From Candidatus Saccharimonadota bacterium (GTDB lineage Bacteria > Patescibacteriota > Saccharimonadia > Saccharimonadales > Saccharimonadaceae), in contig WRMD01000005.1 in NCBI GenBank assembly GCA_009777315.1, forward strand, positions 1 to 57,551: DNA of 57,551 bases, written 5' to 3'. Position 1 is the stretch's first letter. Each line of letters begins with the position of its first letter. Below, one piece after another: positions 1 through 57,551 of the stretch. The translations under genes and the position numbers were made by a program. The notes under the pieces are model-generated. The model made no database searches. It was not told the origin of the DNA and saw only the letters and a list, made by a program, of their open reading frames with translations.

Positions 1-68
1 AGAAGAATGATTCCTATTAAGGAAGCTCCTGTAGGTGAGGCGAACGCTGCTAGATGCAAGACAAAACC

Positions 69-98
69 TTGACAACCACCACCCCCGACTGCTATAAT
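69..98 (+). promoter_or_regulatory. Strong sigma70-type promoter
   Basis: TTGACA at 69-74 and TATAAT at 93-98 with an 18-nt spacer, both consensus. Transcription should start near 105. No plausible gene follows: a terminator begins only about 7 nt after the predicted start, so the promoter seems to drive a very short RNA. Confidence 0.75.
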
Positions 99-104
99 GA
101 AACC

Positions 105-149
105 AAGAAATCCCGCGGCGTCAAAGAGCGCCCCCTTGCGGGGTTTTTT
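105..149 (+). ncRNA. Tiny promoter-to-terminator transcript (about 45 nt)
   Basis: From the predicted start near 105 the RNA is about 7 nt of leader, then a stem (CCCGC 112-116 with GCGGG 138-142, and GGCG 117-120 with CGCC 129-132), then six T at 144-149. This is a complete intrinsic terminator. The unit holds no ORF. It could be a regulatory RNA, a decoy, or an attenuated leader whose gene has been lost. Existence of the RNA is inferred from the signals only. Confidence 0.45.
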
Positions 150-585
150 AATTCTCCGGAAATACCGACATGAAGGTATGCCAACCACTCTGGACATTAT
201 ACTTAACTTGCACGGCATACTTCTCTCCATCACTCGTTATACCGTGAAACCTATGCAATATCTCATTCTTATCGGCTGGGTTTTGTTTACTACTCGGAGC
301 GCACGTGGTATTACGCAAAAGCTCAATTGCATGGTTGTAAAACCTTAGCCTACGCTTTCGGTCGGTTATGTGTTTCTGAGCCAGGTGCTCCCAGAACGGT
401 TTAATAAAAATCTTCGACTTTTTGAAGTATTTGCTCCGAATATACGGTTGCCGCTTAGACAAACGGGCAATCTGATTGTGGGCTTTACGTGCCACACGCT
501 CAATCTCACGATAATTATCCCCCGTAATTCTCGCAGCACTGGTTTTGTATCTATTGACCTCTGCCATAAGGGCCATTATATGCAT
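148..585 (-). CDS. Small basic protein, possible RelE/barnase-like nuclease
   Basis: About 145 residues. I do not recognise it with certainty. The first two thirds are lysine/arginine-rich and helical (GDNYREIERVARKAHNQI, then KKSKIFIKPFWEHLAQ). The C-terminal 40 residues form a compact pattern (HRFHGITSDGEKYAVQVKY, then a segment ending FMSVFPEN) resembling the strands of phage-type barnase/EndoU/RelE-like toxin nucleases. That link is an inference. The frame opens at a TTG at 603; the ATG at 585 is preferred, but no clear Shine-Dalgarno decides it. No antitoxin gene adjoins it. Its stop lies inside the T-run of the plus-strand terminator, so the two transcription units converge. Confidence 0.5.
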   Translation of the reverse strand: MHIMALMAEVNRYKTSAARITGDNYREIERVARKAHNQIARLSKRQPYIRSKYFKKSKIFIKPFWEHLAQKHITDRKRRLRFYNHAIELLRNTTCAPSSKQNPADKNEILHRFHGITSDGEKYAVQVKYNVQSGWHTFMSVFPEN

Positions 586-740
586 AGAGCATTGCAGCTG
601 CAAGCATAACCCTTGTAATTTTTCACCTCTGTTGTCTCAGATGAGAAAAAGTGAAAAAAGATTTTTTCGTTAACATGGGTGGGTGACCTAGAAAAAGGGT
701 CAAAATGGGTGGATTTAACGGAGGTCGAGGTAAGATGTGG

Positions 741-754
741 TATAATAGCGTGAT
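741..754 (+). promoter_or_regulatory. Leaderless promoter of topA
   Basis: TATAAT at 741-746 follows TGTGG, giving extended -10 character. The ATG of topA is 8 nt downstream, so transcription should start at or one or two bases before the start codon. There is no ribosome binding site. Confidence 0.65.
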
Positions 755-3088
755 ATGAAATTAGTTATCGTAGAGAGCCCGGCGAAGGCGAAGACCATTG
801 AGAAGTATTTGGGCAAGGAATATAAGGTGATGAGCAGCGTTGGGCATATTCGACAGATCGCGAAGGGGAACGCGGCGGTGGATGTGAATAAGGACTTTAA
901 GGTGACGTATGAGATTGAGCCGAGCAAGGCGAAGCTGGTGGGGGAGCTCCGGGCGGCGGTGGCGAAGGCGTCGGAAGTGCTGCTAGCGACGGATGAAGAC
1001 CGCGAGGGAGAGGCGATTTCGTGGCATTTGACAGAGGTGCTGGGGTTGCCAAAGAATACGAAGCGGATAACTTTTAATGAGATTACGAAGACGGCGATTG
1101 AGCGGGCGTTAAAGAATCCGCGAAAAGTGGATATGGCGATGGTTTCGAGTCAGCAGACGCGGCAGACGCTGGATAGGTTGGTGGGGTTTGAGCTTAGCCC
1201 AGTGGTGTGGAAGAAGGTGCCGGGGGGGAAGAGCGCGGGGCGGGTGCAGAGTCCGGCGGTGCGGCTGGTGGTGGAGCGAGAGCGGGAGATTGAGGCGTTT
1301 AGTGAGAAATCGGTGTTTAAGGTGCGGGGGGAGTTTACGAAGGGTCGCAGTAAAGATGTGATAAAGGCGGACCTGAAAGAGGCGCTAGAAACAGAGGCGG
1401 AAGCGGAGAAATTGCTGGAGAAATTGGTCGGAGTGGATTGGGCTGTGGAGGCGGTGGAGCAGAATCCGGGGGTGCGGAAGCCGGCGCCGCCGTTTACGAC
1501 GGCGAGTTTGCAGATTGAGGCGAATGCGAAGCTGGGGTTTAGTGCGCGGACGACGATGAGTGCGGCGCAGGGGCTGTATCAGGCGGGGCATATTTCGTAT
1601 CACAGGACGGATTCGTTGAACTTGTCGGGGCAGTTTTTGGCAGCGGCGGCGGGTTGGGTTGAGGATAAGTATGGGAAAGATTATGTACGGGTGCGGAAGT
1701 TTAGTACGAAAGCGGCGGGGGCGCAAGAGGCGCACGAGGCAGTGCGACCGACGCAGGTGGGGCGTGAAGTGGCGGGGAAGAATGACTATGAAAAGCGGCT
1801 GTATGGGTTGATTTGGCGAAGGGCGGTGGCGTCGCAGATGGCCGAGGCGAAGCTGGAGAAGACAGTGGTCAAGGTTGTGGCGTCGAATAAGACGGCGGTT
1901 TTGGAGGCGACTGGTGAAGTGATAACGTTTCCGGGGTTTATGGAAGTGTATGGGCGGCCGAAAGAGTCGGAATTGCCGGTGCTGGCGGTGGGGGACGCGC
2001 TAGATGCGCAATCGATTGTGGCGCGGCAGAGCTTTATGCGACCGCCGTCGCGCTATACTGAAGGGAGTCTAGTGAAGAAGTTGGAGGAGCTAGCGATTGG
2101 GCGGCCGAGTACGTATGCGACGATTATGTCGACGATTCAGGAGCGCGAGTATGTGAAGCGGGGGACGGGTGAAGGGGTCGAGCGAGCGGTGATTGAGCTC
2201 CGGCTAGATGGCAAGAAGGTTGGTCGTGAAATTGTGACGGAGAAGACGGGGAGCGACAATGGGAAGCTGGTGCCGAATGTGATCGGGGAGATTTTGACGG
2301 ATTTCTTGACGAAATACTTTGATATGGTGGTGGATTATGGGTTTACGGCGAAGATTGAGGAAGATTTGGACAAGATTGCCGAGAAGGAGACGGATCGGCT
2401 GACGGTGTTGAATGATTTTTATAAGCCGTTTCATGAGTTGGTGGTGGAGGTGGACGAGAAGGCGGAGCGGATGAATAATGCGACGCTGCTGGGGACGGAT
2501 CCGAAGTCGGGGTTGCCGATTTATGGTAAGGTGGGGCGAAATGGGGAGTTTTTGCAGCTGGGTGAGACGGTGAAGGGGGGCGAGAAGCCGCGATTTATTC
2601 CGTTGCCGGAGGGGAAGACGCTGAAGACGGTGACTCTAGAGGATGCGTTGAAACAGGTGGCTTTGCCGGCGTTGCCGCGGCTGCTAGGTGAGGCGAAGGA
2701 TGGCAAGGAGATTTGGGCAGCGAAGGGGCCGTTTGGGCCGTTTCTGAAGGTGGGCGATACGAATGTGAGTATGAAAGAGGATCCGTTTAAGGTGACGCTG
2801 GCGAAAGCGCAGGAGCTGTATCAGGCGAAACTGGATTCGATTATTGCTGACTGGGGTGAGATTAAGATTATTAATGGTGCGTACGGGCCATATGTGAAGG
2901 GGCCGGGGAAGTTTAATACGGCGCGAGTGCCGAAAGAGACGGATCCGAAGACGTTGACTGAGGCGGATGCGAAGAAATTGCTGGATGAGAAGCCGGCGCG
3001 CGGTGGTGGGGGCTGGCGGGGGCGTAAGGCAGCGACGGGTAAGGCTAAGGTCGCCAAAGGTAGCAGTCGAGGTCGACGTAAAGGTTGA
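755..3088 (+). CDS. topA: DNA topoisomerase I
   Basis: Type IA topoisomerase of 777 residues that relaxes negative supercoils. It begins directly with the TOPRIM domain (VIVESPAKAKT, residues 4-14) and carries the metal site TDEDREG at 79-85. The active-site tyrosine is Tyr282 in SYHRTDS, where YxRTDS is typical, after the PFTTASLQ segment near 246. The C-terminal part lacks the tetracysteine zinc fingers of E. coli TopA. It has instead the glycine/aromatic repeats of the zinc-free type (GPFGPFLKVGD, GAYGPYVKGPG) and a lysine/arginine/glycine-rich tail. Start at 755 because the -10 box at 741-746 makes the mRNA leaderless. Its last 44 bp overlap the convergent alkyltransferase gene. Confidence 0.97.
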   Translation: MKLVIVESPAKAKTIEKYLGKEYKVMSSVGHIRQIAKGNAAVDVNKDFKVTYEIEPSKAKLVGELRAAVAKASEVLLATDEDREGEAISWHLTEVLGLPKNTKRITFNEITKTAIERALKNPRKVDMAMVSSQQTRQTLDRLVGFELSPVVWKKVPGGKSAGRVQSPAVRLVVEREREIEAFSEKSVFKVRGEFTKGRSKDVIKADLKEALETEAEAEKLLEKLVGVDWAVEAVEQNPGVRKPAPPFTTASLQIEANAKLGFSARTTMSAAQGLYQAGHISYHRTDSLNLSGQFLAAAAGWVEDKYGKDYVRVRKFSTKAAGAQEAHEAVRPTQVGREVAGKNDYEKRLYGLIWRRAVASQMAEAKLEKTVVKVVASNKTAVLEATGEVITFPGFMEVYGRPKESELPVLAVGDALDAQSIVARQSFMRPPSRYTEGSLVKKLEELAIGRPSTYATIMSTIQEREYVKRGTGEGVERAVIELRLDGKKVGREIVTEKTGSDNGKLVPNVIGEILTDFLTKYFDMVVDYGFTAKIEEDLDKIAEKETDRLTVLNDFYKPFHELVVEVDEKAERMNNATLLGTDPKSGLPIYGKVGRNGEFLQLGETVKGGEKPRFIPLPEGKTLKTVTLEDALKQVALPALPRLLGEAKDGKEIWAAKGPFGPFLKVGDTNVSMKEDPFKVTLAKAQELYQAKLDSIIADWGEIKIINGAYGPYVKGPGKFNTARVPKETDPKTLTEADAKKLLDEKPARGGGGWRGRKAATGKAKVAKGSSRGRRKG

Positions 3089-3392
3089 CGACTTCGACGC
3101 CTTCGGCAATGAGGCGGGCGGCTTGTTCTTCGGGGCCATCAAAAGCGAAGTTGGGCGCGAGGCGGCCTGCGCGGTTGACGACTCGATGGCAGGGGGTGGT
3201 TTCGGGGTTGGGGTTGCGATGAAGGGCGCCGCCGACGGCGCGTGAGGCTTTGGGACGACCGATTAGGAAAGCGATTTGGCCGTAGGTTGCGACTTTGCCC
3301 CTGGGGATGAGGGCGCAGACGATGTAGACAGCTTCGCTTAAGGGGAGTTTTTGTAGTTCGGTTGGGGCGGGCAAGGTATTTGGTGGGGTCAC
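3045..3392 (-). CDS. Methylated-DNA--protein cysteine methyltransferase-like protein
   Basis: 115 residues covering only the DNA-binding and active-site domain of the O6-alkylguanine-DNA alkyltransferase family, which removes alkyl groups from guanine by transferring them to a cysteine. PCHRV with Cys68 is present, so it could be a true alkyltransferase rather than the alkyltransferase-like type in which this Cys is Trp. The helix-turn-helix region RGKVATYGQIAFLIG and the arginine finger region ASRAVGGAL are clear. Start GTG at 3392 with AGGAG six bases upstream, 12 bp after the lysS stop, so it is probably co-transcribed with lysS. The 3' end overlaps topA tail to tail, and the last residues (VDLDCYLWRP) are constrained by that overlap. 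Confidence 0.9.
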   Translation of the reverse strand: MTPPNTLPAPTELQKLPLSEAVYIVCALIPRGKVATYGQIAFLIGRPKASRAVGGALHRNPNPETTPCHRVVNRAGRLAPNFAFDGPEEQAARLIAEGVEVVNLYVDLDCYLWRP

Positions 3393-3404
3393 TGCTAGCT
3401 CCTA

Positions 3405-4880
3405 TTAACCCCGGCGCATCGGTGGGAAGGGGACGCCTTCGCGGGCGGTGACGCCTTCGAGGAGCCAGAAGTTGCGCTCGGAGTTGCCCCAGCCGCAGGT
3501 CGGTGGCATGCCGTATTCGAGCATCTCTACGTAGTCCATATCGAGCATTTGGGCTTCGTCGTCGCCGGCGTCGCGCATGTTTTGCTGTTCTTGCATGCGG
3601 TTTAATTGGTCGAGCGGGTCGTTGAGCTCGGAGTAGCCGTTGCCCATTTCGGTGCCGAAGATGATGGGGTGGAAGCGTTCGGTGACGCGGGGGTCGGCTT
3701 GGTGTTGCTTGGCGAGGGGGGAGATTTCGAGTGGTTCGTGGACGAGCCAGAAGGGGCCGGCGGAGTCTCTCCTGATGATTTTCCAGGCGTAATCGAGGAG
3801 GCGGGAAGTGGAGGCTCCGTCGTCGAAGGTGACTTTGTGCTGGCGGAGGATAGATTTTAGTTGGTCGAGGTCGGGGTTGAAGACATCGATGTCGAAGCGG
3901 TCTTTCATGATGTCAGGGTAGGCTATAACTGGCCATTCGCAATCGAGGTCGGCGGTCATATCCCCGTGGGTAAACTGAAGGGTGCCCCAGGTTTCCTTAG
4001 CGACGTGCTTGATCATGGCTTCGTAAAGCTCCATACCGTCCCGGTAATCTTGGTAGGCGGCGTAGGATTCCATGGCGATGTGCTCGGGGAGGTGTTCTTC
4101 GGATAGGCCTTCGTTGCGGAAGCGGGGGCCGATGTCGTAGACGCGTTCGAAGCCGGCGCCGATGAGGCGTTTTAAGGGGAGTTCGTGAGAGATGCGGAGG
4201 TAGAAATCTTGTTGGAGGGCGTCCATATGGGTCTTGAAAGGGTTGGCGTCGGCGCCACCGGTGGTGTGCTCGAGGACGGGGGTGTTGATCTCGACGAAGC
4301 CGCGGCTGTTTAGGAAGTCGCGGGTGGCCTGCCAGAACTTGCTACGGCGGAGGAAGCGCTCTCTGACCTCTGGGTTGACGTTCATGTCGACGTAACGGCG
4401 GCGAAGGCGTTCTTCTTTGCTCTCGAGCTTTTCGGGGAGGGGGCGGAGGGATTTGGTGAGGAGGCGGAGGCTTTGGACGAAGATGGAGATTTCGCCGGTT
4501 TGGCTTTTGCCGAGGTCGCCGGTGGCTTCAATGAAGTCGCCGACATCTAGGAGTTTGATGTTTTCTAGGCCGAGGTTGTGTTCGGCGTCGAAGGGGTCAA
4601 GCTGGCCGGTTTTGAGGAAGAGTTGGATTTTGCCAGTGGCGTCTTCTAGGGTGATGAAGATGAGCTTGCCGAAGCTGCGGATGCCGGTGATGCGGCCGAC
4701 GACATTGACGCTGGCGCCGTTTCGTCCTGCCTCGATGTCTTGCATGATTTCGTCAAAGTCGCTGACCAACTCGCCAACCTCTACTGTGCGGTGGGATTTG
4801 GCTGGGTATGGGTCGATGTTTAGCTCGCGGAGCTTTTCTAGCTTTTTTAATCGTTCCTTACGATAATCCTCGATAGTCAT
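3405..4880 (-). CDS. lysS: Lysine--tRNA ligase (class II)
   Basis: Class II LysRS of 491 residues. The N-terminal OB-fold anticodon-binding domain (about 55-150; VVGRITGIRSFGKLIFITL) is followed by the class II catalytic core with motif 1 (near RRSKFWQATRDFLNSRGFVEINTP, interrupted here by context), motif 2 (RFRNEGLSEEHLPEH) and an altered motif 3 close to the C terminus. Motif 3 reads GWGNSER where bacterial LysRS usually has GLGIGIDR; the class-defining Arg is kept. The promoter is leaderless: TATAAT on the minus strand at 4886-4891, preceded by TGC, ends 5 nt before the ATG. The alkyltransferase gene follows 12 bp after the stop. Confidence 0.96.
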   Translation of the reverse strand: MTIEDYRKERLKKLEKLRELNIDPYPAKSHRTVEVGELVSDFDEIMQDIEAGRNGASVNVVGRITGIRSFGKLIFITLEDATGKIQLFLKTGQLDPFDAEHNLGLENIKLLDVGDFIEATGDLGKSQTGEISIFVQSLRLLTKSLRPLPEKLESKEERLRRRYVDMNVNPEVRERFLRRSKFWQATRDFLNSRGFVEINTPVLEHTTGGADANPFKTHMDALQQDFYLRISHELPLKRLIGAGFERVYDIGPRFRNEGLSEEHLPEHIAMESYAAYQDYRDGMELYEAMIKHVAKETWGTLQFTHGDMTADLDCEWPVIAYPDIMKDRFDIDVFNPDLDQLKSILRQHKVTFDDGASTSRLLDYAWKIIRRDSAGPFWLVHEPLEISPLAKQHQADPRVTERFHPIIFGTEMGNGYSELNDPLDQLNRMQEQQNMRDAGDDEAQMLDMDYVEMLEYGMPPTCGWGNSERNFWLLEGVTAREGVPFPPMRRG

Positions 4881-4885
4881 GATAT

Positions 4886-4891
4886 ATTATA
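4886..4891 (-). promoter_or_regulatory. Leaderless -10 box of lysS
   Basis: Minus-strand TGCTATAAT, an extended -10, 5 nt before the ATG of lysS at 4880. No -35 match is obvious and there is no Shine-Dalgarno, so the transcript should begin at the start codon. Confidence 0.6.
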
Positions 4892-5032
4892 GCATGATCT
4901 TCCTCTCCTAACCGCAACTTAATTCGCTAGGCTAAGATAATAGACAAAGCTTTAAAACCAGCTGCCGAAGCTCTAGCGAAAGCCTCGTCAGGTACGGAAT
5001 TCCTCTGCAAACAGAATAATCATACATCCTAG

Positions 5033-5155
5033 AGTCGCACATGCAAGGGTAGATCTTCTCCTCAAGGCAATCGCAAGGGAGAGGACTCCCTCTTGCTCCT
5101 GCGGAGCAATTCACCTTCCAGCCTTCCGGAGAAGACTACCCTTGTATGTGCGACT
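5033..5155. repeat. Long inverted repeat with structured loop
   Basis: Arms 5033-5061 and 5128-5155 are reverse complements over 28 positions, apart from one G.T wobble and one single-base bulge (A at 5053). The 66-nt loop contains further hairpins: GGGAG 5077-5081 with CTCCC 5086-5090, and GCTCC 5095-5099 with GGAGC 5103-5107. It lies 17 bp beyond the conserved 3' flank of silent cassette 1. No protein or known RNA family is recognised. It may be a decayed small mobile element, a structured RNA, or part of the cassette system. The rest of 4892-5171 shows no gene. Confidence 0.7.
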
Positions 5156-5182
5156 AGTAAATATCATGATCCTCCCCACCCC

Positions 5183-5374
5183 CTACGGGTAGACACAGCG
5201 GAGGGGAATGCCATAGGGTTTGCCAATCGCGTCGGTAGATACGTGGCTATCAACTAGGCGGAGACGGGCGGCGCTTGTATTCAACACGAGGCTAGACAGC
5301 CACCAGTGCGCACTACCCCCGCCCCAGACCAAGCCTCCCCCCGGGCTGAGGCCTTCCGCCCCGACAGTGGCGAA
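5183..5374 (-). pseudogene. Silent FISUMP-like C-terminal cassette 1
   Basis: Open frame of 63 codons plus TAG with no promoter, start codon or ribosome binding site. It begins FATVGAEGLSPGGG, has an aromatic core SAHWWLSSLVLN, and ends GIPLRCVYP. The last six codons and the G-rich flank beyond the stop (to 5172) match the other four cassettes, as do the twelve bases coding FATV; the middle does not. The pattern (WW/YW followed by Ser/Ala, variable strands, then G-x-x-LRCV at the end) resembles the second half of the Fibrobacter succinogenes major paralogous (FISUMP) domain of surface proteins, by recognition rather than search. Upstream codons (DIYLHCSS) stay open but are not shared with most copies. 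Confidence 0.8.
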
Positions 5375-5474
5375 GGAGGAACAGTGTAAATAAATATCTT
5401 CGAGGTTAAAAAGAAAGCCTTGTAATCATATCATTATTTGCATATCATATTACTATATGAAGCAAGGAGTTTTA

Positions 5475-5753
5475 ATGGGGGCAACAACAATCAGGCCGAG
5501 TGCCGATCTTAGAAATAACTATAACGAAATTTCTCGTATCTGTAATGAGCATAACGAGCCGGTATTCATCACCAAGAATGGACACGGCGATCTTGCGGTG
5601 ATGAGCATAGATTTATACAACCGCCTCGCCGGGCGGCATGATTTGTACCGGTTGATCGACGAGGGCCTATCTGACCTGGAAAATGGCCGTTCGCAGCCGT
5701 TCGATGAGGTTGTCGGTGACCTGCGGCAGAGGATAAAAAACAATGACCTATAA
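5475..5753 (+). CDS. Phd/YefM-family antitoxin
   Basis: 92 residues of the Phd/YefM type II antitoxin family, which binds DNA through its N-terminal half and neutralises a RelE/ParE toxin with its C-terminal tail. Typical features are the N-terminal IRPSADLRNNYNEISRIC segment, the central EPVFITKNGHGDLAVMS strands, and a charged helical tail. The frame opens at 5457, but AAGGAG at 5464-5469 sits 5 nt before the ATG at 5475, which sets the start. It overlaps the toxin gene by 11 bp, the usual coupled arrangement. It lies between two silent cassettes, suggesting an accessory island. Confidence 0.88.
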   Translation: MGATTIRPSADLRNNYNEISRICNEHNEPVFITKNGHGDLAVMSIDLYNRLAGRHDLYRLIDEGLSDLENGRSQPFDEVVGDLRQRIKNNDL

Positions 5754-6054
5754 GCTAATAATCGCAAAAGCAGCCAAGCTGGATTTGACCGATATAAGCG
5801 CATACATTACTCGTGAGCTACACGCACTGCAGGCCGCTCTCGATCTGCTTGATGAATTGGAGCGGCAGATGTCTTTGCTTAAGGAGATGCCAAAAAAGTT
5901 CGCGTTGGTGCCGGACGAACGGCTGGCGCTATGTGGCATACGAAAAGTCTCCGTGAAGAATTATATTGTGTTTTATACCGTGGACGACCAGGCGAAAACG
6001 GTGAATGTGGTCAGAATCCTCTACGGTCGGCGTGATTGGGCACATTTACTATAG
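5743..6054 (+). CDS. RelE/ParE-family toxin
   Basis: 103 residues of the RelE/ParE superfamily: YKLIIAKAAKLDLTDISAYI at the N terminus, a two-helix hairpin, then the beta core KFALVPDERLALCGIRKVSVKNYIV-type strands ending VRILYGRRDWAHLL. Family members act as ribosome-dependent mRNases (RelE) or gyrase poisons (ParE). The YGRRDW ending is common in the RelE/ParE group, but I cannot assign the target. It overlaps the antitoxin gene by 11 bp and shares its promoter. The stop codon falls at the edge of hairpin B of a two-hairpin repeat (6054-6131), which may also serve as the 3' end of the transcript. Confidence 0.88.
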   Translation: MTYKLIIAKAAKLDLTDISAYITRELHALQAALDLLDELERQMSLLKEMPKKFALVPDERLALCGIRKVSVKNYIVFYTVDDQAKTVNVVRILYGRRDWAHLL

Positions 6055-6166
6055 AGACACCTAGCGGTTTCTCTTCCTCTTCCCTTTTAGGTAAAGTCAA
6101 AAAGGCAGGAGTAAATCCTGACCTTTTTGACGAACTATTACCCGATGAGGTGGTGGCTTGGAACAT
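6011..6166 (-). CDS. Possible 51-residue small protein antisense to the toxin 3' end
   Basis: A minus-strand ORF of 51 residues (MFQATTSSGNSSSKRSG at the start, then a glutamate-rich PKREEEEK segment) begins 11 nt after the predicted start of a consensus promoter at 6184-6212. It has a weak AGAGAG before its ATG. It reads through both hairpins of repeat copy 1 and overlaps the last 44 bp of the toxin gene. It may be a real small protein, or the promoter may simply produce an antisense or structured RNA. No homology is recognised. Confidence 0.25.
   Translation of the reverse strand: MFQATTSSGNSSSKRSGFTPAFLTLPKREEEEKPLGVSIVNVPNHADRRGF
6054..6131 (-). repeat. Two-hairpin repeat, copy 1
   Basis: Read on the minus strand: hairpin A (6096-6131; stem GTCAAAAAGG with CCTTTTTGAC, one unpaired base, inner stem CAGGA/TCCTG, loop TTTAC), a purine-rich linker, then hairpin B (6054-6073; GAGA.ACC with GGT.TCTC). 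Same order, bulge and loop position as four other copies, with different bases in the stems. Strand is given in the sense in which copies lead ftsH and rplL. Confidence 0.65.
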
Positions 6167-6183
6167 AATTCTCTCTATTGTAG

Positions 6184-6212
6184 AGTATAGCACGCTCGAC
6201 GTCAAAAGTCAA
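6184..6212 (-). promoter_or_regulatory. Minus-strand consensus promoter toward the toxin 3' end
   Basis: TTGACT (6207-6212) and TATACT (6184-6189), spacer 17, with CGTGC before the -10. Predicted start near 6177, leading into repeat copy 1 and antisense to the toxin gene. Its natural product is unclear. Confidence 0.6.
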
Positions 6213-6234
6213 GAAGTTATGCTTATTTGTTTCC

Positions 6235-6438
6235 TTCGCCACTGTCGGGATGGGCTATCTCCGCTCTCCTGTCGGTCTGATCGTTCCGTCCACGGAAGCA
6301 CTTTGGTATGTTGCGTCCTTAGCTGCGGAGGTAAGCGGGACTATTGTATATCTTAACAGCACTTCCATTTTTCCAGGATCAACTAGCAGCGCCAATGGCA
6401 AGTTCCGTGGACATTCCCTCCGCTGTGTCTACCCGTAG
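6235..6438 (+). pseudogene. Silent FISUMP-like C-terminal cassette 2
   Basis: 67 codons plus TAG: FATVGMGYLR at the start, core EALWYVASLAAE, end GHSLRCVYP. No own promoter. The codons just upstream (CLFVS before FATV) are the same as in cassette 3, so this pair shares a longer 5' flank. The 3' flank is especially G-rich: from 6438 it reads G5-T-G4-A-G3-CTA-G3, four G-runs that fit an intramolecular G-quadruplex. It ends directly against the stop codon of the convergent greA at 6458. Confidence 0.8.
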
Positions 6439-6457
6439 GGGGTGGGGAGGGCTAGGG

Positions 6458-6901
6458 CTATTTGATTTCGAGGATCTTGTATTTGACCTTGCCTTTGGGG
6501 GCGGAGAATTCGACTTCGTCGCCGGATTTGTGGTGGAGGAGGGCCTTGCCGAGCGGCGATTCAGGGGAGATCTTGCCGGAAAGCGGGTCAGACTCGACTT
6601 CATCGACGATCAAGAAGGTGCTTTTCTTGTTTCGGGAGGAGACGACAACGGTGGCGCCCAGCTCGACTTTGGATTTGCTGCCTTCTTTGATGATGGCGGA
6701 GGTGCGAAGAAGTTCCTCGATCTCGGAGATGCGGTTTTCGACGATAGACTGGTCTTGTTTGGCGTCGGTGTATTCTTGGTTCTCACTGAGGTCGCCGAAG
6801 TCGCGGGCGGTGGCGATGGCCGCCGCCAGCTCTGGTCGGCGGGCGATTAATTTCTTGCGTTCTTGTTCTAACTCTTCTTTTTTGGCCTTCGTAATCTGCA
6901 T
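6458..6901 (-). CDS. greA: Transcription elongation factor GreA (copy 1)
   Basis: 147 residues. GreA inserts its N-terminal coiled coil into the secondary channel of RNA polymerase and stimulates cleavage of backtracked RNA. The coiled coil (1-75) carries the acidic tip segment DFGDLSENQEYTDAK. The C-terminal FKBP-like domain ends ISPESPLGKALL... and VEFSAPKGKVKYKILEIK. GGAGGAGTGAC directly before ATG 6901 is a strong ribosome binding site. A hairpin (6957-6973) separates it from proS upstream. A second, more A+T-rich greA lies at 39785; the proteins share the same length and most motifs. Its stop abuts cassette 2. Confidence 0.95.
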   Translation of the reverse strand: MQITKAKKEELEQERKKLIARRPELAAAIATARDFGDLSENQEYTDAKQDQSIVENRISEIEELLRTSAIIKEGSKSKVELGATVVVSSRNKKSTFLIVDEVESDPLSGKISPESPLGKALLHHKSGDEVEFSAPKGKVKYKILEIK

Positions 6902-6991
6902 GTCACTCCTCCATATTTAAAAACCACTAGGTCGTCCAAGCTTTTGAACATCCTAAGCCCGCCCCGTCGGGGCGTTTGGTATAAAATCCTC

Positions 6992-8698
6992 TTAATTATG
7001 GTATATACTATCAAACAGCGCGTCTATAGTCAAGAGGGAGGCCTCGGCTTTGTCGCCGCGGCGTTTGACCTCTGATAATTCGCCGGTTTTTGGGCTGATG
7101 ACGACGCGATAAGGGATGCCGAAGAGGTCGGCGTCGGCGAGCTTTTCGCCGGGTCGGGCGTCACGATCGTCCCAGAGGACTTCGATGCCTTTATCTTGGA
7201 GCTGATTGTAAAGGGTTTCGGCGCGCTTGATGACGGATTCATCGTCGCCGATGTTGATGAGATAGACTTGGAAGGGCGCGATGGCTTTTGGCCAGTTGAG
7301 GCCGGCGTCGTCGCTGAATTTCTCGGCGAGAACGCCCATGAGCCGTGAGATGCCGATGCCGTAACAGCCCATGATGACGGGTTGTTGCTGGCCGTTGGCG
7401 TCGAGGTAGAACATGCCGAGGGCGTCGGAGTATTTGCTTTCTAGCGGGAAAATGTTGCCGACTTCTGAGCCTTTGTGGACTTCGTAAACGAGGCCGGATT
7501 CCGGGTGGATGTCGCCGGGGATGGCGGTTTTGATGTCGTAGAATTGCTCTGGTATGGCGACGTCACGACCCCAGTTGACGTTGATCACATGCTCGCCGGT
7601 TTTGTTGTTGCCGGTTTCGAAGTTGACCCGGTCCATGCAGGATTCGTCGATAATTACACGGACGTTATCGGGTAGGTTGATGAGGCCGGCGCAGCCTGTA
7701 TCGGCGCCGAAGACTGTTTGGATGATGGATTTGTCGGCTAGTTTGAGGCCTTCCACGCCAAGAACTTTACGAAGTTTGGGTTCGTTGATGTCGTGGTCGC
7801 CTCGAGTGGCCGCGGCGATGATTTCACCGCTGTTGGTCTGATAAATCATAGTTTTTGTGGTCATTTCGGCCGGTATGCCCAGAAGTTTAACTAGTGCCGC
7901 CACGCCGACTGCTCCGTCGGTTTTTTTGACTTCGAGGGGTTTCTCGGTTTCACTTTGCTCGATTTTGGGTGCGAGGGCTGGGGCGATTTCTTCGTTATAC
8001 CAGAGGTCGGTGCCAGGGACGTGGAAAAGAGTGTCTTCGCCGGCTTCGCAGAGGGTTTGGTATTCGTCGCTGTTTTTCTCGGTGAAATAGCCGCCGTCGG
8101 CTTTGGTGCGGAAGGTCGTGTTGCCCAAGCCTAATCGAGCGTAGACTTTAGTGTAGGCAGCGGCTACTTTTTCGTAGATTTCGTCGTGATTGGCTTGGCT
8201 TTTAGCGAAGCTATACATGTCCTTCATGACGAATTCGCGGCCGCGCATGAGCCCGCTTTTGGCTCGTTTTTCGTTGCGGAACTTATTTTGTATCTGATAA
8301 ACCAGCACAGGGAGGTTCTTGTAGGAGCTGACGTTCTCGAGGAGGATGTTGGTGATTGGCTCTTCGTGAGTGAGCCCGAGGCCTAGCTCGGTACCGTTTT
8401 TGAGCTTGGTTTTGAACCAGTTGTCGACGACGGCGTCGTCCCAGCGGTTGGTTTTTTGGAAGAGTTCTTGAGGTTGGAGGGCGGTCATCATGACTTCCTG
8501 CCCGCCGACGGCGTTCATTTCTTCGCGGACGATTTGTTTGATGTTTTCGAGGACGCGGAGGCCGAGAGGTAAATAGGTGTAGACACCGGCCATTTCTTTG
8601 TGGATGAAGCCGGCGCGGATGAGCAGGGCGGCGTTGCGGCTGGTTTCATCGGCGGGTGCGGTTTTGCTGGTCCTAGTGAACAGTTGTGATCGTTTCAT
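6992..8698 (-). CDS. proS: Proline--tRNA ligase
   Basis: Bacterial-type class II ProRS of 568 residues. Motif 1 (LPLGLRVLENIKQIVREEMNAVGGQEV) and motif 2 (FRNEKRAKSGLMRGREFVMKD) are clear. A YbaK-like editing insertion spans roughly 235-390 (KTMIYQTNSGEIIAAATRGDHDINEPKL...). Motif 3 follows (MGCYGIGISRLMGV), and the C-terminal anticodon-binding domain (VYLINIGDDESVIKRAETLYNQL) completes it. The full editing domain suggests Ala-tRNAPro proofreading is retained. AGGAGA stands 5 nt before the ATG. It is probably co-transcribed with greA downstream. Confidence 0.97.
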   Translation of the reverse strand: MKRSQLFTRTSKTAPADETSRNAALLIRAGFIHKEMAGVYTYLPLGLRVLENIKQIVREEMNAVGGQEVMMTALQPQELFQKTNRWDDAVVDNWFKTKLKNGTELGLGLTHEEPITNILLENVSSYKNLPVLVYQIQNKFRNEKRAKSGLMRGREFVMKDMYSFAKSQANHDEIYEKVAAAYTKVYARLGLGNTTFRTKADGGYFTEKNSDEYQTLCEAGEDTLFHVPGTDLWYNEEIAPALAPKIEQSETEKPLEVKKTDGAVGVAALVKLLGIPAEMTTKTMIYQTNSGEIIAAATRGDHDINEPKLRKVLGVEGLKLADKSIIQTVFGADTGCAGLINLPDNVRVIIDESCMDRVNFETGNNKTGEHVINVNWGRDVAIPEQFYDIKTAIPGDIHPESGLVYEVHKGSEVGNIFPLESKYSDALGMFYLDANGQQQPVIMGCYGIGISRLMGVLAEKFSDDAGLNWPKAIAPFQVYLINIGDDESVIKRAETLYNQLQDKGIEVLWDDRDARPGEKLADADLFGIPYRVVISPKTGELSEVKRRGDKAEASLLTIDALFDSIYHN

Positions 8699-8811
8699 AT
8701 TTCTCCTAAATGTTGCTAAATATCCAAAAATCTAAAATGCAAGAGTACCGCCAAGCGGCGGGAGGAGCGGGAAGTGGATGTTTTGCGTCATAGAGATAGT
8801 ATAACACATGG

Positions 8812-8824
8812 TATAATGGAAGCT
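8812..8824 (+). promoter_or_regulatory. Leaderless promoter of alr
   Basis: TATAAT at 8812-8817 after ATGG; the next ATG at 8825 is 7 nt downstream, the normal distance from a -10 box to a transcription start. This fixes the alr start at 8825 rather than at the upstream in-frame ATG at 8774, which would lie ahead of the promoter. Confidence 0.65.
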
Positions 8825-9916
8825 ATGTTGTCACGTTTGAAGCCACTAAATACGGTGCTGCTCCACCGAGCGAACTTATATCATAATCTGAGCTTGTTCC
8901 AGAACTTGGTCGGGGAGCAGCAGGTGATCCCGATGTTGAAGGGTAACGCTTATGGGCATGGGATTCATCAGGTGGCGGAGATGCTAGATGGGCAGGTGGA
9001 AATGGTGGCGGTGGATAGTTATTTTGAGGCGCTGGAGATTTTGCCGTATTTTAGGGGGCGGATTTTGTGCTTAGGGTTTATCTTGCCGGAGAATTATCGG
9101 TTGCTGAAGAATCATCATATCGAGTATGTGATCCAGCGGCGAGAGGATTTGGAGGCTTTGGCGGCGACGGGTAAGCGGTTTAGAGTGCATATGGAGATTA
9201 ACACGGGGATGAATCGGATGGGGCTGCCACCCGGGGAGATTGATGCGTATTTGGATGTTCTAGAGCGGAATCCGCAGCTGCATTTGGCGGGGGTAATGAC
9301 GCATTTGTCGTGTGCAAGTGAGGTGGATGGGTCGGTGAGCGGCGAGCAGATGAAGCGGTTTGACGAGGTGGTGGACCACGTTTTGGAACGGGGGTTTAGG
9401 CCGGATTTGGTGCATGCGATGGCGACGGCGGGGGTGCCACGATATAAGAGTCGACATACGAACGCGGTGCGGGTGGGGCTGGGGTTGTATGGGGCGAATC
9501 CGTTGGATGAGGAGCATCCGAATTATGGGGATTTGGCGGGGCTACGGCCGGTTTTGGGACTGGAGACGACAGTGGTGCAGATTAATCATCTGGAGCCGGG
9601 TGATGCGGCGGGGTATAATGCGGCGTGGGTGGCGGAGCGGCCTTCCAGGCTTGCGACGGTGCCGATTGGGTATTATGAGTGTTTGTTGCCACGGGGGTTG
9701 GTGAGCCGGGGGCATTTGCTGTATGGTGATCAGAGGCTGCCGATTGTGGGGCGGATTTGCATGAATCATACGATTTTGGATGTGACGGATTGTCCGGAAG
9801 TGGAGCGGGGAGCGACGGTGTCGGTGCCGTTTTTGGAGCTAGCGCGGGAGCTGGAATTGTCGCCGTATGAGGCGCTGATTCATGTGTCGAGTACGATTCG
9901 TCGGGAGATAGTTTAG
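8825..9916 (+). CDS. alr: Alanine racemase
   Basis: PLP-dependent fold-type III enzyme of 363 residues that makes D-alanine for peptidoglycan. The PLP lysine is Lys39 in PMLKGNAYGHG (usually VKANAYGHG). The second catalytic base is Tyr264 in AAGYNAAW. The C-terminal beta domain contains VGRICMNHTILDVTDCP and ends with VSSTIRREIV. The enzyme is likely cytoplasmic. Flanked by proS in the opposite direction and by a good terminator at 9935-9959, so it appears to be a single-gene, leaderless transcript. Confidence 0.96.
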   Translation: MLSRLKPLNTVLLHRANLYHNLSLFQNLVGEQQVIPMLKGNAYGHGIHQVAEMLDGQVEMVAVDSYFEALEILPYFRGRILCLGFILPENYRLLKNHHIEYVIQRREDLEALAATGKRFRVHMEINTGMNRMGLPPGEIDAYLDVLERNPQLHLAGVMTHLSCASEVDGSVSGEQMKRFDEVVDHVLERGFRPDLVHAMATAGVPRYKSRHTNAVRVGLGLYGANPLDEEHPNYGDLAGLRPVLGLETTVVQINHLEPGDAAGYNAAWVAERPSRLATVPIGYYECLLPRGLVSRGHLLYGDQRLPIVGRICMNHTILDVTDCPEVERGATVSVPFLELARELELSPYEALIHVSSTIRREIV

Positions 9917-9934
9917 GGTTTTAGGATAGTTTAG

Positions 9935-9959
9935 ACCCCGCCGGTTAGGGCGGGGTTTT
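9935..9959 (+). terminator. Intrinsic terminator of alr
   Basis: ACCCCGCC paired with GGGCGGGGT around a short GGTTA-type loop, followed by TTTT, 19 bp after the alr stop. Confidence 0.8.
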
Positions 9960-10024
9960 GTGAGGTTTAGGCTATGGGTGCTATCGGTTGCGTTGGGACA
10001 ACAGGTGTTTTTACCACCAGAGCC

Positions 10025-11083
10025 TTACCACCAGAGGACGCGCCGGGCGTAGTTGTTGGCCTCAGTGAGTAGCTGCCAAGCATGGGAATAGGGTAGCTCG
10101 TCGCTCCAGGCGGCGCGAACCACGGTGTCGCGGGCGATGAGGCCACGCTGAGCCATGCGTGCCAGCGGGGTAGTGGCCCAGTTTTCGGCGAGGCCGATGG
10201 TGAAGGGCGCGCTCCCTGGGGTGGGCGCTTGGCTGTTGGCTATCCAGTTGAGGTAGTTGTCGAGAATGACATAGTACTCAACCATGGTGACGGTGAGTCG
10301 GCTATAGTCGATTTGGACCCAGTTGCCGTGGGCGTCGCGTTCTTGGTTGCCCCACCACCAAGAGGTCGGACCGCTGGGTAAACTGTTCCAGAGGCCGATT
10401 TCGTTGGCCCAAGCCATGGCTTCGGTTTCGTTCCCAGCGAAGCGTTGGTTGCCGATGAAGCCGCGGGGTGAGAGGCGGTGTTGGTTGATAAGCAGGGCTA
10501 ATTCGGCACGGGTCATTGGCTCAAACGCGGCGGGCATGGCGGTGGTTTCGAAATAGGCGGTGCGGGGGTGGACGTACATGTAACCGGCGGCGTTGTTCCA
10601 GGTGAAGACGCGGCGGCCGACAGTCCAGGCGTCTCGACCCCACCCGACGGCGGAGACAACGACGGAGTTAGCGACGATGTCTTCGACGAAGCCGACGGTG
10701 TTACTGGAAAAAAGCATCACGGAGCCGATTTCGGGTGTGCGGTTGACGCGGTAGTTTTCGTTACGAGCGTGAATCTCCCAGTTGCCGATGTTGCCCCAGG
10801 AGCCGCTGATGAAACGACCGGAGGCAAACACGAGGCGATAAACGTGGTCCTGGGGGCTGCCGGCGACGTAGCTGTGGCCAAAAAAGGCACCGGCGGGTAG
10901 GTTGGGTAGGGCTTCGGTCGGGCGGGCCATTAGGTCCTGGGCACCAGTTAAAGTGGGCAAGACTTGGGTCGACTCAAGTGGTGGGACTGGCGGTGGGTTG
11001 TGTGGCTGTGCGTATGCTGATACGGGGATGGCAAGTAGCACGAACATCAACACCACTGCGATAACTTTTCGAAGGTTCTTCAT
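10025..11083 (-). CDS. Secreted protein with CHAP-like domain lacking catalytic residues
   Basis: 352 residues with a clear Sec signal peptide (MKNLRKVIAVVLMFVLLAIP, cleavage after about residue 25). A proline-rich linker precedes a segment near 90-180 that looks like a CHAP amidase/peptidase fold (GSWGNIGNWEIHARN, TPEIGSVMLF, VGFVEDIVANSVVVSAVGWG, YMYVHP). The CHAP cysteine and the histidine of the GHV motif are absent, so it is probably a non-catalytic binding module. A C-terminal part with PMTRAELALLINQ resembles an S-layer-homology-type repeat. Expressed from its own promoter at 11186-11214 through a leader of about 95 nt, with GGGGAAGG before the ATG. Likely extracellular or cell-wall associated; function unknown. 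Confidence 0.75.
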   Translation of the reverse strand: MKNLRKVIAVVLMFVLLAIPVSAYAQPHNPPPVPPLESTQVLPTLTGAQDLMARPTEALPNLPAGAFFGHSYVAGSPQDHVYRLVFASGRFISGSWGNIGNWEIHARNENYRVNRTPEIGSVMLFSSNTVGFVEDIVANSVVVSAVGWGRDAWTVGRRVFTWNNAAGYMYVHPRTAYFETTAMPAAFEPMTRAELALLINQHRLSPRGFIGNQRFAGNETEAMAWANEIGLWNSLPSGPTSWWWGNQERDAHGNWVQIDYSRLTVTMVEYYVILDNYLNWIANSQAPTPGSAPFTIGLAENWATTPLARMAQRGLIARDTVVRAAWSDELPYSHAWQLLTEANNYARRVLWW

Positions 11084-11185
11084 AAGACCTTCCCCTTTCT
11101 GAAATATAGTAGATAGCTAAACCTCTGTCAAAGTGCCGGATACCCGACAGCTTGGAGTCAAGGTAGAGGTATCCCTCATTGTACA

Positions 11186-11214
11186 GTATAGCACACTTAA
11201 TGGCAAATGTCAAT
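11186..11214 (-). promoter_or_regulatory. Consensus promoter of the CHAP-like gene
   Basis: TTGACA (11209-11214), spacer 17, AGTGTGC then TATACT (11186-11191). It overlaps the final codons of clpC, whose stop is at 11197. The leader down to 11084 contains the pairing GAGGGATACCTC and a longer region of partial dyad symmetry. Confidence 0.8.
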
Positions 11215-13620
11215 AGTGGGGGCGGATTTCTTGTGGCTAACAGAGAGAGTTCGGTCTTTTGGCTGGTGGGCGATGAGGTAGTCGGCAAGGGGGGCGATGA
11301 GGTGTTTTTCGAGGGCTTGGCGGAGGGAGCGAGCGCCGGATTTTTGGCTCCAGCCTTGGGCGATGATCCAGGCTTTGGCAGAGGGTAGGATGCGGAGGGT
11401 GAGGCCGCGAGGGCGGAGGCGGGAATCTAGCTCGGCAACTTGGAGGTCGAAGATTTCGCTGGCGTGAGAGTCGTCGAGGCGGTTGAAGGTGACGATTTCG
11501 TCGAAGCGGCTGAGAAGTTCGGGCTTCATGGTCTTATGAAGGGCGAATTCGGTGAGCTCTTGGGCGGGGGCAAGGCCGTCACCAAAGCCGAGGGAGCGGT
11601 CGGATTTGTCGGATTGGCCGAGGTTGCTGGTGAGAATGATGAAGGTGTTGGCGAAAGAGACGGATTCGCCGTCGCTGGCGGTGAGTTGGCCGTCTTCGAG
11701 GATTTGGAGGAGGAGGTTGTAGACTTCGGCGTGGGCTTTTTCGATTTCGTCGAAGAGGATGAGGGAGTTGGGTTGGTGTTTGACGCGTTCGGTGAGGGCG
11801 CCGCCGTCTTCGTAGCCGACGTAGCCGGCCGGGGCGCCGATGAGGCGGGAAACGGTATGCTTTTCGACGAATTCACTCATGTCGAGCTTGATGAGGTGCT
11901 TTTGGCTGCCCCAGAGTTCCTCGGTGAGGTGACGAGCGAGCTCGGTTTTGCCGACTCCGGTAGGGCCGAGAAAAATGGCGGAGCCGAGAGGGCGGCGGGG
12001 GTCGGAGAGGCCGCTTTGGCTGCGACGGACGAGGCGGGCGACCGTGGCAATGGCTTCGGGCTGTCCGACTAGGCGCCTGCTGAGGCGGGTTTCGAGATCG
12101 AGTAGGGTGGCCTCGGCGGTTTGGGAGATTTGCGAGACGGGGAGTCCGGTGCGGATGCTGACGGTGCGGGTGATGTGGTCGAGGGTGAGGGTGGTGGTTT
12201 TGGCCTTGGTTTTGCCGCGTTTTTCGGCGGAAGTGATGGCGCGACAGAGGCGGAGGGACTCGGATTTGCATTTAGCGGCGAGTTCGTAATCTTCGGTGGA
12301 GATGGCGTGTTGTAGCTTGCCGACAAGAGCATCTTGGTCGGATTTGAGGCGAGTAAGGCTAGGGCTGGGGGAGGTGGTCTCGGTTTCGAGGCGGGCGAGG
12401 GCAGCGGCTTCATCGAGGAGGTCGAGGGCGCGATCTGGGAACTGGCTGGACTTGATGAAGCGATCGGCGAGGCAGACAGTGGTGTGGATAATGTTGTCGG
12501 GGATTTGGAGCTGATGGTGGGATTCATAGCTGGTTTTGATGCCGCGGAGGATAGTTTCGGTGGTGGCTAGGTCGGGAGCGGTGATGGTGATGGGCTGGAA
12601 GCGGCGGCGGAGGGCCTTGTCGCGCTCGATACTCTTGCGGTATTCGATGAGGGTGGTGGCGGCGATAACACTGAGTTTGCCACGAGCTAGGGCTGGTTTG
12701 AGGAGGTTAGCGAGATCGATACCGTCGCCTCCGCCACCAACAGCGGTGATAAGGTGGCCTTCGTCGAGGAAGAGGATGGGGTGGTCGGTGGCTTCGAGTT
12801 CGGTGAGAACTCCTTGCATGCGGCGCTCAAACTCGCCATGGTAGCTGGTGCCGGCGATGAGGGCGATAAAGTCAAGCTGATAGATCGAATGAGGCTGGTT
12901 GGAGGCGGCGAGAGAAGCGGCGAGGCCTTCGACGATGGCGGTTTTGCCGACGCCCGGCTCGCCGATGAGGAGGGGGTTGTTTTTTTGGCGGCGGAGGAGG
13001 ATGGTGCGGAGGCGATGGATCTCGGCGTCACGACCGATGACTGGATCAAGAGAAGCACTGGCAGCGCGAGCGGTGAGGTTGACAGTGAAGCGTTCGAGGG
13101 CGGTTTTTTTGTTGTGGCTTTGCTCTGGGTTGGGCTCGAGGATTGGGTTGTCCTGGGGTTCGGGGCTGTTGACAAAGTTGATAGCCTCGAGAACGTCATT
13201 TTCGGTTAGGCCGAGCTCGCGAAGGATGCTTTGGGTGAGAGGCGAGGGCGAGACGAAAATGCCGATGAGGAGGTCGAGGGCGAAGAGTGGTGAGCCGGGT
13301 TGAGGCCCTCGTTCGGCGAGGTGGCGGAAGATCTGGAGGGTTTCTTCTGGTATGGTGGAGAAGAGACTAGGCCGGAGTGAAGCTTCGCCGGGGCAGTTCT
13401 TAGTGAAGGCGTCGCGGAAGTTGGTGAAGGTAATGCCGATTGAATTGAGGGCGGCAGCGCCGTCGGATTGGCCAAGGCTGAGGATGCCAAGGGTGAGGTG
13501 CTCGGGGAGTAGCATGGGGTGACCCGTGTTCTTGGCGATTTGATCAGCGTTCAAAAAAACTTGGCGAGTTTCTTCGCTGATGTGGTCGATGAAAAATTGT
13601 AGTGCCTCAGGATGATTCAT
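11197..13620 (-). CDS. clpC: ClpC-type AAA+ unfoldase
   Basis: 807 residues. The Clp N-domain (about 1-150) is followed by AAA1 with Walker [14 protein letters not shown] and Walker [12 protein letters not shown] middle region with a UVR-like segment ([21 protein letters not shown]) marks ClpC rather than ClpA or ClpB. AAA2 has [12 protein letters not shown] and [10 protein letters not shown], and the LGF loop (DRSLGFGDG) is what docks ClpP. Walker B of AAA1 reads DEGH rather than the usual DEVH/DEIH. The frame is open to 13659, but the promoter lies within that extension, so ATG 13620 is the start. clpP is not in the window. Confidence 0.95.
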
Positions 13621-13629
13621 ATCTCTATT

Positions 13630-13659
13630 AGTATACTCTAAAATTAGCAGTCCTGTCAA
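13630..13659 (-). promoter_or_regulatory. Near-leaderless promoter of clpC
   Basis: TTGACA (13654-13659), spacer 18, TATACT (13630-13635); ATG 9 nt after the -10. The predicted start leaves at most two or three untranslated bases and no ribosome binding site. Confidence 0.75.
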
Positions 13660-13695
13660 TGGACTGCTAATTGATTTGTGCTAGATTTTAGCGAA

Positions 13696-14094
13696 TTAAC
13701 GCTTGCTGAACTGCTCTTTCTTGCGAGCGGAACGAAGGCCGTATTTCTTGCGCTCTTTCTCGCGAGGATCTCGTTTCATGAGGCCGGCTTTCTTGAAGAC
13801 CGGTCGGAGATCGACGGCTTCGGTGGTAAGAGCTTTGGCGATGCCGAGGCGGATAGCGTCGACCTGGCCAGAGGTGCCGCCGCCGCGAACGACAACGGTT
13901 ACATCGTAGGACTTTTCTTTTTGGACTAGAGTTAGGACTTCATTAAGGCGAGCTAGTAGAGACGGGTCTTCGGAGACGTATTGCTCAGCCGTTTGGCCGT
14001 TGATAGTGATCTTGCCGGTGCCTTTGATAAGGCGGACGCTAGCGGTAGCACTCTTTCGTCGGCCTAGACCGTAGGAGTATTTAGTTGCACTCAT
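13696..14094 (-). CDS. rpsI: 30S ribosomal protein S9
   Basis: 132 residues, full length. Starts with YSYGLGRRKSATASVRL-type sequence and ends with the invariant basic tail KYGLRSARKKEQFSKR, which reaches the P site tRNA. Last gene of the long infA-to-rpsI minus-strand cluster. Start and rplM stop share the 14094 base, a direct overlap typical of translational coupling. Confidence 0.97.
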   Translation of the reverse strand: MSATKYSYGLGRRKSATASVRLIKGTGKITINGQTAEQYVSEDPSLLARLNEVLTLVQKEKSYDVTVVVRGGGTSGQVDAIRLGIAKALTTEAVDLRPVFKKAGLMKRDPREKERKKYGLRSARKKEQFSKR

Positions 14095-14534
14095 TATTTG
14101 ACCTCAACTTTCTTTGGCGTTTGTGCGGCGTGGTTGTGTTCTTCTCCAGCGTAGACTTTAAGTCGTGCTAGGCGTCCAGCCGCTAGTTTATTCTTAGGGA
14201 TCATACCTTTAACCGCCAAGATTACGACCTGTTCAGGAGAACGCTCCATCATCTCGCCGAGACTCTTGCTCTTCATGTTGCCAATATAGCCGCTGTGTCG
14301 GTAGTAGCGCTTGTCAGTTAGCTTGTCGCCGGTAATTTGAACTTTAGAAGCATTAGTGACGATAACGAAATCACCGTTGTCGACATGGGGGGTGAAGGTG
14401 ATTTTGCGCTTGCCATTCAGGAGTTGAGCGACTCGGGTGGCGACGCGACCGAGGGTGGCCTCACTGGCGTCAATCAGATACCATTCGCGCTTGACCTCAG
14501 AAGGTTTCTGAGAATAAGTTTTCTTGGCTTTCAT
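14094..14534 (-). CDS. rplM: 50S ribosomal protein L13
   Basis: 146 residues, typical length. WYLIDASEATLGRVATRVAQLLNGK and the later HSGYIGNMKSKSLGEMMERSPEQVV are characteristic of the family. It is an early-assembly protein of the large subunit. The usual rplM-rpsI pair is kept here at the end of the alpha operon. Confidence 0.97.
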   Translation of the reverse strand: MKAKKTYSQKPSEVKREWYLIDASEATLGRVATRVAQLLNGKRKITFTPHVDNGDFVIVTNASKVQITGDKLTDKRYYRHSGYIGNMKSKSLGEMMERSPEQVVILAVKGMIPKNKLAAGRLARLKVYAGEEHNHAAQTPKKVEVK

Positions 14535-15004
14535 TATTTAGTCTCCTTGTCCTTAAGAGGCAACTTAGCGGTTTTCTCTTTCGCTTCCGTATTAGTTTTG
14601 CTCTTAGCGCGAGATGAACTCGATGCTGCGGGCTTAGCAATGGGCTTAATTTCGTCGACGAAAGAGATAGTTGCCATCTCGGCGTTGTCGCCAGCTCGGA
14701 AGCCGGTGCGAGTAATACGAAGGTAGCCGCTGTTACGCTTGATGTTTGGCGCGACCGCATCCACGAGGTAATTGCCCATAGTCACACTGTCAAGACGCGC
14801 AATAACCAGGCGTCGATTGGCTAGGCCGCCTTTTTTCGCTAGAGTAATGAGTTTCTCCATGGGACGACGAATTTCTTTCGCTTTTGCCACGGTAGTATTG
14901 ATGCTATGATGCTCGATGAGAGCTATCATAAGACCGCGAAGCAAGGCGCGCCGCTGGTCGTTTTCCCGCCCGAACTTCCTGCCTTTATAGCCGTTACGGT
15001 GCAT
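14534..15004 (-). CDS. rplQ: 50S ribosomal protein L17 with C-terminal extension
   Basis: 156 residues. The L17 core (RNGYKGRKFGRENDQRRALLRG, then the REIRRPMEKLITLAKKG region) occupies the first 115 residues. The last 40 are a lysine/serine/threonine-rich tail not present in short L17 proteins. It follows rpoA, as in most bacteria. Confidence 0.96.
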   Translation of the reverse strand: MHRNGYKGRKFGRENDQRRALLRGLMIALIEHHSINTTVAKAKEIRRPMEKLITLAKKGGLANRRLVIARLDSVTMGNYLVDAVAPNIKRNSGYLRITRTGFRAGDNAEMATISFVDEIKPIAKPAASSSSRAKSKTNTEAKEKTAKLPLKDKETK

Positions 15005-15005
15005 T

Positions 15006-15926
15006 TTAGATCTCCAATTCCTTCAACTTGTTGTTTACTTCTTCGAGGGCCTTAGCGCCGAAGCCATGAAGTCGTTTGAGGTCGGATTCGGTTAGGGCAA
15101 CGAGGTCACGGATCCTGCGAACGTCGTTGTTGAGGAGGGCGTTCTTAGTGCGCTCAGAGAAGCCAAGGTCTTCGATAGGGGCTGATAGGCCGCTATCTGC
15201 AGATTCTTCAGTGACGCCAGGTGCCGGTAGGGCCTCAACTTTGGTGCTGCCAGCGAGGGCGGAGTATTGATTGACTAGGATGGCAGCAGCCTGCTCGAAA
15301 GCGGCGCGAGGTGAAATGGTGCCGTCGGTGTCGATGGTGATGTCGAGTTGTTGAAGGTTGGTGTCTTGACCAACTCGGGTTTCGGTGACATTGTAACGAA
15401 CGCGGAGAACTGGACTAAAGATAGCGTCTAGAGCAATGAACTCAGGATTGGTCTTGTTGCTGTTGGACTCTTTAGTCGTTTGGTAACCGCGGCCCGAATC
15501 GACTACTAGGTCGATGGTTAGTTTCTTTTTAGGGTCGTCGAGGGTCGCGATAACATGATCGGGGTTAGCTAGGGTGAGGCCGGTGGGAAGCTTGATGTTC
15601 TTGCCGGTGATGATGCCGCTAGCTTTGTCGATGCTAACTTTGTAAGCTTCGTCGTTGTCGGAATGGAAGCGAAGCCCTTTGAGGTTCTGCATAATATCAA
15701 CCACGTCTTCACGAACGCCTGGTATGGCGGTGAATTCGTGCTCGATGCCGTCGACTTTGAATGCGGTAACGGCCGCGCCGCGGATACTTGAGAGCAGCAC
15801 GCGTCGCAGGCTGTTGCCCAGCGTGTTGCCGTAACCGTAAAATAGTGGCTTGATAGTAAAGACGGCGCTATCAGGCCCGATATCTTTTACTCCTGCCAAC
15901 ATTGGATTGTGAATTGCTTTTGCCAT
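15006..15926 (-). CDS. rpoA: RNA polymerase alpha subunit
   Basis: 306 residues. The N-terminal dimerisation domain (FTIKPLFYGYGNTLGNSLRRVLLSSI) is followed by a linker rich in serine and proline and a C-terminal DNA-binding domain (IEDLGFSERTKNALLNNDVR, then HGFGAKALEEV). The CTD keeps the helix-hairpin-helix that contacts UP elements and activators. Located between rpsD and rplQ in the standard order. Confidence 0.97.
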   Translation of the reverse strand: MAKAIHNPMLAGVKDIGPDSAVFTIKPLFYGYGNTLGNSLRRVLLSSIRGAAVTAFKVDGIEHEFTAIPGVREDVVDIMQNLKGLRFHSDNDEAYKVSIDKASGIITGKNIKLPTGLTLANPDHVIATLDDPKKKLTIDLVVDSGRGYQTTKESNSNKTNPEFIALDAIFSPVLRVRYNVTETRVGQDTNLQQLDITIDTDGTISPRAAFEQAAAILVNQYSALAGSTKVEALPAPGVTEESADSGLSAPIEDLGFSERTKNALLNNDVRRIRDLVALTESDLKRLHGFGAKALEEVNNKLKELEI

Positions 15927-15934
15927 CTTCCCCC

Positions 15935-16546
15935 TTACCTTGAATAATACTCGACAATCAACTGCTCATTGATCCCATCCTCAATCTCCGCTCGCACTGG
16001 CTCGCCAGTGATTGTTACTTGCATCTTTTTGAGGTCACTATTTAGCCACGAAATCGGTCGCTTTTCGGTGTTCAGGTTGTCAAGATTCTGGAAGTAGACA
16101 CTTTTCTGGCTCTTGGGCCTGACAGTGATGACATCAGAAGTCTTGACTCGTAACGAAGGAATATCGACACGGCGGCCGTTGAGCAGAAAGTGGCCGTGGC
16201 TGACTAGTTGGCGAGCGGCGCGGCGTGAATTTGCGTAGCCGGCGCGGAAGATGACGTTGTCGAGACGAGCCTCAAGCAGTTTGATGAGGTTTTCGCCGGA
16301 CATGCCTTCTTGACGATCGGCAGTGACCATTAGGTTGGCGAATTGCTTTTCCATGAGTCCGTAAAGTCGTCGGACCTTTTGTTTTTCACGCATCTGAGTT
16401 AGGTAGAGACTGCCTTTATTGCCTGGTCGGTCGCTGTGTTGACCCGGTGTAGTAGTCTTTCGCGCCATAACTTTATGGGCTTTGTTAGCCAAAGCGAACT
16501 TCTCGCGACGGCTCTGTTTGACAATAGGTGATCGATCTCGTGCCAT
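15935..16546 (-). CDS. rpsD: 30S ribosomal protein S4
   Basis: 203 residues with the S4 RNA-binding domain (ARLDNVIFRAGYANSRRAARQ, GHFLLNGRRVDIPS). The N terminus has no CxxC zinc motif, so it is the cysteine-free form, in line with the cysteine-free L36 nearby. It nucleates 16S assembly and is a classic autoregulator of the alpha operon. Confidence 0.97.
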   Translation of the reverse strand: MARDRSPIVKQSRREKFALANKAHKVMARKTTTPGQHSDRPGNKGSLYLTQMREKQKVRRLYGLMEKQFANLMVTADRQEGMSGENLIKLLEARLDNVIFRAGYANSRRAARQLVSHGHFLLNGRRVDIPSLRVKTSDVITVRPKSQKSVYFQNLDNLNTEKRPISWLNSDLKKMQVTITGEPVRAEIEDGINEQLIVEYYSR

Positions 16547-16548
16547 AA

Positions 16549-16986
16549 TTACATGTTCCTCTCGCCTTTAGGCCGGACTCCGCCGTGTGGCAGAGCGGTT
16601 TTATCTGTGATGCTCTCGATGGAAATACTAAAAGATGAAAGAGCGCGAATCGCCGCGTCACGGCCTAGGCCGATACCGTGAATATAAACCTCAGCTGAGC
16701 TGAGGCCGTGAGCAGTTTTGGCTTTTTCGATGGCCTTTTCGGCGGCGACGCCGGCAGCGTAGGCGGTGCCTTTTTTGCTGCCACGGAAACCGTTAGCGCC
16801 GGCGCTAGAAGAGGTGAGGACGGCGCCGGTTTTATCAGTAACGACGACAATGGTGTTGTTGAAGGTGGACTTGACGTGTACCTGGCCGGCAGAAACATGG
16901 CGTTTCTTAACTTTCTTACTGACGCGCTGAGTAGCGGCTTCCGCTACGGGTGCTTCTTGGGCTGGGATGTGCTTTTCTTCTTCCAT
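16549..16986 (-). CDS. rpsK: 30S ribosomal protein S11
   Basis: 145 residues, about 15 longer than usual because of an acidic/alanine N-terminal extension (MEEEKHIPAQEAPVAEAATQ). The core is typical: VHVKSTFNNTIVVVTD, GANGFRGSKKGTAYAAG, and the ending DKTALPHGGVRPKGERNM, a close relative of the usual HNGCRPPKRRRV tail but shorter. Binds the platform of the 30S subunit. Confidence 0.96.
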   Translation of the reverse strand: MEEEKHIPAQEAPVAEAATQRVSKKVKKRHVSAGQVHVKSTFNNTIVVVTDKTGAVLTSSSAGANGFRGSKKGTAYAAGVAAEKAIEKAKTAHGLSSAEVYIHGIGLGRDAAIRALSSFSISIESITDKTALPHGGVRPKGERNM

Positions 16987-17002
16987 ATTATTTACCTATT
17001 GA

Positions 17003-17389
17003 TTATGTCTTACTTGCTGCTTTTGGTTGCGCGCCGCCAACTGCTACACCTCGCCCCTTGCGAGTTTTAGCGTTAGTGCGCGTGCGTTGACCGCGGACGG
17101 GTAGGCCGTTTTTGTGGCGAGTGCCACGGTAGGCGTTGATGTCTTTAAGTCGCTTGATATTATTAGTATTGACGCGTTGAAGATTACCCTCAACTAGGAG
17201 CTCGGTAGATACCAGGTCATTAATCTTTTGCTCTTCGGCCTCGGTGAGATCTTTGACGCGTTTGGTGTTGTCGACCTTTGCCTTGGCGAGGAGCTTCTCG
17301 CTGGTAGTGCGACCGATGCCGTAAATAGCGGTCAGTCCGATTAGAACCTGCTTGTCGTTTGGTAGTGTAACGTTTGCAATACGTGCCAT
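17003..17389 (-). CDS. rpsM: 30S ribosomal protein S13
   Basis: 128 residues. IANVTLPNDKQVLIGLTAIYGIG at the start, AYRGTRHKNGLPVRGQRTRTNA near the end, then a basic tail. It contacts the 50S subunit and P-site tRNA. Preceded directly by rpmJ. Confidence 0.97.
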   Translation of the reverse strand: MARIANVTLPNDKQVLIGLTAIYGIGRTTSEKLLAKAKVDNTKRVKDLTEAEEQKINDLVSTELLVEGNLQRVNTNNIKRLKDINAYRGTRHKNGLPVRGQRTRTNAKTRKGRGVAVGGAQPKAASKT

Positions 17390-17393
17390 TTAT

Positions 17394-17513
17394 CTATCCT
17401 TGCCTCTGCTTATTCTTGGGTTTGCGCTTGTTGATAATGCGAAGAATGCCCTTGCGGCGAACGATGATATCGTTTTTGAGGTCGATTTTCTTGACGCTTG
17501 AGCGAACTTTCAC
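17394..17513 (-). CDS. rpmJ: 50S ribosomal protein L36, cysteine-free
   Basis: 39 residues, too short for most ORF calls: GTG start, then [20 protein letters not shown] and an ending KPKNKQRQG. The usual zinc ligands are all gone: the CxxC of typical L36 is DLKN here, and the later Cys and His are replaced. It is therefore the zinc-independent form. It lies between infA and rpsM, the normal place for rpmJ, with a purine-rich GGAGAAAGG region upstream of the GTG. Confidence 0.93.
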
Positions 17514-17532
17514 TTTACCTTTCTCCTATTAT

Positions 17533-17751
17533 TTAATGGCGGAAGCTGATTCTGCCCTTTGTTAGATCGTAGGGGGTTAACTCAACTTCTACCTTGTCTC
17601 CCGCTACCAGCTTGATGTAGTTCTTTCTCATCTTGCCTGATATATGGGCGACAATTTTATGACCATTCTCCAATTCCACGTCAAACTGAGTGTTGGGCAG
17701 AGCCTTGACGACCTTGCCCGTCAATTTGATTACTTCTTTTTGACTAGCCAT
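17533..17751 (-). CDS. infA: Translation initiation factor IF-1
   Basis: 72 residues, full length, single OB fold: [41 protein letters not shown], and the ending [12 protein letters not shown]. Occupies the A site during initiation. It opens the ribosomal cluster; the minus-strand sequence just upstream has TGGTACCAT as a possible -10 and a short AATAAGG ribosome binding site. Confidence 0.97.
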
Positions 17752-17889
17752 AAATTACCTTATTTATGGTACCACGCTTAAGAGAGGAAGTAAAGAGTAA
17801 AAACGAAGATTTTTAGGTTTTTTGCAAAAAAGCAAGTAAAAAGTGCGAAAAAATGTGTAAAACTGTGGATTACTTAGCTTTATTTAGTT

Positions 17890-18603
17890 CTATTCAACGC
17901 GTTCGAGGTGGGCGCGAACCATAACGCGATTCTCCATGGTGCGCTGGTTATGTAGCCAACGACCGGTGCAGGTAACGATACTGAGACTCGAGGAGCCGAG
18001 TGAAGAGAGCATGGTGGGCATGTGAAGGTTGGCTTCAGCGATGGACATAGTGAGGGTTTCAAAGACGCGATAGTGGAAGCGACGGCCATCGCCAGTTTCG
18101 ATGGTGATGGTTTCGCCGACTTTGAGATGACGCAGGTCATTGAAAACGGCCGGGAAATCGTTGCTGCTGTGCCCGGAGACGAAGACGGCGCCGGTATCAT
18201 CAGGTCGAGCGCTGTAGCGATACCAGCCGACGTGACGGGCATTGCTGGCGGTGAGGATTTGGCGGCTGGTGCTGCCGTCGGGGTTGTCGATGTTAGAGTA
18301 GCCGACGTGGCGGACGCAGGCGCGGTCGACGTTGGCGGAAGGGATCGAGATGAAGCGAGGCAGGTCGGCTGCAACCGCTTCGTTGACGCAAGGGTCTTGT
18401 TCGACTGGCAGATGCGGGTCAACTTCAAGGATTTCGCCGGTGGTGAGTGTGACGGCTGAACCGGTGGTTGGGTGTGCTTCGGCAAGGCGACGGCCGTTAC
18501 GAGTGGCGATGAGGCCGAGCACGGCCAACATCAAAACAATGACAAGAAGTGTAATGCGGAGGACTAGCTTAGCTGGTCGCTTTTGATCGTTTGGTTTTGC
18601 CAT
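17890..18603 (-). CDS. Sortase (class E/F-like)
   Basis: 237 residues from the ATG at 18603. An N-terminal basic segment and one transmembrane helix (about 13-33, LVLRITLLVIVLMLAVLGLI) anchor it outside. The sortase core has the catalytic His145 (FVSGHSS), Cys212 (VTCTGRW) and Arg226 (ENRVMV). Sortases cleave a C-terminal sorting signal and join the protein to an amino acceptor. I see no LPxTG-type substrate in the window. The gene starts inside the secY coding region (35 bp overlap), so the two are translationally coupled; an alternative upstream start at 18645 cannot be excluded. Confidence 0.9.
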   Translation of the reverse strand: MAKPNDQKRPAKLVLRITLLVIVLMLAVLGLIATRNGRRLAEAHPTTGSAVTLTTGEILEVDPHLPVEQDPCVNEAVAADLPRFISIPSANVDRACVRHVGYSNIDNPDGSTSRQILTASNARHVGWYRYSARPDDTGAVFVSGHSSNDFPAVFNDLRHLKVGETITIETGDGRRFHYRVFETLTMSIAEANLHMPTMLSSLGSSSLSIVTCTGRWLHNQRTMENRVMVRAHLERVE

Positions 18604-20032
18604 GTCCTTTGGCCTCGAGATTAACGTCTTCGCCGGTGTAGTCATCGTAGGATGTCATGAGCGCGCGAGAATTGAGCTGGCGCAAGCTTTCGAGGGCGAC
18701 CGTGACGGCGATGAGGAGGCCAGTGCCGTTCATGGAGAGATTCGGGATAGTGTTGCCTAGAAGGGCGAACATGAGGTAGTCGAGGACGAAGGGTAGAATG
18801 GCGATAAGGCCGAGGGTGAGGGCGCCGAAGAGATTGAGGCGACGGACGATGCTACCAAGGAAGTCGGCGGTCTGCTTGCCGGGGCGGACGCCGTCGATGA
18901 AGCCGCCTTGCTTCTGGATATTTTCGGCGATTTCAGACGGGGTGAAAATGATACTCGAATAGAAGTAGGTGAAGGCGACGACAAGGAGGAAGAAGAAGGC
19001 AGGGTAAATCAACCAAGAAGAACCAGCGGCGTAGGCTTCGGTGGTGGGGGAAGAAAACCAAGTGATGAGATTGTTGGCGAGGTCAGGGGCGCGGTCGGCG
19101 GAACGAAGGAGCTGGCCAAGGAAGGCTGGCAGGGAGAGGAAAGCCAGGGAGAAGATGACAGGGATGACGCCGGCGGAGATGAGTTTAATGGGAAGGATGC
19201 TGCGGACGCCGCCGTAGACGCTATTGCCGCGGACGCGTTTGGCGTAATTGATGACGACGATGCGCTGGGCTTCGTTGATCTTGACTAATATATATAGTGA
19301 GAGGAGGGCAATCCAGACGAGGCCGAGGGTGAGGAGGAGGGCGAAACCGTTAACTGGGATAGTGAACCAGCCGAAGACGCTCATGCCGCCGGCTGGATCG
19401 ATGAGGATAGCCCAGAGGGTAGCAAGGGTAGCGGGGAGAGTGCTGATGATGCTGGCGAAGATGATGGTGCTGATACCATTGCCGATGCCTTGCTCGGTGA
19501 TCATTTCGCCGATCCACATTAAGAGGATGGAGCCGGCGGTGGTGGCAGTGACGGCCATGACCCAGTCTTGGGTGCTGGCTTCGACAAAGGTGGGGACGTT
19601 GGCGGCGAGGACGGTGCGCTGTAAGATGAACATGAAGGCGATGGACTGGACGATGGCTAGAGGGACGGTGAGCATGCGAGTCCATTGGGCGAGCTTGCGG
19701 CGGCCGGTTTCGCCGTCTTTTTGCATTTCCTCGAGCTGAGGGAGGGCTTTGCTCATGAGCTGGACGATAATGGAGGCGGTGATGTAGGGGCCGAGGCCGA
19801 CCATGATAATGGAGAATTGAGTAAGAGAGCCACCGGAGATGAGGTCCATGAAGCCGCCGAGGTCGGTAGACTGGATGACACCGCGTAGGGCTTCTTGCAT
19901 GGTGATGGGGTCGGTGAGGGGGATGGGGACGTGCGCCAAAAGTCGGTATATAATAATTAACCCGATAAGGGCAAGGACACGTTTTAACATGGTCCTGTTC
20001 TTGAGTGACCTCAGAATCATCCGAAAATCCAT
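18569..20032 (-). CDS. secY: Protein translocase subunit SecY
   Basis: 487 residues with about ten membrane helices. It starts with a cytoplasmic segment and TM1 (MLKRVLALIGLIIIYRLL), has the plug region typical of the family (LTQFSIIMVGLGPYITASII), and the conserved cytoplasmic loop with YAKRVRG. The C-terminal tail is basic (EAKGHGKTKRSKATS) because it is read through the start of the sortase gene. No adk or map gene follows; the sortase takes that place. Confidence 0.96.
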   Translation of the reverse strand: MDFRMILRSLKNRTMLKRVLALIGLIIIYRLLAHVPIPLTDPITMQEALRGVIQSTDLGGFMDLISGGSLTQFSIIMVGLGPYITASIIVQLMSKALPQLEEMQKDGETGRRKLAQWTRMLTVPLAIVQSIAFMFILQRTVLAANVPTFVEASTQDWVMAVTATTAGSILLMWIGEMITEQGIGNGISTIIFASIISTLPATLATLWAILIDPAGGMSVFGWFTIPVNGFALLLTLGLVWIALLSLYILVKINEAQRIVVINYAKRVRGNSVYGGVRSILPIKLISAGVIPVIFSLAFLSLPAFLGQLLRSADRAPDLANNLITWFSSPTTEAYAAGSSWLIYPAFFFLLVVAFTYFYSSIIFTPSEIAENIQKQGGFIDGVRPGKQTADFLGSIVRRLNLFGALTLGLIAILPFVLDYLMFALLGNTIPNLSMNGTGLLIAVTVALESLRQLNSRALMTSYDDYTGEDVNLEAKGHGKTKRSKATS

Positions 20033-20069
20033 GACCTTATCGTATCAGAAGTCAAGGGGAGTTGCAATA

Positions 20070-20096
20070 GAGAAACGCCCCAAACGGGGCGCTCTC
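20070..20096 (-). terminator. Intrinsic terminator of the rplJ-rplL unit
   Basis: On the minus strand GCGCCCC, a GTTT loop, GGGGCG and a short T-run, about 40 bp after the rplL stop. Confidence 0.7.
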
Positions 20097-20136
20097 TGTG
20101 GACTTAACGTGTTCGGTCAGGTTGATTTTGTCGGTA

Positions 20137-20514
20137 TTACGCGAGTTCGACAGTCGCGCCAGCCTCTTCGAGAGACTTCTTGATGGTTTCTGCTTCGTCT
20201 TTCTTGACTTTTTCTTTGACGGTAGCAGGAGCGCCGTCAACGATGGCTTTAGCCTCACCGAGACCAAGGCCAGTAACTTCTTTGACGGCTTTGATGACGG
20301 CGATCTTCTGGGCGCCGGCTTCTTTAAGAACGACGTTGTATTCGCTCTTTTCTTCGGCAGCTGGGGCGTCGCCACCAGCAGCTGGACCAGCAACAGCCAC
20401 AGCGGCTGCAGCCGGCTCAATGCCGTATTCATCCTTGAGGATGGTTTTTAGTTCGTTTACTTCTAGTACCGTTAGCTTGGTTAGCTCTTCGGCAATCTTT
20501 TTTACATCTGCCAT
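20137..20514 (-). CDS. rplL: 50S ribosomal protein L7/L12
   Basis: 125 residues. N-terminal dimerisation helices ([20 protein letters not shown]), an alanine/glycine-rich hinge ([20 protein letters not shown]), and the factor-binding C-terminal domain ([23 protein letters not shown]). The stalk protein recruits elongation factors. The 114-bp gap to rplJ holds a copy of the two-hairpin repeat plus a third small hairpin right before the start codon, which may set the rplL/rplJ ratio. Confidence 0.97.
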
Positions 20515-20525
20515 AAATACATAAG

Positions 20526-20616
20526 AAAACCTAGGTTTTACCGTATAGGAAAACCAAGGTTTTCCTCCTTTCCTTAACTGAATCCAAAAGAGACAAGTGA
20601 ATTGTCACTTTTGGAT
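20526..20616 (-). repeat. Two-hairpin repeat, copy 2 (between rplJ and rplL)
   Basis: Minus strand order: hairpin A (20582-20616; ATCCAAAAG with CTTTTGGAT, a one-base mismatch, GACAA/TTGTC, loop TTCAC), linker AGTTAAGGAAAGG, hairpin B (20547-20566; AGGAAAACC, two-base loop, GGTTTTCCT), then an extra hairpin AAAACC-TA-GGTTTT (20526-20539). It is transcribed as part of the rplJ-rplL mRNA. Confidence 0.7.
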
Positions 20617-20628
20617 GATTTTAATAAA

Positions 20629-21153
20629 TTAGCTGGTTGCTTTAGCTTCAACTCCGTCGAGAAGTGCGTGTAAGTTGCCGCCAAGTCCCGAAACAGTGTC
20701 GGTAAGTGGTGAAAGCAATTGCGCGATAACTTCGGCGATGAGCTGATTTTTGCTCGGAAGCTTGGCGAGGGCGGTGATGTCGGCTTGCGACATGACGATG
20801 CCATCTCCAGAGAAACCACCCTTGAGCTCGAGCGCGGCATGATCCGCGGCGAACTTGTCGAGCACCTGCGCGGGTGCGACTTCGTCCTCGGCGCTGGTAG
20901 CGTAGAGGAGTTGGCCATTAAGGTCGGTGGTAGAGGTATCCTTGTAGGCTGGCAGGTCTTTCATCGCCACGATAACGAGGCGGTTCTTGACTACCAAAAT
21001 CTCTACGCCGACTTCTCGAGCCTTACGGCGAAGTTCCTGGAGCTCTTTGACACTGAGGCCGTCATACTTAGCGTATGCGGTGGCCTTGGCGCCTTCGAGC
21101 CTGGTCTTGACTTTAGCAACCAAATCTTGTTTTTTATCACGACTGATAGCCAT
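20629..21153 (-). CDS. rplJ: 50S ribosomal protein L10
   Basis: 174 residues. The rRNA-binding domain starts AISRDKKQDLVAKVKTRLEG; the C-terminal helix that carries L7/L12 dimers lies near AQLLSPLTDTVSGLGGNLHALLDG. AAAGGA is 7 nt before the ATG. Preceded by an L10-type leader of about 170 nt. Confidence 0.96.
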   Translation of the reverse strand: MAISRDKKQDLVAKVKTRLEGAKATAYAKYDGLSVKELQELRRKAREVGVEILVVKNRLVIVAMKDLPAYKDTSTTDLNGQLLYATSAEDEVAPAQVLDKFAADHAALELKGGFSGDGIVMSQADITALAKLPSKNQLIAEVIAQLLSPLTDTVSGLGGNLHALLDGVEAKATS

Positions 21154-21199
21154 AATAAATCCTTTCTTTGGTTAAAATCTTGGGGCCTGTGGAGCCTCA

Positions 21200-21310
21200 A
21201 GACGTATTCCTGACCGAATTGTTAAGTCGGCGTCACCGTTTCTGGCAAGAGCCAGTAAGAGTCCTCGGTAGCAGATTAAGCGGCGGGGCGTTGGCCCGTT
21301 AGCGGCTACT
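21200..21310 (-). promoter_or_regulatory. Ribosomal L10 leader
   Basis: Minus-strand leader of rplJ contains ACCAAAGACAGTAG, a variable hairpin, then CTTAATCTGCTACCGAGG. This matches the pattern of the bacterial L10 leader, where L10(L12)n binds its own mRNA and represses it. The paired segments CAGTAG and CTGCTACC-type bases frame the kink-turn region. Recognised by pattern; a covariance search would settle it. Confidence 0.75.
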
Positions 21311-21329
21311 GTCTTTGGTAACTGATGGT

Positions 21330-21358
21330 AATATAGCATAGATCTGAAATGATTGCAA
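21330..21358 (-). promoter_or_regulatory. Promoter of rplJ-rplL
   Basis: TTGCAA (21353-21358), spacer 17, TATATT (21330-21335) preceded by ATGC. It overlaps the stop region of the ABC exporter gene upstream. Confidence 0.65.
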
Positions 21359-21359
21359 A

Positions 21360-23204
21360 TTATTCTTCGGCGAATTGGGCGTTGTAGAGGCGGGCGTAGG
21401 CGCCGTTTTGTTTGAGGAGGGCGGCGTGGGTGCCTTGTTCGATGATGTTGCCGTGTTCGACGACGAGGATGAGGTCGGCGTTTTTGATGGTGGAGAGGCG
21501 GTGGGCGATGACGAAGGTGGTGCGGCCGTGAGTGAGGGTTCTTAGGGCGTCTTGGATGAGCTGTTCGGTGCGGGTGTCGACGCTGGAAGTGGCTTCGTCG
21601 AGGATGAGCATGGGGGCATCGGCAAGCATGGCGCGGGCGATGGTAAGGAGTTGGCGTTCGCCGCTGGCGAGATGGTCGGAATCCTCGGAGATTTTGGTGT
21701 TGTAGCCTTCGGGGAGGCTCTCAATGATGTGGTCGACGTGGGCGCTGTCGACGACGCGGGCGAGTTCGCGAGTGGTGGCGGTGGGGCGGCCGAAAAGGAG
21801 GTTTTCTTTGATGGTGCCAGAGAAGAGCCAAGAATCTTGGAGGACCATGCCGAAGAGTTTGCGGACGTCGCTTCGGGCCATGGTGCAGGTGTCAACGTCG
21901 TCGATAGTGATGGTGCCAGAGGTAGGGTCGTAGAAGCGCATGAGGAGGTTGACGAGGGTGGTTTTGCCAGCGCCGGTGGGGCCGACGATAGCGACGATTT
22001 GGCCTGGTTTGACTTTGACAGAGAAATCTTGGATGGTTGGTTTGTCTGGGGTGTAGCTGAAGTTGACGTTGTTGAAGTTGACTTCACCGCGGACTTTTTT
22101 AATGAGGCTAGGCGATTTGGGGTCGAGGGATTCTTCGGGGGCGTCGAGAAAGCCGAAAACGCGTTCGCTGGCGGCGACAGTGGACTGGAGGACGGTGGTG
22201 ACTTGGGCGGCGGTAGAGAGAGGGCGGCCGAGCTGGTAGACATACTGGATGAAGGCTTGGATGTCGCCGATGGAGACTTGGCCATGGAGGGCTTTGTAGC
22301 TGCCGAAGAGGACTGTAGCGACGTAGCCGAAGTTAGAGATGAGCTGCATGGCTGGCATCATGAGGCCGGAGAGGAATTGGGCGAGGTGGCTGCTTTTTTT
22401 GAGGCGGTGGTTTTTTTGCTCGAAGTCGGTGATGGCGGTGGCTTCGCGGGTGAAGGCGCGGATGAGGAGTTGGCCGGTGTAGGTTTCTTCGATGTAGCCG
22501 TTAAGGTCGCCGAGTTCGCTAGCTTGGGCGCGGAAGTGTTTTTGGGTGCTTTTGGCGATGAGGATGACGACGATGGTGCCGACAGGGATGGTGAGGAGGG
22601 CGACGAGGGCAAGAGAGGGGCTGATGATGATCATCATGATAGCGATGCCGACGACTGTAGTGATGGAGGCGACGATTTGCTGGAGAGATTGTTGAAGGGT
22701 GGTGGCGATGGTTTCGAGGTCATTGGTGACAATGCTGAGGATGTCACCGTAAGGGCGCTTGTCGAAGTAGCTGACGGGGAGGTGGTTGATTTTGGTGGCG
22801 AGGTCGTTTCTGAGGTTTTGGACGAGGCGGATGGTGACTTTGTTGATGATGAGGCCGGAGATGATTTCGCAGAGGAAGCTGGCGATGAAGAGGACGAGGA
22901 TTTGGAAGGCGAGGGTGGCTAAGATGTGATAGTGGAAGGTAGCGCCGGGGAGATTTTGGCTGACAGCGAGCCAGTCGGCGACGACTTGATTGGTCATTTG
23001 GCCGAGGAGTTTAGGACTGATGATGACGAGGGCGGAGCTGAGCGCGGCGAGAATAATGGTGGCGATAATGGCGAGGCGAAAAGGTTTGAGTTCGGTAAGG
23101 AGGCGGCGGAGGCTGGCCTTGAAGTTCTTGGCTTTGTCGAGGTCGGGGCTGCCTGGGCTGCCTGGGCCGACACCGGGGCTGCTGCCTTTACCGCGTGGAG
23201 GCAT
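21360..23204 (-). CDS. ABC exporter half-transporter B (consensus Walker B)
   Basis: 614 residues: a six-helix type IV ABC exporter domain (about 30-350), then an ATPase domain with Walker A GPTGAGKTTL, Q-loop LQDSWLFSGTIKENLLFG, Walker B MLILDEATSSVD (catalytic Glu present) and H-loop FVIAHRLST. The signature is LASGERQ instead of LSGGQ. Together with the Asp at the equivalent place in the partner, this fits a heterodimeric exporter with one weakened ATP site (TM287/288 or LmrCD type). Substrate unknown. GGAGG precedes the ATG; it overlaps its partner gene by 17 bp. Confidence 0.93.
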   Translation of the reverse strand: MPPRGKGSSPGVGPGSPGSPDLDKAKNFKASLRRLLTELKPFRLAIIATIILAALSSALVIISPKLLGQMTNQVVADWLAVSQNLPGATFHYHILATLAFQILVLFIASFLCEIISGLIINKVTIRLVQNLRNDLATKINHLPVSYFDKRPYGDILSIVTNDLETIATTLQQSLQQIVASITTVVGIAIMMIIISPSLALVALLTIPVGTIVVILIAKSTQKHFRAQASELGDLNGYIEETYTGQLLIRAFTREATAITDFEQKNHRLKKSSHLAQFLSGLMMPAMQLISNFGYVATVLFGSYKALHGQVSIGDIQAFIQYVYQLGRPLSTAAQVTTVLQSTVAASERVFGFLDAPEESLDPKSPSLIKKVRGEVNFNNVNFSYTPDKPTIQDFSVKVKPGQIVAIVGPTGAGKTTLVNLLMRFYDPTSGTITIDDVDTCTMARSDVRKLFGMVLQDSWLFSGTIKENLLFGRPTATTRELARVVDSAHVDHIIESLPEGYNTKISEDSDHLASGERQLLTIARAMLADAPMLILDEATSSVDTRTEQLIQDALRTLTHGRTTFVIAHRLSTIKNADLILVVEHGNIIEQGTHAALLKQNGAYARLYNAQFAEE

Positions 23205-24984
23205 GGTCCTCCTTTTTGGTACGGCTTTCTTTTTTGAGTTCGGCTTCGCTGAATTGAGAACGGGCGATTTCTTGATAGATGGAGCAAGATTTCATGAGAT
23301 CGGCGTGGGTGCCGTGGCCGACTAGCTGGCCTTCATCAAGGACAAGAATCTGGTCGGCTTGGCGGATAGTGCTGATGCGTTGGGCGACGATGATGATATT
23401 GGCGTCTTTTTCGACGGTTTTTAAGGCGGCGCGGAGTTTCTGGTCGGTTTTGTAGTCGAGAGCAGAGAAGGAGTCGTCGAAGAGGTAGATTTTGGGGCGT
23501 TTGGCAAGGGCGCGGGCAATGCTGAGGCGTTGTTTTTGGCCGCCGCTGAAGTTATTACCGCCGCGAGTGACGGGTGTGGAGTAGGTTTTCTCGAGTTTTT
23601 CGATGAATTCGCTGGCTTGGGCAATGTCGGCGGCTTCGGGTATGCGGGAGGTTGCCCGGGTGCCGAAGGCGATGTTTTCAGCGATAGTACCGGTGAAGAG
23701 AAGGGCTTTTTGAGGGATGAAGCCGATGTGTTTTCTGAGGGTGGCGAAGTCGTAGTCGCGGACATTGATATTGTCGACTAGGACTTGACCTTTGGTGGTG
23801 TCGTAAAAGCGGGGGATGAGGTTTAAGAGGGTGCTTTTGCCGGAGCCGGTGGAGCCGATGATGGCGGTTATGGTGCCGGGGTGGCTGGTGAAACTGATGT
23901 TTTGGAGGACTGGGCGATCGGCGCCAGGGTAGGCGAAAGTGACGTCTCTAAACTCGACAATGCCCTGGGCGGTCTTGGGGGTGAGGGGGTTGTCTGGTGG
24001 GCGGATTTTGTTGCTGGTGCGGAGGACTTCGCGGATACGGCTCCAGCTAACCATGGCGCGAGGCAGTAATATAATTGTCATGGTCATGAACATGAAGCTT
24101 AAGAAGACTTGGATGGAGTATTGCATGAAGGCGATTAGTTGGCCGACGGCTAGGGTGCTGCTTTCGACGAGGTGAGCGCCGAACCAGATGACGCCGAGGA
24201 CGGAGAAGTTGAAAATGAGGCCGATGGTGGGTGAAAGAAGTGACATGGCGCGGCCGACAAAGAGATTGACGCTAGTGACGTCGTCGTTGGCTTTTTTGAA
24301 CTTTTTGAACTCGAGGGGTTGGTTGTTGAAGGCGCGGATGACGCGGAGACCGGTGAGGTTTTCGCGGGTAACGAGGTTGAGGCGGTCGATGAGTTTTTGG
24401 ATAATTTTGAATTTGGGGAGGACGATGTGGATAGTCATGAGGACGACAGCAAGGAGAATGCCGACCGAGAGGGCGATGACCCAGGTGAGGCTGGGGGCGG
24501 TGGCGATGGCCATGATGGTGGCGCCGATGGCCATGACCGGAGATTGGAGGGCGACGCGAAGGAGGAGGACGGAGGTTTGTTGGAGTTGTTGGACGTCATT
24601 GGTGGTACGGGTGATGAGGCTGGGGGTGCTGAATTGGTCGATCTCGGTGATGGAGAAGCTGATGATTTTCTTGAAAATGTCGGAGCGGAGGTTGGCGGCG
24701 AGTGAAGTGGAGATGCGGGCGGCGAAAAAGCCGGTGATGATCATGCCGACACCGCCGAGGCTGGCGACGACGAGCATGCGAAAGCCTTGATCCCAGATGA
24801 GGGTTTGGTTTTGGTTGACGATGCCTTGGTCGATAATGGTGGCCATGATTGTGGGGAGTTGGAGGCCGGCCCAGACCTGGACGAGGAGGCCGCCAAAAAG
24901 GAGGAGGATTTGCCACCAGAAGGGTAGTAGGTAGCGCAGGAAGGCGACTTTTGGGTTTTTAGGTGGTTTTTTGGATGAGTTCAC
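23188..24984 (-). CDS. ABC exporter half-transporter A (degenerate Walker B)
   Basis: 598 residues with the same architecture as the next gene. Walker A is GSTGSGKSTLL, signature FSGGQKQRLS, Walker B IYLFDDSFSALD with Asp in place of the catalytic Glu, and the H-loop reads IIVAQRIST (Gln for His). This is the non-hydrolysing half of a heterodimeric exporter. Start GTG four bases after the rplA stop without a clear Shine-Dalgarno, so translation probably depends on coupling to rplA. Expression together with L1 is an unusual context. Confidence 0.92.
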   Translation of the reverse strand: MNSSKKPPKNPKVAFLRYLLPFWWQILLLFGGLLVQVWAGLQLPTIMATIIDQGIVNQNQTLIWDQGFRMLVVASLGGVGMIITGFFAARISTSLAANLRSDIFKKIISFSITEIDQFSTPSLITRTTNDVQQLQQTSVLLLRVALQSPVMAIGATIMAIATAPSLTWVIALSVGILLAVVLMTIHIVLPKFKIIQKLIDRLNLVTRENLTGLRVIRAFNNQPLEFKKFKKANDDVTSVNLFVGRAMSLLSPTIGLIFNFSVLGVIWFGAHLVESSTLAVGQLIAFMQYSIQVFLSFMFMTMTIILLPRAMVSWSRIREVLRTSNKIRPPDNPLTPKTAQGIVEFRDVTFAYPGADRPVLQNISFTSHPGTITAIIGSTGSGKSTLLNLIPRFYDTTKGQVLVDNINVRDYDFATLRKHIGFIPQKALLFTGTIAENIAFGTRATSRIPEAADIAQASEFIEKLEKTYSTPVTRGGNNFSGGQKQRLSIARALAKRPKIYLFDDSFSALDYKTDQKLRAALKTVEKDANIIIVAQRISTIRQADQILVLDEGQLVGHGTHADLMKSCSIYQEIARSQFSEAELKKESRTKKEDHASTR

Positions 24985-24988
24985 TCAA

Positions 24989-25975
24989 TTAGTTTAGGGT
25001 ATTTTCTAGCTTTATGCTAGGACCCATAGTGGTGGCGACGTAGACGTTTTTGACAAAAACGCCTTTGATGGAAGAGGGCTTTTGGCCAGCGAGGCTGGTG
25101 AGGACGGCTTCTGCGTTGTCTACGAGCTTGTCGGCGCCGAAGCTGACTTTACCGATGGCGAGGTGGACGATAGACTGCTTGTCAACGCGGTATTCAACTT
25201 TGCCGGCTTTGGCTTCTTTGACAGCCTTGGCTATGTCGGTGGTGACGGTACCAGCTTTAGGGTTGGGCATGAGGCCTTTGGGTCCGAGGGTGCGGGCGAA
25301 TTTGCCGAGCTTGGCCATGGTAGCGGGGGTGGCGATGAGGATATCGAAGTTGATAATGCCTTTGTTGAGGTCAGCCACGATTTCGTCTTCGCCGGCGACG
25401 TCGGCTCCGGCGTCGATGGCAGTTTTGATCTGGTCGGCTGGGACGAAGGCGGCGAGGCGGATGGTTTTGCCGGTGCCGTGTGGCAGGGCGACGGTGGAGC
25501 GGATGTTTTGGTCGGCTTGGCGTGGATCAACGTTGAGGCCGATGTGCAATTCGACTGAGGCGTCGAATTTGACAGGGCTGGTTTTGACAGCGAGGTCCAT
25601 AGCTTCTTTTAGGGAATAGGCCTTTTTTCGGTCGATGAGTTTGTAGACAGCCTGGTATTTCTTGCTGCGGCGTTCGATCTTGGGGCGAGCGACGGGCTTA
25701 GCGCCTTTGGCGACCGGCTGGTCGTCTTTCTCGCGCTTTTCGGCGATGCGTTCCTGGCGTTCGGTTTCGGCGGTTTCAGCCTCGATGACTTTTTTGCTGC
25801 GCTTGCCGGACTTAGCGAAAGTACTCGCAGGCTCATCACCGTTCGGCGAATGTTCCCGCGCGCCCGTCGTTACGGGGCTTTGGTCGCTTAACTCCTCCCC
25901 GTTGGTCGGAGAAATCGCCTCAGATGATGAATCCTGCTTGGGGCTTTCATCGGTTATAATTTCTTTTTCGTTCAT
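24989..25975 (-). CDS. rplA: 50S ribosomal protein L1 with long N-terminal extension
   Basis: 328 residues, against roughly 230 in most bacteria. The first 100 are a disordered-looking acidic then lysine/arginine-rich segment (NEKEIITDESPKQDSSSEA ... KREKDDQPVAKGAKPVA). The L1 core begins near RRSKKYQAVYKLIDRKKAYS and contains the typical MPNPKAGTVT and GKVEYRVDKQSIVHLAIGKVSF. L1 forms the mobile stalk that handles E-site tRNA. rplK is not adjacent. AGAAAGG precedes the ATG. First gene of an apparent operon with the two ABC exporter halves. Confidence 0.94.
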   Translation of the reverse strand: MNEKEIITDESPKQDSSSEAISPTNGEELSDQSPVTTGAREHSPNGDEPASTFAKSGKRSKKVIEAETAETERQERIAEKREKDDQPVAKGAKPVARPKIERRSKKYQAVYKLIDRKKAYSLKEAMDLAVKTSPVKFDASVELHIGLNVDPRQADQNIRSTVALPHGTGKTIRLAAFVPADQIKTAIDAGADVAGEDEIVADLNKGIINFDILIATPATMAKLGKFARTLGPKGLMPNPKAGTVTTDIAKAVKEAKAGKVEYRVDKQSIVHLAIGKVSFGADKLVDNAEAVLTSLAGQKPSSIKGVFVKNVYVATTMGPSIKLENTLN

Positions 25976-26036
25976 ATGACCTTTCTGTGGTGCAAGCGTC
26001 TGTTATAGACTCCCACGATTAATTCATTTTGTAACA

Positions 26037-26444
26037 TTAAAGCATATCTCGGTCGTAATCGCAATAGGAATCGGTGCAATTGAGGCGCCAAAAAGCTCGC
26101 GAGATGACTCTGAGAAGGCGGTCTTCTAGGTCGGCGGGGATTTGCCAGTCACAATTGGTGCGAAAATGAGCGCGGCGATTGGGTGAGAGGTGGAAGTTGA
26201 CCTCGAGTGTGTCGAGGTCAACACCGGCAAAATAAATATCGCGCCAGTCGGAGCAGTGTCGGCCGAGGCGGCGGCGAAGTTGCTCGAAACTAGCGTCACC
26301 GACAATAAAGCAATCATGAGGCAGGCTGATAGCCATCCAGAGGTAGCCGGAGCTCTGTTCAGCCAGATAGTTAATGGCGGTGATTGATAAGCCTTGATTC
26401 GCAAGAACCATGCAGCAGTGCTGCCGGTTGTAGACTTTTACCAT
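26037..26444 (-). CDS. Hypothetical protein
   Basis: 135 residues, cytoplasmic, not recognised. It opens VKVYNRQHCCMVLANQGLSI and contains five to six cysteines (CC at 10-11, Cys45, 64, 98, 123, 128) without a regular zinc spacing. Aspartate- and arginine-rich second half. The frame is open from 26492, but AGGA lies about 8 nt before the ATG at 26444. It stands alone between rplA and the rRNA promoter. Confidence 0.6.
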   Translation of the reverse strand: MVKVYNRQHCCMVLANQGLSITAINYLAEQSSGYLWMAISLPHDCFIVGDASFEQLRRRLGRHCSDWRDIYFAGVDLDTLEVNFHLSPNRRAHFRTNCDWQIPADLEDRLLRVISRAFWRLNCTDSYCDYDRDML

Positions 26445-26589
26445 GTTTATTTTCCTGTTTTTATGTTGTTTGGTTTTGTTTTGCCTGCCCAATATGGGAG
26501 ATATGTTATCAAGTTAGCTCTAAGCAGTCAAATGGTTGTGGTTATCTTTGGCAGATTGTCTCTGTTGTGAAAATAGTGGCTAAGAGGTG

Positions 26590-26618
26590 TTGACATGGTG
26601 TGTTCGGTGTGTTAGAAT
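26590..26618 (+). promoter_or_regulatory. rRNA (23S-5S) promoter
   Basis: TTGACA (26590-26595), spacer 17 ending GGTGTGT, TAGAAT (26613-26618). Predicted start near 26625, leaving a 230-nt leader. A second -10-like TATAAT at 26708-26713 has no good -35. No 16S rRNA or tRNA lies between this promoter and 23S. Confidence 0.75.
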
Positions 26619-26854
26619 GGGTACAGTCTTTCAAGTTTTGATACAAAAACCTCTGAAAAAGCGAGAGAAAATGTCTTTAAATCAGGTTTGCTTGCGCTCC
26701 AATATATTATAATGGAGGTACTGTCAAGAGGCCGTTTTAGCCCTCGATTAACAATTTATGATGAAAATTAATTTTAATTGACGGCAGAGGTTGCTTTTGA
26801 ACGACGCAACCAATGTATGTAGCAGTTGTTTATCAACTGCTAGTTATGTCAATG

Positions 26855-30002
<3,148 letters not shown>

Positions 30003-30196
30003 GACTTAGAGCCAGCCAAAATATGCGGTTGACTCTAAGGGCGCTCTTTAGGAGCGCGCGACATAGCTAGCAGTTGGTGAATGACTTGGTTTTCCCGTGT
30101 CCGGGAACCGGTTGTCCGCCATGTCAATTAAGATTTTTCACGTTTTTGCAAGCCGAATGGCGGCCGTGAGATAGGTTTTTGAAACGTTTGACTTAT

Positions 30197-30309
30197 CTAA
30201 TCGGCCTCCATGCCGCCGGGGTTACACCTGTTCTCATTCCGAACACAGCAGTTAAGACCGGTAGGGGCGATTATACTCGTAAGGGGAAAGTAGCAAGACG
30301 CCGAATTAT
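30197..30309 (+). rRNA. rrf: 5S ribosomal RNA
   Basis: Terminal stem TAATCGGC with GCCGAATTA; loop C/helix III region CTCATTCCGAACACAGCAGTTAAG is diagnostic. About 195 nt separate it from 23S; that spacer has no tRNA but contains GGCGCTC-TTTAG-GAGCGC and other processing-type hairpins. A strong terminator follows at once. Confidence 0.92.
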
Positions 30310-30310
30310 G

Positions 30311-30340
30311 GAGAATCCGCCTGAAAGGGCGGATTTTCTC
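30311..30340 (+). terminator. Terminator of the 23S-5S unit
   Basis: GAGAATCCGCC, loop TGAAAG, GGCGGATTTTCTC; directly after 5S. The stem continues through the T-run. Confidence 0.85.
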
Positions 30341-30343
30341 CCT

Positions 30344-30411
30344 AAGAAACCAAGGTTTCTTCCTTCCTTAACTAGATTAAAAAGTCGGGAGTGAATCCCG
30401 AACTTTTTAAT
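30344..30411 (-). repeat. Two-hairpin repeat, copy 3
   Basis: Minus strand: hairpin A (30376-30411; ATTAAAAAG with CTTTTTAAT, one unpaired base, TCGGGA/TCCCGA, loop TTCAC), linker with AGTTAAGGAAGG, hairpin B (30344-30361; AAGAAACC, two-base loop, GGTTTCTT). It lies between the 5S terminator and cassette 3, with no gene downstream in its sense. Confidence 0.7.
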
Positions 30412-30459
30412 GGATTATTGTCGCCTAGCGGCGAGGCTTGGCGCAGTTCTACCCACCCC

Positions 30460-30660
30460 CTACGGGTAGACACAGCGGAGGGAATAGCCATCGAATTTGC
30501 CAGCTGTAGCACTGTCTCCTGGGTCTAGGAGCGTGCTGCCAACGCGGGTTCTGGTTGAGATTGTATTAGAGTGTACTGAGGCAGTCCAATAATGAGGGTT
30601 ACCGGATTGACCGCCCAAGCCACTTCCGGGTCGTGACCAGCTTGCCCCGACAGTGGCGAA
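30460..30660 (-). pseudogene. Silent FISUMP-like C-terminal cassette 3
   Basis: 66 codons plus TAG: FATVGASWSRPGSG at the start, core NPHYWTASVHSNT, end GYSLRCVYP. The sequence just upstream (codons CLFVS) equals that of cassette 2. The 3' flank is TAGGGGGTGGGTAG, one base different from the others. It closely follows the FISUMP pattern with YW then T-A-S. No promoter on this strand; it lies between the rRNA terminator and the rpoB promoter, which points the other way. Confidence 0.82.
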
Positions 30661-30684
30661 GGAGACAAATAAGCATAAAGACTA

Positions 30685-30713
30685 TTGACATTCCACTTAT
30701 GGTGTGCTATAAT
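30685..30713 (+). promoter_or_regulatory. Main promoter of rpoBC
   Basis: TTGACA (30685-30690), spacer 17 ending GGTGTGC, TATAAT (30708-30713). The rpoB leader of about 220 nt contains GGGAAATGTTCCC, several hairpins, and a second -10-like TATAAT at 30893-30898. A structured leader of this length suggests regulation by attenuation or autogenous control, but no known motif is recognised. Confidence 0.8.
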
Positions 30714-30937
30714 GGGGGTAGGCTGGGAAATGTTCCCTGTTTTCTTGATTTATAGCGAGCAAATGCAAAGATTAACAAATTAAAGTCTTGCGCGCGCCAG
30801 AGAAGTGTGCTAGACTTGACAACAAGAGTAGTAAGCTAGGGGTGTTATCCCTTCGTCGATGGCGCGGGCACGAAGGACACTTAGCAGGGTCTCTATAATG
30901 AGCGCGAGAAAAACTAAAGCATAGAAGCGGGAGAAAC

Positions 30938-33900
30938 ATGCTGGAGCGAAAATACTTTGCGGAAGACAAACAAGCAGTCGAGATTCCGGATCTCATACAA
31001 CACCAAAAAGATTCGTGGAAAGAATTAGTTGAAAGCGGGTTGCAAGAAGTTTTTGACGAAGTGAGCCCGATTGAGGATTATACCGGTCAAAAATTTACGC
31101 TGAGGTTTAAGAATTATTATTTTGGCGAGCCGGAGCAGAGTGATCGTGTGGCGCGTGAGAAAGAGATGACTTATACGGCGCCGCTGCATGTGAACGTTGA
31201 GTTGACAAACAAGGTGACCGGCGAGGTGAGCACAAAAGACCTCTATTTTGGTGAGTATCCATGGATGACTGACCGCGCGTCATTTGTGGTGAACGGGACA
31301 GAAAAAGTGGTCGTTAGCCAGCTGGTGCGAAGTAATGGTGTGTTTTTCTCCTCGACCGTGGTCGGGGGGCGTAACCTTTATGGGGCTAAGCTTATCCCGG
31401 GGCGAGGCGCGTGGCTAGAGCTCGAAACTGCTGCCGGTGGCGCTATTTACGCTAAGGTGGATCGCAAGAAGAAAATTGCTGTGACGACGTTGCTGCGGGC
31501 GATGGGACTGGAGACGAATGGCGACATTAAGCAGGCGTTTTCACATCTGGATGCTGAGGGGATGGAATATATCGACGCGACGATTGAAAAAGACGTGACG
31601 ACGACAGCGAGTGAAGCTTATTTGGACATCTTTAGGCGGCTAAGGCCGGGGGATCATGCGACAGTAGCGAACGCGAAATCGTTGTTTGATCGGACTTTCA
31701 AGGATCCGCGACGATATGATTATTCGAAAGTCGGGCGCTATAAGCTGAATCGGCGGCTTGATTTAAATGTCGATAATACCCCAGATAACCGAGTGCTGTT
31801 GTTGTCGGACGTGATCGCGATTATTACTGAGGTGATCCGGTTGGGGGTGACCCAGGCGGCGGCGGACGATATAGATTCTTTGAGCAATCGACGAGTGCGA
31901 TTGGTGGGTGAGTTAGTGGCGAGGCAGTTTAGGATTGGTATGATGCGGTTGCAGCGCAATGTGCTGGACCGAATGAGTATGGTTGAGGTCGAGACGGCGA
32001 CGCCGGCGGCGATTATTAACCCGCGACCGGTGGCCTTGGCAGTGAGGGAGTTCTTCTTCTCGAGCCAGCTGTGTCAGATGATGGATGAGACGAATCCGTT
32101 TGCTGAGCTGAGTCATAAACGACGCCTGAACTCGATGGGGCCTGGTGGTCTGACGAAGGAGCGAGCCGGACTGGAAGTGCGTGACGCGCACCCGACTCAT
32201 TATGGACGAGTTTGTTTGATTGAGACGCCGGAAGGTGGTTCGATTGGTTTGGTGCTGAACTTGGCGACTTACGCACGAGTTAATGAGCATGGCTTTATTG
32301 AAACGCCGTATCGCAAGGTGATGAACGGTAAGGTGACGAGTGAGATTGTGTACTTGGATGCGGATGGTGAGAAGCGGGCGGTGATCGCCGGTGGTGGCGC
32401 TAAGTTGAATAAGGACGGGACGTTCGCTGAGGAGCGTGTGAGTGCTCGAGACTATGGTGACATTGGTATGGTTGACGTGTCGGAAGTGCAGTACATCGAC
32501 GCGGCGAACGACCAGGTGTTGGGTGTGAGCGCGGCGATGATTCCGTTTGTTGAGCGCAACCGCGTGGACCGAGCTTTGACTGGGTCGTCGATGCAGAAGC
32601 AGGCGGTGCCGCTGATCAAGCCGGAATCTTGTACGGTGGGGACAGGCGTGGAGCCGGTGATCGCGCGAAATACCGGGCAGCTGGTGCTGGCGGAAGAAGA
32701 CGGAACGGTTGAAAAGGCGGATGGTGAGAGCGTAACGGTGAAATACAAGAAGGCAAGCAAAACTTATGAGCTGATTCACTTTATGAAGAGCAATGACGAC
32801 CGGTCGATTAACCAGAAAGTGCGAGTGGCGCGTGGGCAGAAGGTGAAGAAGGGTGATGTACTGATCGAGGGTGCTTCGATAGCGGATGGCGAGTTGGCCT
32901 TGGGGCGCAACCTGTTGGTGGCGTTTATGCCGTGGCGCGGATACAATATGGACGATGCGCTGGTGATTTCGAGGCGACTGGTTGAGGATGATACTCTGAC
33001 GAGCGTGAACATTAAGGACTATGACGTAGAGATTCGCGATACGAAGTTGGGGCCGGAGCTGGTGACGCGGGATATTCCGAACGCGAGTGAGCATAGTTTG
33101 CGGCACCTGGACGAGCAGGGGATTGTGCGGGTTGGTGCGGACGTGGAGGTCGGTGATGTTTTGGTTGGCCGGATTACACCGAAGGGTGAACAGGAGCTGA
33201 GCTCGGAAGAGCGACTGCTGAGGGCGATCTTTGGTGAGAAGGCGAAGGACGTGAAGGATACGTCACAGCGAATGACGAATGCTGCCAAGGGTAAGGTGAT
33301 CGGCGTGAAAGTGTTTAGTAAGGATGATGGTTATGAGCTGAAGACTGACGTTTTGATGAAGATTAAGATTTATGTGGCCGAGATGCGGAAGATTAGTGTG
33401 GGTGACAAGATGGCTGGGCGTCATGGTAACAAGGGTGTGGTGGCGAAGGTTCTGCCGGTTGAGGATATGCCATATATGGAGGACGGTACGCCGATTGACG
33501 TGGTACTGTCGCCGATGGGTGTTCCGTCACGAATGAACCTGGGGCAGCTGTTTGAGACGCACCTCGGGATGGCGGCAAAGGCGCTGGGCTATAAAGCGGC
33601 GACGTTGGCGTTTGACGGGGTGACGAGCGATAAGATTTCGGATGAACTGGAGAAAGCGGGATACCCGCGAGATGGTCGCGTGAAGCTGTACGACGGGCTG
33701 ACTGGTGAGGCGTTTGATGAGCCGGTGACGGTTGGCGTGATGCATATGATCAAGTTGCACCACATGGTGAGCGACAAGATTCATGCTAGGTCAACTGGGC
33801 CGTACACGATGGTGACGCAGCAACCGCTTGGTGGTAAAGCGCAGAACGGTGGCCAGAGGTTTGGTGAGATGGAGGTGTGGGCGCTGGAAGCGTACGGCGC

Positions 33901-34300
33901 GGCCAGTATCTTGCAGGAGATCTTGACGATTAAATCAGACGACGTGTTTGGTCGATCGAAAGCGTACGAGGCGATTATAAAGGACGAACCGATTGGGGCG
34001 CCGAAGCTGCCGGAAGGCTTTAACGTCTTGGTGAAGGAGCTCCAGGGCCTAGGGCTGAAGGTAGACCTGCTCAGTCACGGTAATATCGTGGAGCCGGAGC
34101 TGCAAAGCCAGTATCGACCGTCTCGACCAAGGCGATTGGATCAGGAGATTCAAGAGAAGATAGCAGAAACGCAGGCGGCACCGCCGGAAGATGCTGAGGC
34201 GATCGATCAGGAGGGCGTATCCGTAGAGGATGTTGACGCTCTGGAAAGTGCGGAAGAGGCTGCGAAAATGGAAGTAGAAAACGAAGGCGGGGAGAACTAA
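30938..34300 (+). CDS. rpoB: RNA polymerase beta subunit
   Basis: 1120 residues, somewhat short for beta but with all core regions, including LIETPEGGSIGLVLNLATYA and the C-terminal LGGKAQNGGQRFGEMEVWALEAYGA. In the rifampicin pocket (SSQLCQMMDETNPFAELSHK, then RRLNSMGPGGL) the equivalent of E. coli Ser531 is Asn, Ser512 is Cys, Phe514 is Met and Leu533 is Met. The C-terminal tail after about 1060 is acidic. GGGAG is 6 nt before the ATG. rpoC starts one base after the stop. Confidence 0.98.
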   Translation: MLERKYFAEDKQAVEIPDLIQHQKDSWKELVESGLQEVFDEVSPIEDYTGQKFTLRFKNYYFGEPEQSDRVAREKEMTYTAPLHVNVELTNKVTGEVSTKDLYFGEYPWMTDRASFVVNGTEKVVVSQLVRSNGVFFSSTVVGGRNLYGAKLIPGRGAWLELETAAGGAIYAKVDRKKKIAVTTLLRAMGLETNGDIKQAFSHLDAEGMEYIDATIEKDVTTTASEAYLDIFRRLRPGDHATVANAKSLFDRTFKDPRRYDYSKVGRYKLNRRLDLNVDNTPDNRVLLLSDVIAIITEVIRLGVTQAAADDIDSLSNRRVRLVGELVARQFRIGMMRLQRNVLDRMSMVEVETATPAAIINPRPVALAVREFFFSSQLCQMMDETNPFAELSHKRRLNSMGPGGLTKERAGLEVRDAHPTHYGRVCLIETPEGGSIGLVLNLATYARVNEHGFIETPYRKVMNGKVTSEIVYLDADGEKRAVIAGGGAKLNKDGTFAEERVSARDYGDIGMVDVSEVQYIDAANDQVLGVSAAMIPFVERNRVDRALTGSSMQKQAVPLIKPESCTVGTGVEPVIARNTGQLVLAEEDGTVEKADGESVTVKYKKASKTYELIHFMKSNDDRSINQKVRVARGQKVKKGDVLIEGASIADGELALGRNLLVAFMPWRGYNMDDALVISRRLVEDDTLTSVNIKDYDVEIRDTKLGPELVTRDIPNASEHSLRHLDEQGIVRVGADVEVGDVLVGRITPKGEQELSSEERLLRAIFGEKAKDVKDTSQRMTNAAKGKVIGVKVFSKDDGYELKTDVLMKIKIYVAEMRKISVGDKMAGRHGNKGVVAKVLPVEDMPYMEDGTPIDVVLSPMGVPSRMNLGQLFETHLGMAAKALGYKAATLAFDGVTSDKISDELEKAGYPRDGRVKLYDGLTGEAFDEPVTVGVMHMIKLHHMVSDKIHARSTGPYTMVTQQPLGGKAQNGGQRFGEMEVWALEAYGAASILQEILTIKSDDVFGRSKAYEAIIKDEPIGAPKLPEGFNVLVKELQGLGLKVDLLSHGNIVEPELQSQYRPSRPRRLDQEIQEKIAETQAAPPEDAEAIDQEGVSVEDVDALESAEEAAKMEVENEGGEN

Positions 34301-34301
34301 G

Positions 34302-37300
34302 ATGGCGTGGATGGATCAATATATTGGAACAAATGACTTTGACTCGTTGCGTTTGGGTATCGCGAGCGCGGAAGACGTGCTGAGGTGGAGTTTTGGTGAG
34401 GTTTTGAAGCCGGAGACGATTAACTATCGAACTCAGAAACCGGAGCGAGACGGACTGTTCTGCGAGAGGATTTTTGGGCCGATTAAGGACATTAACCCAA
34501 ATGACAGCAAGCTGAAGGGTGTGCGTAGCCGAGAAATGGCGGTCGATAAGAATGGCAATCTAGTGACGAAGAGCGTGGCGCGTCGTGAGCGGATGGGGCA
34601 TATTACGCTGGCGGCACCGGTAGCGCATATTTGGTTTATGCGAGGTGTGCCTTCAACGATTGGTCTGCTGCTGGACATGACGATTAAGAATATCGAGCAG
34701 GTAGTGTATTTTGCGAGCTATATTGTGCTGTCGGTGGAAGGAGAAGAGCGCGATCGGATGTTGGCTCAGCTGGAAAGCGAGACGACAGCGGCGAAAGAAG
34801 CGATTCGGTTGCGTTATGAGGCGGCAAGTAAAGAGGCGGCGAAGAGCGAGACTGTGAACCTGAAGGCGCTGGAAGACGAGCACAAGAAAGAGCTGGAACA
34901 GCTAGAGGAAGACTATATCGAGAAGAAGACGCAGCTGGAGAGCCTGGTCAAGGGTGCGCTAATGACAGAGCAGAAATATGCTGTACTACCGGAGGAAATG
35001 GATGATATTATCACCGTGGACATGGGTGCGCGGGCGATTCGCCAGCTGTTGGAAGAGATTGATCTGACTAAGATGTCGGAGGAGCTACGGGAAGAAGCCG
35101 AGACGGCAACTGCGGCGCGAGCCAAGAAAGCGATGAAGCGGCTGAAGGTGGTTGAGGGCTTGCTGAAGGCGGGTGCGCAGCCGACAGATCTAGTATTGAC
35201 GGTGTTGCCGGTGATACCACCGGATCTACGGCCGATTGTGAGCTTGGCTGGCGGTAGGTTCGCGACGTCGGATCTAAACGACCTGTATCGACGGGTGATT
35301 AACCGAAATAACCGTCTAAAGAAGATGCTGGAGCTGAACGCACCGGAAGTGATTTGCCGAAATGAGAAGCGAATGCTGCAGGAAGCGGTAGACGCGCTAG
35401 TTGACGGGTCGAACGCGAGGACGCAGAAGGCGGCCGCGACGGCTGGTTCGCGACATCGACTGAAATCGATTGCTGATATGCTAAAGGGTAAACAAGGGCG
35501 ATTCCGCCAGAACTTGCTTGGTAAGCGAGTAGACTATTCTGGGCGATCGGTGATTGTGGTGGGGCCAGAGCTGTCGATTGATCAATGTGGTCTACCGAAG
35601 CAGATGGCGATGGAACTATTTAAGCCGTTTGTGGTGTCTTGGTTGATTCGTAATGAGCACGCGGCGAGTATTCGACATGCTAATCAGATGATTGAGACGA
35701 ATGAGGCGATCGCTTGGGACGCGCTTGATGACGTGATTAAGGGGCGATATGTGCTACTAAACCGGGCGCCGACACTGCACCGACTGGGTATCCAGGCGTT
35801 TCAACCGAAGTTGGTTGATGGTCAAGCGATTCAGTTGCAGCCGCTGGTGGCGAAAGGCTTTAACGCTGACTACGATGGTGACCAGATGGCGGTGCACTTG
35901 CCGATTTCTAATGAAGCGCAAGAGGAAGCTAAGGAGTTGGTGGCGGCGACACGCAACCTACTGAAGCCAGCTGACGGTTCGCCGGTCTTAGCGGTCTATC
36001 AGGATATTGTTCTAGGGTCTTATTATATGACGTACGACAAAGAGCGAGCGCAGATGGATCACGTACCGGTTTATTCGTCGGTAGCTGAGGCGGAAATGGC
36101 CTACGACAAGGGTCGAATACAGTTGCAGACACCAATTAAGCTGCCGGTGAAGGGCGAAGTACGTGAGACGACGTTTGGTCGAGTGCTGTTTAACGAAGCG
36201 TTGCCAGAGGAATATCCGTATGATAATAACGTACAGACTGTGAAGCAGATTAAGAAAGTGTTGGACAACGTGTTTAATACCTATGGCCGGGCGGAGACAG
36301 TGGAGACGGCGGACCGGATTAAGGCGCTTTCCTTCCAGTATGAGACGGTTTCGGGGACCTCGACTTCAAAAGACGACTATATTAGTTTCCCGGAGATTGA
36401 TGACTTTACGGCTGAGGGCGACGCGAAAGAAGCGCTGATCGCGGATCAGTATGATAACGGTTTGATTGACAACGATGAGCGATATCGTTTGGTCGTGGCC
36501 TCTTGGCGTGAAGTTGACAATAAGATTAAGAGCTTCGTGACGGACAAGCTAAAGGATATGGACACGAACATTGGCGTGATGGTGAACTCCGGTGCGCGAG
36601 GTTCGGCTTCGAACATTAAGCTGGCGAGCGCGATGATTGGCTTGATGGTTGACGTGAATAACCACGAGATTGAGCTGCCGGTGAAGTCGAACTTCAAAGA
36701 TGGTTTGTCGTCGCTAGAGGCCTTTGTGGCGGCGCGAGGTGCAAGGCAAGGTCTGGTTTCGACGGCGCTGAAAACGGCTGACTCGGGCTACCTAACTAGG
36801 CGGCTGGTGGATGTGGCGCAGGATGTGTTTACTTCGGAGGTTGATAACTCGGATGATCCAGGTTTTGCGGTGCTACGGAGTGAGACAGAAGAGACGATGG
36901 TTGACTTTAAGATGCGCATCGGTGGTCGATATGCGGCGGAAGATGTGGCCGGTTACTTGCAAAAAGGCGAATTGATTACAGAGCAGATTGCAGCGGCGAT
37001 TGAAGCAGACGAGAAGATCGAAAGCGTGAAGATCCAGTCGGTGTTGACGACGCCGTCTTTGGCCAGAGTACCACGGACTTCCTATGGGCTGGACTTGGCG
37101 ACGAAGGATGTCGTGGAGAGCGATCAACCGGTGGGTGTGATTGCGGCGCAGTCGGTCGGTGAACCGGGTACGCAGTTGACGCTGGATACCTTCCACTCTT
37201 CAGGTGTGGCTGGTGGTAACACGGTGGCGCAAGGTCTACCGCGCGTGGAAGAGCTTTTGGAAGCTCGAGCACCGAAAGGTCAGGCGATTACAGCACCAGT

Positions 37301-38258
37301 GGCCGGAATTGTTGATGTGGAGCGAGACGGTAAGAAGATGATTGTGACGATAACTCCGCAGGCCGGTAAGACAGTAGAGTTTGCGTTTGACGGCAAGAAG
37401 CCACTGACGAAAGACGGCAAGAAGGTTAAGGTAGGCGAGGCATTGCTGGAGGGCGTGAATGCGCCGTTTGTCGGTGTGGTGCAGCTTTTGGATGACAAGA
37501 TGACCTTGACGGCGCTACCGGACAGCTTAGAGAAGATTAATGTGCCGGACAGTTTGGCGGTGATGGTGACGAGTGGGCAGGAAGTGGTGGTCGGTGACCG
37601 ATTGACTTCCGGGTCGCTCAACTTGCATAACTTGATGCAGGATAAAGGCATTGAAGCGGCAGAGCGATACATCTTGAATGAGATTTTGAAGATTTACGCG
37701 GCTCAAGGTCAGGATGTGAATGCGAAACACCTAGAGGTGATTATCCGACAGATGTTTAGTCGAGTGATGATTGATAATCCGGGCGACACAGGCTTTACGA
37801 CCGGTGAGATGCGGTCGAAGGCGTCGGTGGTTGAGTTGAATGAGCAGCTAACGGCGGAAGGCAAAGAGCCGTGTTCGTATACGCAGTTGCTCCTGGGTAT
37901 CGCGAAGGTGGCGGTGAACAGCGATAGTTTCTTGTCGGCGGCATCGTTCCAGGACACGAACCGAGTGTTGATTCGGGCGGCGATTTCCGGACAGGTGGAT
38001 CACTTGCGAGGTTTGAAGGAGAATGTGATTATCGGTAGGAAGATTCCGGTGGGGACCGGGGTGCGGAAGCCGAAGATTGTGATGGAGTTCTCGGATGAGC
38101 TGAGTGGATCGGAAGAACAGGAGATGGCGACTGATTTGGGGCTGGATGCGGAAGTGGCCGAGGCGATGACGGAAGCGACTGAGGCGGCTGATGAGGACGC
38201 GAAGGCTGTGGACGGTTTGGATGAAGGTGGGGAAGATGGCGACCTATCAGTTTCCTAA
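34302..38258 (+). CDS. rpoC: RNA polymerase beta-prime subunit, both zinc sites lost
   Basis: 1318 residues. The catalytic loop NADYDGDQMAVHLP with its three Asp is intact, as are AAPVAHIWFMRG and AAQSVGEPGTQLTLDTFH. The N-terminal zinc ribbon, normally four Cys after FGP.KD, has none (IKDINPNDSKLKGVRSREMA). The second zinc site before the trigger-loop region, normally LTC...GVC..CYG, reads VLTTPSLARVPRTSYG, again without Cys. The tail is acidic. The last 23 bp overlap pgk. Confidence 0.98.
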   Translation: MAWMDQYIGTNDFDSLRLGIASAEDVLRWSFGEVLKPETINYRTQKPERDGLFCERIFGPIKDINPNDSKLKGVRSREMAVDKNGNLVTKSVARRERMGHITLAAPVAHIWFMRGVPSTIGLLLDMTIKNIEQVVYFASYIVLSVEGEERDRMLAQLESETTAAKEAIRLRYEAASKEAAKSETVNLKALEDEHKKELEQLEEDYIEKKTQLESLVKGALMTEQKYAVLPEEMDDIITVDMGARAIRQLLEEIDLTKMSEELREEAETATAARAKKAMKRLKVVEGLLKAGAQPTDLVLTVLPVIPPDLRPIVSLAGGRFATSDLNDLYRRVINRNNRLKKMLELNAPEVICRNEKRMLQEAVDALVDGSNARTQKAAATAGSRHRLKSIADMLKGKQGRFRQNLLGKRVDYSGRSVIVVGPELSIDQCGLPKQMAMELFKPFVVSWLIRNEHAASIRHANQMIETNEAIAWDALDDVIKGRYVLLNRAPTLHRLGIQAFQPKLVDGQAIQLQPLVAKGFNADYDGDQMAVHLPISNEAQEEAKELVAATRNLLKPADGSPVLAVYQDIVLGSYYMTYDKERAQMDHVPVYSSVAEAEMAYDKGRIQLQTPIKLPVKGEVRETTFGRVLFNEALPEEYPYDNNVQTVKQIKKVLDNVFNTYGRAETVETADRIKALSFQYETVSGTSTSKDDYISFPEIDDFTAEGDAKEALIADQYDNGLIDNDERYRLVVASWREVDNKIKSFVTDKLKDMDTNIGVMVNSGARGSASNIKLASAMIGLMVDVNNHEIELPVKSNFKDGLSSLEAFVAARGARQGLVSTALKTADSGYLTRRLVDVAQDVFTSEVDNSDDPGFAVLRSETEETMVDFKMRIGGRYAAEDVAGYLQKGELITEQIAAAIEADEKIESVKIQSVLTTPSLARVPRTSYGLDLATKDVVESDQPVGVIAAQSVGEPGTQLTLDTFHSSGVAGGNTVAQGLPRVEELLEARAPKGQAITAPVAGIVDVERDGKKMIVTITPQAGKTVEFAFDGKKPLTKDGKKVKVGEALLEGVNAPFVGVVQLLDDKMTLTALPDSLEKINVPDSLAVMVTSGQEVVVGDRLTSGSLNLHNLMQDKGIEAAERYILNEILKIYAAQGQDVNAKHLEVIIRQMFSRVMIDNPGDTGFTTGEMRSKASVVELNEQLTAEGKEPCSYTQLLLGIAKVAVNSDSFLSAASFQDTNRVLIRAAISGQVDHLRGLKENVIIGRKIPVGTGVRKPKIVMEFSDELSGSEEQEMATDLGLDAEVAEAMTEATEAADEDAKAVDGLDEGGEDGDLSVS

Positions 38259-39312
38259 GCAGACAATAGCTGATGTGCCGATTAGAGGCAGGACAGTGCT
38301 GGTGCGAGTGGATTATAATGTGCCGCTGGAGAACGGGAGGATCACGAGTGACTTTAGGATACGGGCTGAGCTGCCGACTCTGGAGTATCTACTGAAGCAA
38401 GGGGCTCGGAAAGTGTTCTTGATAGCGCATTTGGGTCGACCGGAGGGTGTGGCTCGAGAGCTTTCGCTCCGGCCGACCGCCGTGGATTTGGCGAAATTGT
38501 TGGACGAGCCGGTGGACTTTGTGGAATATGTGCCGGGAGTACTAGGTAAGCCAGAGGATGTGGCGGCGGCTACGTCGAGAGTGGCTGTGCTGGAGAACTT
38601 GCGATTTTCGGAGGCGGAAGAGACGGATAGTGAAGATTTCGCTCGGGCGCTGGTAGAAGCGACGGGGGCAGATTTGTTCGTGCAGGACGGGTTCGCGAAC
38701 GTGCATCGGAAGCACGCGTCGATGGATGCAATTACGAAGTTGTTGCCGGCGGTGGCTGGATATTTGGTGGAAAAGGAAGTGGCGGATGTGATGAAAGCGA
38801 TTCATGATCCGGTGCGGCCGCTGCTTACGATAATCGGGGGTGCGAAGGTTGAGGATAAGGCGCCGATGGTCGAGAAGATGCTGGAGGTGGCGGATGAGAT
38901 TTGCTTGGGCGGGAAGTTCGCGCAGGATTATACGCCGCCGGAGAGCGAGAAGATATTGATGCCGGTAGACGCGCGGAAGGATGCGGAAGGGCGGAGCTTG
39001 GATATTGGCGATCGGTCGGCGGTGGCGATTGTCGAGGCGATTGATCGGGCGGAGACGATAATTTGGAACGGGACGGTCGGGATGGCGGAAGAGGCGGAGT
39101 TCGCGCGGAGCTCGGAGTTGATTGCGACGGCGCTGGGTCAGAGCGGCAAGACGACGATTATTTGTGGTGGTGATACGACAGGGTTCGTGCTGAATTATCA
39201 GGAGAAGTACCGAGATTTGAAGTATACGTTGATTTCGACTGGGGGTGGGGCGAGTTTGGAGTTGATTCTGGGTGAGCCGTTGCCGGGGTTGGATTGTTTG
39301 TTGGATAAATAA
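38236..39312 (+). CDS. pgk: Phosphoglycerate kinase
   Basis: 358 residues, shorter than the usual 390-415. Converts 1,3-bisphosphoglycerate plus ADP to 3-phosphoglycerate plus ATP. Substrate residues are seen in VRVDYNVPLENGRI, LIAHLGRPEG and the FVQDGFANVHRKHASM segment; the nucleotide lobe has IGGAKVEDKAPMV and the hinge/C-terminal ISTGGGASLELILG. The start is the ATG at 38236 with GGTGGGGAAG before it; the gene begins inside rpoC, so it is translationally coupled to RNA polymerase, an unusual partnership. Confidence 0.95.
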   Translation: MATYQFPKQTIADVPIRGRTVLVRVDYNVPLENGRITSDFRIRAELPTLEYLLKQGARKVFLIAHLGRPEGVARELSLRPTAVDLAKLLDEPVDFVEYVPGVLGKPEDVAAATSRVAVLENLRFSEAEETDSEDFARALVEATGADLFVQDGFANVHRKHASMDAITKLLPAVAGYLVEKEVADVMKAIHDPVRPLLTIIGGAKVEDKAPMVEKMLEVADEICLGGKFAQDYTPPESEKILMPVDARKDAEGRSLDIGDRSAVAIVEAIDRAETIIWNGTVGMAEEAEFARSSELIATALGQSGKTTIICGGDTTGFVLNYQEKYRDLKYTLISTGGGASLELILGEPLPGLDCLLDK

Positions 39313-39313
39313 C

Positions 39314-39474
39314 GGTATCAAAATAACTTCGAGTAAGTCTTTAGCAAAACCCTCACCAAGGTACTAATTTCATTCAGACTCGACGTCGCTTCATCCTATC
39401 GCCATAGGTGAAGCGCGTCTGACTCTCGGTTTGCCAACCTCCGAGACGTCTTCATGAAATTGTACCTTGATACG
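39314..39474 (+). other. Three-way-junction structured element
   Basis: Nested dyads: outer GTATCAA 39315-39321 with TTGATAC 39467-39473; main stem CAAGGTAC.AATTTCAT (39357-39373) with ATGAAATTGTACCTTG (39454-39469); arm I CAGAC, CGCTTCA, CCTAT (39375-39399), loop CGCC, ATAGG, TGAAGCG, GTCTG (39404-39421); arm II TCTCGG (39424-39429) with CCGAGA (39441-39446). This is much better base-pairing than chance and looks like an RNA or a foldback DNA element. It sits directly after pgk and may be read from the rpoBC-pgk transcript. Not a family I recognise. Confidence 0.6.
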
Positions 39475-39544
39475 GCTTTTGCATATTAGGCCCCTAACTA
39501 TTTTGATGCAAACTTGTCAGCCTCTCCTACCCCAGCCTGACTAT

Positions 39545-39690
39545 CTCCCCACCCATATCCTCCGTCTACTCGCGCATACGCGCTCGGACAGGACGCAAAA
39601 GGTCAGGCTTCGCCTGCCTTTTCTAACTCCAGCAAGGAAAGGAAGAAAACCTTGGTTTTCTTAGCAGGAGACAGTGGCTAAGGAAAAGTT
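39545..39690 (-). pseudogene. Possible decayed sixth cassette
   Basis: On the minus strand CCTTAGCCACTGTCTCC at 39690-39667 resembles the FATV end of the cassettes (CCTTCGCCACTGTC), but a stop follows at once. About 120 bp further, GTAGACGGAGGATATGGGTG and GGGAG (39573-39545) weakly resemble the G-rich 3' end. The middle is occupied by two-hairpin repeat copy 4. Weak evidence: short matches only. Confidence 0.25.
39597..39662 (+). repeat. Two-hairpin repeat, copy 4
   Basis: Plus strand: hairpin A (39597-39622; AAAAGG with CCTTTT, bulged T, CAGGC/GCCTG, loop TTC), linker with AGCAAGGAAAGG, hairpin B (39643-39662; AAGAAAACC, TT, GGTTTTCTT). The only copy in this orientation; the next gene in its sense is the second greA. 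Confidence 0.65.
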
Positions 39691-39700
39691 CGCAAAACTC

Positions 39701-39730
39701 TTGAAAATCCGGGGGGGGGGGGAATAATAG
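39701..39730 (+). promoter_or_regulatory. Candidate phase-variable promoter with a G12 spacer tract
   Basis: TTGAAA at 39701-39706, then ATCC and twelve G (39711-39722), then AATAATAG. The -10 candidates are AATAAT (spacer 16) or TAATAG (spacer 18). The mononucleotide tract makes up most of the spacer, so a change of one or two G would alter promoter strength. The next gene, greA copy 2, starts at 39785. Confidence 0.55.
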
Positions 39731-39784
39731 ATTCCATTAGGTGGACGCTAGGACTTCATAAAGCTAAACGAGGAAAAATTTACG

Positions 39785-40228
39785 ATGCAAATTACAAAAG
39801 TCAAGCAAGCGCAACTAAAAGAAGAGCTCAAAGAACTTAAAGCAAGGCGTCCGAAACTTGCCGAAGCTTTAGCTACTGCTCGCGACTTTGGCGACATTTC
39901 TGAAAACCAAGAATACACCGACGCCAGGCAAGAGCAAAATACAGTCGAAAGCCGCATACTCAAGATTGAAAACATCCTCCAGGTTGCCAAAATTATCAAA
40001 GAAGGAAATAAGTCTAAAGTGGAGTTGGGCGCTTCTTTGGTTGTAAAGTGTAAAGGTAAGAAAAGCAACTTTCTTATGGTTAGCGAAATTGAAGCCGACC
40101 CTCTATTAGGTAAAATCTCAACTAAATCGCCGCTAGGCAAAGCTCTGCACGGTCATAAAATTGGCGACGAAGTTGAATTCAAAACTCCCAAAGGTCTAGC
40201 AAAGTACACTATTCTTGAAATTAAGTAA
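39785..40228 (+). CDS. Transcription elongation factor GreA (copy 2)
   Basis: 147 residues, same length and layout as the first GreA: coiled coil with DFGDISENQEYTDARQEQ, then the C-terminal domain with GKISTKSPLGKAL and ending TILEIK. The acidic tip residues are kept, so it should be active in transcript cleavage. The DNA is clearly richer in A and T and uses different codons from its paralogue and neighbours, suggesting acquisition from another lineage or relaxed codon selection. GAGG lies 11 nt before the ATG. A poly-G promoter stands upstream and silent cassette 4 starts 8 bp after the stop. Confidence 0.93.
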   Translation: MQITKVKQAQLKEELKELKARRPKLAEALATARDFGDISENQEYTDARQEQNTVESRILKIENILQVAKIIKEGNKSKVELGASLVVKCKGKKSNFLMVSEIEADPLLGKISTKSPLGKALHGHKIGDEVEFKTPKGLAKYTILEIK

Positions 40229-40236
40229 ACCCCTCC

Positions 40237-40449
40237 TTCGCCACTGTCACTGTTGATGCGATTAACGAGAATGGTTTAGTCGGTCAATCTCTGCAGGCAA
40301 CTTGGTGGGGCGCAGCACTGCACGGCCCAAACAACCCTGGGCGCCTAGTAATAGCCGCACCTCCACTCAGCGCTAACGTGGAAGCTTTCCCCGGTACAGC
40401 AAGTACAGGTAAGGGTCGTGGTACTCCCCTCCGCTGTGTCTACCCGTAG
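40237..40449 (+). pseudogene. Silent FISUMP-like C-terminal cassette 4
   Basis: 70 codons plus TAG, the longest copy: FATVTVDAINENGLVG at the start, core ATWWGAALHGPN, end RGTPLRCVYP. It follows the greA2 stop by 8 bp and could be co-transcribed, but has no start codon or ribosome binding site of its own. The 3' flank is G5-T-G4-A-GG, with a further GGG after AGATGT. Confidence 0.82.
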
Positions 40450-40470
40450 GGGGTGGGGAGGAGATGTGGG

Positions 40471-41142
40471 CTATTCTTCGTCGGAGTCGGGGTAGTGGAA
40501 GAGGCGCGCGAAGTAGGCTTTGAACAGGTAGGAGAGTTCGCGGATTTCGGAATCGTTCATGGGGGTGAAACCGCCGAGAGGGGCGTGTTCGACGCGGCTA
40601 GAGAAGGATTGCAGGTTGCCTTGGGAGTGGATGATTTCGCCGTCTTGGATGAAGAGGACGGTGGGGGCGCTGATGCGGTGGGGAGGGCTGGAGTTGAGTG
40701 CATTATGGAGGGGTGCCAAGCTGCTGTGTTGGAGGATGTCGTGGTCGTTAGAGATGTTGCGGTAGAGGATTTCTTCGACGCCGAAGTCGATGGCGGCGTC
40801 GGCTAGAACCGGGACGAGATTGCGGCACCAGGAACAGTTAGGGAAGCCGAGGTAGACGACGGCAGTGCCGCGACGCTCGAGGAGGTCGATGATTTCGTCG
40901 TAATCGGTGAAGCGGAAAGGGTTTCGCTCGGGGATGTGGATTTCTTGCCAGATGGGATCGGGCTGGTCGGCGCTGACGGGCTGGCCGTTAAGTTCTTCGT
41001 AGGAGGCTTTGAAACGAAGGGCGTCGGCGGTGGGCTCGGCGTATTCACTACCGAAGATGGCGCGGAAACCGATGGCGCCCAAGATGAGAAGGGCGACCGC
41101 AACTAGGGCGATGATGGTTGGTTTCTTTATAGCTAATTTCAT
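40471..41142 (-). CDS. Membrane-anchored thioredoxin-like protein
   Basis: 223 residues. One N-terminal transmembrane helix (about 8-28, PTIIALVAVALLILGAIGF) is followed by an extracytoplasmic thioredoxin-fold domain with the CxxC motif NCSWCRN near 103 and a following AVVYLGFP strand. The overall form is like the bacteriocin-transport accessory/thioredoxin proteins of Gram-positive bacteria. Probably a thiol oxidoreductase for exported proteins, useful for the Cys-containing surface proteins suggested by the cassettes (inference). AAGGAGGG precedes the ATG; minus-strand TATAAT at 41168-41173. Confidence 0.85.
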   Translation of the reverse strand: MKLAIKKPTIIALVAVALLILGAIGFRAIFGSEYAEPTADALRFKASYEELNGQPVSADQPDPIWQEIHIPERNPFRFTDYDEIIDLLERRGTAVVYLGFPNCSWCRNLVPVLADAAIDFGVEEILYRNISNDHDILQHSSLAPLHNALNSSPPHRISAPTVLFIQDGEIIHSQGNLQSFSSRVEHAPLGGFTPMNDSEIRELSYLFKAYFARLFHYPDSDEE

Positions 41143-41216
41143 GGTTGGCGACCCTCCTTTTCCTGATATTATAGCATGATTTCGCCTTCGGTCGCAATTG
41201 GGATAAGCATAACCTA

Positions 41217-41245
41217 TTGACTTTTTGAGATGAGTGTGCTATACT
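41217..41245 (+). promoter_or_regulatory. Consensus promoter without a gene
   Basis: TTGACT (41217-41222), spacer 17, GTGTGC, TATACT (41240-41245). Transcript starting near 41252 meets the hairpin at 41278-41297 after about 25 nt and then runs antisense into tRNA-Leu. No ORF follows. It may make a very short RNA of about 50 nt. Confidence 0.6.
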
Positions 41246-41277
41246 GTAAAATGGAGAAAATTATACTAAGAAACCTG

Positions 41278-41297
41278 ACCCCTGTTGTAACAGGGGT
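41278..41297. terminator. Probable terminator hairpin after tRNA-Leu
   Basis: ACCCCTGTT paired with AACAGGGGT around a two-base loop. It lies downstream of tRNA-Leu on the minus strand and of the orphan promoter on the plus strand. The flanking T content is modest on both sides. Confidence 0.55.
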
Positions 41298-41310
41298 AGA
41301 CTTATAATCT

Positions 41311-41395
41311 TGGTGTGCCTGACTAGACTCGAACTAGCACAGCTTGCGCCACTACCACCTCAAGGTAGCGTGTATACCAATTTCACCACAGGCAC
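41311..41395 (-). tRNA. tRNA-Leu (GAG)
   Basis: 85 nt, class II. Acceptor GTGCCTG/CAGGCAC, D arm with AATTGGTA, anticodon stem-loop CTACCTTGAGGTGGTAG giving anticodon GAG (reads CUC/CUU), long variable arm typical of Leu, T arm AGTTCGAGTCT, discriminator A, and an encoded CCA end. Its -10 box TATAAT is at 41415-41420 on the minus strand. Confidence 0.95.
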
Positions 41396-41470
41396 GTAGC
41401 TCAATTACGTTACAATTATAGCATATTGCCTCTACCTTCGCCACTTTTATGGCAGGATGCGCGTTGTTGG

Positions 41471-42202
41471 TTATTCGGTGATGGCGGGTTGGTCGGGGCA
41501 GGTGTCGAGGATGCGAATCATGGTGTCGCGTTCGGCGGAGGTGACCCAGAGATTGTGGCGGTGTTTGATGGAGATTTGGCGGGCGATGAAATGACAGCGG
41601 AAAGCGCGGTTGGGTGGTAGCCAGCCGGCGGCGTCGTGGTCGGCTTTTTGCATGTTGGCGGGGCCGTCGGTGGCGAGGAGGTTGAGGGGGTCGTTAGAGA
41701 AGGCGATGCGTTCTTCGCGGGTGAGGTTTTGGGCGCCGGTTTGCCAGGCGTTGGAGAGGGCGACGACGTGGTCGATTTGGACGGCGGAGGAATTGACGCC
41801 GCGGGTGAAATCAATGGTAGTGTTGGTGTAGGGGCAGTTTAAGGTGCCGGTCAAGACGAGGCAGGCGCGGTCGCGGGGTTCGCCGGGTTGCCATTCGTGG
41901 AGGGTAATATTGGTGAGGTCGCGGGCTAAGATGATGTTACGCATATCGCAGCCGTCCAGGCGGCCCCAACCGTCGCCGAATTCAGCGCGGGCGTAGCCGG
42001 TGCGAGGGGCTTTGCCTTTGATGTCGAGCTGGTCGAGTAGGTCGCGGGCGAGGATGGCGCCTTCGACGGTGGAAGCGGAGGTTGGAGTGTAGGTGTCGCT
42101 CTCGTGGTCGGGTTCGTAGCTCGAGGGGTTAAAAATGACGCCAAGAATAAAAAGCGTGGCGGCGCTGAGAACAAAAAATAATCGTCGTACCTCCGGTTGC
42201 AT
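41471..42202 (-). CDS. Secreted HNH-type nuclease
   Basis: 243 residues. An N-terminal signal/anchor (RRLFFVLSAATLFILGVIF) is followed by an extracellular domain of the GmrSD C-terminal/DUF1524 HNH type: QIDHVVALSNAWQTGA holds the catalytic DH, and N/H residues follow in NDPLNLLATDGPANMQKADHD and CHFIARQISIKHRHNL. Two cysteine pairs may form disulfides. Likely degrades external DNA, for nutrient scavenging or uptake. Leaderless: minus-strand TATAAT at 42209-42214 ends 6 nt before the ATG. Divergent from the phosphoesterase gene with only about 24 bp between the two -10 boxes. Confidence 0.88.
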   Translation of the reverse strand: MQPEVRRLFFVLSAATLFILGVIFNPSSYEPDHESDTYTPTSASTVEGAILARDLLDQLDIKGKAPRTGYARAEFGDGWGRLDGCDMRNIILARDLTNITLHEWQPGEPRDRACLVLTGTLNCPYTNTTIDFTRGVNSSAVQIDHVVALSNAWQTGAQNLTREERIAFSNDPLNLLATDGPANMQKADHDAAGWLPPNRAFRCHFIARQISIKHRHNLWVTSAERDTMIRILDTCPDQPAITE

Positions 42203-42208
42203 AGGGTG

Positions 42209-42253
42209 ATTATATCATGAAATCAGTGCAAAATGTGGTAGAATATGAGAACG
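42209..42253. promoter_or_regulatory. Divergent leaderless promoter pair
   Basis: Minus-strand -10 TATAAT at 42209-42214 (nuclease) and plus-strand -10 TAGAAT at 42239-42244, preceded by TGTGG (phosphoesterase, ATG 42254). Both have the start codon within 6-9 nt of the -10. The two polymerases cannot easily bind at once, so expression may be mutually exclusive. Confidence 0.6.
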
Positions 42254-43177
42254 ATGAAAATACATGTGACGGGCTATGAAATGAAGAGCCCAGAGATTCT
42301 GGAGCCGACGCGAGTGATGGCGATTTCGGATGTGCATGAAAATAGCAGGATGTTTGCCGGGATTACGGCTTTAGTGCGAGACACGCGGCCGGATTATCTG
42401 TGCTTGGTGGGGGATACGCTGGATCATTCGGGGTCGGATGGGGCTTCCGTGATAGAGTGGCTGAAGGATTTGGCGAAGCTGACCAAGGTGGTAATAACGA
42501 TTGGCAATCACGAGATGGTGGCGCTGGGTCGAGGGTTCTTTGGGATGTTTCGAAGGCCGCAGGTGCGGGAAAATCATGAGTTTTATAAAACGGTAGAGGG
42601 GATTAAAAACTGCGCGCTGTTAAAAGAGCAATTTTCGGTCTACGAGGCGACGCCGTGGCTGACTTTTAGCGCGTTGAACATGCCGGAGAATTGGTATCAG
42701 CGGGGGCTGGAGGATCAAAAGGAGTTTGATGCGGCAGTGGCGGCGATACCAAAGAACGCTTTGCAGAAGAAAAATTATAATATCATGCTGTCGCATTCAC
42801 CGGGTGGGTTTTTGATGGGAGGACGGCTACGGACAAAGGAAGCGGTGCCGATTTTGGATAAGGTGGATTTGGTGCTAAGTGGGCATCATCACGCGGGGTT
42901 GGTGCCGCTGGCGCTAAGGAAGTTGATGGCGAAGCGGGGATTTTTTGGGCCTCGGTATCTGGTGGGGCAGCCGCACGCGTATGGGATGTGGGAACGGGAC
43001 GGGCGATATTTGATTTTGTCGGGCGGGGTGACGAAGTTTGCTGAGTCGTCTGGGGTAGGGGGCTTAGGGCATTGGCTGAATAAGCGGTTTAAGCCGGAGG
43101 CGGAGGATATTTGGCTGCTGCCGGATGTGGGGAAGGGTGCGAACCGGAACGGCAAGCGGGTGAAGCAGGGGAAGTAG
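42254..43177 (+). CDS. Calcineurin-like metallophosphoesterase
   Basis: 307 residues with the five blocks of the family: ISDVHENS, VGDTLDH, TIGNHEMV, LSHSPGGF and LSGHHHAGL. These bind a dinuclear metal centre. The layout resembles YkuE-type membrane-lipid or UDP-diacylglucosamine-type hydrolases, but the substrate cannot be told. The ATG at 42245 lies against the -10 box, so 42254 is the start. Its last 89 bp overlap the convergent iscU. Confidence 0.9.
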   Translation: MKIHVTGYEMKSPEILEPTRVMAISDVHENSRMFAGITALVRDTRPDYLCLVGDTLDHSGSDGASVIEWLKDLAKLTKVVITIGNHEMVALGRGFFGMFRRPQVRENHEFYKTVEGIKNCALLKEQFSVYEATPWLTFSALNMPENWYQRGLEDQKEFDAAVAAIPKNALQKKNYNIMLSHSPGGFLMGGRLRTKEAVPILDKVDLVLSGHHHAGLVPLALRKLMAKRGFFGPRYLVGQPHAYGMWERDGRYLILSGGVTKFAESSGVGGLGHWLNKRFKPEAEDIWLLPDVGKGANRNGKRVKQGK

Positions 43178-43583
43178 GCGGGGTTTCGCTGGCTTTGGCT
43201 TCGCCGCGGTAGTCGGCGACGGCGGCGCGGAGGGCTTGGAAGCCGAGGACGGAGCAGTGGAATTTGTGTTCGGGTAGGCCGCCAAGATAGTCGGCAACTT
43301 GTTGGGCAGTGATAGCGGCAGCTTGGTCAAGGGTCTGGCCTTTGGCAAGTTCGGAAAGGGCGGAGGTAGAGGCGATGGCGGAAGCACAGCCGTAAGTTTT
43401 CCAGGCAATGTCGGTGATGCGGTCGTCTTTGACCTTGATCATGATGATCATTTCGTCGCCGCAGACGGGGTTGCCGGCGACGCCGCGGCCGTCGTACTGG
43501 AAGGCGGATTCGTCGCCCATGAGGTAGTTTTTTGGATGAAGGAAGTGCTGCTTGACGGCGTCGGAATAGGGGAAATCAGACAT
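43089..43583 (-). CDS. iscU: Fe-S cluster scaffold IscU/NifU-like
   Basis: 164 residues. The scaffold cysteines are seen in AGNPVCGDEM, KTYGCASAIASTS and EHKFHCSVLGFQA; the Asp after the first Cys is kept. The last 35-40 residues are a proline/serine-rich tail (ETPPTSPASPACRSGSHPSP) produced by overlap with the phosphoesterase gene on the other strand, so this tail is probably not functional sequence. AAAGGAG lies 6 nt before ATG 43583. The start overlaps the iscS stop by 8 bp. Confidence 0.92.
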   Translation of the reverse strand: MSDFPYSDAVKQHFLHPKNYLMGDESAFQYDGRGVAGNPVCGDEMIIMIKVKDDRITDIAWKTYGCASAIASTSALSELAKGQTLDQAAAITAQQVADYLGGLPEHKFHCSVLGFQALRAAVADYRGEAKASETPPTSPASPACRSGSHPSPHPAAAKYPPPPA

Positions 43584-44688
43584 TTTTAGCTCCTTTTGCA
43601 CGAGTTGAAAAGCTGCGGAGGTAGGTGACGACGGATTTGAGTTCGGTGAGGAGATGGTCGAGGTCGGATTTGGTGGTATTGGGGCCGAAGCTGATGCGGA
43701 TGGAGCTGTGGGCGACTTCGCGGCCTTTGCCCGTGGCGAGGAGGACGTGGGAGGGGTTGGAGGCGCTCGAGCTAGCGCAAGCGGAGCCGGTGGAGACGGC
43801 TATGCCTCGTTCGCTGAGGGCGAGGACGATGGATTCGCCTTCGGCGTGGGGTAGAGAGACGTTGAGGGTATTGGGGAGGTCGGGGGAGCCGTTGACGGAT
43901 GAGGCGGAGATTTCGCTCTCGATACGGGTTTTGAGGTGGTCGAGGAGAGGTTTTAGGGCGGCTTGTTGTTTGACGAGAGTGGGGATTTTGGTGCTTGCGG
44001 CGCCGAAACCGATGATGCCGAGGTAGTTGGGAGTGGGGTTGCCGCGAGGGGCGAGTTGGTTGTGGGTGAGCTTGGGATCTTTTATGTAAAGGGCACCGAC
44101 ACCCATGGGGGCGCCGATTTTATGGCCGCTGATGGTGAGGAAATCTGCACCCAAGGCGGCGACGTCGAGCGGGAGCTTGCCGTAGGCTTGGACGGCGTCG
44201 ATGTGAACGAGGGCGCCGTATTTTTTAGCGAGGGAGATGATTTTGGTGGCGTCTTGAACGACGCCGGTTTCGTTGTTAGCTAGTTCGAAACTGACTAGGG
44301 TTGGTTGGTGGTTTGCGAGTTCTTGGGCGAGAAAAGTGAGGTCGAGATAGCCGTTTTGGTCGACGGGAATAGCTTGGAAACCGTCGCGGCTAAGATGATG
44401 AAGGGCGTTGTGGTGGGAGGTGGCGGAGATGAGGGCGGAAGGGAAGGCGGCGAGGACGAGGTTGTTGGCTTCGGTGCCGCCGGAGGTGAAGAGGAGCTGC
44501 TCGCTTTGGGCGTTGATGCTGGCGACAACGAGGGCGCGAGCTAGCTCGATTTTTTGGCGGGCTCTAGTGCCGGGAGCGTGGAGACTGGAAGGGTTGCCGA
44601 AATCGTCGAGCGAGTCTATGATGGCTTGCTTGGCCTCGGGCGAGAGGGGGGCGCTGGCGTTGTAGTCGAAATAGAAAGTTTTAGACAT
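43576..44688 (-). CDS. iscS: Cysteine desulfurase (IscS/NifS type)
   Basis: 370 residues, fold-type I PLP enzyme that takes sulfur from cysteine. PLP lysine in TISGHKIGAPMGVGAL; the active Cys sits in the loop VSTGSACASSSASNPSHVL. Early motifs FYFDYNASAPLSPEA and FTSGGTEANNLVL are typical. Stop TGA overlaps iscU. Placed between nrdG and iscU, it probably supplies the [4Fe-4S] cluster that NrdG needs. Confidence 0.95.
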   Translation of the reverse strand: MSKTFYFDYNASAPLSPEAKQAIIDSLDDFGNPSSLHAPGTRARQKIELARALVVASINAQSEQLLFTSGGTEANNLVLAAFPSALISATSHHNALHHLSRDGFQAIPVDQNGYLDLTFLAQELANHQPTLVSFELANNETGVVQDATKIISLAKKYGALVHIDAVQAYGKLPLDVAALGADFLTISGHKIGAPMGVGALYIKDPKLTHNQLAPRGNPTPNYLGIIGFGAASTKIPTLVKQQAALKPLLDHLKTRIESEISASSVNGSPDLPNTLNVSLPHAEGESIVLALSERGIAVSTGSACASSSASNPSHVLLATGKGREVAHSSIRISFGPNTTKSDLDHLLTELKSVVTYLRSFSTRAKGAKNV

Positions 44689-44691
44689 AGG

Positions 44692-45189
44692 CTACTCTTG
44701 GCGAGTTATTTTACCTTTGCTAAGATGGAGGAGGCGTTGATTTTTAGAGCCGCGGAACTTGAGAGTGAGGTCGCGCTGTTTAAGGATGAAGGGGCCGTCA
44801 ATGAGGGCGTCGAGTTCCATGAGGAAAGCGCGTTTTGGCGGGTCGGCTTCGAGGAGCTGTTCGTAAGTGTAGCCAGAGAATGACCAGACATTCCAGCCCA
44901 TCTCTCGCTTGGCCCAGCGGGTGAGCTCGAGGCAGGCTAGGGCTTGTAAGAACGGCTCGCCGCCGCAAAAAGTGAGACCGGATTGCCCTGGGAGTTGCTT
45001 AAGCTCGGCCTTGATTTCGTCGATGGGGACTTCAACGCCGCCCTGCAGGGGCCAGGTTTCGGGATTTTGACAGCCGGGGCAGTGTTTGGTGCAACCCTGG
45101 GTCCAGACGACGGCGCGAAGGCCGTCGCCATTAGTGATACTGTCATGTTCGATGGGACCGGCGAGCCTAAGAAAGCTGTCTTTTGCCAT
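44692..45189 (-). CDS. nrdG: Anaerobic ribonucleotide reductase activating protein
   Basis: 165 residues, radical SAM. The cluster motif CTKHCPGC (CxxxCxxC) near 33-40 follows the typical N terminus (FLRLAGPIEHDSITNGDGLR). GGEPFLQ is the SAM-contacting GGE motif. It generates the glycyl radical on NrdD. Starts 8 bp after the nrdD stop and ends 3 bp before the iscS start. Confidence 0.94.
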   Translation of the reverse strand: MAKDSFLRLAGPIEHDSITNGDGLRAVVWTQGCTKHCPGCQNPETWPLQGGVEVPIDEIKAELKQLPGQSGLTFCGGEPFLQALACLELTRWAKREMGWNVWSFSGYTYEQLLEADPPKRAFLMELDALIDGPFILKQRDLTLKFRGSKNQRLLHLSKGKITRQE

Positions 45190-45197
45190 GAAGTTGC

Positions 45198-47540
45198 CTA
45201 GTTTTTGCCTAGCATCTTGTCGGTGTCTTTTTTGATTTGCTCGCGGACTTCTTTTTGGGAGCGGGTGTAGACACCATCGACACTGTGCTTGACGCGGGCC
45301 TTTTCTTCGGCTTTTTTGGCGTCGTTCCAGCGTTCGAGTGAGCCGGCGAGGTAGCCGGTGATGCGGCGGAGTCGCTCAAAGGGTACGTCGCCTTCTTTTC
45401 TGCGGCAGGCTGGGCAGATTTCTTCGGAAATGATGCCGGAGTAGCCACAGACTGGGTCGCGATCGACGGGGTGGTTGATGGAGCCGTAACCGATGCCGGA
45501 TTCTTTCATCTTGCGGATGATGGCTTCAAAGGCGTCGAGGTTTTGCAAGGGGTCGCCGTCGAGCTCGACGTAAGTGATGTGGCCGGCGTTGCAGAGAGCG
45601 TGATAAGGGGCTTCTTTTTCGATTTTGTCGAAGGCGGAGATGGGCTGGTAGACGGGGACGTGGTAGGAGTTGGTGTAGAACTCGCGATCGGTGACGCCTT
45701 TTAATTCGCCGAATTCTTTACGGTCGATTTTGGTGAAGCGGCCGGCGATGCCTTCGGCTGGGGTGGCGAGGAGGGAGTAGTTGAGCTTGCGTTTTTTGGC
45801 GAGGGCGTCGAGTCTTTCGCGGATGTGGGCGATGATGTCGAGGCCGAGTTCGGCGGATTCTTCGTTCTCGCCGTGATGATAGCCAGTCATGGCGACGAGG
45901 GCTTCGGCGAGACCGTGGAAGCCGAGCGAGAGGGTGCCGTGTTTGGCGGCTTCGCGAACGACGTCGCCGGGTTCGAGCTTCTCGCTAGTAAACCAAACAC
46001 CTTGGCCCATTAAGAAGGGGAAGTTGTAGGTGTGCTGGGCGGCCTGGAAGTCGAAGCGTTCGGCCATGATGTCGGCGCCGAGGTTGATTTTTTCGTCGAG
46101 TTCTTTGTAAAAGCCGCTCCAGTCAGCTTCGATGTTGCCGTTTCGGGCGATGCCGTGTTTGATGGCGATGCGGGGGAGGTTGATAGTGAGGAATGAGCAG
46201 TTGCCGCGGCGGGTGGTTTGGCCGTCACTTTCGGGGAAGACGCTGCTTGCGACGCGGGTGCGACAACCCATGTAGGCGATTTCGGTGTTGTAGTCGCCTT
46301 TTTTGTAATACTGGAGGTTGAAGGGGGCGTCGATGAAGGCGAAGTTGGGGAAGAGGCGTTTGGCACTGACTTCCATGGCGCGCTTGAAGAGGTCGTAATT
46401 GGGGTCTTTGGGGTTGTAGTTGATGCCTTCTTTGACTTTGAAGACGGAGATGGGGAAGATAGGGGTTTCGCCACGGCCGAGGCCGTTCCAGATGGCTTCG
46501 AGCAGGGCGCGGCTGACGAGGCGACCTTCGGGTGAGGTGTCGGTGCCGAAGTTGAGGCTGGAGAATGGGATCTGGGCCCCGGCGCGGGAGTGCATGGTGT
46601 TGAGGTTGTGAATGATGCCCTCCATGGCTTGCTGGGTTTGGTTTTCGGTATCGACTTTGGCCTCAGAGACTATTTTGTCGGGAATGCCTATTTTGGCTAA
46701 TTTTTTGTCGTCGCCGAACGTGATTTTACTAAAATCAGGCATGTTGGGCATTTTTTTGCCGGTGAACGCATGATATTTGATGAAGTTCTTTTTCAGAGAT
46801 TTGCGGTAGGTTTTGTTGACGCCGGGAGCCATGGCATAGTCAAAGTTGGGGATGGATTGGCCGCCGTGTTGTTCGTTTTGGTTGGCTTGGATGATGATAG
46901 CGGCGAGAGCAGCGTAGGAGCCGATAGAGTTAGGAGGGCGCAAGAAGCCGTGGCCGGTGTTGAATCCATCTTTGAAGAGTAGTAGGGGGTCGATTTGACA
47001 GCAGGTCATGGTGCCGGTGGCCCAGAAGTCGAGGTCGTGGATGTGGATGTCGCCATTTCGGTGTGCTGCGGCGTATTCGGGGCGGAGGAGGACGTTCATG
47101 GTGAATTCTTTGGAGCCTTCGGCGCCGAATTGGAGCATTTTGCCCATGGCGCCGTCGCCGTTGACGTTGGCGTTGCCACGTTTGACGTCGCTGTCTTCTT
47201 TGGCGGAGGCAAGGGCAATCATGCGGTAAGTGTTCATGAGGTTGGATTTGGTTTCGCGGATGCGACTGCGTTCCTCGCGGTAGAGGATATAATGCTTGGC
47301 AGTGGCACGGTAGCGGCTTTCGAGGAGAACTTGCTCAACGACGTCTTGGATTTGCTCGACGCCGGGCATGCGGACTTTGATCTCTTTTTCGGCCTTTTCG
47401 AGGACCTTTTCGGTGAGTTTGGCGGCGATCTTTTCGTCGAATTCGCCGGTACTTAGCCCAGATTTGGTTAGGGCTATGGTGATTTTTTCGGGTTTAAACA
47501 CCCTCACGCTTCCATCGCGCTTTTTGATTTGCTTGAACAT
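45198..47540 (-). CDS. nrdD: Anaerobic ribonucleoside-triphosphate reductase (class III)
   Basis: 780 residues. ATP-cone domain (about 1-95, IKKRDGSVRVFKPEKITIAL), then the ten-stranded barrel. The C-terminal zinc site has CGYSGIISEEICPACRR. The glycyl radical region reads RRITGYLAGSLERWNDAKKAE, with the radical Gly in TGYL. Uses NTPs without oxygen. No class I or II enzyme is present in the window, which suggests an anaerobic or microaerobic life. GGAGGT precedes the ATG. Confidence 0.96.
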   Translation of the reverse strand: MFKQIKKRDGSVRVFKPEKITIALTKSGLSTGEFDEKIAAKLTEKVLEKAEKEIKVRMPGVEQIQDVVEQVLLESRYRATAKHYILYREERSRIRETKSNLMNTYRMIALASAKEDSDVKRGNANVNGDGAMGKMLQFGAEGSKEFTMNVLLRPEYAAAHRNGDIHIHDLDFWATGTMTCCQIDPLLLFKDGFNTGHGFLRPPNSIGSYAALAAIIIQANQNEQHGGQSIPNFDYAMAPGVNKTYRKSLKKNFIKYHAFTGKKMPNMPDFSKITFGDDKKLAKIGIPDKIVSEAKVDTENQTQQAMEGIIHNLNTMHSRAGAQIPFSSLNFGTDTSPEGRLVSRALLEAIWNGLGRGETPIFPISVFKVKEGINYNPKDPNYDLFKRAMEVSAKRLFPNFAFIDAPFNLQYYKKGDYNTEIAYMGCRTRVASSVFPESDGQTTRRGNCSFLTINLPRIAIKHGIARNGNIEADWSGFYKELDEKINLGADIMAERFDFQAAQHTYNFPFLMGQGVWFTSEKLEPGDVVREAAKHGTLSLGFHGLAEALVAMTGYHHGENEESAELGLDIIAHIRERLDALAKKRKLNYSLLATPAEGIAGRFTKIDRKEFGELKGVTDREFYTNSYHVPVYQPISAFDKIEKEAPYHALCNAGHITYVELDGDPLQNLDAFEAIIRKMKESGIGYGSINHPVDRDPVCGYSGIISEEICPACRRKEGDVPFERLRRITGYLAGSLERWNDAKKAEEKARVKHSVDGVYTRSQKEVREQIKKDTDKMLGKN

Positions 47541-47553
47541 TTACCTCCTTAGT

Positions 47554-47601
47554 ATGTTCTATATGTTGTTTTATGTTTTATGGCGACGCTATATCTAGTG
47601 T
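47554..47601 (-). promoter_or_regulatory. Tandem NrdR-box-like sites before nrdD
   Basis: Minus-strand ACACTAGATATAGCGT (47586-47601) and ACAACATATAGAACAT (47554-47569) resemble the NrdR box (ACAC-ATAT-core). Their centres are 32 bp apart, three helical turns, the spacing usual for NrdR. They lie between the promoter (-35 TTGACA 47633-47638, -10 TAAAAT 47610-47615, spacer 17) and nrdD. nrdR itself is not in the window. Confidence 0.6.
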
Positions 47602-47724
47602 CTATGTTTATTTTAGAGCACTGAATGTAGTGTGTCAAGGACTTTTTGGGAGTTTTTGTGGATTTTTTGCCACTACCGCTGTAAAGAAGCGTGATATAAT
47701 TATTTTAACACAAGGAGGTTAGAA

Positions 47725-47946
47725 ATGATGAACACAGAAAACTATGAGTTGGCGGCGCTTTTGGCGAAGAACGCGGCTGATGAGCAGGAGGCGATTGAGG
47801 GGTATTTGGAGTTGCTACCGAAGATCATGAGCGCGGATGATATAGCGGTGATTAAGGAGATTATTTCGGACGAGAAGAATCATGCGATGAAGCTGGCGCA
47901 GATGGCGTTGAAATATGATGGCAACATCGTTATGGCGAACGACTAG
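47725..47946 (+). CDS. Small ferritin-like/rubrerythrin-type protein
   Basis: 73 residues, two predicted helices: DEQEAIEGYLELLPKIM and IKEIISDEKNHAMKLAQMA. The E...E and ExxH pattern (E in DEQEAIEGY, EKNH) is that of half a ferritin-like di-iron bundle, so it would need to dimerise. Such mini-ferritins act in iron storage or peroxide defence. GGAGG stands 6 nt before the first ATG; TATAAT at 47695-47700 is its -10. Divergent from nrdD. Confidence 0.75.
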   Translation: MMNTENYELAALLAKNAADEQEAIEGYLELLPKIMSADDIAVIKEIISDEKNHAMKLAQMALKYDGNIVMAND

Positions 47947-47956
47947 TAGTACTAAG

Positions 47957-47990
47957 AAATGGGGCAAAAGTGTGATTTTGCCTCATTTCT
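47957..47990 (+). terminator. Terminator-like hairpin after the ferritin-like gene
   Basis: GAAATG.GGCAAAA with TTTTGCC.CATTTC around AGTGTGA. No long T-run follows on the plus strand, so strength is uncertain. Further small hairpins follow to 48045. Confidence 0.5.
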
Positions 47991-48062
47991 GCCCAGATGG
48001 GCATAGTAAGCCCTCTGGGCGTGCCTTCGGCACAGAAGATGGTGTAATTTGTTGCTGAATAC

Positions 48063-48091
48063 TTGACTTTGTGGTGCGGGTGTGCTATACT
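48063..48091 (+). promoter_or_regulatory. Promoter of the 560-nt RNA
   Basis: TTGACT (48063-48068), spacer 17 ending GGTGTGC, TATACT (48086-48091); predicted start near 48098. Confidence 0.75.
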
Positions 48092-48097
48092 GGAAGT

Positions 48098-48655
48098 AGA
48101 CCGCGGGTAGGTATTTCCCAAGCTATAATTCTGCCAGCGGTGCTCTTTCCGGCTTTATTTAGGCATCGTGACGGGCGCTTTTTGCCCAGAACAATCAATA
48201 TTGGTTACCGTGAGTAACTTACTCCCTTTGCGACCGACGGCCAGGAAAACCGTCATCTTTACGCATAGCGTGAGCTAGAAGCGATCGGGGGCCATCGTTC
48301 TCTGTCACAACCGCCATAGTTAACCGTCTGGCCCGCCCGGGAGCTCGCAACTTTAGTGGCCAGTAAAACCACTTTCAAGACCCCGGAAGCGCTAAGCACC
48401 ACCCCTGTTTTCGAGCACGACGTAGTGTTGTTCGAAGATATCAAGCGTCAGGAGCGGACGGCAACCACGAAATCTACGCGCATCATTTGCGAAATCTTTC
48501 GGCGGCTTTGGCTGCAGTAGGACTTGGATGCGAGGAAGAATGTGCACAAAACCGCCTCAGTTTATCTAGCGGTTTCGGACTCAAATCCCGTAGATTCTCG
48601 GGCAACCGCCTCTATAAAGCCACTAGATCCCCCTTGGACGCAAGGGGGTCTTTTT
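48098..48655 (+). ncRNA. Unassigned structured RNA of about 560 nt
   Basis: It has its own consensus promoter and a strong terminator, and no convincing ORF. Many stable hairpins are visible: GACGG/CCGTC with an A-rich loop near 48237, GTTAC/GTAAC near 48205, AGTGG/CCACT near 48355, AAACCGC/GCGGTTT around 48550-48582, CCCG/CGGG near 48594. I tested by eye for tmRNA, RNase P RNA, SRP RNA, 6S and group I/II introns and found none of their invariant motifs. Its size is that of the large ornate bacterial RNAs. Function unknown. Confidence 0.6.
48629..48655 (+). terminator. Strong terminator of the 560-nt RNA
   Basis: CCCCCTTG, loop GACG, CAAGGGGG, then TC and five T. Confidence 0.88.
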
Positions 48656-48732
48656 CTATGCCTCCATCCAAGAAAGGGGGCTCCGGCGCTCGCTAACGCT
48701 CACGGGGTCGTCGGCGTGTTATACTAGGGGTG

Positions 48733-49650
48733 ATGAATTTGTCGGTATCGGAGTTTGATTATGAGTTGCCGGAGGAGCGGATTGCGAAACATCCGCCGAA
48801 GGTGCGAGGGGTGTCGCGGCTGTTGGTGTTAAGGGGTGAGGAGTTAGTGGATAGTCGATATGCGAGGCTGGATGAGTGGCTAAGCCCAGGGGATGTGCTG
48901 GTACTGAACGATACGAAAGTGTTCCCGGCGCGGGTGAAGGTGACGGATGAGGGTGGTCGGGTGCGAGATCTGATGGTTCTTGGGAAAACGCAGGCGCTGT
49001 ATCGGGGTGAGAAAGTGCATGTAGGGGGTGACTTGTTGGCTCTGGCGGCGGAAGTGGGGGAGGTGCCGTTGCCGCCGTATCTGAAGCGGGAGGCGACGGA
49101 GGCGGATACGGAGCGTTATCAGACGGTGTTTGCGCGGGCGGAGGGGAGTGCGGCGGCGCCGACAGCTTCGCTAAACATGACGGAGGAGCTGCTGGGGCGG
49201 ATTCGCGAGAAGGGGGTGGAGGTGTGTTATTTGACGTTGCATGTGGGGCTCGGGACGTTTTTGCCGATACGGGTGGAGAAGTTGGACGAGCATAAAATGC
49301 ATGAGGAGTATTATGAGGTGCCGGAGGAGACGAGGGCGGCGATAGAGGCGGCAAAGGGGGGAGGAGGCCGGGTGGTGGCGGTAGGGACGACGGCGACGAG
49401 GGCGCTGGAGCACGCGTATAGCACGGGAACTATGGTGGGGGAGGCGGATATTTTTATCTACCCGGGGTATAGGTTTAAGGTGGTGGATGGGATGTTGACG
49501 AACTTTCATGCGCCGAAGTCGACGGTGCTGATGTTGGCGGGGGCGATGGCGGGCTGGGGGCGGTTGATGGGGGCGTACGAGCATGCGATCAGGGAGAAAT
49601 ATGATTTCTTGAGCTATGGGGATAGCATGTTGATTTTTAGGGAGGGGTAG
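48733..49650 (+). CDS. queA: tRNA preQ1 ribosyltransferase-isomerase QueA
   Basis: 305 residues, shorter than the usual 340-350 because of compact loops. It transfers and isomerises the ribosyl part of SAM onto preQ1-modified tRNA to give epoxyqueuosine. Recognised by [53 protein letters not shown] and [13 protein letters not shown]. No other queuosine gene is nearby. Leaderless: TATACT at 48720-48725 and ATG 7 nt later, so ATG 48733 is preferred over the GTG at 48730. Confidence 0.94.
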
Positions 49651-49674
49651 GGTTCCCCGGAAAATCTGGGAATG

Positions 49675-49700
49675 AAAAAAGCCCCAATTGGCGGGGCTTG
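49675..49700. terminator. Bidirectional terminator
   Basis: AAAAAAGCCCC, AATTGGC loop region, GGGGCTT. It has six T on the minus strand, ending the 49743-50399 gene, and serves queA on the plus strand. Confidence 0.8.
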
Positions 49701-49742
49701 GTTCATGTTTAAAACCCGTGTGCGGATTGTGGTGGGGCGTTA

Positions 49743-50399
49743 TCAGGCGCCGCCGCCCTCCTTTTTGCCTCTGTTTTTGAGGCTCCCGCCGGAAAACGCT
49801 TTCGCGCGAGTGTTCCAAGTAGCGAGGATAAACGCGGTATCCATCCTCTCGTCGTCCATGTCGCTCCAATCTTGGGGCTCTTCAGGCAACCTTTGAACCT
49901 TTCCGTCTTTGTCGCCATAGCATCTTTCAACTTGCATTTGGCAGCGCCTAAGCCACGTGACAAGCTTTTCCATAAGCGCGTCCGGGTCCGTATCTTTCCC
50001 CAAGGTGAATCCGGGGAGGCTGTCGGATGACTCATAGAGCGCATAAAGCTCATCGAGCGCGTCTTGGCGGGTCTGAGCTTGGTGCAAGCCCGCTTTAAGC
50101 GCGAAAAGGATTAGCAGGTATTCACTGTTGCGCTCATTATGAACGAGCGCGACGCAGAGAGCCCTTGTCTTGTCGCCCGTGATATTGAGCGAGTCGGGGG
50201 TTTCGGAGTCGAACATCTCGTAAATGGCGCCTTCCAGGTCTTCACGCGCGGACTTGTTGAGGCCGTCGAATATCGACTCCTTGGCATCGGGCACTATGGC
50301 CTTGATGTTGTTGACACAGCCTTGCGCGGTCGCATCGGGGAGACCGCTTGTCACGAGCGCGTCCTTAACGAACTTGGGGTTGAATCCAGGGTTTAACAT
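49743..50399 (-). CDS. Hypothetical acidic protein
   Basis: 218 residues, soluble, mostly helical, no signal peptide; not recognised. N-terminal half NPGFNPKFVKDALVTSGLPD and an acidic central part (MFDSETPDSLNITGD), C-terminal half with WLRRCQMQVERCYGDKDGKV and EPQDWSDMDDERMDTAFILA, ending in a lysine/glycine tail. Start ATG 50399 is set by AAAGGAG 8 nt upstream. Its promoter at 50464-50492 is of the conserved TTGACT...GTGTGCTATAAT type, so it should be well expressed. A single-gene unit. Confidence 0.7.
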   Translation of the reverse strand: MLNPGFNPKFVKDALVTSGLPDATAQGCVNNIKAIVPDAKESIFDGLNKSAREDLEGAIYEMFDSETPDSLNITGDKTRALCVALVHNERNSEYLLILFALKAGLHQAQTRQDALDELYALYESSDSLPGFTLGKDTDPDALMEKLVTWLRRCQMQVERCYGDKDGKVQRLPEEPQDWSDMDDERMDTAFILATWNTRAKAFSGGSLKNRGKKEGGGA

Positions 50400-50463
50400 T
50401 AAAATCCACTCCTTTCGGTTTTTGGGTATATTGGGGTTGGTAAACTTCCTTGAGTCTATGTCC

Positions 50464-50492
50464 ATTATAGCACACTCGGTTTGAAAAGTCAA
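50464..50492 (-). promoter_or_regulatory. Promoter of the acidic hypothetical gene
   Basis: TTGACT (50487-50492), spacer 17 ending AGTGTGC, TATAAT (50464-50469). Confidence 0.8.
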
Positions 50493-50580
50493 TACTTTTA
50501 TGCTAAAAAGTCGGTAAAATGGTAGTTTTTTGCCATATTATAGGGATAAATGCTAGGGTGAAGGCAAAGGAAGGCAAGCA

Positions 50581-50606
50581 AAAATCCCGCCTCTGTTAGG
50601 GCGGGA
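50581..50606 (-). terminator. Terminator of the OmpA-like operon
   Basis: Minus strand TCCCGCCC, loop TAACAG, GGCGGGA followed by TTTTT, 26 bp after the stop of the membrane protein gene. Confidence 0.8.
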
Positions 50607-50631
50607 CATGCATACATTGTTAGGACTTGCT

Positions 50632-51753
50632 TTAGGTGGCCGCAAAACCTTCCTCGGAAGGGTTGGTCACGGTCGTGCTCTGGCGGGCTGCTTCTGCGAG
50701 CTTTCTGGCCTCTTCTTCCTCGGCTTTTAGTTTATCTTGGGCCAGGCGGTGAGCTTCAAACTCGCTGCGAAGCTGGGCGATGGACGTCCTTTGGAAGGTG
50801 CTAAGAGCGCCTTTAATGGAGTCGCATTGCCGGTTGATGTCGTCATCTGAGACGACACGGTGGTACACAGGGTCGCCGATTTCCTGAAGCTGGCGTTCAC
50901 ACTCGCGCTCTAGTGCGCTCTTCTTGCGCGACCAGAACTTATCGAGGTAGTTGAACGGGTTGAACATGGGGGCGGCCAGGGCGGCGATGAAGCGCGAAGT
51001 GACGAGGAGGGAGGCGCTGCAAAGAATGCCGAATACCTGGGCGGCCAAGAAGGCCAACCCAACCGCTAACCAAGGGGTGTTTTCGAAAGTGCGGCCCATG
51101 GTGCTGTGTAGCCAGGGGTATTGCGACATCATGACCGCAAAAGCGCGGACGATGGCGGCAATCAGAAGCATGGAGTTGGTAACCTTGTCGAGGGTGGCGG
51201 CCATGGGTTGCTTCTGAAGAGGGCGGGCGTCTTCGGCGATAATTTCGCCATCCATATTCAGGGGGCGGACGGGCATTGTCAACGGAGAGGCGGACCGCTC
51301 AGTTGATGATGTCGCCGCTTCTGGGGTAGTACTGGGGTCGGCGTTTCTATTTCTCCAAGTTCGCTTCTTGACAGCGGGTGCAGTAGACTCGATAACCGCC
51401 CGCTGTTGGACCGGAGCCGGAGCGCCGGAGGGGTTATTGCGGGCAAGCCACTTCTTAAATCGCGCTCTCCAAATGCGAAACTCATCCGGTTGCTGATAGC
51501 TGGCGGCCATGATAGGCGAGCCGTCTATGGCGAGAATGAGTACGGCAACGATGATGAAGACGAACGCGGGCGATTCGCCGGCGATCGGGTCCAACATCAA
51601 GAAAAACAGCGCGACGTCGAAGAGGAATAGTATAACCATGGCAAAAATCTTCTTAAGGCTGACCATGCTTTCGGGGTCGCTACGGTTAATAATGTCCGTA
51701 TCCTTGCGACGAAGACGCTCAGCTTTACTAAGCCATCTGAGTACTTTTCTCAT
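50632..51753 (-). CDS. Membrane protein, DUF4407-like
   Basis: 373 residues. Four predicted membrane helices: about 33-53 (KKIFAMVILFLFDVALFFLM), 62-80, 190-212 and 228-260, with a proline/threonine-rich loop between the pairs. A charged coiled coil closes the protein (EFEAHRLAQDKLKAEEEEARKL). The plan resembles DUF4407 proteins, whose role is unknown. Third gene of the operon; its ATG overlaps the stop of the second by four bases (ATGA). Confidence 0.7.
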   Translation of the reverse strand: MRKVLRWLSKAERLRRKDTDIINRSDPESMVSLKKIFAMVILFLFDVALFFLMLDPIAGESPAFVFIIVAVLILAIDGSPIMAASYQQPDEFRIWRARFKKWLARNNPSGAPAPVQQRAVIESTAPAVKKRTWRNRNADPSTTPEAATSSTERSASPLTMPVRPLNMDGEIIAEDARPLQKQPMAATLDKVTNSMLLIAAIVRAFAVMMSQYPWLHSTMGRTFENTPWLAVGLAFLAAQVFGILCSASLLVTSRFIAALAAPMFNPFNYLDKFWSRKKSALERECERQLQEIGDPVYHRVVSDDDINRQCDSIKGALSTFQRTSIAQLRSEFEAHRLAQDKLKAEEEEARKLAEAARQSTTVTNPSEEGFAAT

Positions 51754-52253
51754 CCTCTTAGCCTCCTTCCGGTGGTCGATGTGGCGGCTTCTTGCTGCTT
51801 TTCTTGCTGCTTGCGACGAAAATCAAGGGCCCGGGTTCGGAACGCCTTGGTCTCAAGCAGCTCTTTGAGCTTAGAAGCCACCTCGGGAATCTTGCCCACG
51901 ACTTTGTCGTCGGAGCTACCGTAAAAGTGCGCTTTGCATCTGGCACGCGCATCGTCAAAAGACTGCTTGAGGTTGCTATTCTCCTCGCGAAGCTGTTTTT
52001 GATACGTGAGCTGTTCGACCCGGTAAATTTCCAGCGCAGCTTCGGCATTCTTGGTGAGACGGTCGATAACCGTCTGAATGTAGTCATCGGTAACTTCACC
52101 TACGGAGTCATAGAGACCGAGGATAGTCCGACTGGCGATGTCGTAGAGAGCGTTGGTGTCGATTCCGACGATGTATTGACGGGTGGGGTCGTATTTAAAG
52201 GGGTCCGGCAACTCTTCTTCCGGAGCAGTTCTAGCATCTTCGTAGTCTTGCAT
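51750..52253 (-). CDS. Hypothetical coiled-coil protein
   Basis: 167 residues, no signal or membrane helix. Acidic start (MQDYEDARTAPEEELPDPF), then long helices with coiled-coil character (TYQKQLREENSNLKQSFDDA; KLKELLETKAFRTRALDFRR). Not recognised. Start ATG 52253 lies 7 nt after GGAGG; the GTG at 52262 overlaps that site and is unlikely. Between the lipoprotein and the membrane protein genes, so perhaps a cytoplasmic partner of the latter. Confidence 0.7.
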   Translation of the reverse strand: MQDYEDARTAPEEELPDPFKYDPTRQYIVGIDTNALYDIASRTILGLYDSVGEVTDDYIQTVIDRLTKNAEAALEIYRVEQLTYQKQLREENSNLKQSFDDARARCKAHFYGSSDDKVVGKIPEVASKLKELLETKAFRTRALDFRRKQQEKQQEAATSTTGRRLRG

Positions 52254-52265
52254 CCATGTCACCTC

Positions 52266-53558
52266 CTATTGTGGGTGCCGCGCAATGACGGCCTGAGCTT
52301 CGCTGCTATCGATATTGACGATAGCGACGAATCGGTTGGCTTCATTAAGGGGGTCGCTCGAGTCAAAACGGTCGTTTTCCCAAGCGGTGCCGCGAGTGAC
52401 GATTTGGTCAGGGCGGGCGCCGGCCGCGACCATAATACGGGCCGCGTACTCTGCGCGTTCGCGGGATAGGTTAGCGCTGCCACTCAAAGTTGGGTTAGCA
52501 ACGCGTGCGGTGCCGCCATAAACCAAAACCGTAATGTCCGGGCGGGAGGCGAGAATCTCGCCAATAGCGCCCAGGAGTTCTTCGGCTTGTTCGCGGTGGA
52601 TGGGGTCGGCCGTGTTGGCGATGAAGCGAAGGTGTTCATTGAGCACAATGGCTTCCATGAAATCTTCTTCCTCGTCAATTTCGGGGGCCGGGGCTGGCGG
52701 TTCGACTTCAAAAATCTCACCAAGCGAGCCTTCATGACCATCCATGGGTACAAGGGTAACATGAGGTAGAGTGCCCCGTGCGTTGTCGTCGGCGCTGACA
52801 GAGTCGACAAAGTTAATCGTCGCTCCGCTGCCTTCAAAAACGATGGCTTGCCAGAGATTCTCCAACCATTCCAGCTGCATTACATCAGGCTGGTCTTGGT
52901 CGTCGGCGGTGTGGCCGAGACCAATCCAGGTGATTTGGGTGCCGGACGGAAATTCGGGAATCATGCGGCGAGAGGCCAAAATACTAACGATGTCCTCGAT
53001 GCCATAGTCGGTGGGGTGCTCTCCGCTGCTTATTAACCCAAAGGGTAAAGCTTGCATGTCCAGAGGCATCTTGGTCTGTAGACCGGAATGCATGATGATG
53101 ACATGCCTGCGATAGCCGCTGCCGAAACCGTCCAGCCAAGTGGCGGCGGCGTTCAGCGCGGCGAGCGGGTTGGTTTCTTCGCTACGAGCGGTCGCGTTTT
53201 CAGTCAACAAAGTGGCAAGTTCTCCCGGCCAAAAATCCCGGCGCTCGTTGCGCTCGGAGGTGGGGTCGCCAAAAATGCCGGAGTCCACAGCGCGGTACTC
53301 GGCAACAGTGACTACGCGACGGGCGTCTCCGTCGAGGATGACGCGGCCGACGCTGCTACCATTCCAGGTAGCGTCGGTGAGGATTCTTTGCACATGGCTG
53401 TTCTTGTAGTCGGGGCTGGCGCTATTGGCGACCGGTCCGACTGCAAAAACGACGGCCAAGCTGCGGTCCTCGTTTTGCGGGTAATTGTTACCGCTGCATG
53501 CGGTAAGGGCTGACAACGCTAACAGTAGCGTCAGTAGCGGCAAGGCTACTTTTCTCAT
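52266..53558 (-). CDS. OmpA-C-like lipoprotein with von Willebrand-like region
   Basis: 430 residues. Lipoprotein signal MRKVALPLLTLLLALSALTA followed by Cys21. A middle region with a Rossmann-like strand (RRHVIIMHSGLQT) and later ITWIGLGHTAD resembles von Willebrand A-type folds, though the metal motif is not clear. The C-terminal 120 residues look like an OmpA/MotB peptidoglycan-binding domain (DITVLVYGGTA, ANLSRERAEYAARIMVAAGA, GTAWENDRF, NRFVAIV). Probably tethers the membrane to peptidoglycan. First gene of a three-gene operon under a promoter with a structured leader. Confidence 0.82.
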   Translation of the reverse strand: MRKVALPLLTLLLALSALTACSGNNYPQNEDRSLAVVFAVGPVANSASPDYKNSHVQRILTDATWNGSSVGRVILDGDARRVVTVAEYRAVDSGIFGDPTSERNERRDFWPGELATLLTENATARSEETNPLAALNAAATWLDGFGSGYRRHVIIMHSGLQTKMPLDMQALPFGLISSGEHPTDYGIEDIVSILASRRMIPEFPSGTQITWIGLGHTADDQDQPDVMQLEWLENLWQAIVFEGSGATINFVDSVSADDNARGTLPHVTLVPMDGHEGSLGEIFEVEPPAPAPEIDEEEDFMEAIVLNEHLRFIANTADPIHREQAEELLGAIGEILASRPDITVLVYGGTARVANPTLSGSANLSRERAEYAARIMVAAGARPDQIVTRGTAWENDRFDSSDPLNEANRFVAIVNIDSSEAQAVIARHPQ

Positions 53559-53639
53559 GATACATCTCTCCTTTTGGTATGTTTTGGGGTCGAACAGAGA
53601 CATGGTCCATTAGTCCATCTTATCCTAACAAATGTGTAA

Positions 53640-53761
53640 AGATACAGCTGATGAACGCTCTGGCATGCCAGAGTTAGGGAGAGGCCTCTCCCTAACAACC
53701 TCCCATATAAAGGGAGGCTTGTTCTTGCTTACAGTATAGCACAAGAGGCACAAAAAGTCAA
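53640..53761 (-). promoter_or_regulatory. Promoter and triple-hairpin leader of the lipoprotein operon
   Basis: TTGACT (53756-53761), spacer 17, TATACT (53733-53738). Downstream come three consecutive hairpins: CCTCCC/GGGAGG with a TTTATAT loop, a perfect 22-bp palindrome TTAGGGAGAGG/CCTCTCCCTAA, and CTCTGGCA/TGCCAGAG. A further 90 nt lead to AAGGAGAG before the ATG at 53558. Confidence 0.75.
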
Positions 53762-53786
53762 TAGTTATTATGGTAATTTGTGGATT

Positions 53787-55664
53787 TTAGTGGAGCTTGA
53801 CAGAGGTGGGGAGGGTTGCTTTTTCGAGGATTTTAGTGACTTCTTGTTGATCGAGGGTTTCTTTTTCGAGGAGAACTTTGGCTAGATGATCGAGGAAGGT
53901 GCGGTTGGATTTAAGGACGATTTCAGCGCGTTTGGCGGCTTCTTCGGTGAGGGCGGCGACTTCGGTGTCGATTTCTTTGATGATGTCTTCGGAGAAGGGT
54001 TTGACGACGCCGGCGAAAAAGCCGCTATCAGAGGTGGGGAAGACTTGGTGACGGAGCTTCTTGCCCATGCCTTCTTCGGTAATCATGGCGCGAGAGAGCT
54101 CGGCGACGTGACGGAGATCGGAGCCGGCACCAGTGGTGACGGCGTCGACGCCGTAGACTAGCTGCTCGGCGATGCGGCCGCCCATGGCGCGGGCCATGAT
54201 GTCTTTGAATTCGTAAATACTCTTGTAGCTGCGGTCTTCGGGCGGGAGGAACCAAGTGACGCCGCCGGTGCGGCCGCGGGGGATGATGGTGACTTTGTGG
54301 ACGGGATCGGAGTCGGGGAGAAGGTGGCCGACGATGGCGTGGCCGGCTTCGTGGTAGGCGGTGAGCTCGCGTTCATGTTGGGTGAGGGCTTTGTTTTTGC
54401 GCTCGGGGCCGATGGCGACCTTTTCGAAGGCTTCGGTGAGGTCGGCATTGATGACTTCTTTGCGGCCGGCGCGTGCAGCCATGATGGCGGCTTCGTTGGC
54501 GACATTGGCGAGGTCTGCCCCTGATAAGCCGGCGGTTTTGGCGGCGAGGGCGTCGAGGTCGAGCTTTTGATGGGGTTTGTTTTTGAAGTGGACAGCGAGG
54601 ATGGCTTCGCGGTCGATGCGCTCGGGGAGAGTGACGTTGATGTGGCGGTCGAAGCGGCCGGGGCGGAGGAGGGCGCGGTCGAGCATGTCGACGCGGTTGG
54701 TGGCGGCGATGACGATGACGCCGGTTTTGCCGTCGAAACCGTCCATTTCGGTGAGGATTTGGTTGAGCGTCTGCTCGTCTTCGCGGCCGGCGCCACCGCG
54801 AGCGTCGCGCTTGTGACCGACGGCGTCGATTTCGTCGATGAAAATGATGCTGGGGGAGTTTTTCTTGGCTTTGTCGAAGAGGTCGCGGACGCGAGAGGCG
54901 CCGACACCGACGAACATTTCGGCAAATTCGGAGCCGGAGATCGAGAAGAATGGGACGCCAGCTTCGCCTGCGACGGCGCGAGCCATGAGGGTTTTACCGG
55001 TGCCGGGGTCGCCGGCGAGGAGGAGCCCGGAAGGGATCTTGGCGCCGAGGGCTTCGTATTTCTTGGGGGATTTGAGGAAATCGACGACTTCTTGGAGGTC
55101 TTGTTTGGCGTGATCGTTGCCGGCGATGTCAGCGAAAGTGACCTTTTTGCCGTCGGTGCCATAGAGGCGGGCGCGGGATTTGCCGAAGTTCATGGATTGG
55201 CTGGATTGGGCGGAGAGGTTACGCATCATGAGGAAGAAAAGGACGCCGATAATGATGATGGGGATGAGGAGGAGGGAGGCGTCGAGGACGATGTCCCAGA
55301 AGCGGGAGGGTTCGCTGATGGTGACTTCGGTGGAGTTGTGTTCGAGGCCTTGCTCCCAGATGGAGCTGCCGGCTTCTTTTCTGGAGCGTTCGGTGGGTTC
55401 TTCGGAGCCGACGGGGGTGATAATGACTTCGGTGCCGGTGATTTCGAGCCTACTGATCTCGCCGGCGTTGGCGCGGCGGATGACGTCAGAAATCGGGACT
55501 TCTTCAAGGGATTCGCCACCGGCTTGAGTCATGCCGATGAGCCAGAGGGCGCCAAAAATGATAATGAGCCAGAAAAAGATGGAACGGAAAAAACTGCCTG
55601 GGTGAGACTTTTTTGATTTATTATTCTGGGCTGGTTTGCCGACGTTACCGGTGTATTTTGGCAC
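53787..55664 (-). CDS. ftsH: ATP-dependent zinc metalloprotease FtsH
   Basis: 625 residues. TM1 near 28-45 ([15 protein letters not shown]), a periplasmic domain, TM2 near 130-152 ([17 protein letters not shown]), an AAA domain with Walker [12 protein letters not shown], Walker [12 protein letters not shown] and second region of homology [20 protein letters not shown], and the zinc protease with [10 protein letters not shown] and distal Asp in the AGSDLRH region. Degrades membrane and regulatory proteins. GTG start with AAGGAG 5 nt upstream. The 88-nt leader consists almost entirely of two-hairpin repeat copy 5. Confidence 0.97.
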
Positions 55665-55682
55665 AAAACTCCTTATTTCATT

Positions 55683-55749
55683 AAGAAAACCAAGGTTTTC
55701 TTCCTTTCCTTAACTAAGTTCAGAAACTGCGAAGTGAATTCGCATTTCT
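55683..55749 (-). repeat. Two-hairpin repeat, copy 5 (ftsH leader)
   Basis: Minus strand: hairpin A (55722-55749; AGAAA, TGCGAA with TTCGCA, TTTCT, loop TTCAC, one bulged base), linker with AGTTAAGGAAAGG, hairpin B (55683-55702; AAGAAAACC, TT, GGTTTTCTT). The ftsH -10 TATAAT (55756-55761) places the RNA start at the first base of hairpin A. Confidence 0.75.
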
Positions 55750-55769
55750 AAACGTATTATATCATATGT

Positions 55770-55793
55770 TGAACCCCGCTACGAGAGCGGGGC
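55770..55793 (-). terminator. Terminator at the end of the 55779 gene
   Basis: Minus strand GCCCCGCT, loop CTCGT, AGCGGGGTT. The stop codon TAG of the gene lies in the loop/3' arm, so translation to the stop could hinder terminator folding. Confidence 0.65.
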
Positions 55794-56198
55794 TGGGGAG
55801 CACTTCGACAAATAACCAGCCATACAGCGAGAAGCGTGGTGCTGTATGCGATGCTGGGTCTCTTGGCTGGTGTGGCTTTGCGGTATGGTGATAGGTACAA
55901 AGGACACTTCGTCGCCAAAAAGTTCGATTGTCACGCTGACCACCTCTTCGCCCGCTTCGAGCCTGAGTAGCATTTGCGCATAGTGATGCTCTACATACTC
56001 AAGTAACCACGGTGCTTCGTCATGGTAGATTTGAATCCTCCTCATAGGGTCGTTTGGGTACACGACGGCGACCATGTAAATCGTGAGGCGAACCTCCAGA
56101 TAGGCGGCGTAGTGGCTGATGGCTTCTAAACCTTTCCGAGCTACTTCTCTGATGTAGTCTCGGAGCGTGATGTACCTGATGTTTTGAGCCAATTTCAA
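55779..56198 (-). CDS. Hypothetical protein
   Basis: About 137-139 residues, not recognised. Helical first part (IRYITLRDYIREVARKGLEA), then RLTIYMVAVVYPNDPMRRIQ, and a histidine-rich C-terminal region (HTSQETQHRIQHHASRC). No signal peptide. It uses a TTG start, either 56198 or 56192; TAAAGGAGGT stands just upstream, and the second TTG gives the better spacing. Promoter TTGCAA, spacer 17, TATAAT on the minus strand at about 56274-56302, with a CTTCAT/ATGAAG hairpin in the leader. Confidence 0.65.
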   Translation of the reverse strand: MKLAQNIRYITLRDYIREVARKGLEAISHYAAYLEVRLTIYMVAVVYPNDPMRRIQIYHDEAPWLLEYVEHHYAQMLLRLEAGEEVVSVTIELFGDEVSFVPITIPQSHTSQETQHRIQHHASRCMAGYLSKCSPAPLS

Positions 56199-56330
56199 AA
56201 ACCTCCTTTAAGAATAGTCGCTACCTTCATGGGGTGGGGCTATATGAAGGTGCGCTGGTGCTGCTGCTGGCATTATAACACGAAATGTGTGGCTTTGCAA
56301 TGGGGCTTTAAGGGGTAAGCATAAGGAGTA

Positions 56331-56359
56331 TTGACTTTTTGAGACGAGTGTGCTATAAT
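56331..56359 (+). promoter_or_regulatory. Promoter of GPGTD protein A
   Basis: TTGACT (56331-56336), spacer 17 ending AGTGTGC, TATAAT (56354-56359). The leader holds AGGATGGG/CCCATCCT, a stable hairpin before the ribosome binding site AGGAGG. Confidence 0.82.
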
Positions 56360-56438
56360 GGTGGCAGGATGGGGGATGTGTTATTCTTTTTGCCCATCCT
56401 AATGCAACTTAAAATACTCAAAAATAGGAGGTAATACC

Positions 56439-56687
56439 ATGCATGAATTAGGAAAACAGTGGCTGGCATTGATGAAGGACGTAGATTTCCAAAGGGAGAC
56501 GTACGGACCCGGTACAGACAGAGAGGCGAGTTCACAACGCCAAGCCGACGCTATCGGCCCTGAAGCGAACCCCGCCCGCGTGCAATACTATGAAGAAAAG
56601 GCGGAGAAAGTTCGTAATGACCGCGGTCCTGGGACCGATTCCGAGGACGCATACCTGAAGTTGGCGACTAAATACCGCACCGCATAA
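56439..56687 (+). CDS. GPGTD-repeat protein A
   Basis: 82 residues, highly charged, no Cys, no signal. Two related units of about 45 residues, each ending in the motif GPGTD: ETYGPGTDREASSQRQADA and NDRGPGTDSEDAYLKLATK, separated by a helix with EEKAEKVR. Not a family I recognise. AGGAGG with good spacing and a strong promoter indicate a well-expressed gene. A related gene lies convergently at 56808. Confidence 0.75.
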   Translation: MHELGKQWLALMKDVDFQRETYGPGTDREASSQRQADAIGPEANPARVQYYEEKAEKVRNDRGPGTDSEDAYLKLATKYRTA

Positions 56688-56762
56688 CTAAGCAATAATC
56701 TTTAGTCCTAATCTTCACCCTAACCCCTTAGCCCCTGCATAATCGCATTTTGAGTAATTTAG

Positions 56763-56788
56763 AAAGCGCCCCTTTTGGGGCGCTTTTA
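56763..56788. terminator. Shared bidirectional terminator
   Basis: AAAGCGCCCC, loop TTTT, GGGGCGCTTT between the two convergent GPGTD genes; flanked by A and T on either side. Confidence 0.88.
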
Positions 56789-56807
56789 CCTTTGGTTGGT
56801 ATGTCGG

Positions 56808-57092
56808 CTATGCTGCTTTTTCGCGAAGAGCTTTGGCTTGTTGACGCAAATTCCACTCGGAATCGGTGCCGGGACCTTGAGATTCTCGGATTTTGTCCGC
56901 TTGTTCTTCTAGGTGCTTGATGCGAGCCTCGTCCGCTTCAGCACCCAGAGCGTTGGCCTGGTTTCGCAAGCTTGCCTCTCGATCTGTACCCGGGCCTTCG
57001 TTGTTACGAATAGCATCAGCTTCTTTGGTCAAGGCGCCCCATTGAGAGCCGACTTCATTCTCGCCACCGTTCGAGCCTAATGTCTCCGCCAT
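56808..57092 (-). CDS. GPGTD-repeat protein B
   Basis: 94 residues, paralogue of protein A with the same two-unit plan: NNEGPGTDREASLRNQANAL, ARIKHLEEQADKIRESQ, then GPGTDSEWNLRQQAKALREK. The helix between the motifs aligns with that of A. N-terminal ten residues rich in Gly/Asn. AAGGAGG before the ATG; -10 TATAAT preceded by TGT about 25 bp upstream, close against cassette 5. Small, abundant, nucleic-acid- or protein-binding roles are possible, but nothing is known. Confidence 0.75.
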   Translation of the reverse strand: MAETLGSNGGENEVGSQWGALTKEADAIRNNEGPGTDREASLRNQANALGAEADEARIKHLEEQADKIRESQGPGTDSEWNLRQQAKALREKAA

Positions 57093-57142
57093 AATTAACC
57101 TCCTTTTAGTTCTGGTTTGATTATAACATAACTCCCCACCCC

Positions 57143-57340
57143 CTACGGGTAGACACAGCGGAGGGACATGCCATGACTTTTGTGGTAGCCATTAACAGCT
57201 GGCCAGGCACGTCCGTCATCAATATATACGTGCGTAACACTTGCATCAGAGGTTAGAGAGGATGTATGAATTCGTAAAAAGACAGACTGTGCATGCAGGG
57301 TATTAGAAACCCAAAACTCGCCCGCCGAGACAGTGGCGAA
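57143..57340 (-). pseudogene. Silent FISUMP-like C-terminal cassette 5
   Basis: 65 codons plus TAG: FATVSAGEFWVSNTLH at the start, a threonine/serine-rich middle (SSLTSDASVTHVYID), end GMSLRCVYP. The 3' flank GGGGGTGGGGAG runs into the -10 of GPGTD gene B, so the cassette forms that gene's upstream promoter region. No promoter or start of its own. Confidence 0.8.
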
Positions 57341-57345
57341 GTTCT

Positions 57346-57551
57346 TAGACTTGCTTTTATGTGTTGACTTGTTATAAAATGATACTAATGAGGCTTACCT
57401 AGTAAACCTCTTTGGGTTGTTAGGCGCGTCTTAGGACGCGCTAACTATTTGGCCACCCTAAACCCCCGGCTATGCCGGGGGCAAGGCTTTAGCGTCATTA
57501 TGGCTGTTGCCATTCTAAAACCTCCCGGTGCTAGACTAAGATTGCGGTCTG
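57346..57551. other. Gene-free end of window with two strong hairpins
   Basis: No ORF is convincing. GCGCGTC-TTAG-GACGCGC at about 57424-57441 resembles a hairpin in the 23S-5S spacer, and CCCCCGGC-TAT-GCCGGGGG is at 57463-57481. A TTGACT at 57364 has no -10 at proper distance. It may be the leader of a gene beyond the window. Confidence 0.4.

Follow-up and report, generated by a model that had tools for sequence, protein, structure and literature searches.

A Twelve-G Tract in the Spacer of a Putative greA2 Promoter: A Candidate Phase-Variable Switch in Saccharibacteria

Introduction

Can the dose of a Gre factor be made to differ from cell to cell by the length of a homopolymer in its promoter? 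This question is raised by a Saccharibacteria genome (834 kb in 30 contigs, 87% complete) in which a run of twelve Gs lies upstream of greA2, a paralogue of greA. Simple-repeat phase variation is well studied in mucosal pathogens, and in Neisseria the promoter of opc has a poly-C spacer. The Neisseria porA promoter carries poly-G between its –35 and –10 boxes (van der Ende 1995, cited in PMC5320596) and that of fetA (frpB) has a poly-C spacer (PMC5320596); hmbR is a translational contingency locus, with the poly-G placed in the reading frame (PMC3786947). A literature search that covered few subscription journals brought up no account of Saccharibacteria with phase variation by simple repeats, which given this coverage is weak evidence of absence. 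Among the Patescibacteria, the closest cases that it yielded are a Gracilibacterium gene with a hypervariable 9-mer repeat (PMC6851277) and a comment that antigenic variation is possible (PMC11809585). Here, we describe the greA2 locus in its window, the whole stretch of DNA analysed (one complete contig, C5, of 57,551 bases), together with similar tracts in the same genome and across the family.

Layout of the Locus

As read from the window sequence, greA2 belongs to a 1.1-kb insert flanked by pgk and a convergent membrane-protein gene (Table 1). The insert is composed, in this order, of a dispersed repeat, a unique stretch with TTGAAA-ATCC-G12-AATAAT, greA2 and a fragment of a surface-protein C-terminal cassette, the last confirming the adjoining cassette of an earlier note on this DNA. 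The stretch 39688-39784 is single-copy in the genome, in which other copies exist only of the upstream repeat, about 13 of them substantial plus shorter ones, and of the greA body. Within the repeat, a terminator-like hairpin would part pgk transcription from greA2; the number of such sites is no higher than in shuffled sequence, and the RNA fold of 39600-39700 is no improvement over shuffles. The 30-nt element of the repeat recurs (Table 1; L021, L022) just upstream of rplL-like, ftsH-like and groES-like genes and within cassette repeats, and could possibly be a leader element. It is absent from Rfam, a search of which with the window returned rRNA and tRNA only.

Table 1. Features of the greA2 locus and related elements of the same genome; positions lacking a contig name refer to the window.
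Feature	Position	Strand	Evidence or remark
Dispersed intergenic repeat	39600..39687	+	Hairpin, GGAAAGGAAGAAAACCTTGGTTTTCTTA element, GACAGTGGC(G)AAGG end
Terminator-like hairpin CAGGC-TTC-GCCTG + CCTTTTC	39604..39616	+	Promoter/terminator scan of region
30-nt element GGAAAGGAAGAAAACCTTGGTTTTCTTA	39634-39663	+	
30-nt element GGAAAGGAAGAAAACCTTGGTTTTCTTA	20546-20575	-	
30-nt element GGAAAGGAAGAAAACCTTGGTTTTCTTA	55682-55711	-	
Left inverted-repeat motif GACAGTGGCTAAGG, consensus GACAGTGGCGAAGG	39670..39683	+	Sequence, repeat copies
–35 box TTGAAA, 5/6	39701..39706	+	Sequence, promoter scan
ATCC between –35 box and G tract	39707-39710	+	Sequence
G12 tract inside spacer, total spacer 16 nt	39711..39722	+	Sequence, run-length count
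–10 box AATAAT, 5/6, abutting G tract	39723..39728	+	Sequence, promoter scan
Possible ribosome-binding site GAGGA	39770..39774	+	Sequence
greA2, GreA paralogue of 147 aa	39785..40228	+	ORF, Pfam domains, alignment
C-terminal cassette fragment (SFATV...PLRCVYP*)	40225..40449	+	Related to C-terminus of the genome's candidate phase-variable surface proteins
Inverted motif CCTTCGCCACTGTC, start of cassette fragment	40235-40248		
greA1, housekeeping paralogue	6458..6901	-	67% aa identity to GreA2; promoter region without G tract
Other C-terminal cassette (SFATVG...LRCVYP*)	5183-5425	-	
Other C-terminal cassette	6184-6438	+	
Other C-terminal cassette	30460-30681	-	
Other C-terminal cassette	57143-57394	-	
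TTGACA-aaccctgt-G10-TATTAT	C10:17501		Spacer 18
TTGCCA-aaccccca-G9-TATCAT	C18:12447		Spacer 17
TTGACA-tataag-C10-g-TAGAAT (L109)	C14:319-352		Spacer 17; precedes 370-aa ORF
Paralogous surface-protein gene (L103)	C3:48092		
Paralogous surface-protein gene (L104)	C7:13555		
Paralogous surface-protein gene (L105)	C10:9554		
Paralogous surface-protein gene (L111)	C17:5077		

The G Tract and the Putative Promoter

No other G run of the window comes near the G12 tract in length: the second-longest, of 7, is seen once, and no C run exceeds 6; on the plus strand, 0.02-0.03 runs of this length are expected under order-1 and order-3 Markov models and 1.5e-5 under an order-5 model. Direct reading of the sequence confirmed the succession given in the earlier note, namely TTGAAA, four bases, twelve Gs and AATAAT. 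In a scan of 39250-40520, TTGAAA-16-AATAAT (10/12) was the top site and the only plus-strand promoter match upstream of greA2. Its –10 box touches the tract, which is the arrangement of most poly-G promoters in this Saccharibacteria family, and 56 nt separate the end of AATAAT from the greA2 ATG. When both boxes were required to match at least 5/6 around a 12-nt block with a spacing of 15-19, such pairs were found at 0.1% of positions in sampled DNA of the same genome, at 0.2% with shuffled flanks and at 0.8% of AT-rich positions of the genome.

The geometry proposed earlier is also correct: the tract makes up most of the spacer, which measures 16 nt at G12 and would measure 15, 17 and 18 nt at G11, G13 and G14, respectively. 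The parallel with porA stands, as a G homopolymer of at least nine bases lies between the boxes and slippage would carry their spacing through about 17 nt. The –35 usual in the poly-G class of the family is of the TTGAC type and is not seen at greA2, which has TTGAAA; the TTGAC type is a trait of the typical poly-G promoters of the clade and lies outside the general porA-type definition.

greA2 and its Housekeeping Paralogue

The predicted target of the promoter proved to be a GreA paralogue, as the earlier note had it. GreA2 matches both Pfam domains well above their cut-offs, GreA_GreB_N with E 5.5e-21 (75 bits, cut-off 24.5) and GreA_GreB with E 8.4e-19 (67.8 bits, cut-off 26.9), corresponding to the N-terminal coiled coil and the C-terminal FKBP-like domain. 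The acidic coiled-coil tip GD.xEN is conserved, and FGDISENQEY aligns with HGDLKENAEY of the transcript cleavage factor GreA of E. coli (1grj), which GreA2 resembles in a full-length two-domain fit; it differs from it in being an extra, lineage-specific copy whose sequence has diverged and whose codons are AT-rich (GC3 0.39 versus 0.71).

In the tree, greA2, an intact gene, is sister to greA1 (support 100/98) on a longer branch, and a scan of GTDB r220 with GreA2 found relatives that are at most 57% identical and no ortholog of this copy. Since dN between the two genes is 0.24 with dS saturated, greA2 appears to be retained under purifying selection. greA1 follows immediately on a gene resembling those of class II tRNA synthetases, an order shared with relatives, and is likely the ancestral copy; therefore, a spare Gre factor would have been duplicated, landed in the cassette insert and gained a tract-bearing promoter. 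No G tract is found upstream of greA1, so switching of greA2 would alter the dose or timing of the spare factor and not abolish Gre function. Two relatives (G091 and G106) carry G8 and G9 in the leaders of their housekeeping greA genes, about 20 nt downstream of TTGACA/TATAAT; these tracts are transcribed, not in a spacer, and may point to an RNA-level role of G tracts near greA.

Poly-G and Poly-C Spacers Across the Family

In 394 genomes of the family, the pattern TTGAC-N(1-9)-G9 gave 198 matches in 57 genomes and the reversed pattern, used as control, 10 matches in 7 genomes (overlapping positions counted). Of 82 distinct tracts chosen by an upstream TTG[AC]C, the –10 having played no part in the selection, 59 are followed within 10 nt by a TATAAT-like hexamer (at least 5/6), compared with 7% of stretches nearby and 23% of shuffled ones; the hexamer mostly abuts the tract, and 46 of these 59 have a total spacer of 15-20 nt. 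A promoter-unbiased scan for G11 in 61 genomes placed internal tracts mainly in two settings, between the boxes of TTGACA promoters and, within coding sequence, close behind the start codon in genes for secreted or surface proteins. Poly-C spacers are enriched too (27 matches versus 6 in the control, 101 family genomes), so that the class is not limited to G. Outside the family the pattern is rare, with 7 of about 230 other genomes of the phylum. Poly-G spacers are, as predicted promoters, a recurrent form in this Saccharibacteria family, and this family-wide poly-G/C class is in our view a larger finding than the greA2 site.

Within this class greA2 is an atypical member, whose boxes could be a chance occurrence (0.2-0.8%), because the family shows no enrichment of TTGAA-N(1-9)-G9 (8 matches versus 6 in the control). 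The 25 families listed for 74 other genes behind such promoters are mostly surface-type and GreA is missing from them. In relatives, poly-G spacer promoters directly precede type IV pilin-like genes and, also, genes for collagen-like and leucine-rich repeat proteins (five loci).

Neither MutS nor MutL scored above cut-off in any of 41 family genomes, the present one included, in which positive controls were found. Owing to the incompleteness of our genome, their absence from it rests on the family pattern. With both missing, slippage in the tracts should stay uncorrected.

Other Tracts and Cassettes of the Same Genome

The genome has three further promoters with G- or C-tract spacers of 17-18 nt (Table 1). 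Furthermore, four paralogous surface-protein genes bear a G9 or G10 tract about 42 nt downstream of the ATG and, as assembled, each is out of frame, one base off an open frame of 492-710 aa (the longest being counted from an in-frame upstream TTG, and two extending beyond the stretch read). Fib_succ_major is above the Pfam cut-off in two of the proteins, with a weak match in a third. In our reading these four genes would be translational contingency loci, of a design that matches hmbR, which greA2 does not. The C-terminal cassettes of the window lack a promoter and resemble the surface-protein C-terminus (34%, E 2e-7); possibly, they are silent donors for gene conversion.

Weighing the Alternatives

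The best explanation of the locus is, with good though not compelling probability, a phase-variable promoter of greA2 switched by slippage. The earlier interpretation in this sense is sustained in part. The geometry, the recurrence in the family, the further tracts of the same genome, the absence of MutS/MutL and the conservation of greA2 give support; the atypical TTGAAA box tells against it. The rival that survives best, which we nevertheless regard as rather unlikely, is that the promoter is real and the G-rich spacer is kept by descent, its tract being effectively static or a change of spacer having little effect. It agrees with the remaining G9 runs of this genome, which sit within coding sequence and appear incidental. 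A static tract is at odds with a G12 far beyond chance expectation, with the missing mismatch-repair genes and with the paralogous promoters found elsewhere, whose tracts differ in length (G11/G10 and G14/G10).

Improbable is also a sequencing or assembly artefact, either a wrong tract length or a wrong join, as with the poly-G of two-colour chemistry. Contig C12 of the same genome does open with low-complexity sequence including G13 and G23 runs, and contigs of several relatives end in or close to poly-G. The greA2 tract, instead, is internal, has unique flanks on both sides and is bracketed by –35 and –10 boxes, and an equal design is found inside large contigs of near-complete genomes, for example on a 578 kb contig of G010. 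We give a similarly small chance to a tract acting in RNA, in which an upstream promoter would place the G run in the greA2 5' leader and affect pausing, slippage or translation. The greA leaders of G091 and G106 described above would suit this reading; yet 39250-39700 holds no better promoter, the terminator-like hairpin lies in between, and among the other greA loci inspected none has more than five consecutive Gs within 150 nt upstream.

Much less probable is a translational switch, with a short leader ORF starting at GTG 39674 whose frame is set by the tract. The tract begins 37 nt after this GTG, close to the distance in the four surface-protein genes, and at G13 a 55-aa frame would open and overlap greA2. 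The GTG lies within the dispersed repeat, its AGGAG is just 3 nt off, and the 55-aa product, which lacks any signal or membrane segment, stops out of frame in greA2. Finally, a G-quadruplex or fragile site driving recombination of the adjacent cassettes, a role suggested for the G4 at pilE, is barely credible: cassette repeats do lie on both sides of the insert, but the family tracts are often just G9-G10, insufficient for a three-layer quadruplex with loops, and occupy promoters of many unrelated genes.

Proposed Mechanism and Significance

In the slippage-switched reading, greA2 would be transcribed from a sigma-70-type promoter at the TTGAAA/AATAAT site, whose spacer is mostly a homopolymeric G tract. 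Replication slippage would add or remove Gs, without correction by MutS/MutL, so that tract length would vary among cells; the changed count would shift the boxes and give greA2 transcription differing from cell to cell, with output presumably highest near a 17-nt spacer. The altered dose of GreA2 may in turn affect elongation or the rescue of backtracked complexes and, from what is understood of GreA biology, it is plausible that such switching changes global transcription, as the earlier note had suggested.

By analogy, the greA2 site would extend a mechanism like those of porA and fetA to a new phylum and to the gene of an elongation factor. With porA it shares a G homopolymer between the boxes, the length of which sets their spacing; porA, though, encodes an outer-membrane porin of Proteobacteria in which both length and expression were measured, whereas greA2 encodes a GreA paralogue and comes from a Saccharibacteria metagenome-assembled genome. 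fetA and opc are similar in the control of transcription through spacer length and differ in having a C tract and encoding surface proteins, and to these the C10-spacer promoter on C14 is the closer parallel.

A wider scheme is offered tentatively, and we hold it doubtful: Saccharibacteria without mismatch repair might run genome-wide poly-G/C contingency loci consisting of promoters with tracts in their spacers, frame switches near the 5' end of Fib_succ_major genes and silent C-terminal cassettes, which in this lineage would include a Gre factor, so that slippage in one tract could shift RNA polymerase at many genes. If Saccharibacteria do use simple-repeat phase variation, tiny epibionts living on other bacteria would share the bet-hedging design of mucosal pathogens, probably varying the surface presented to their bacterial hosts or to phages, and at least one lineage would have placed a general transcription factor under phase variation.
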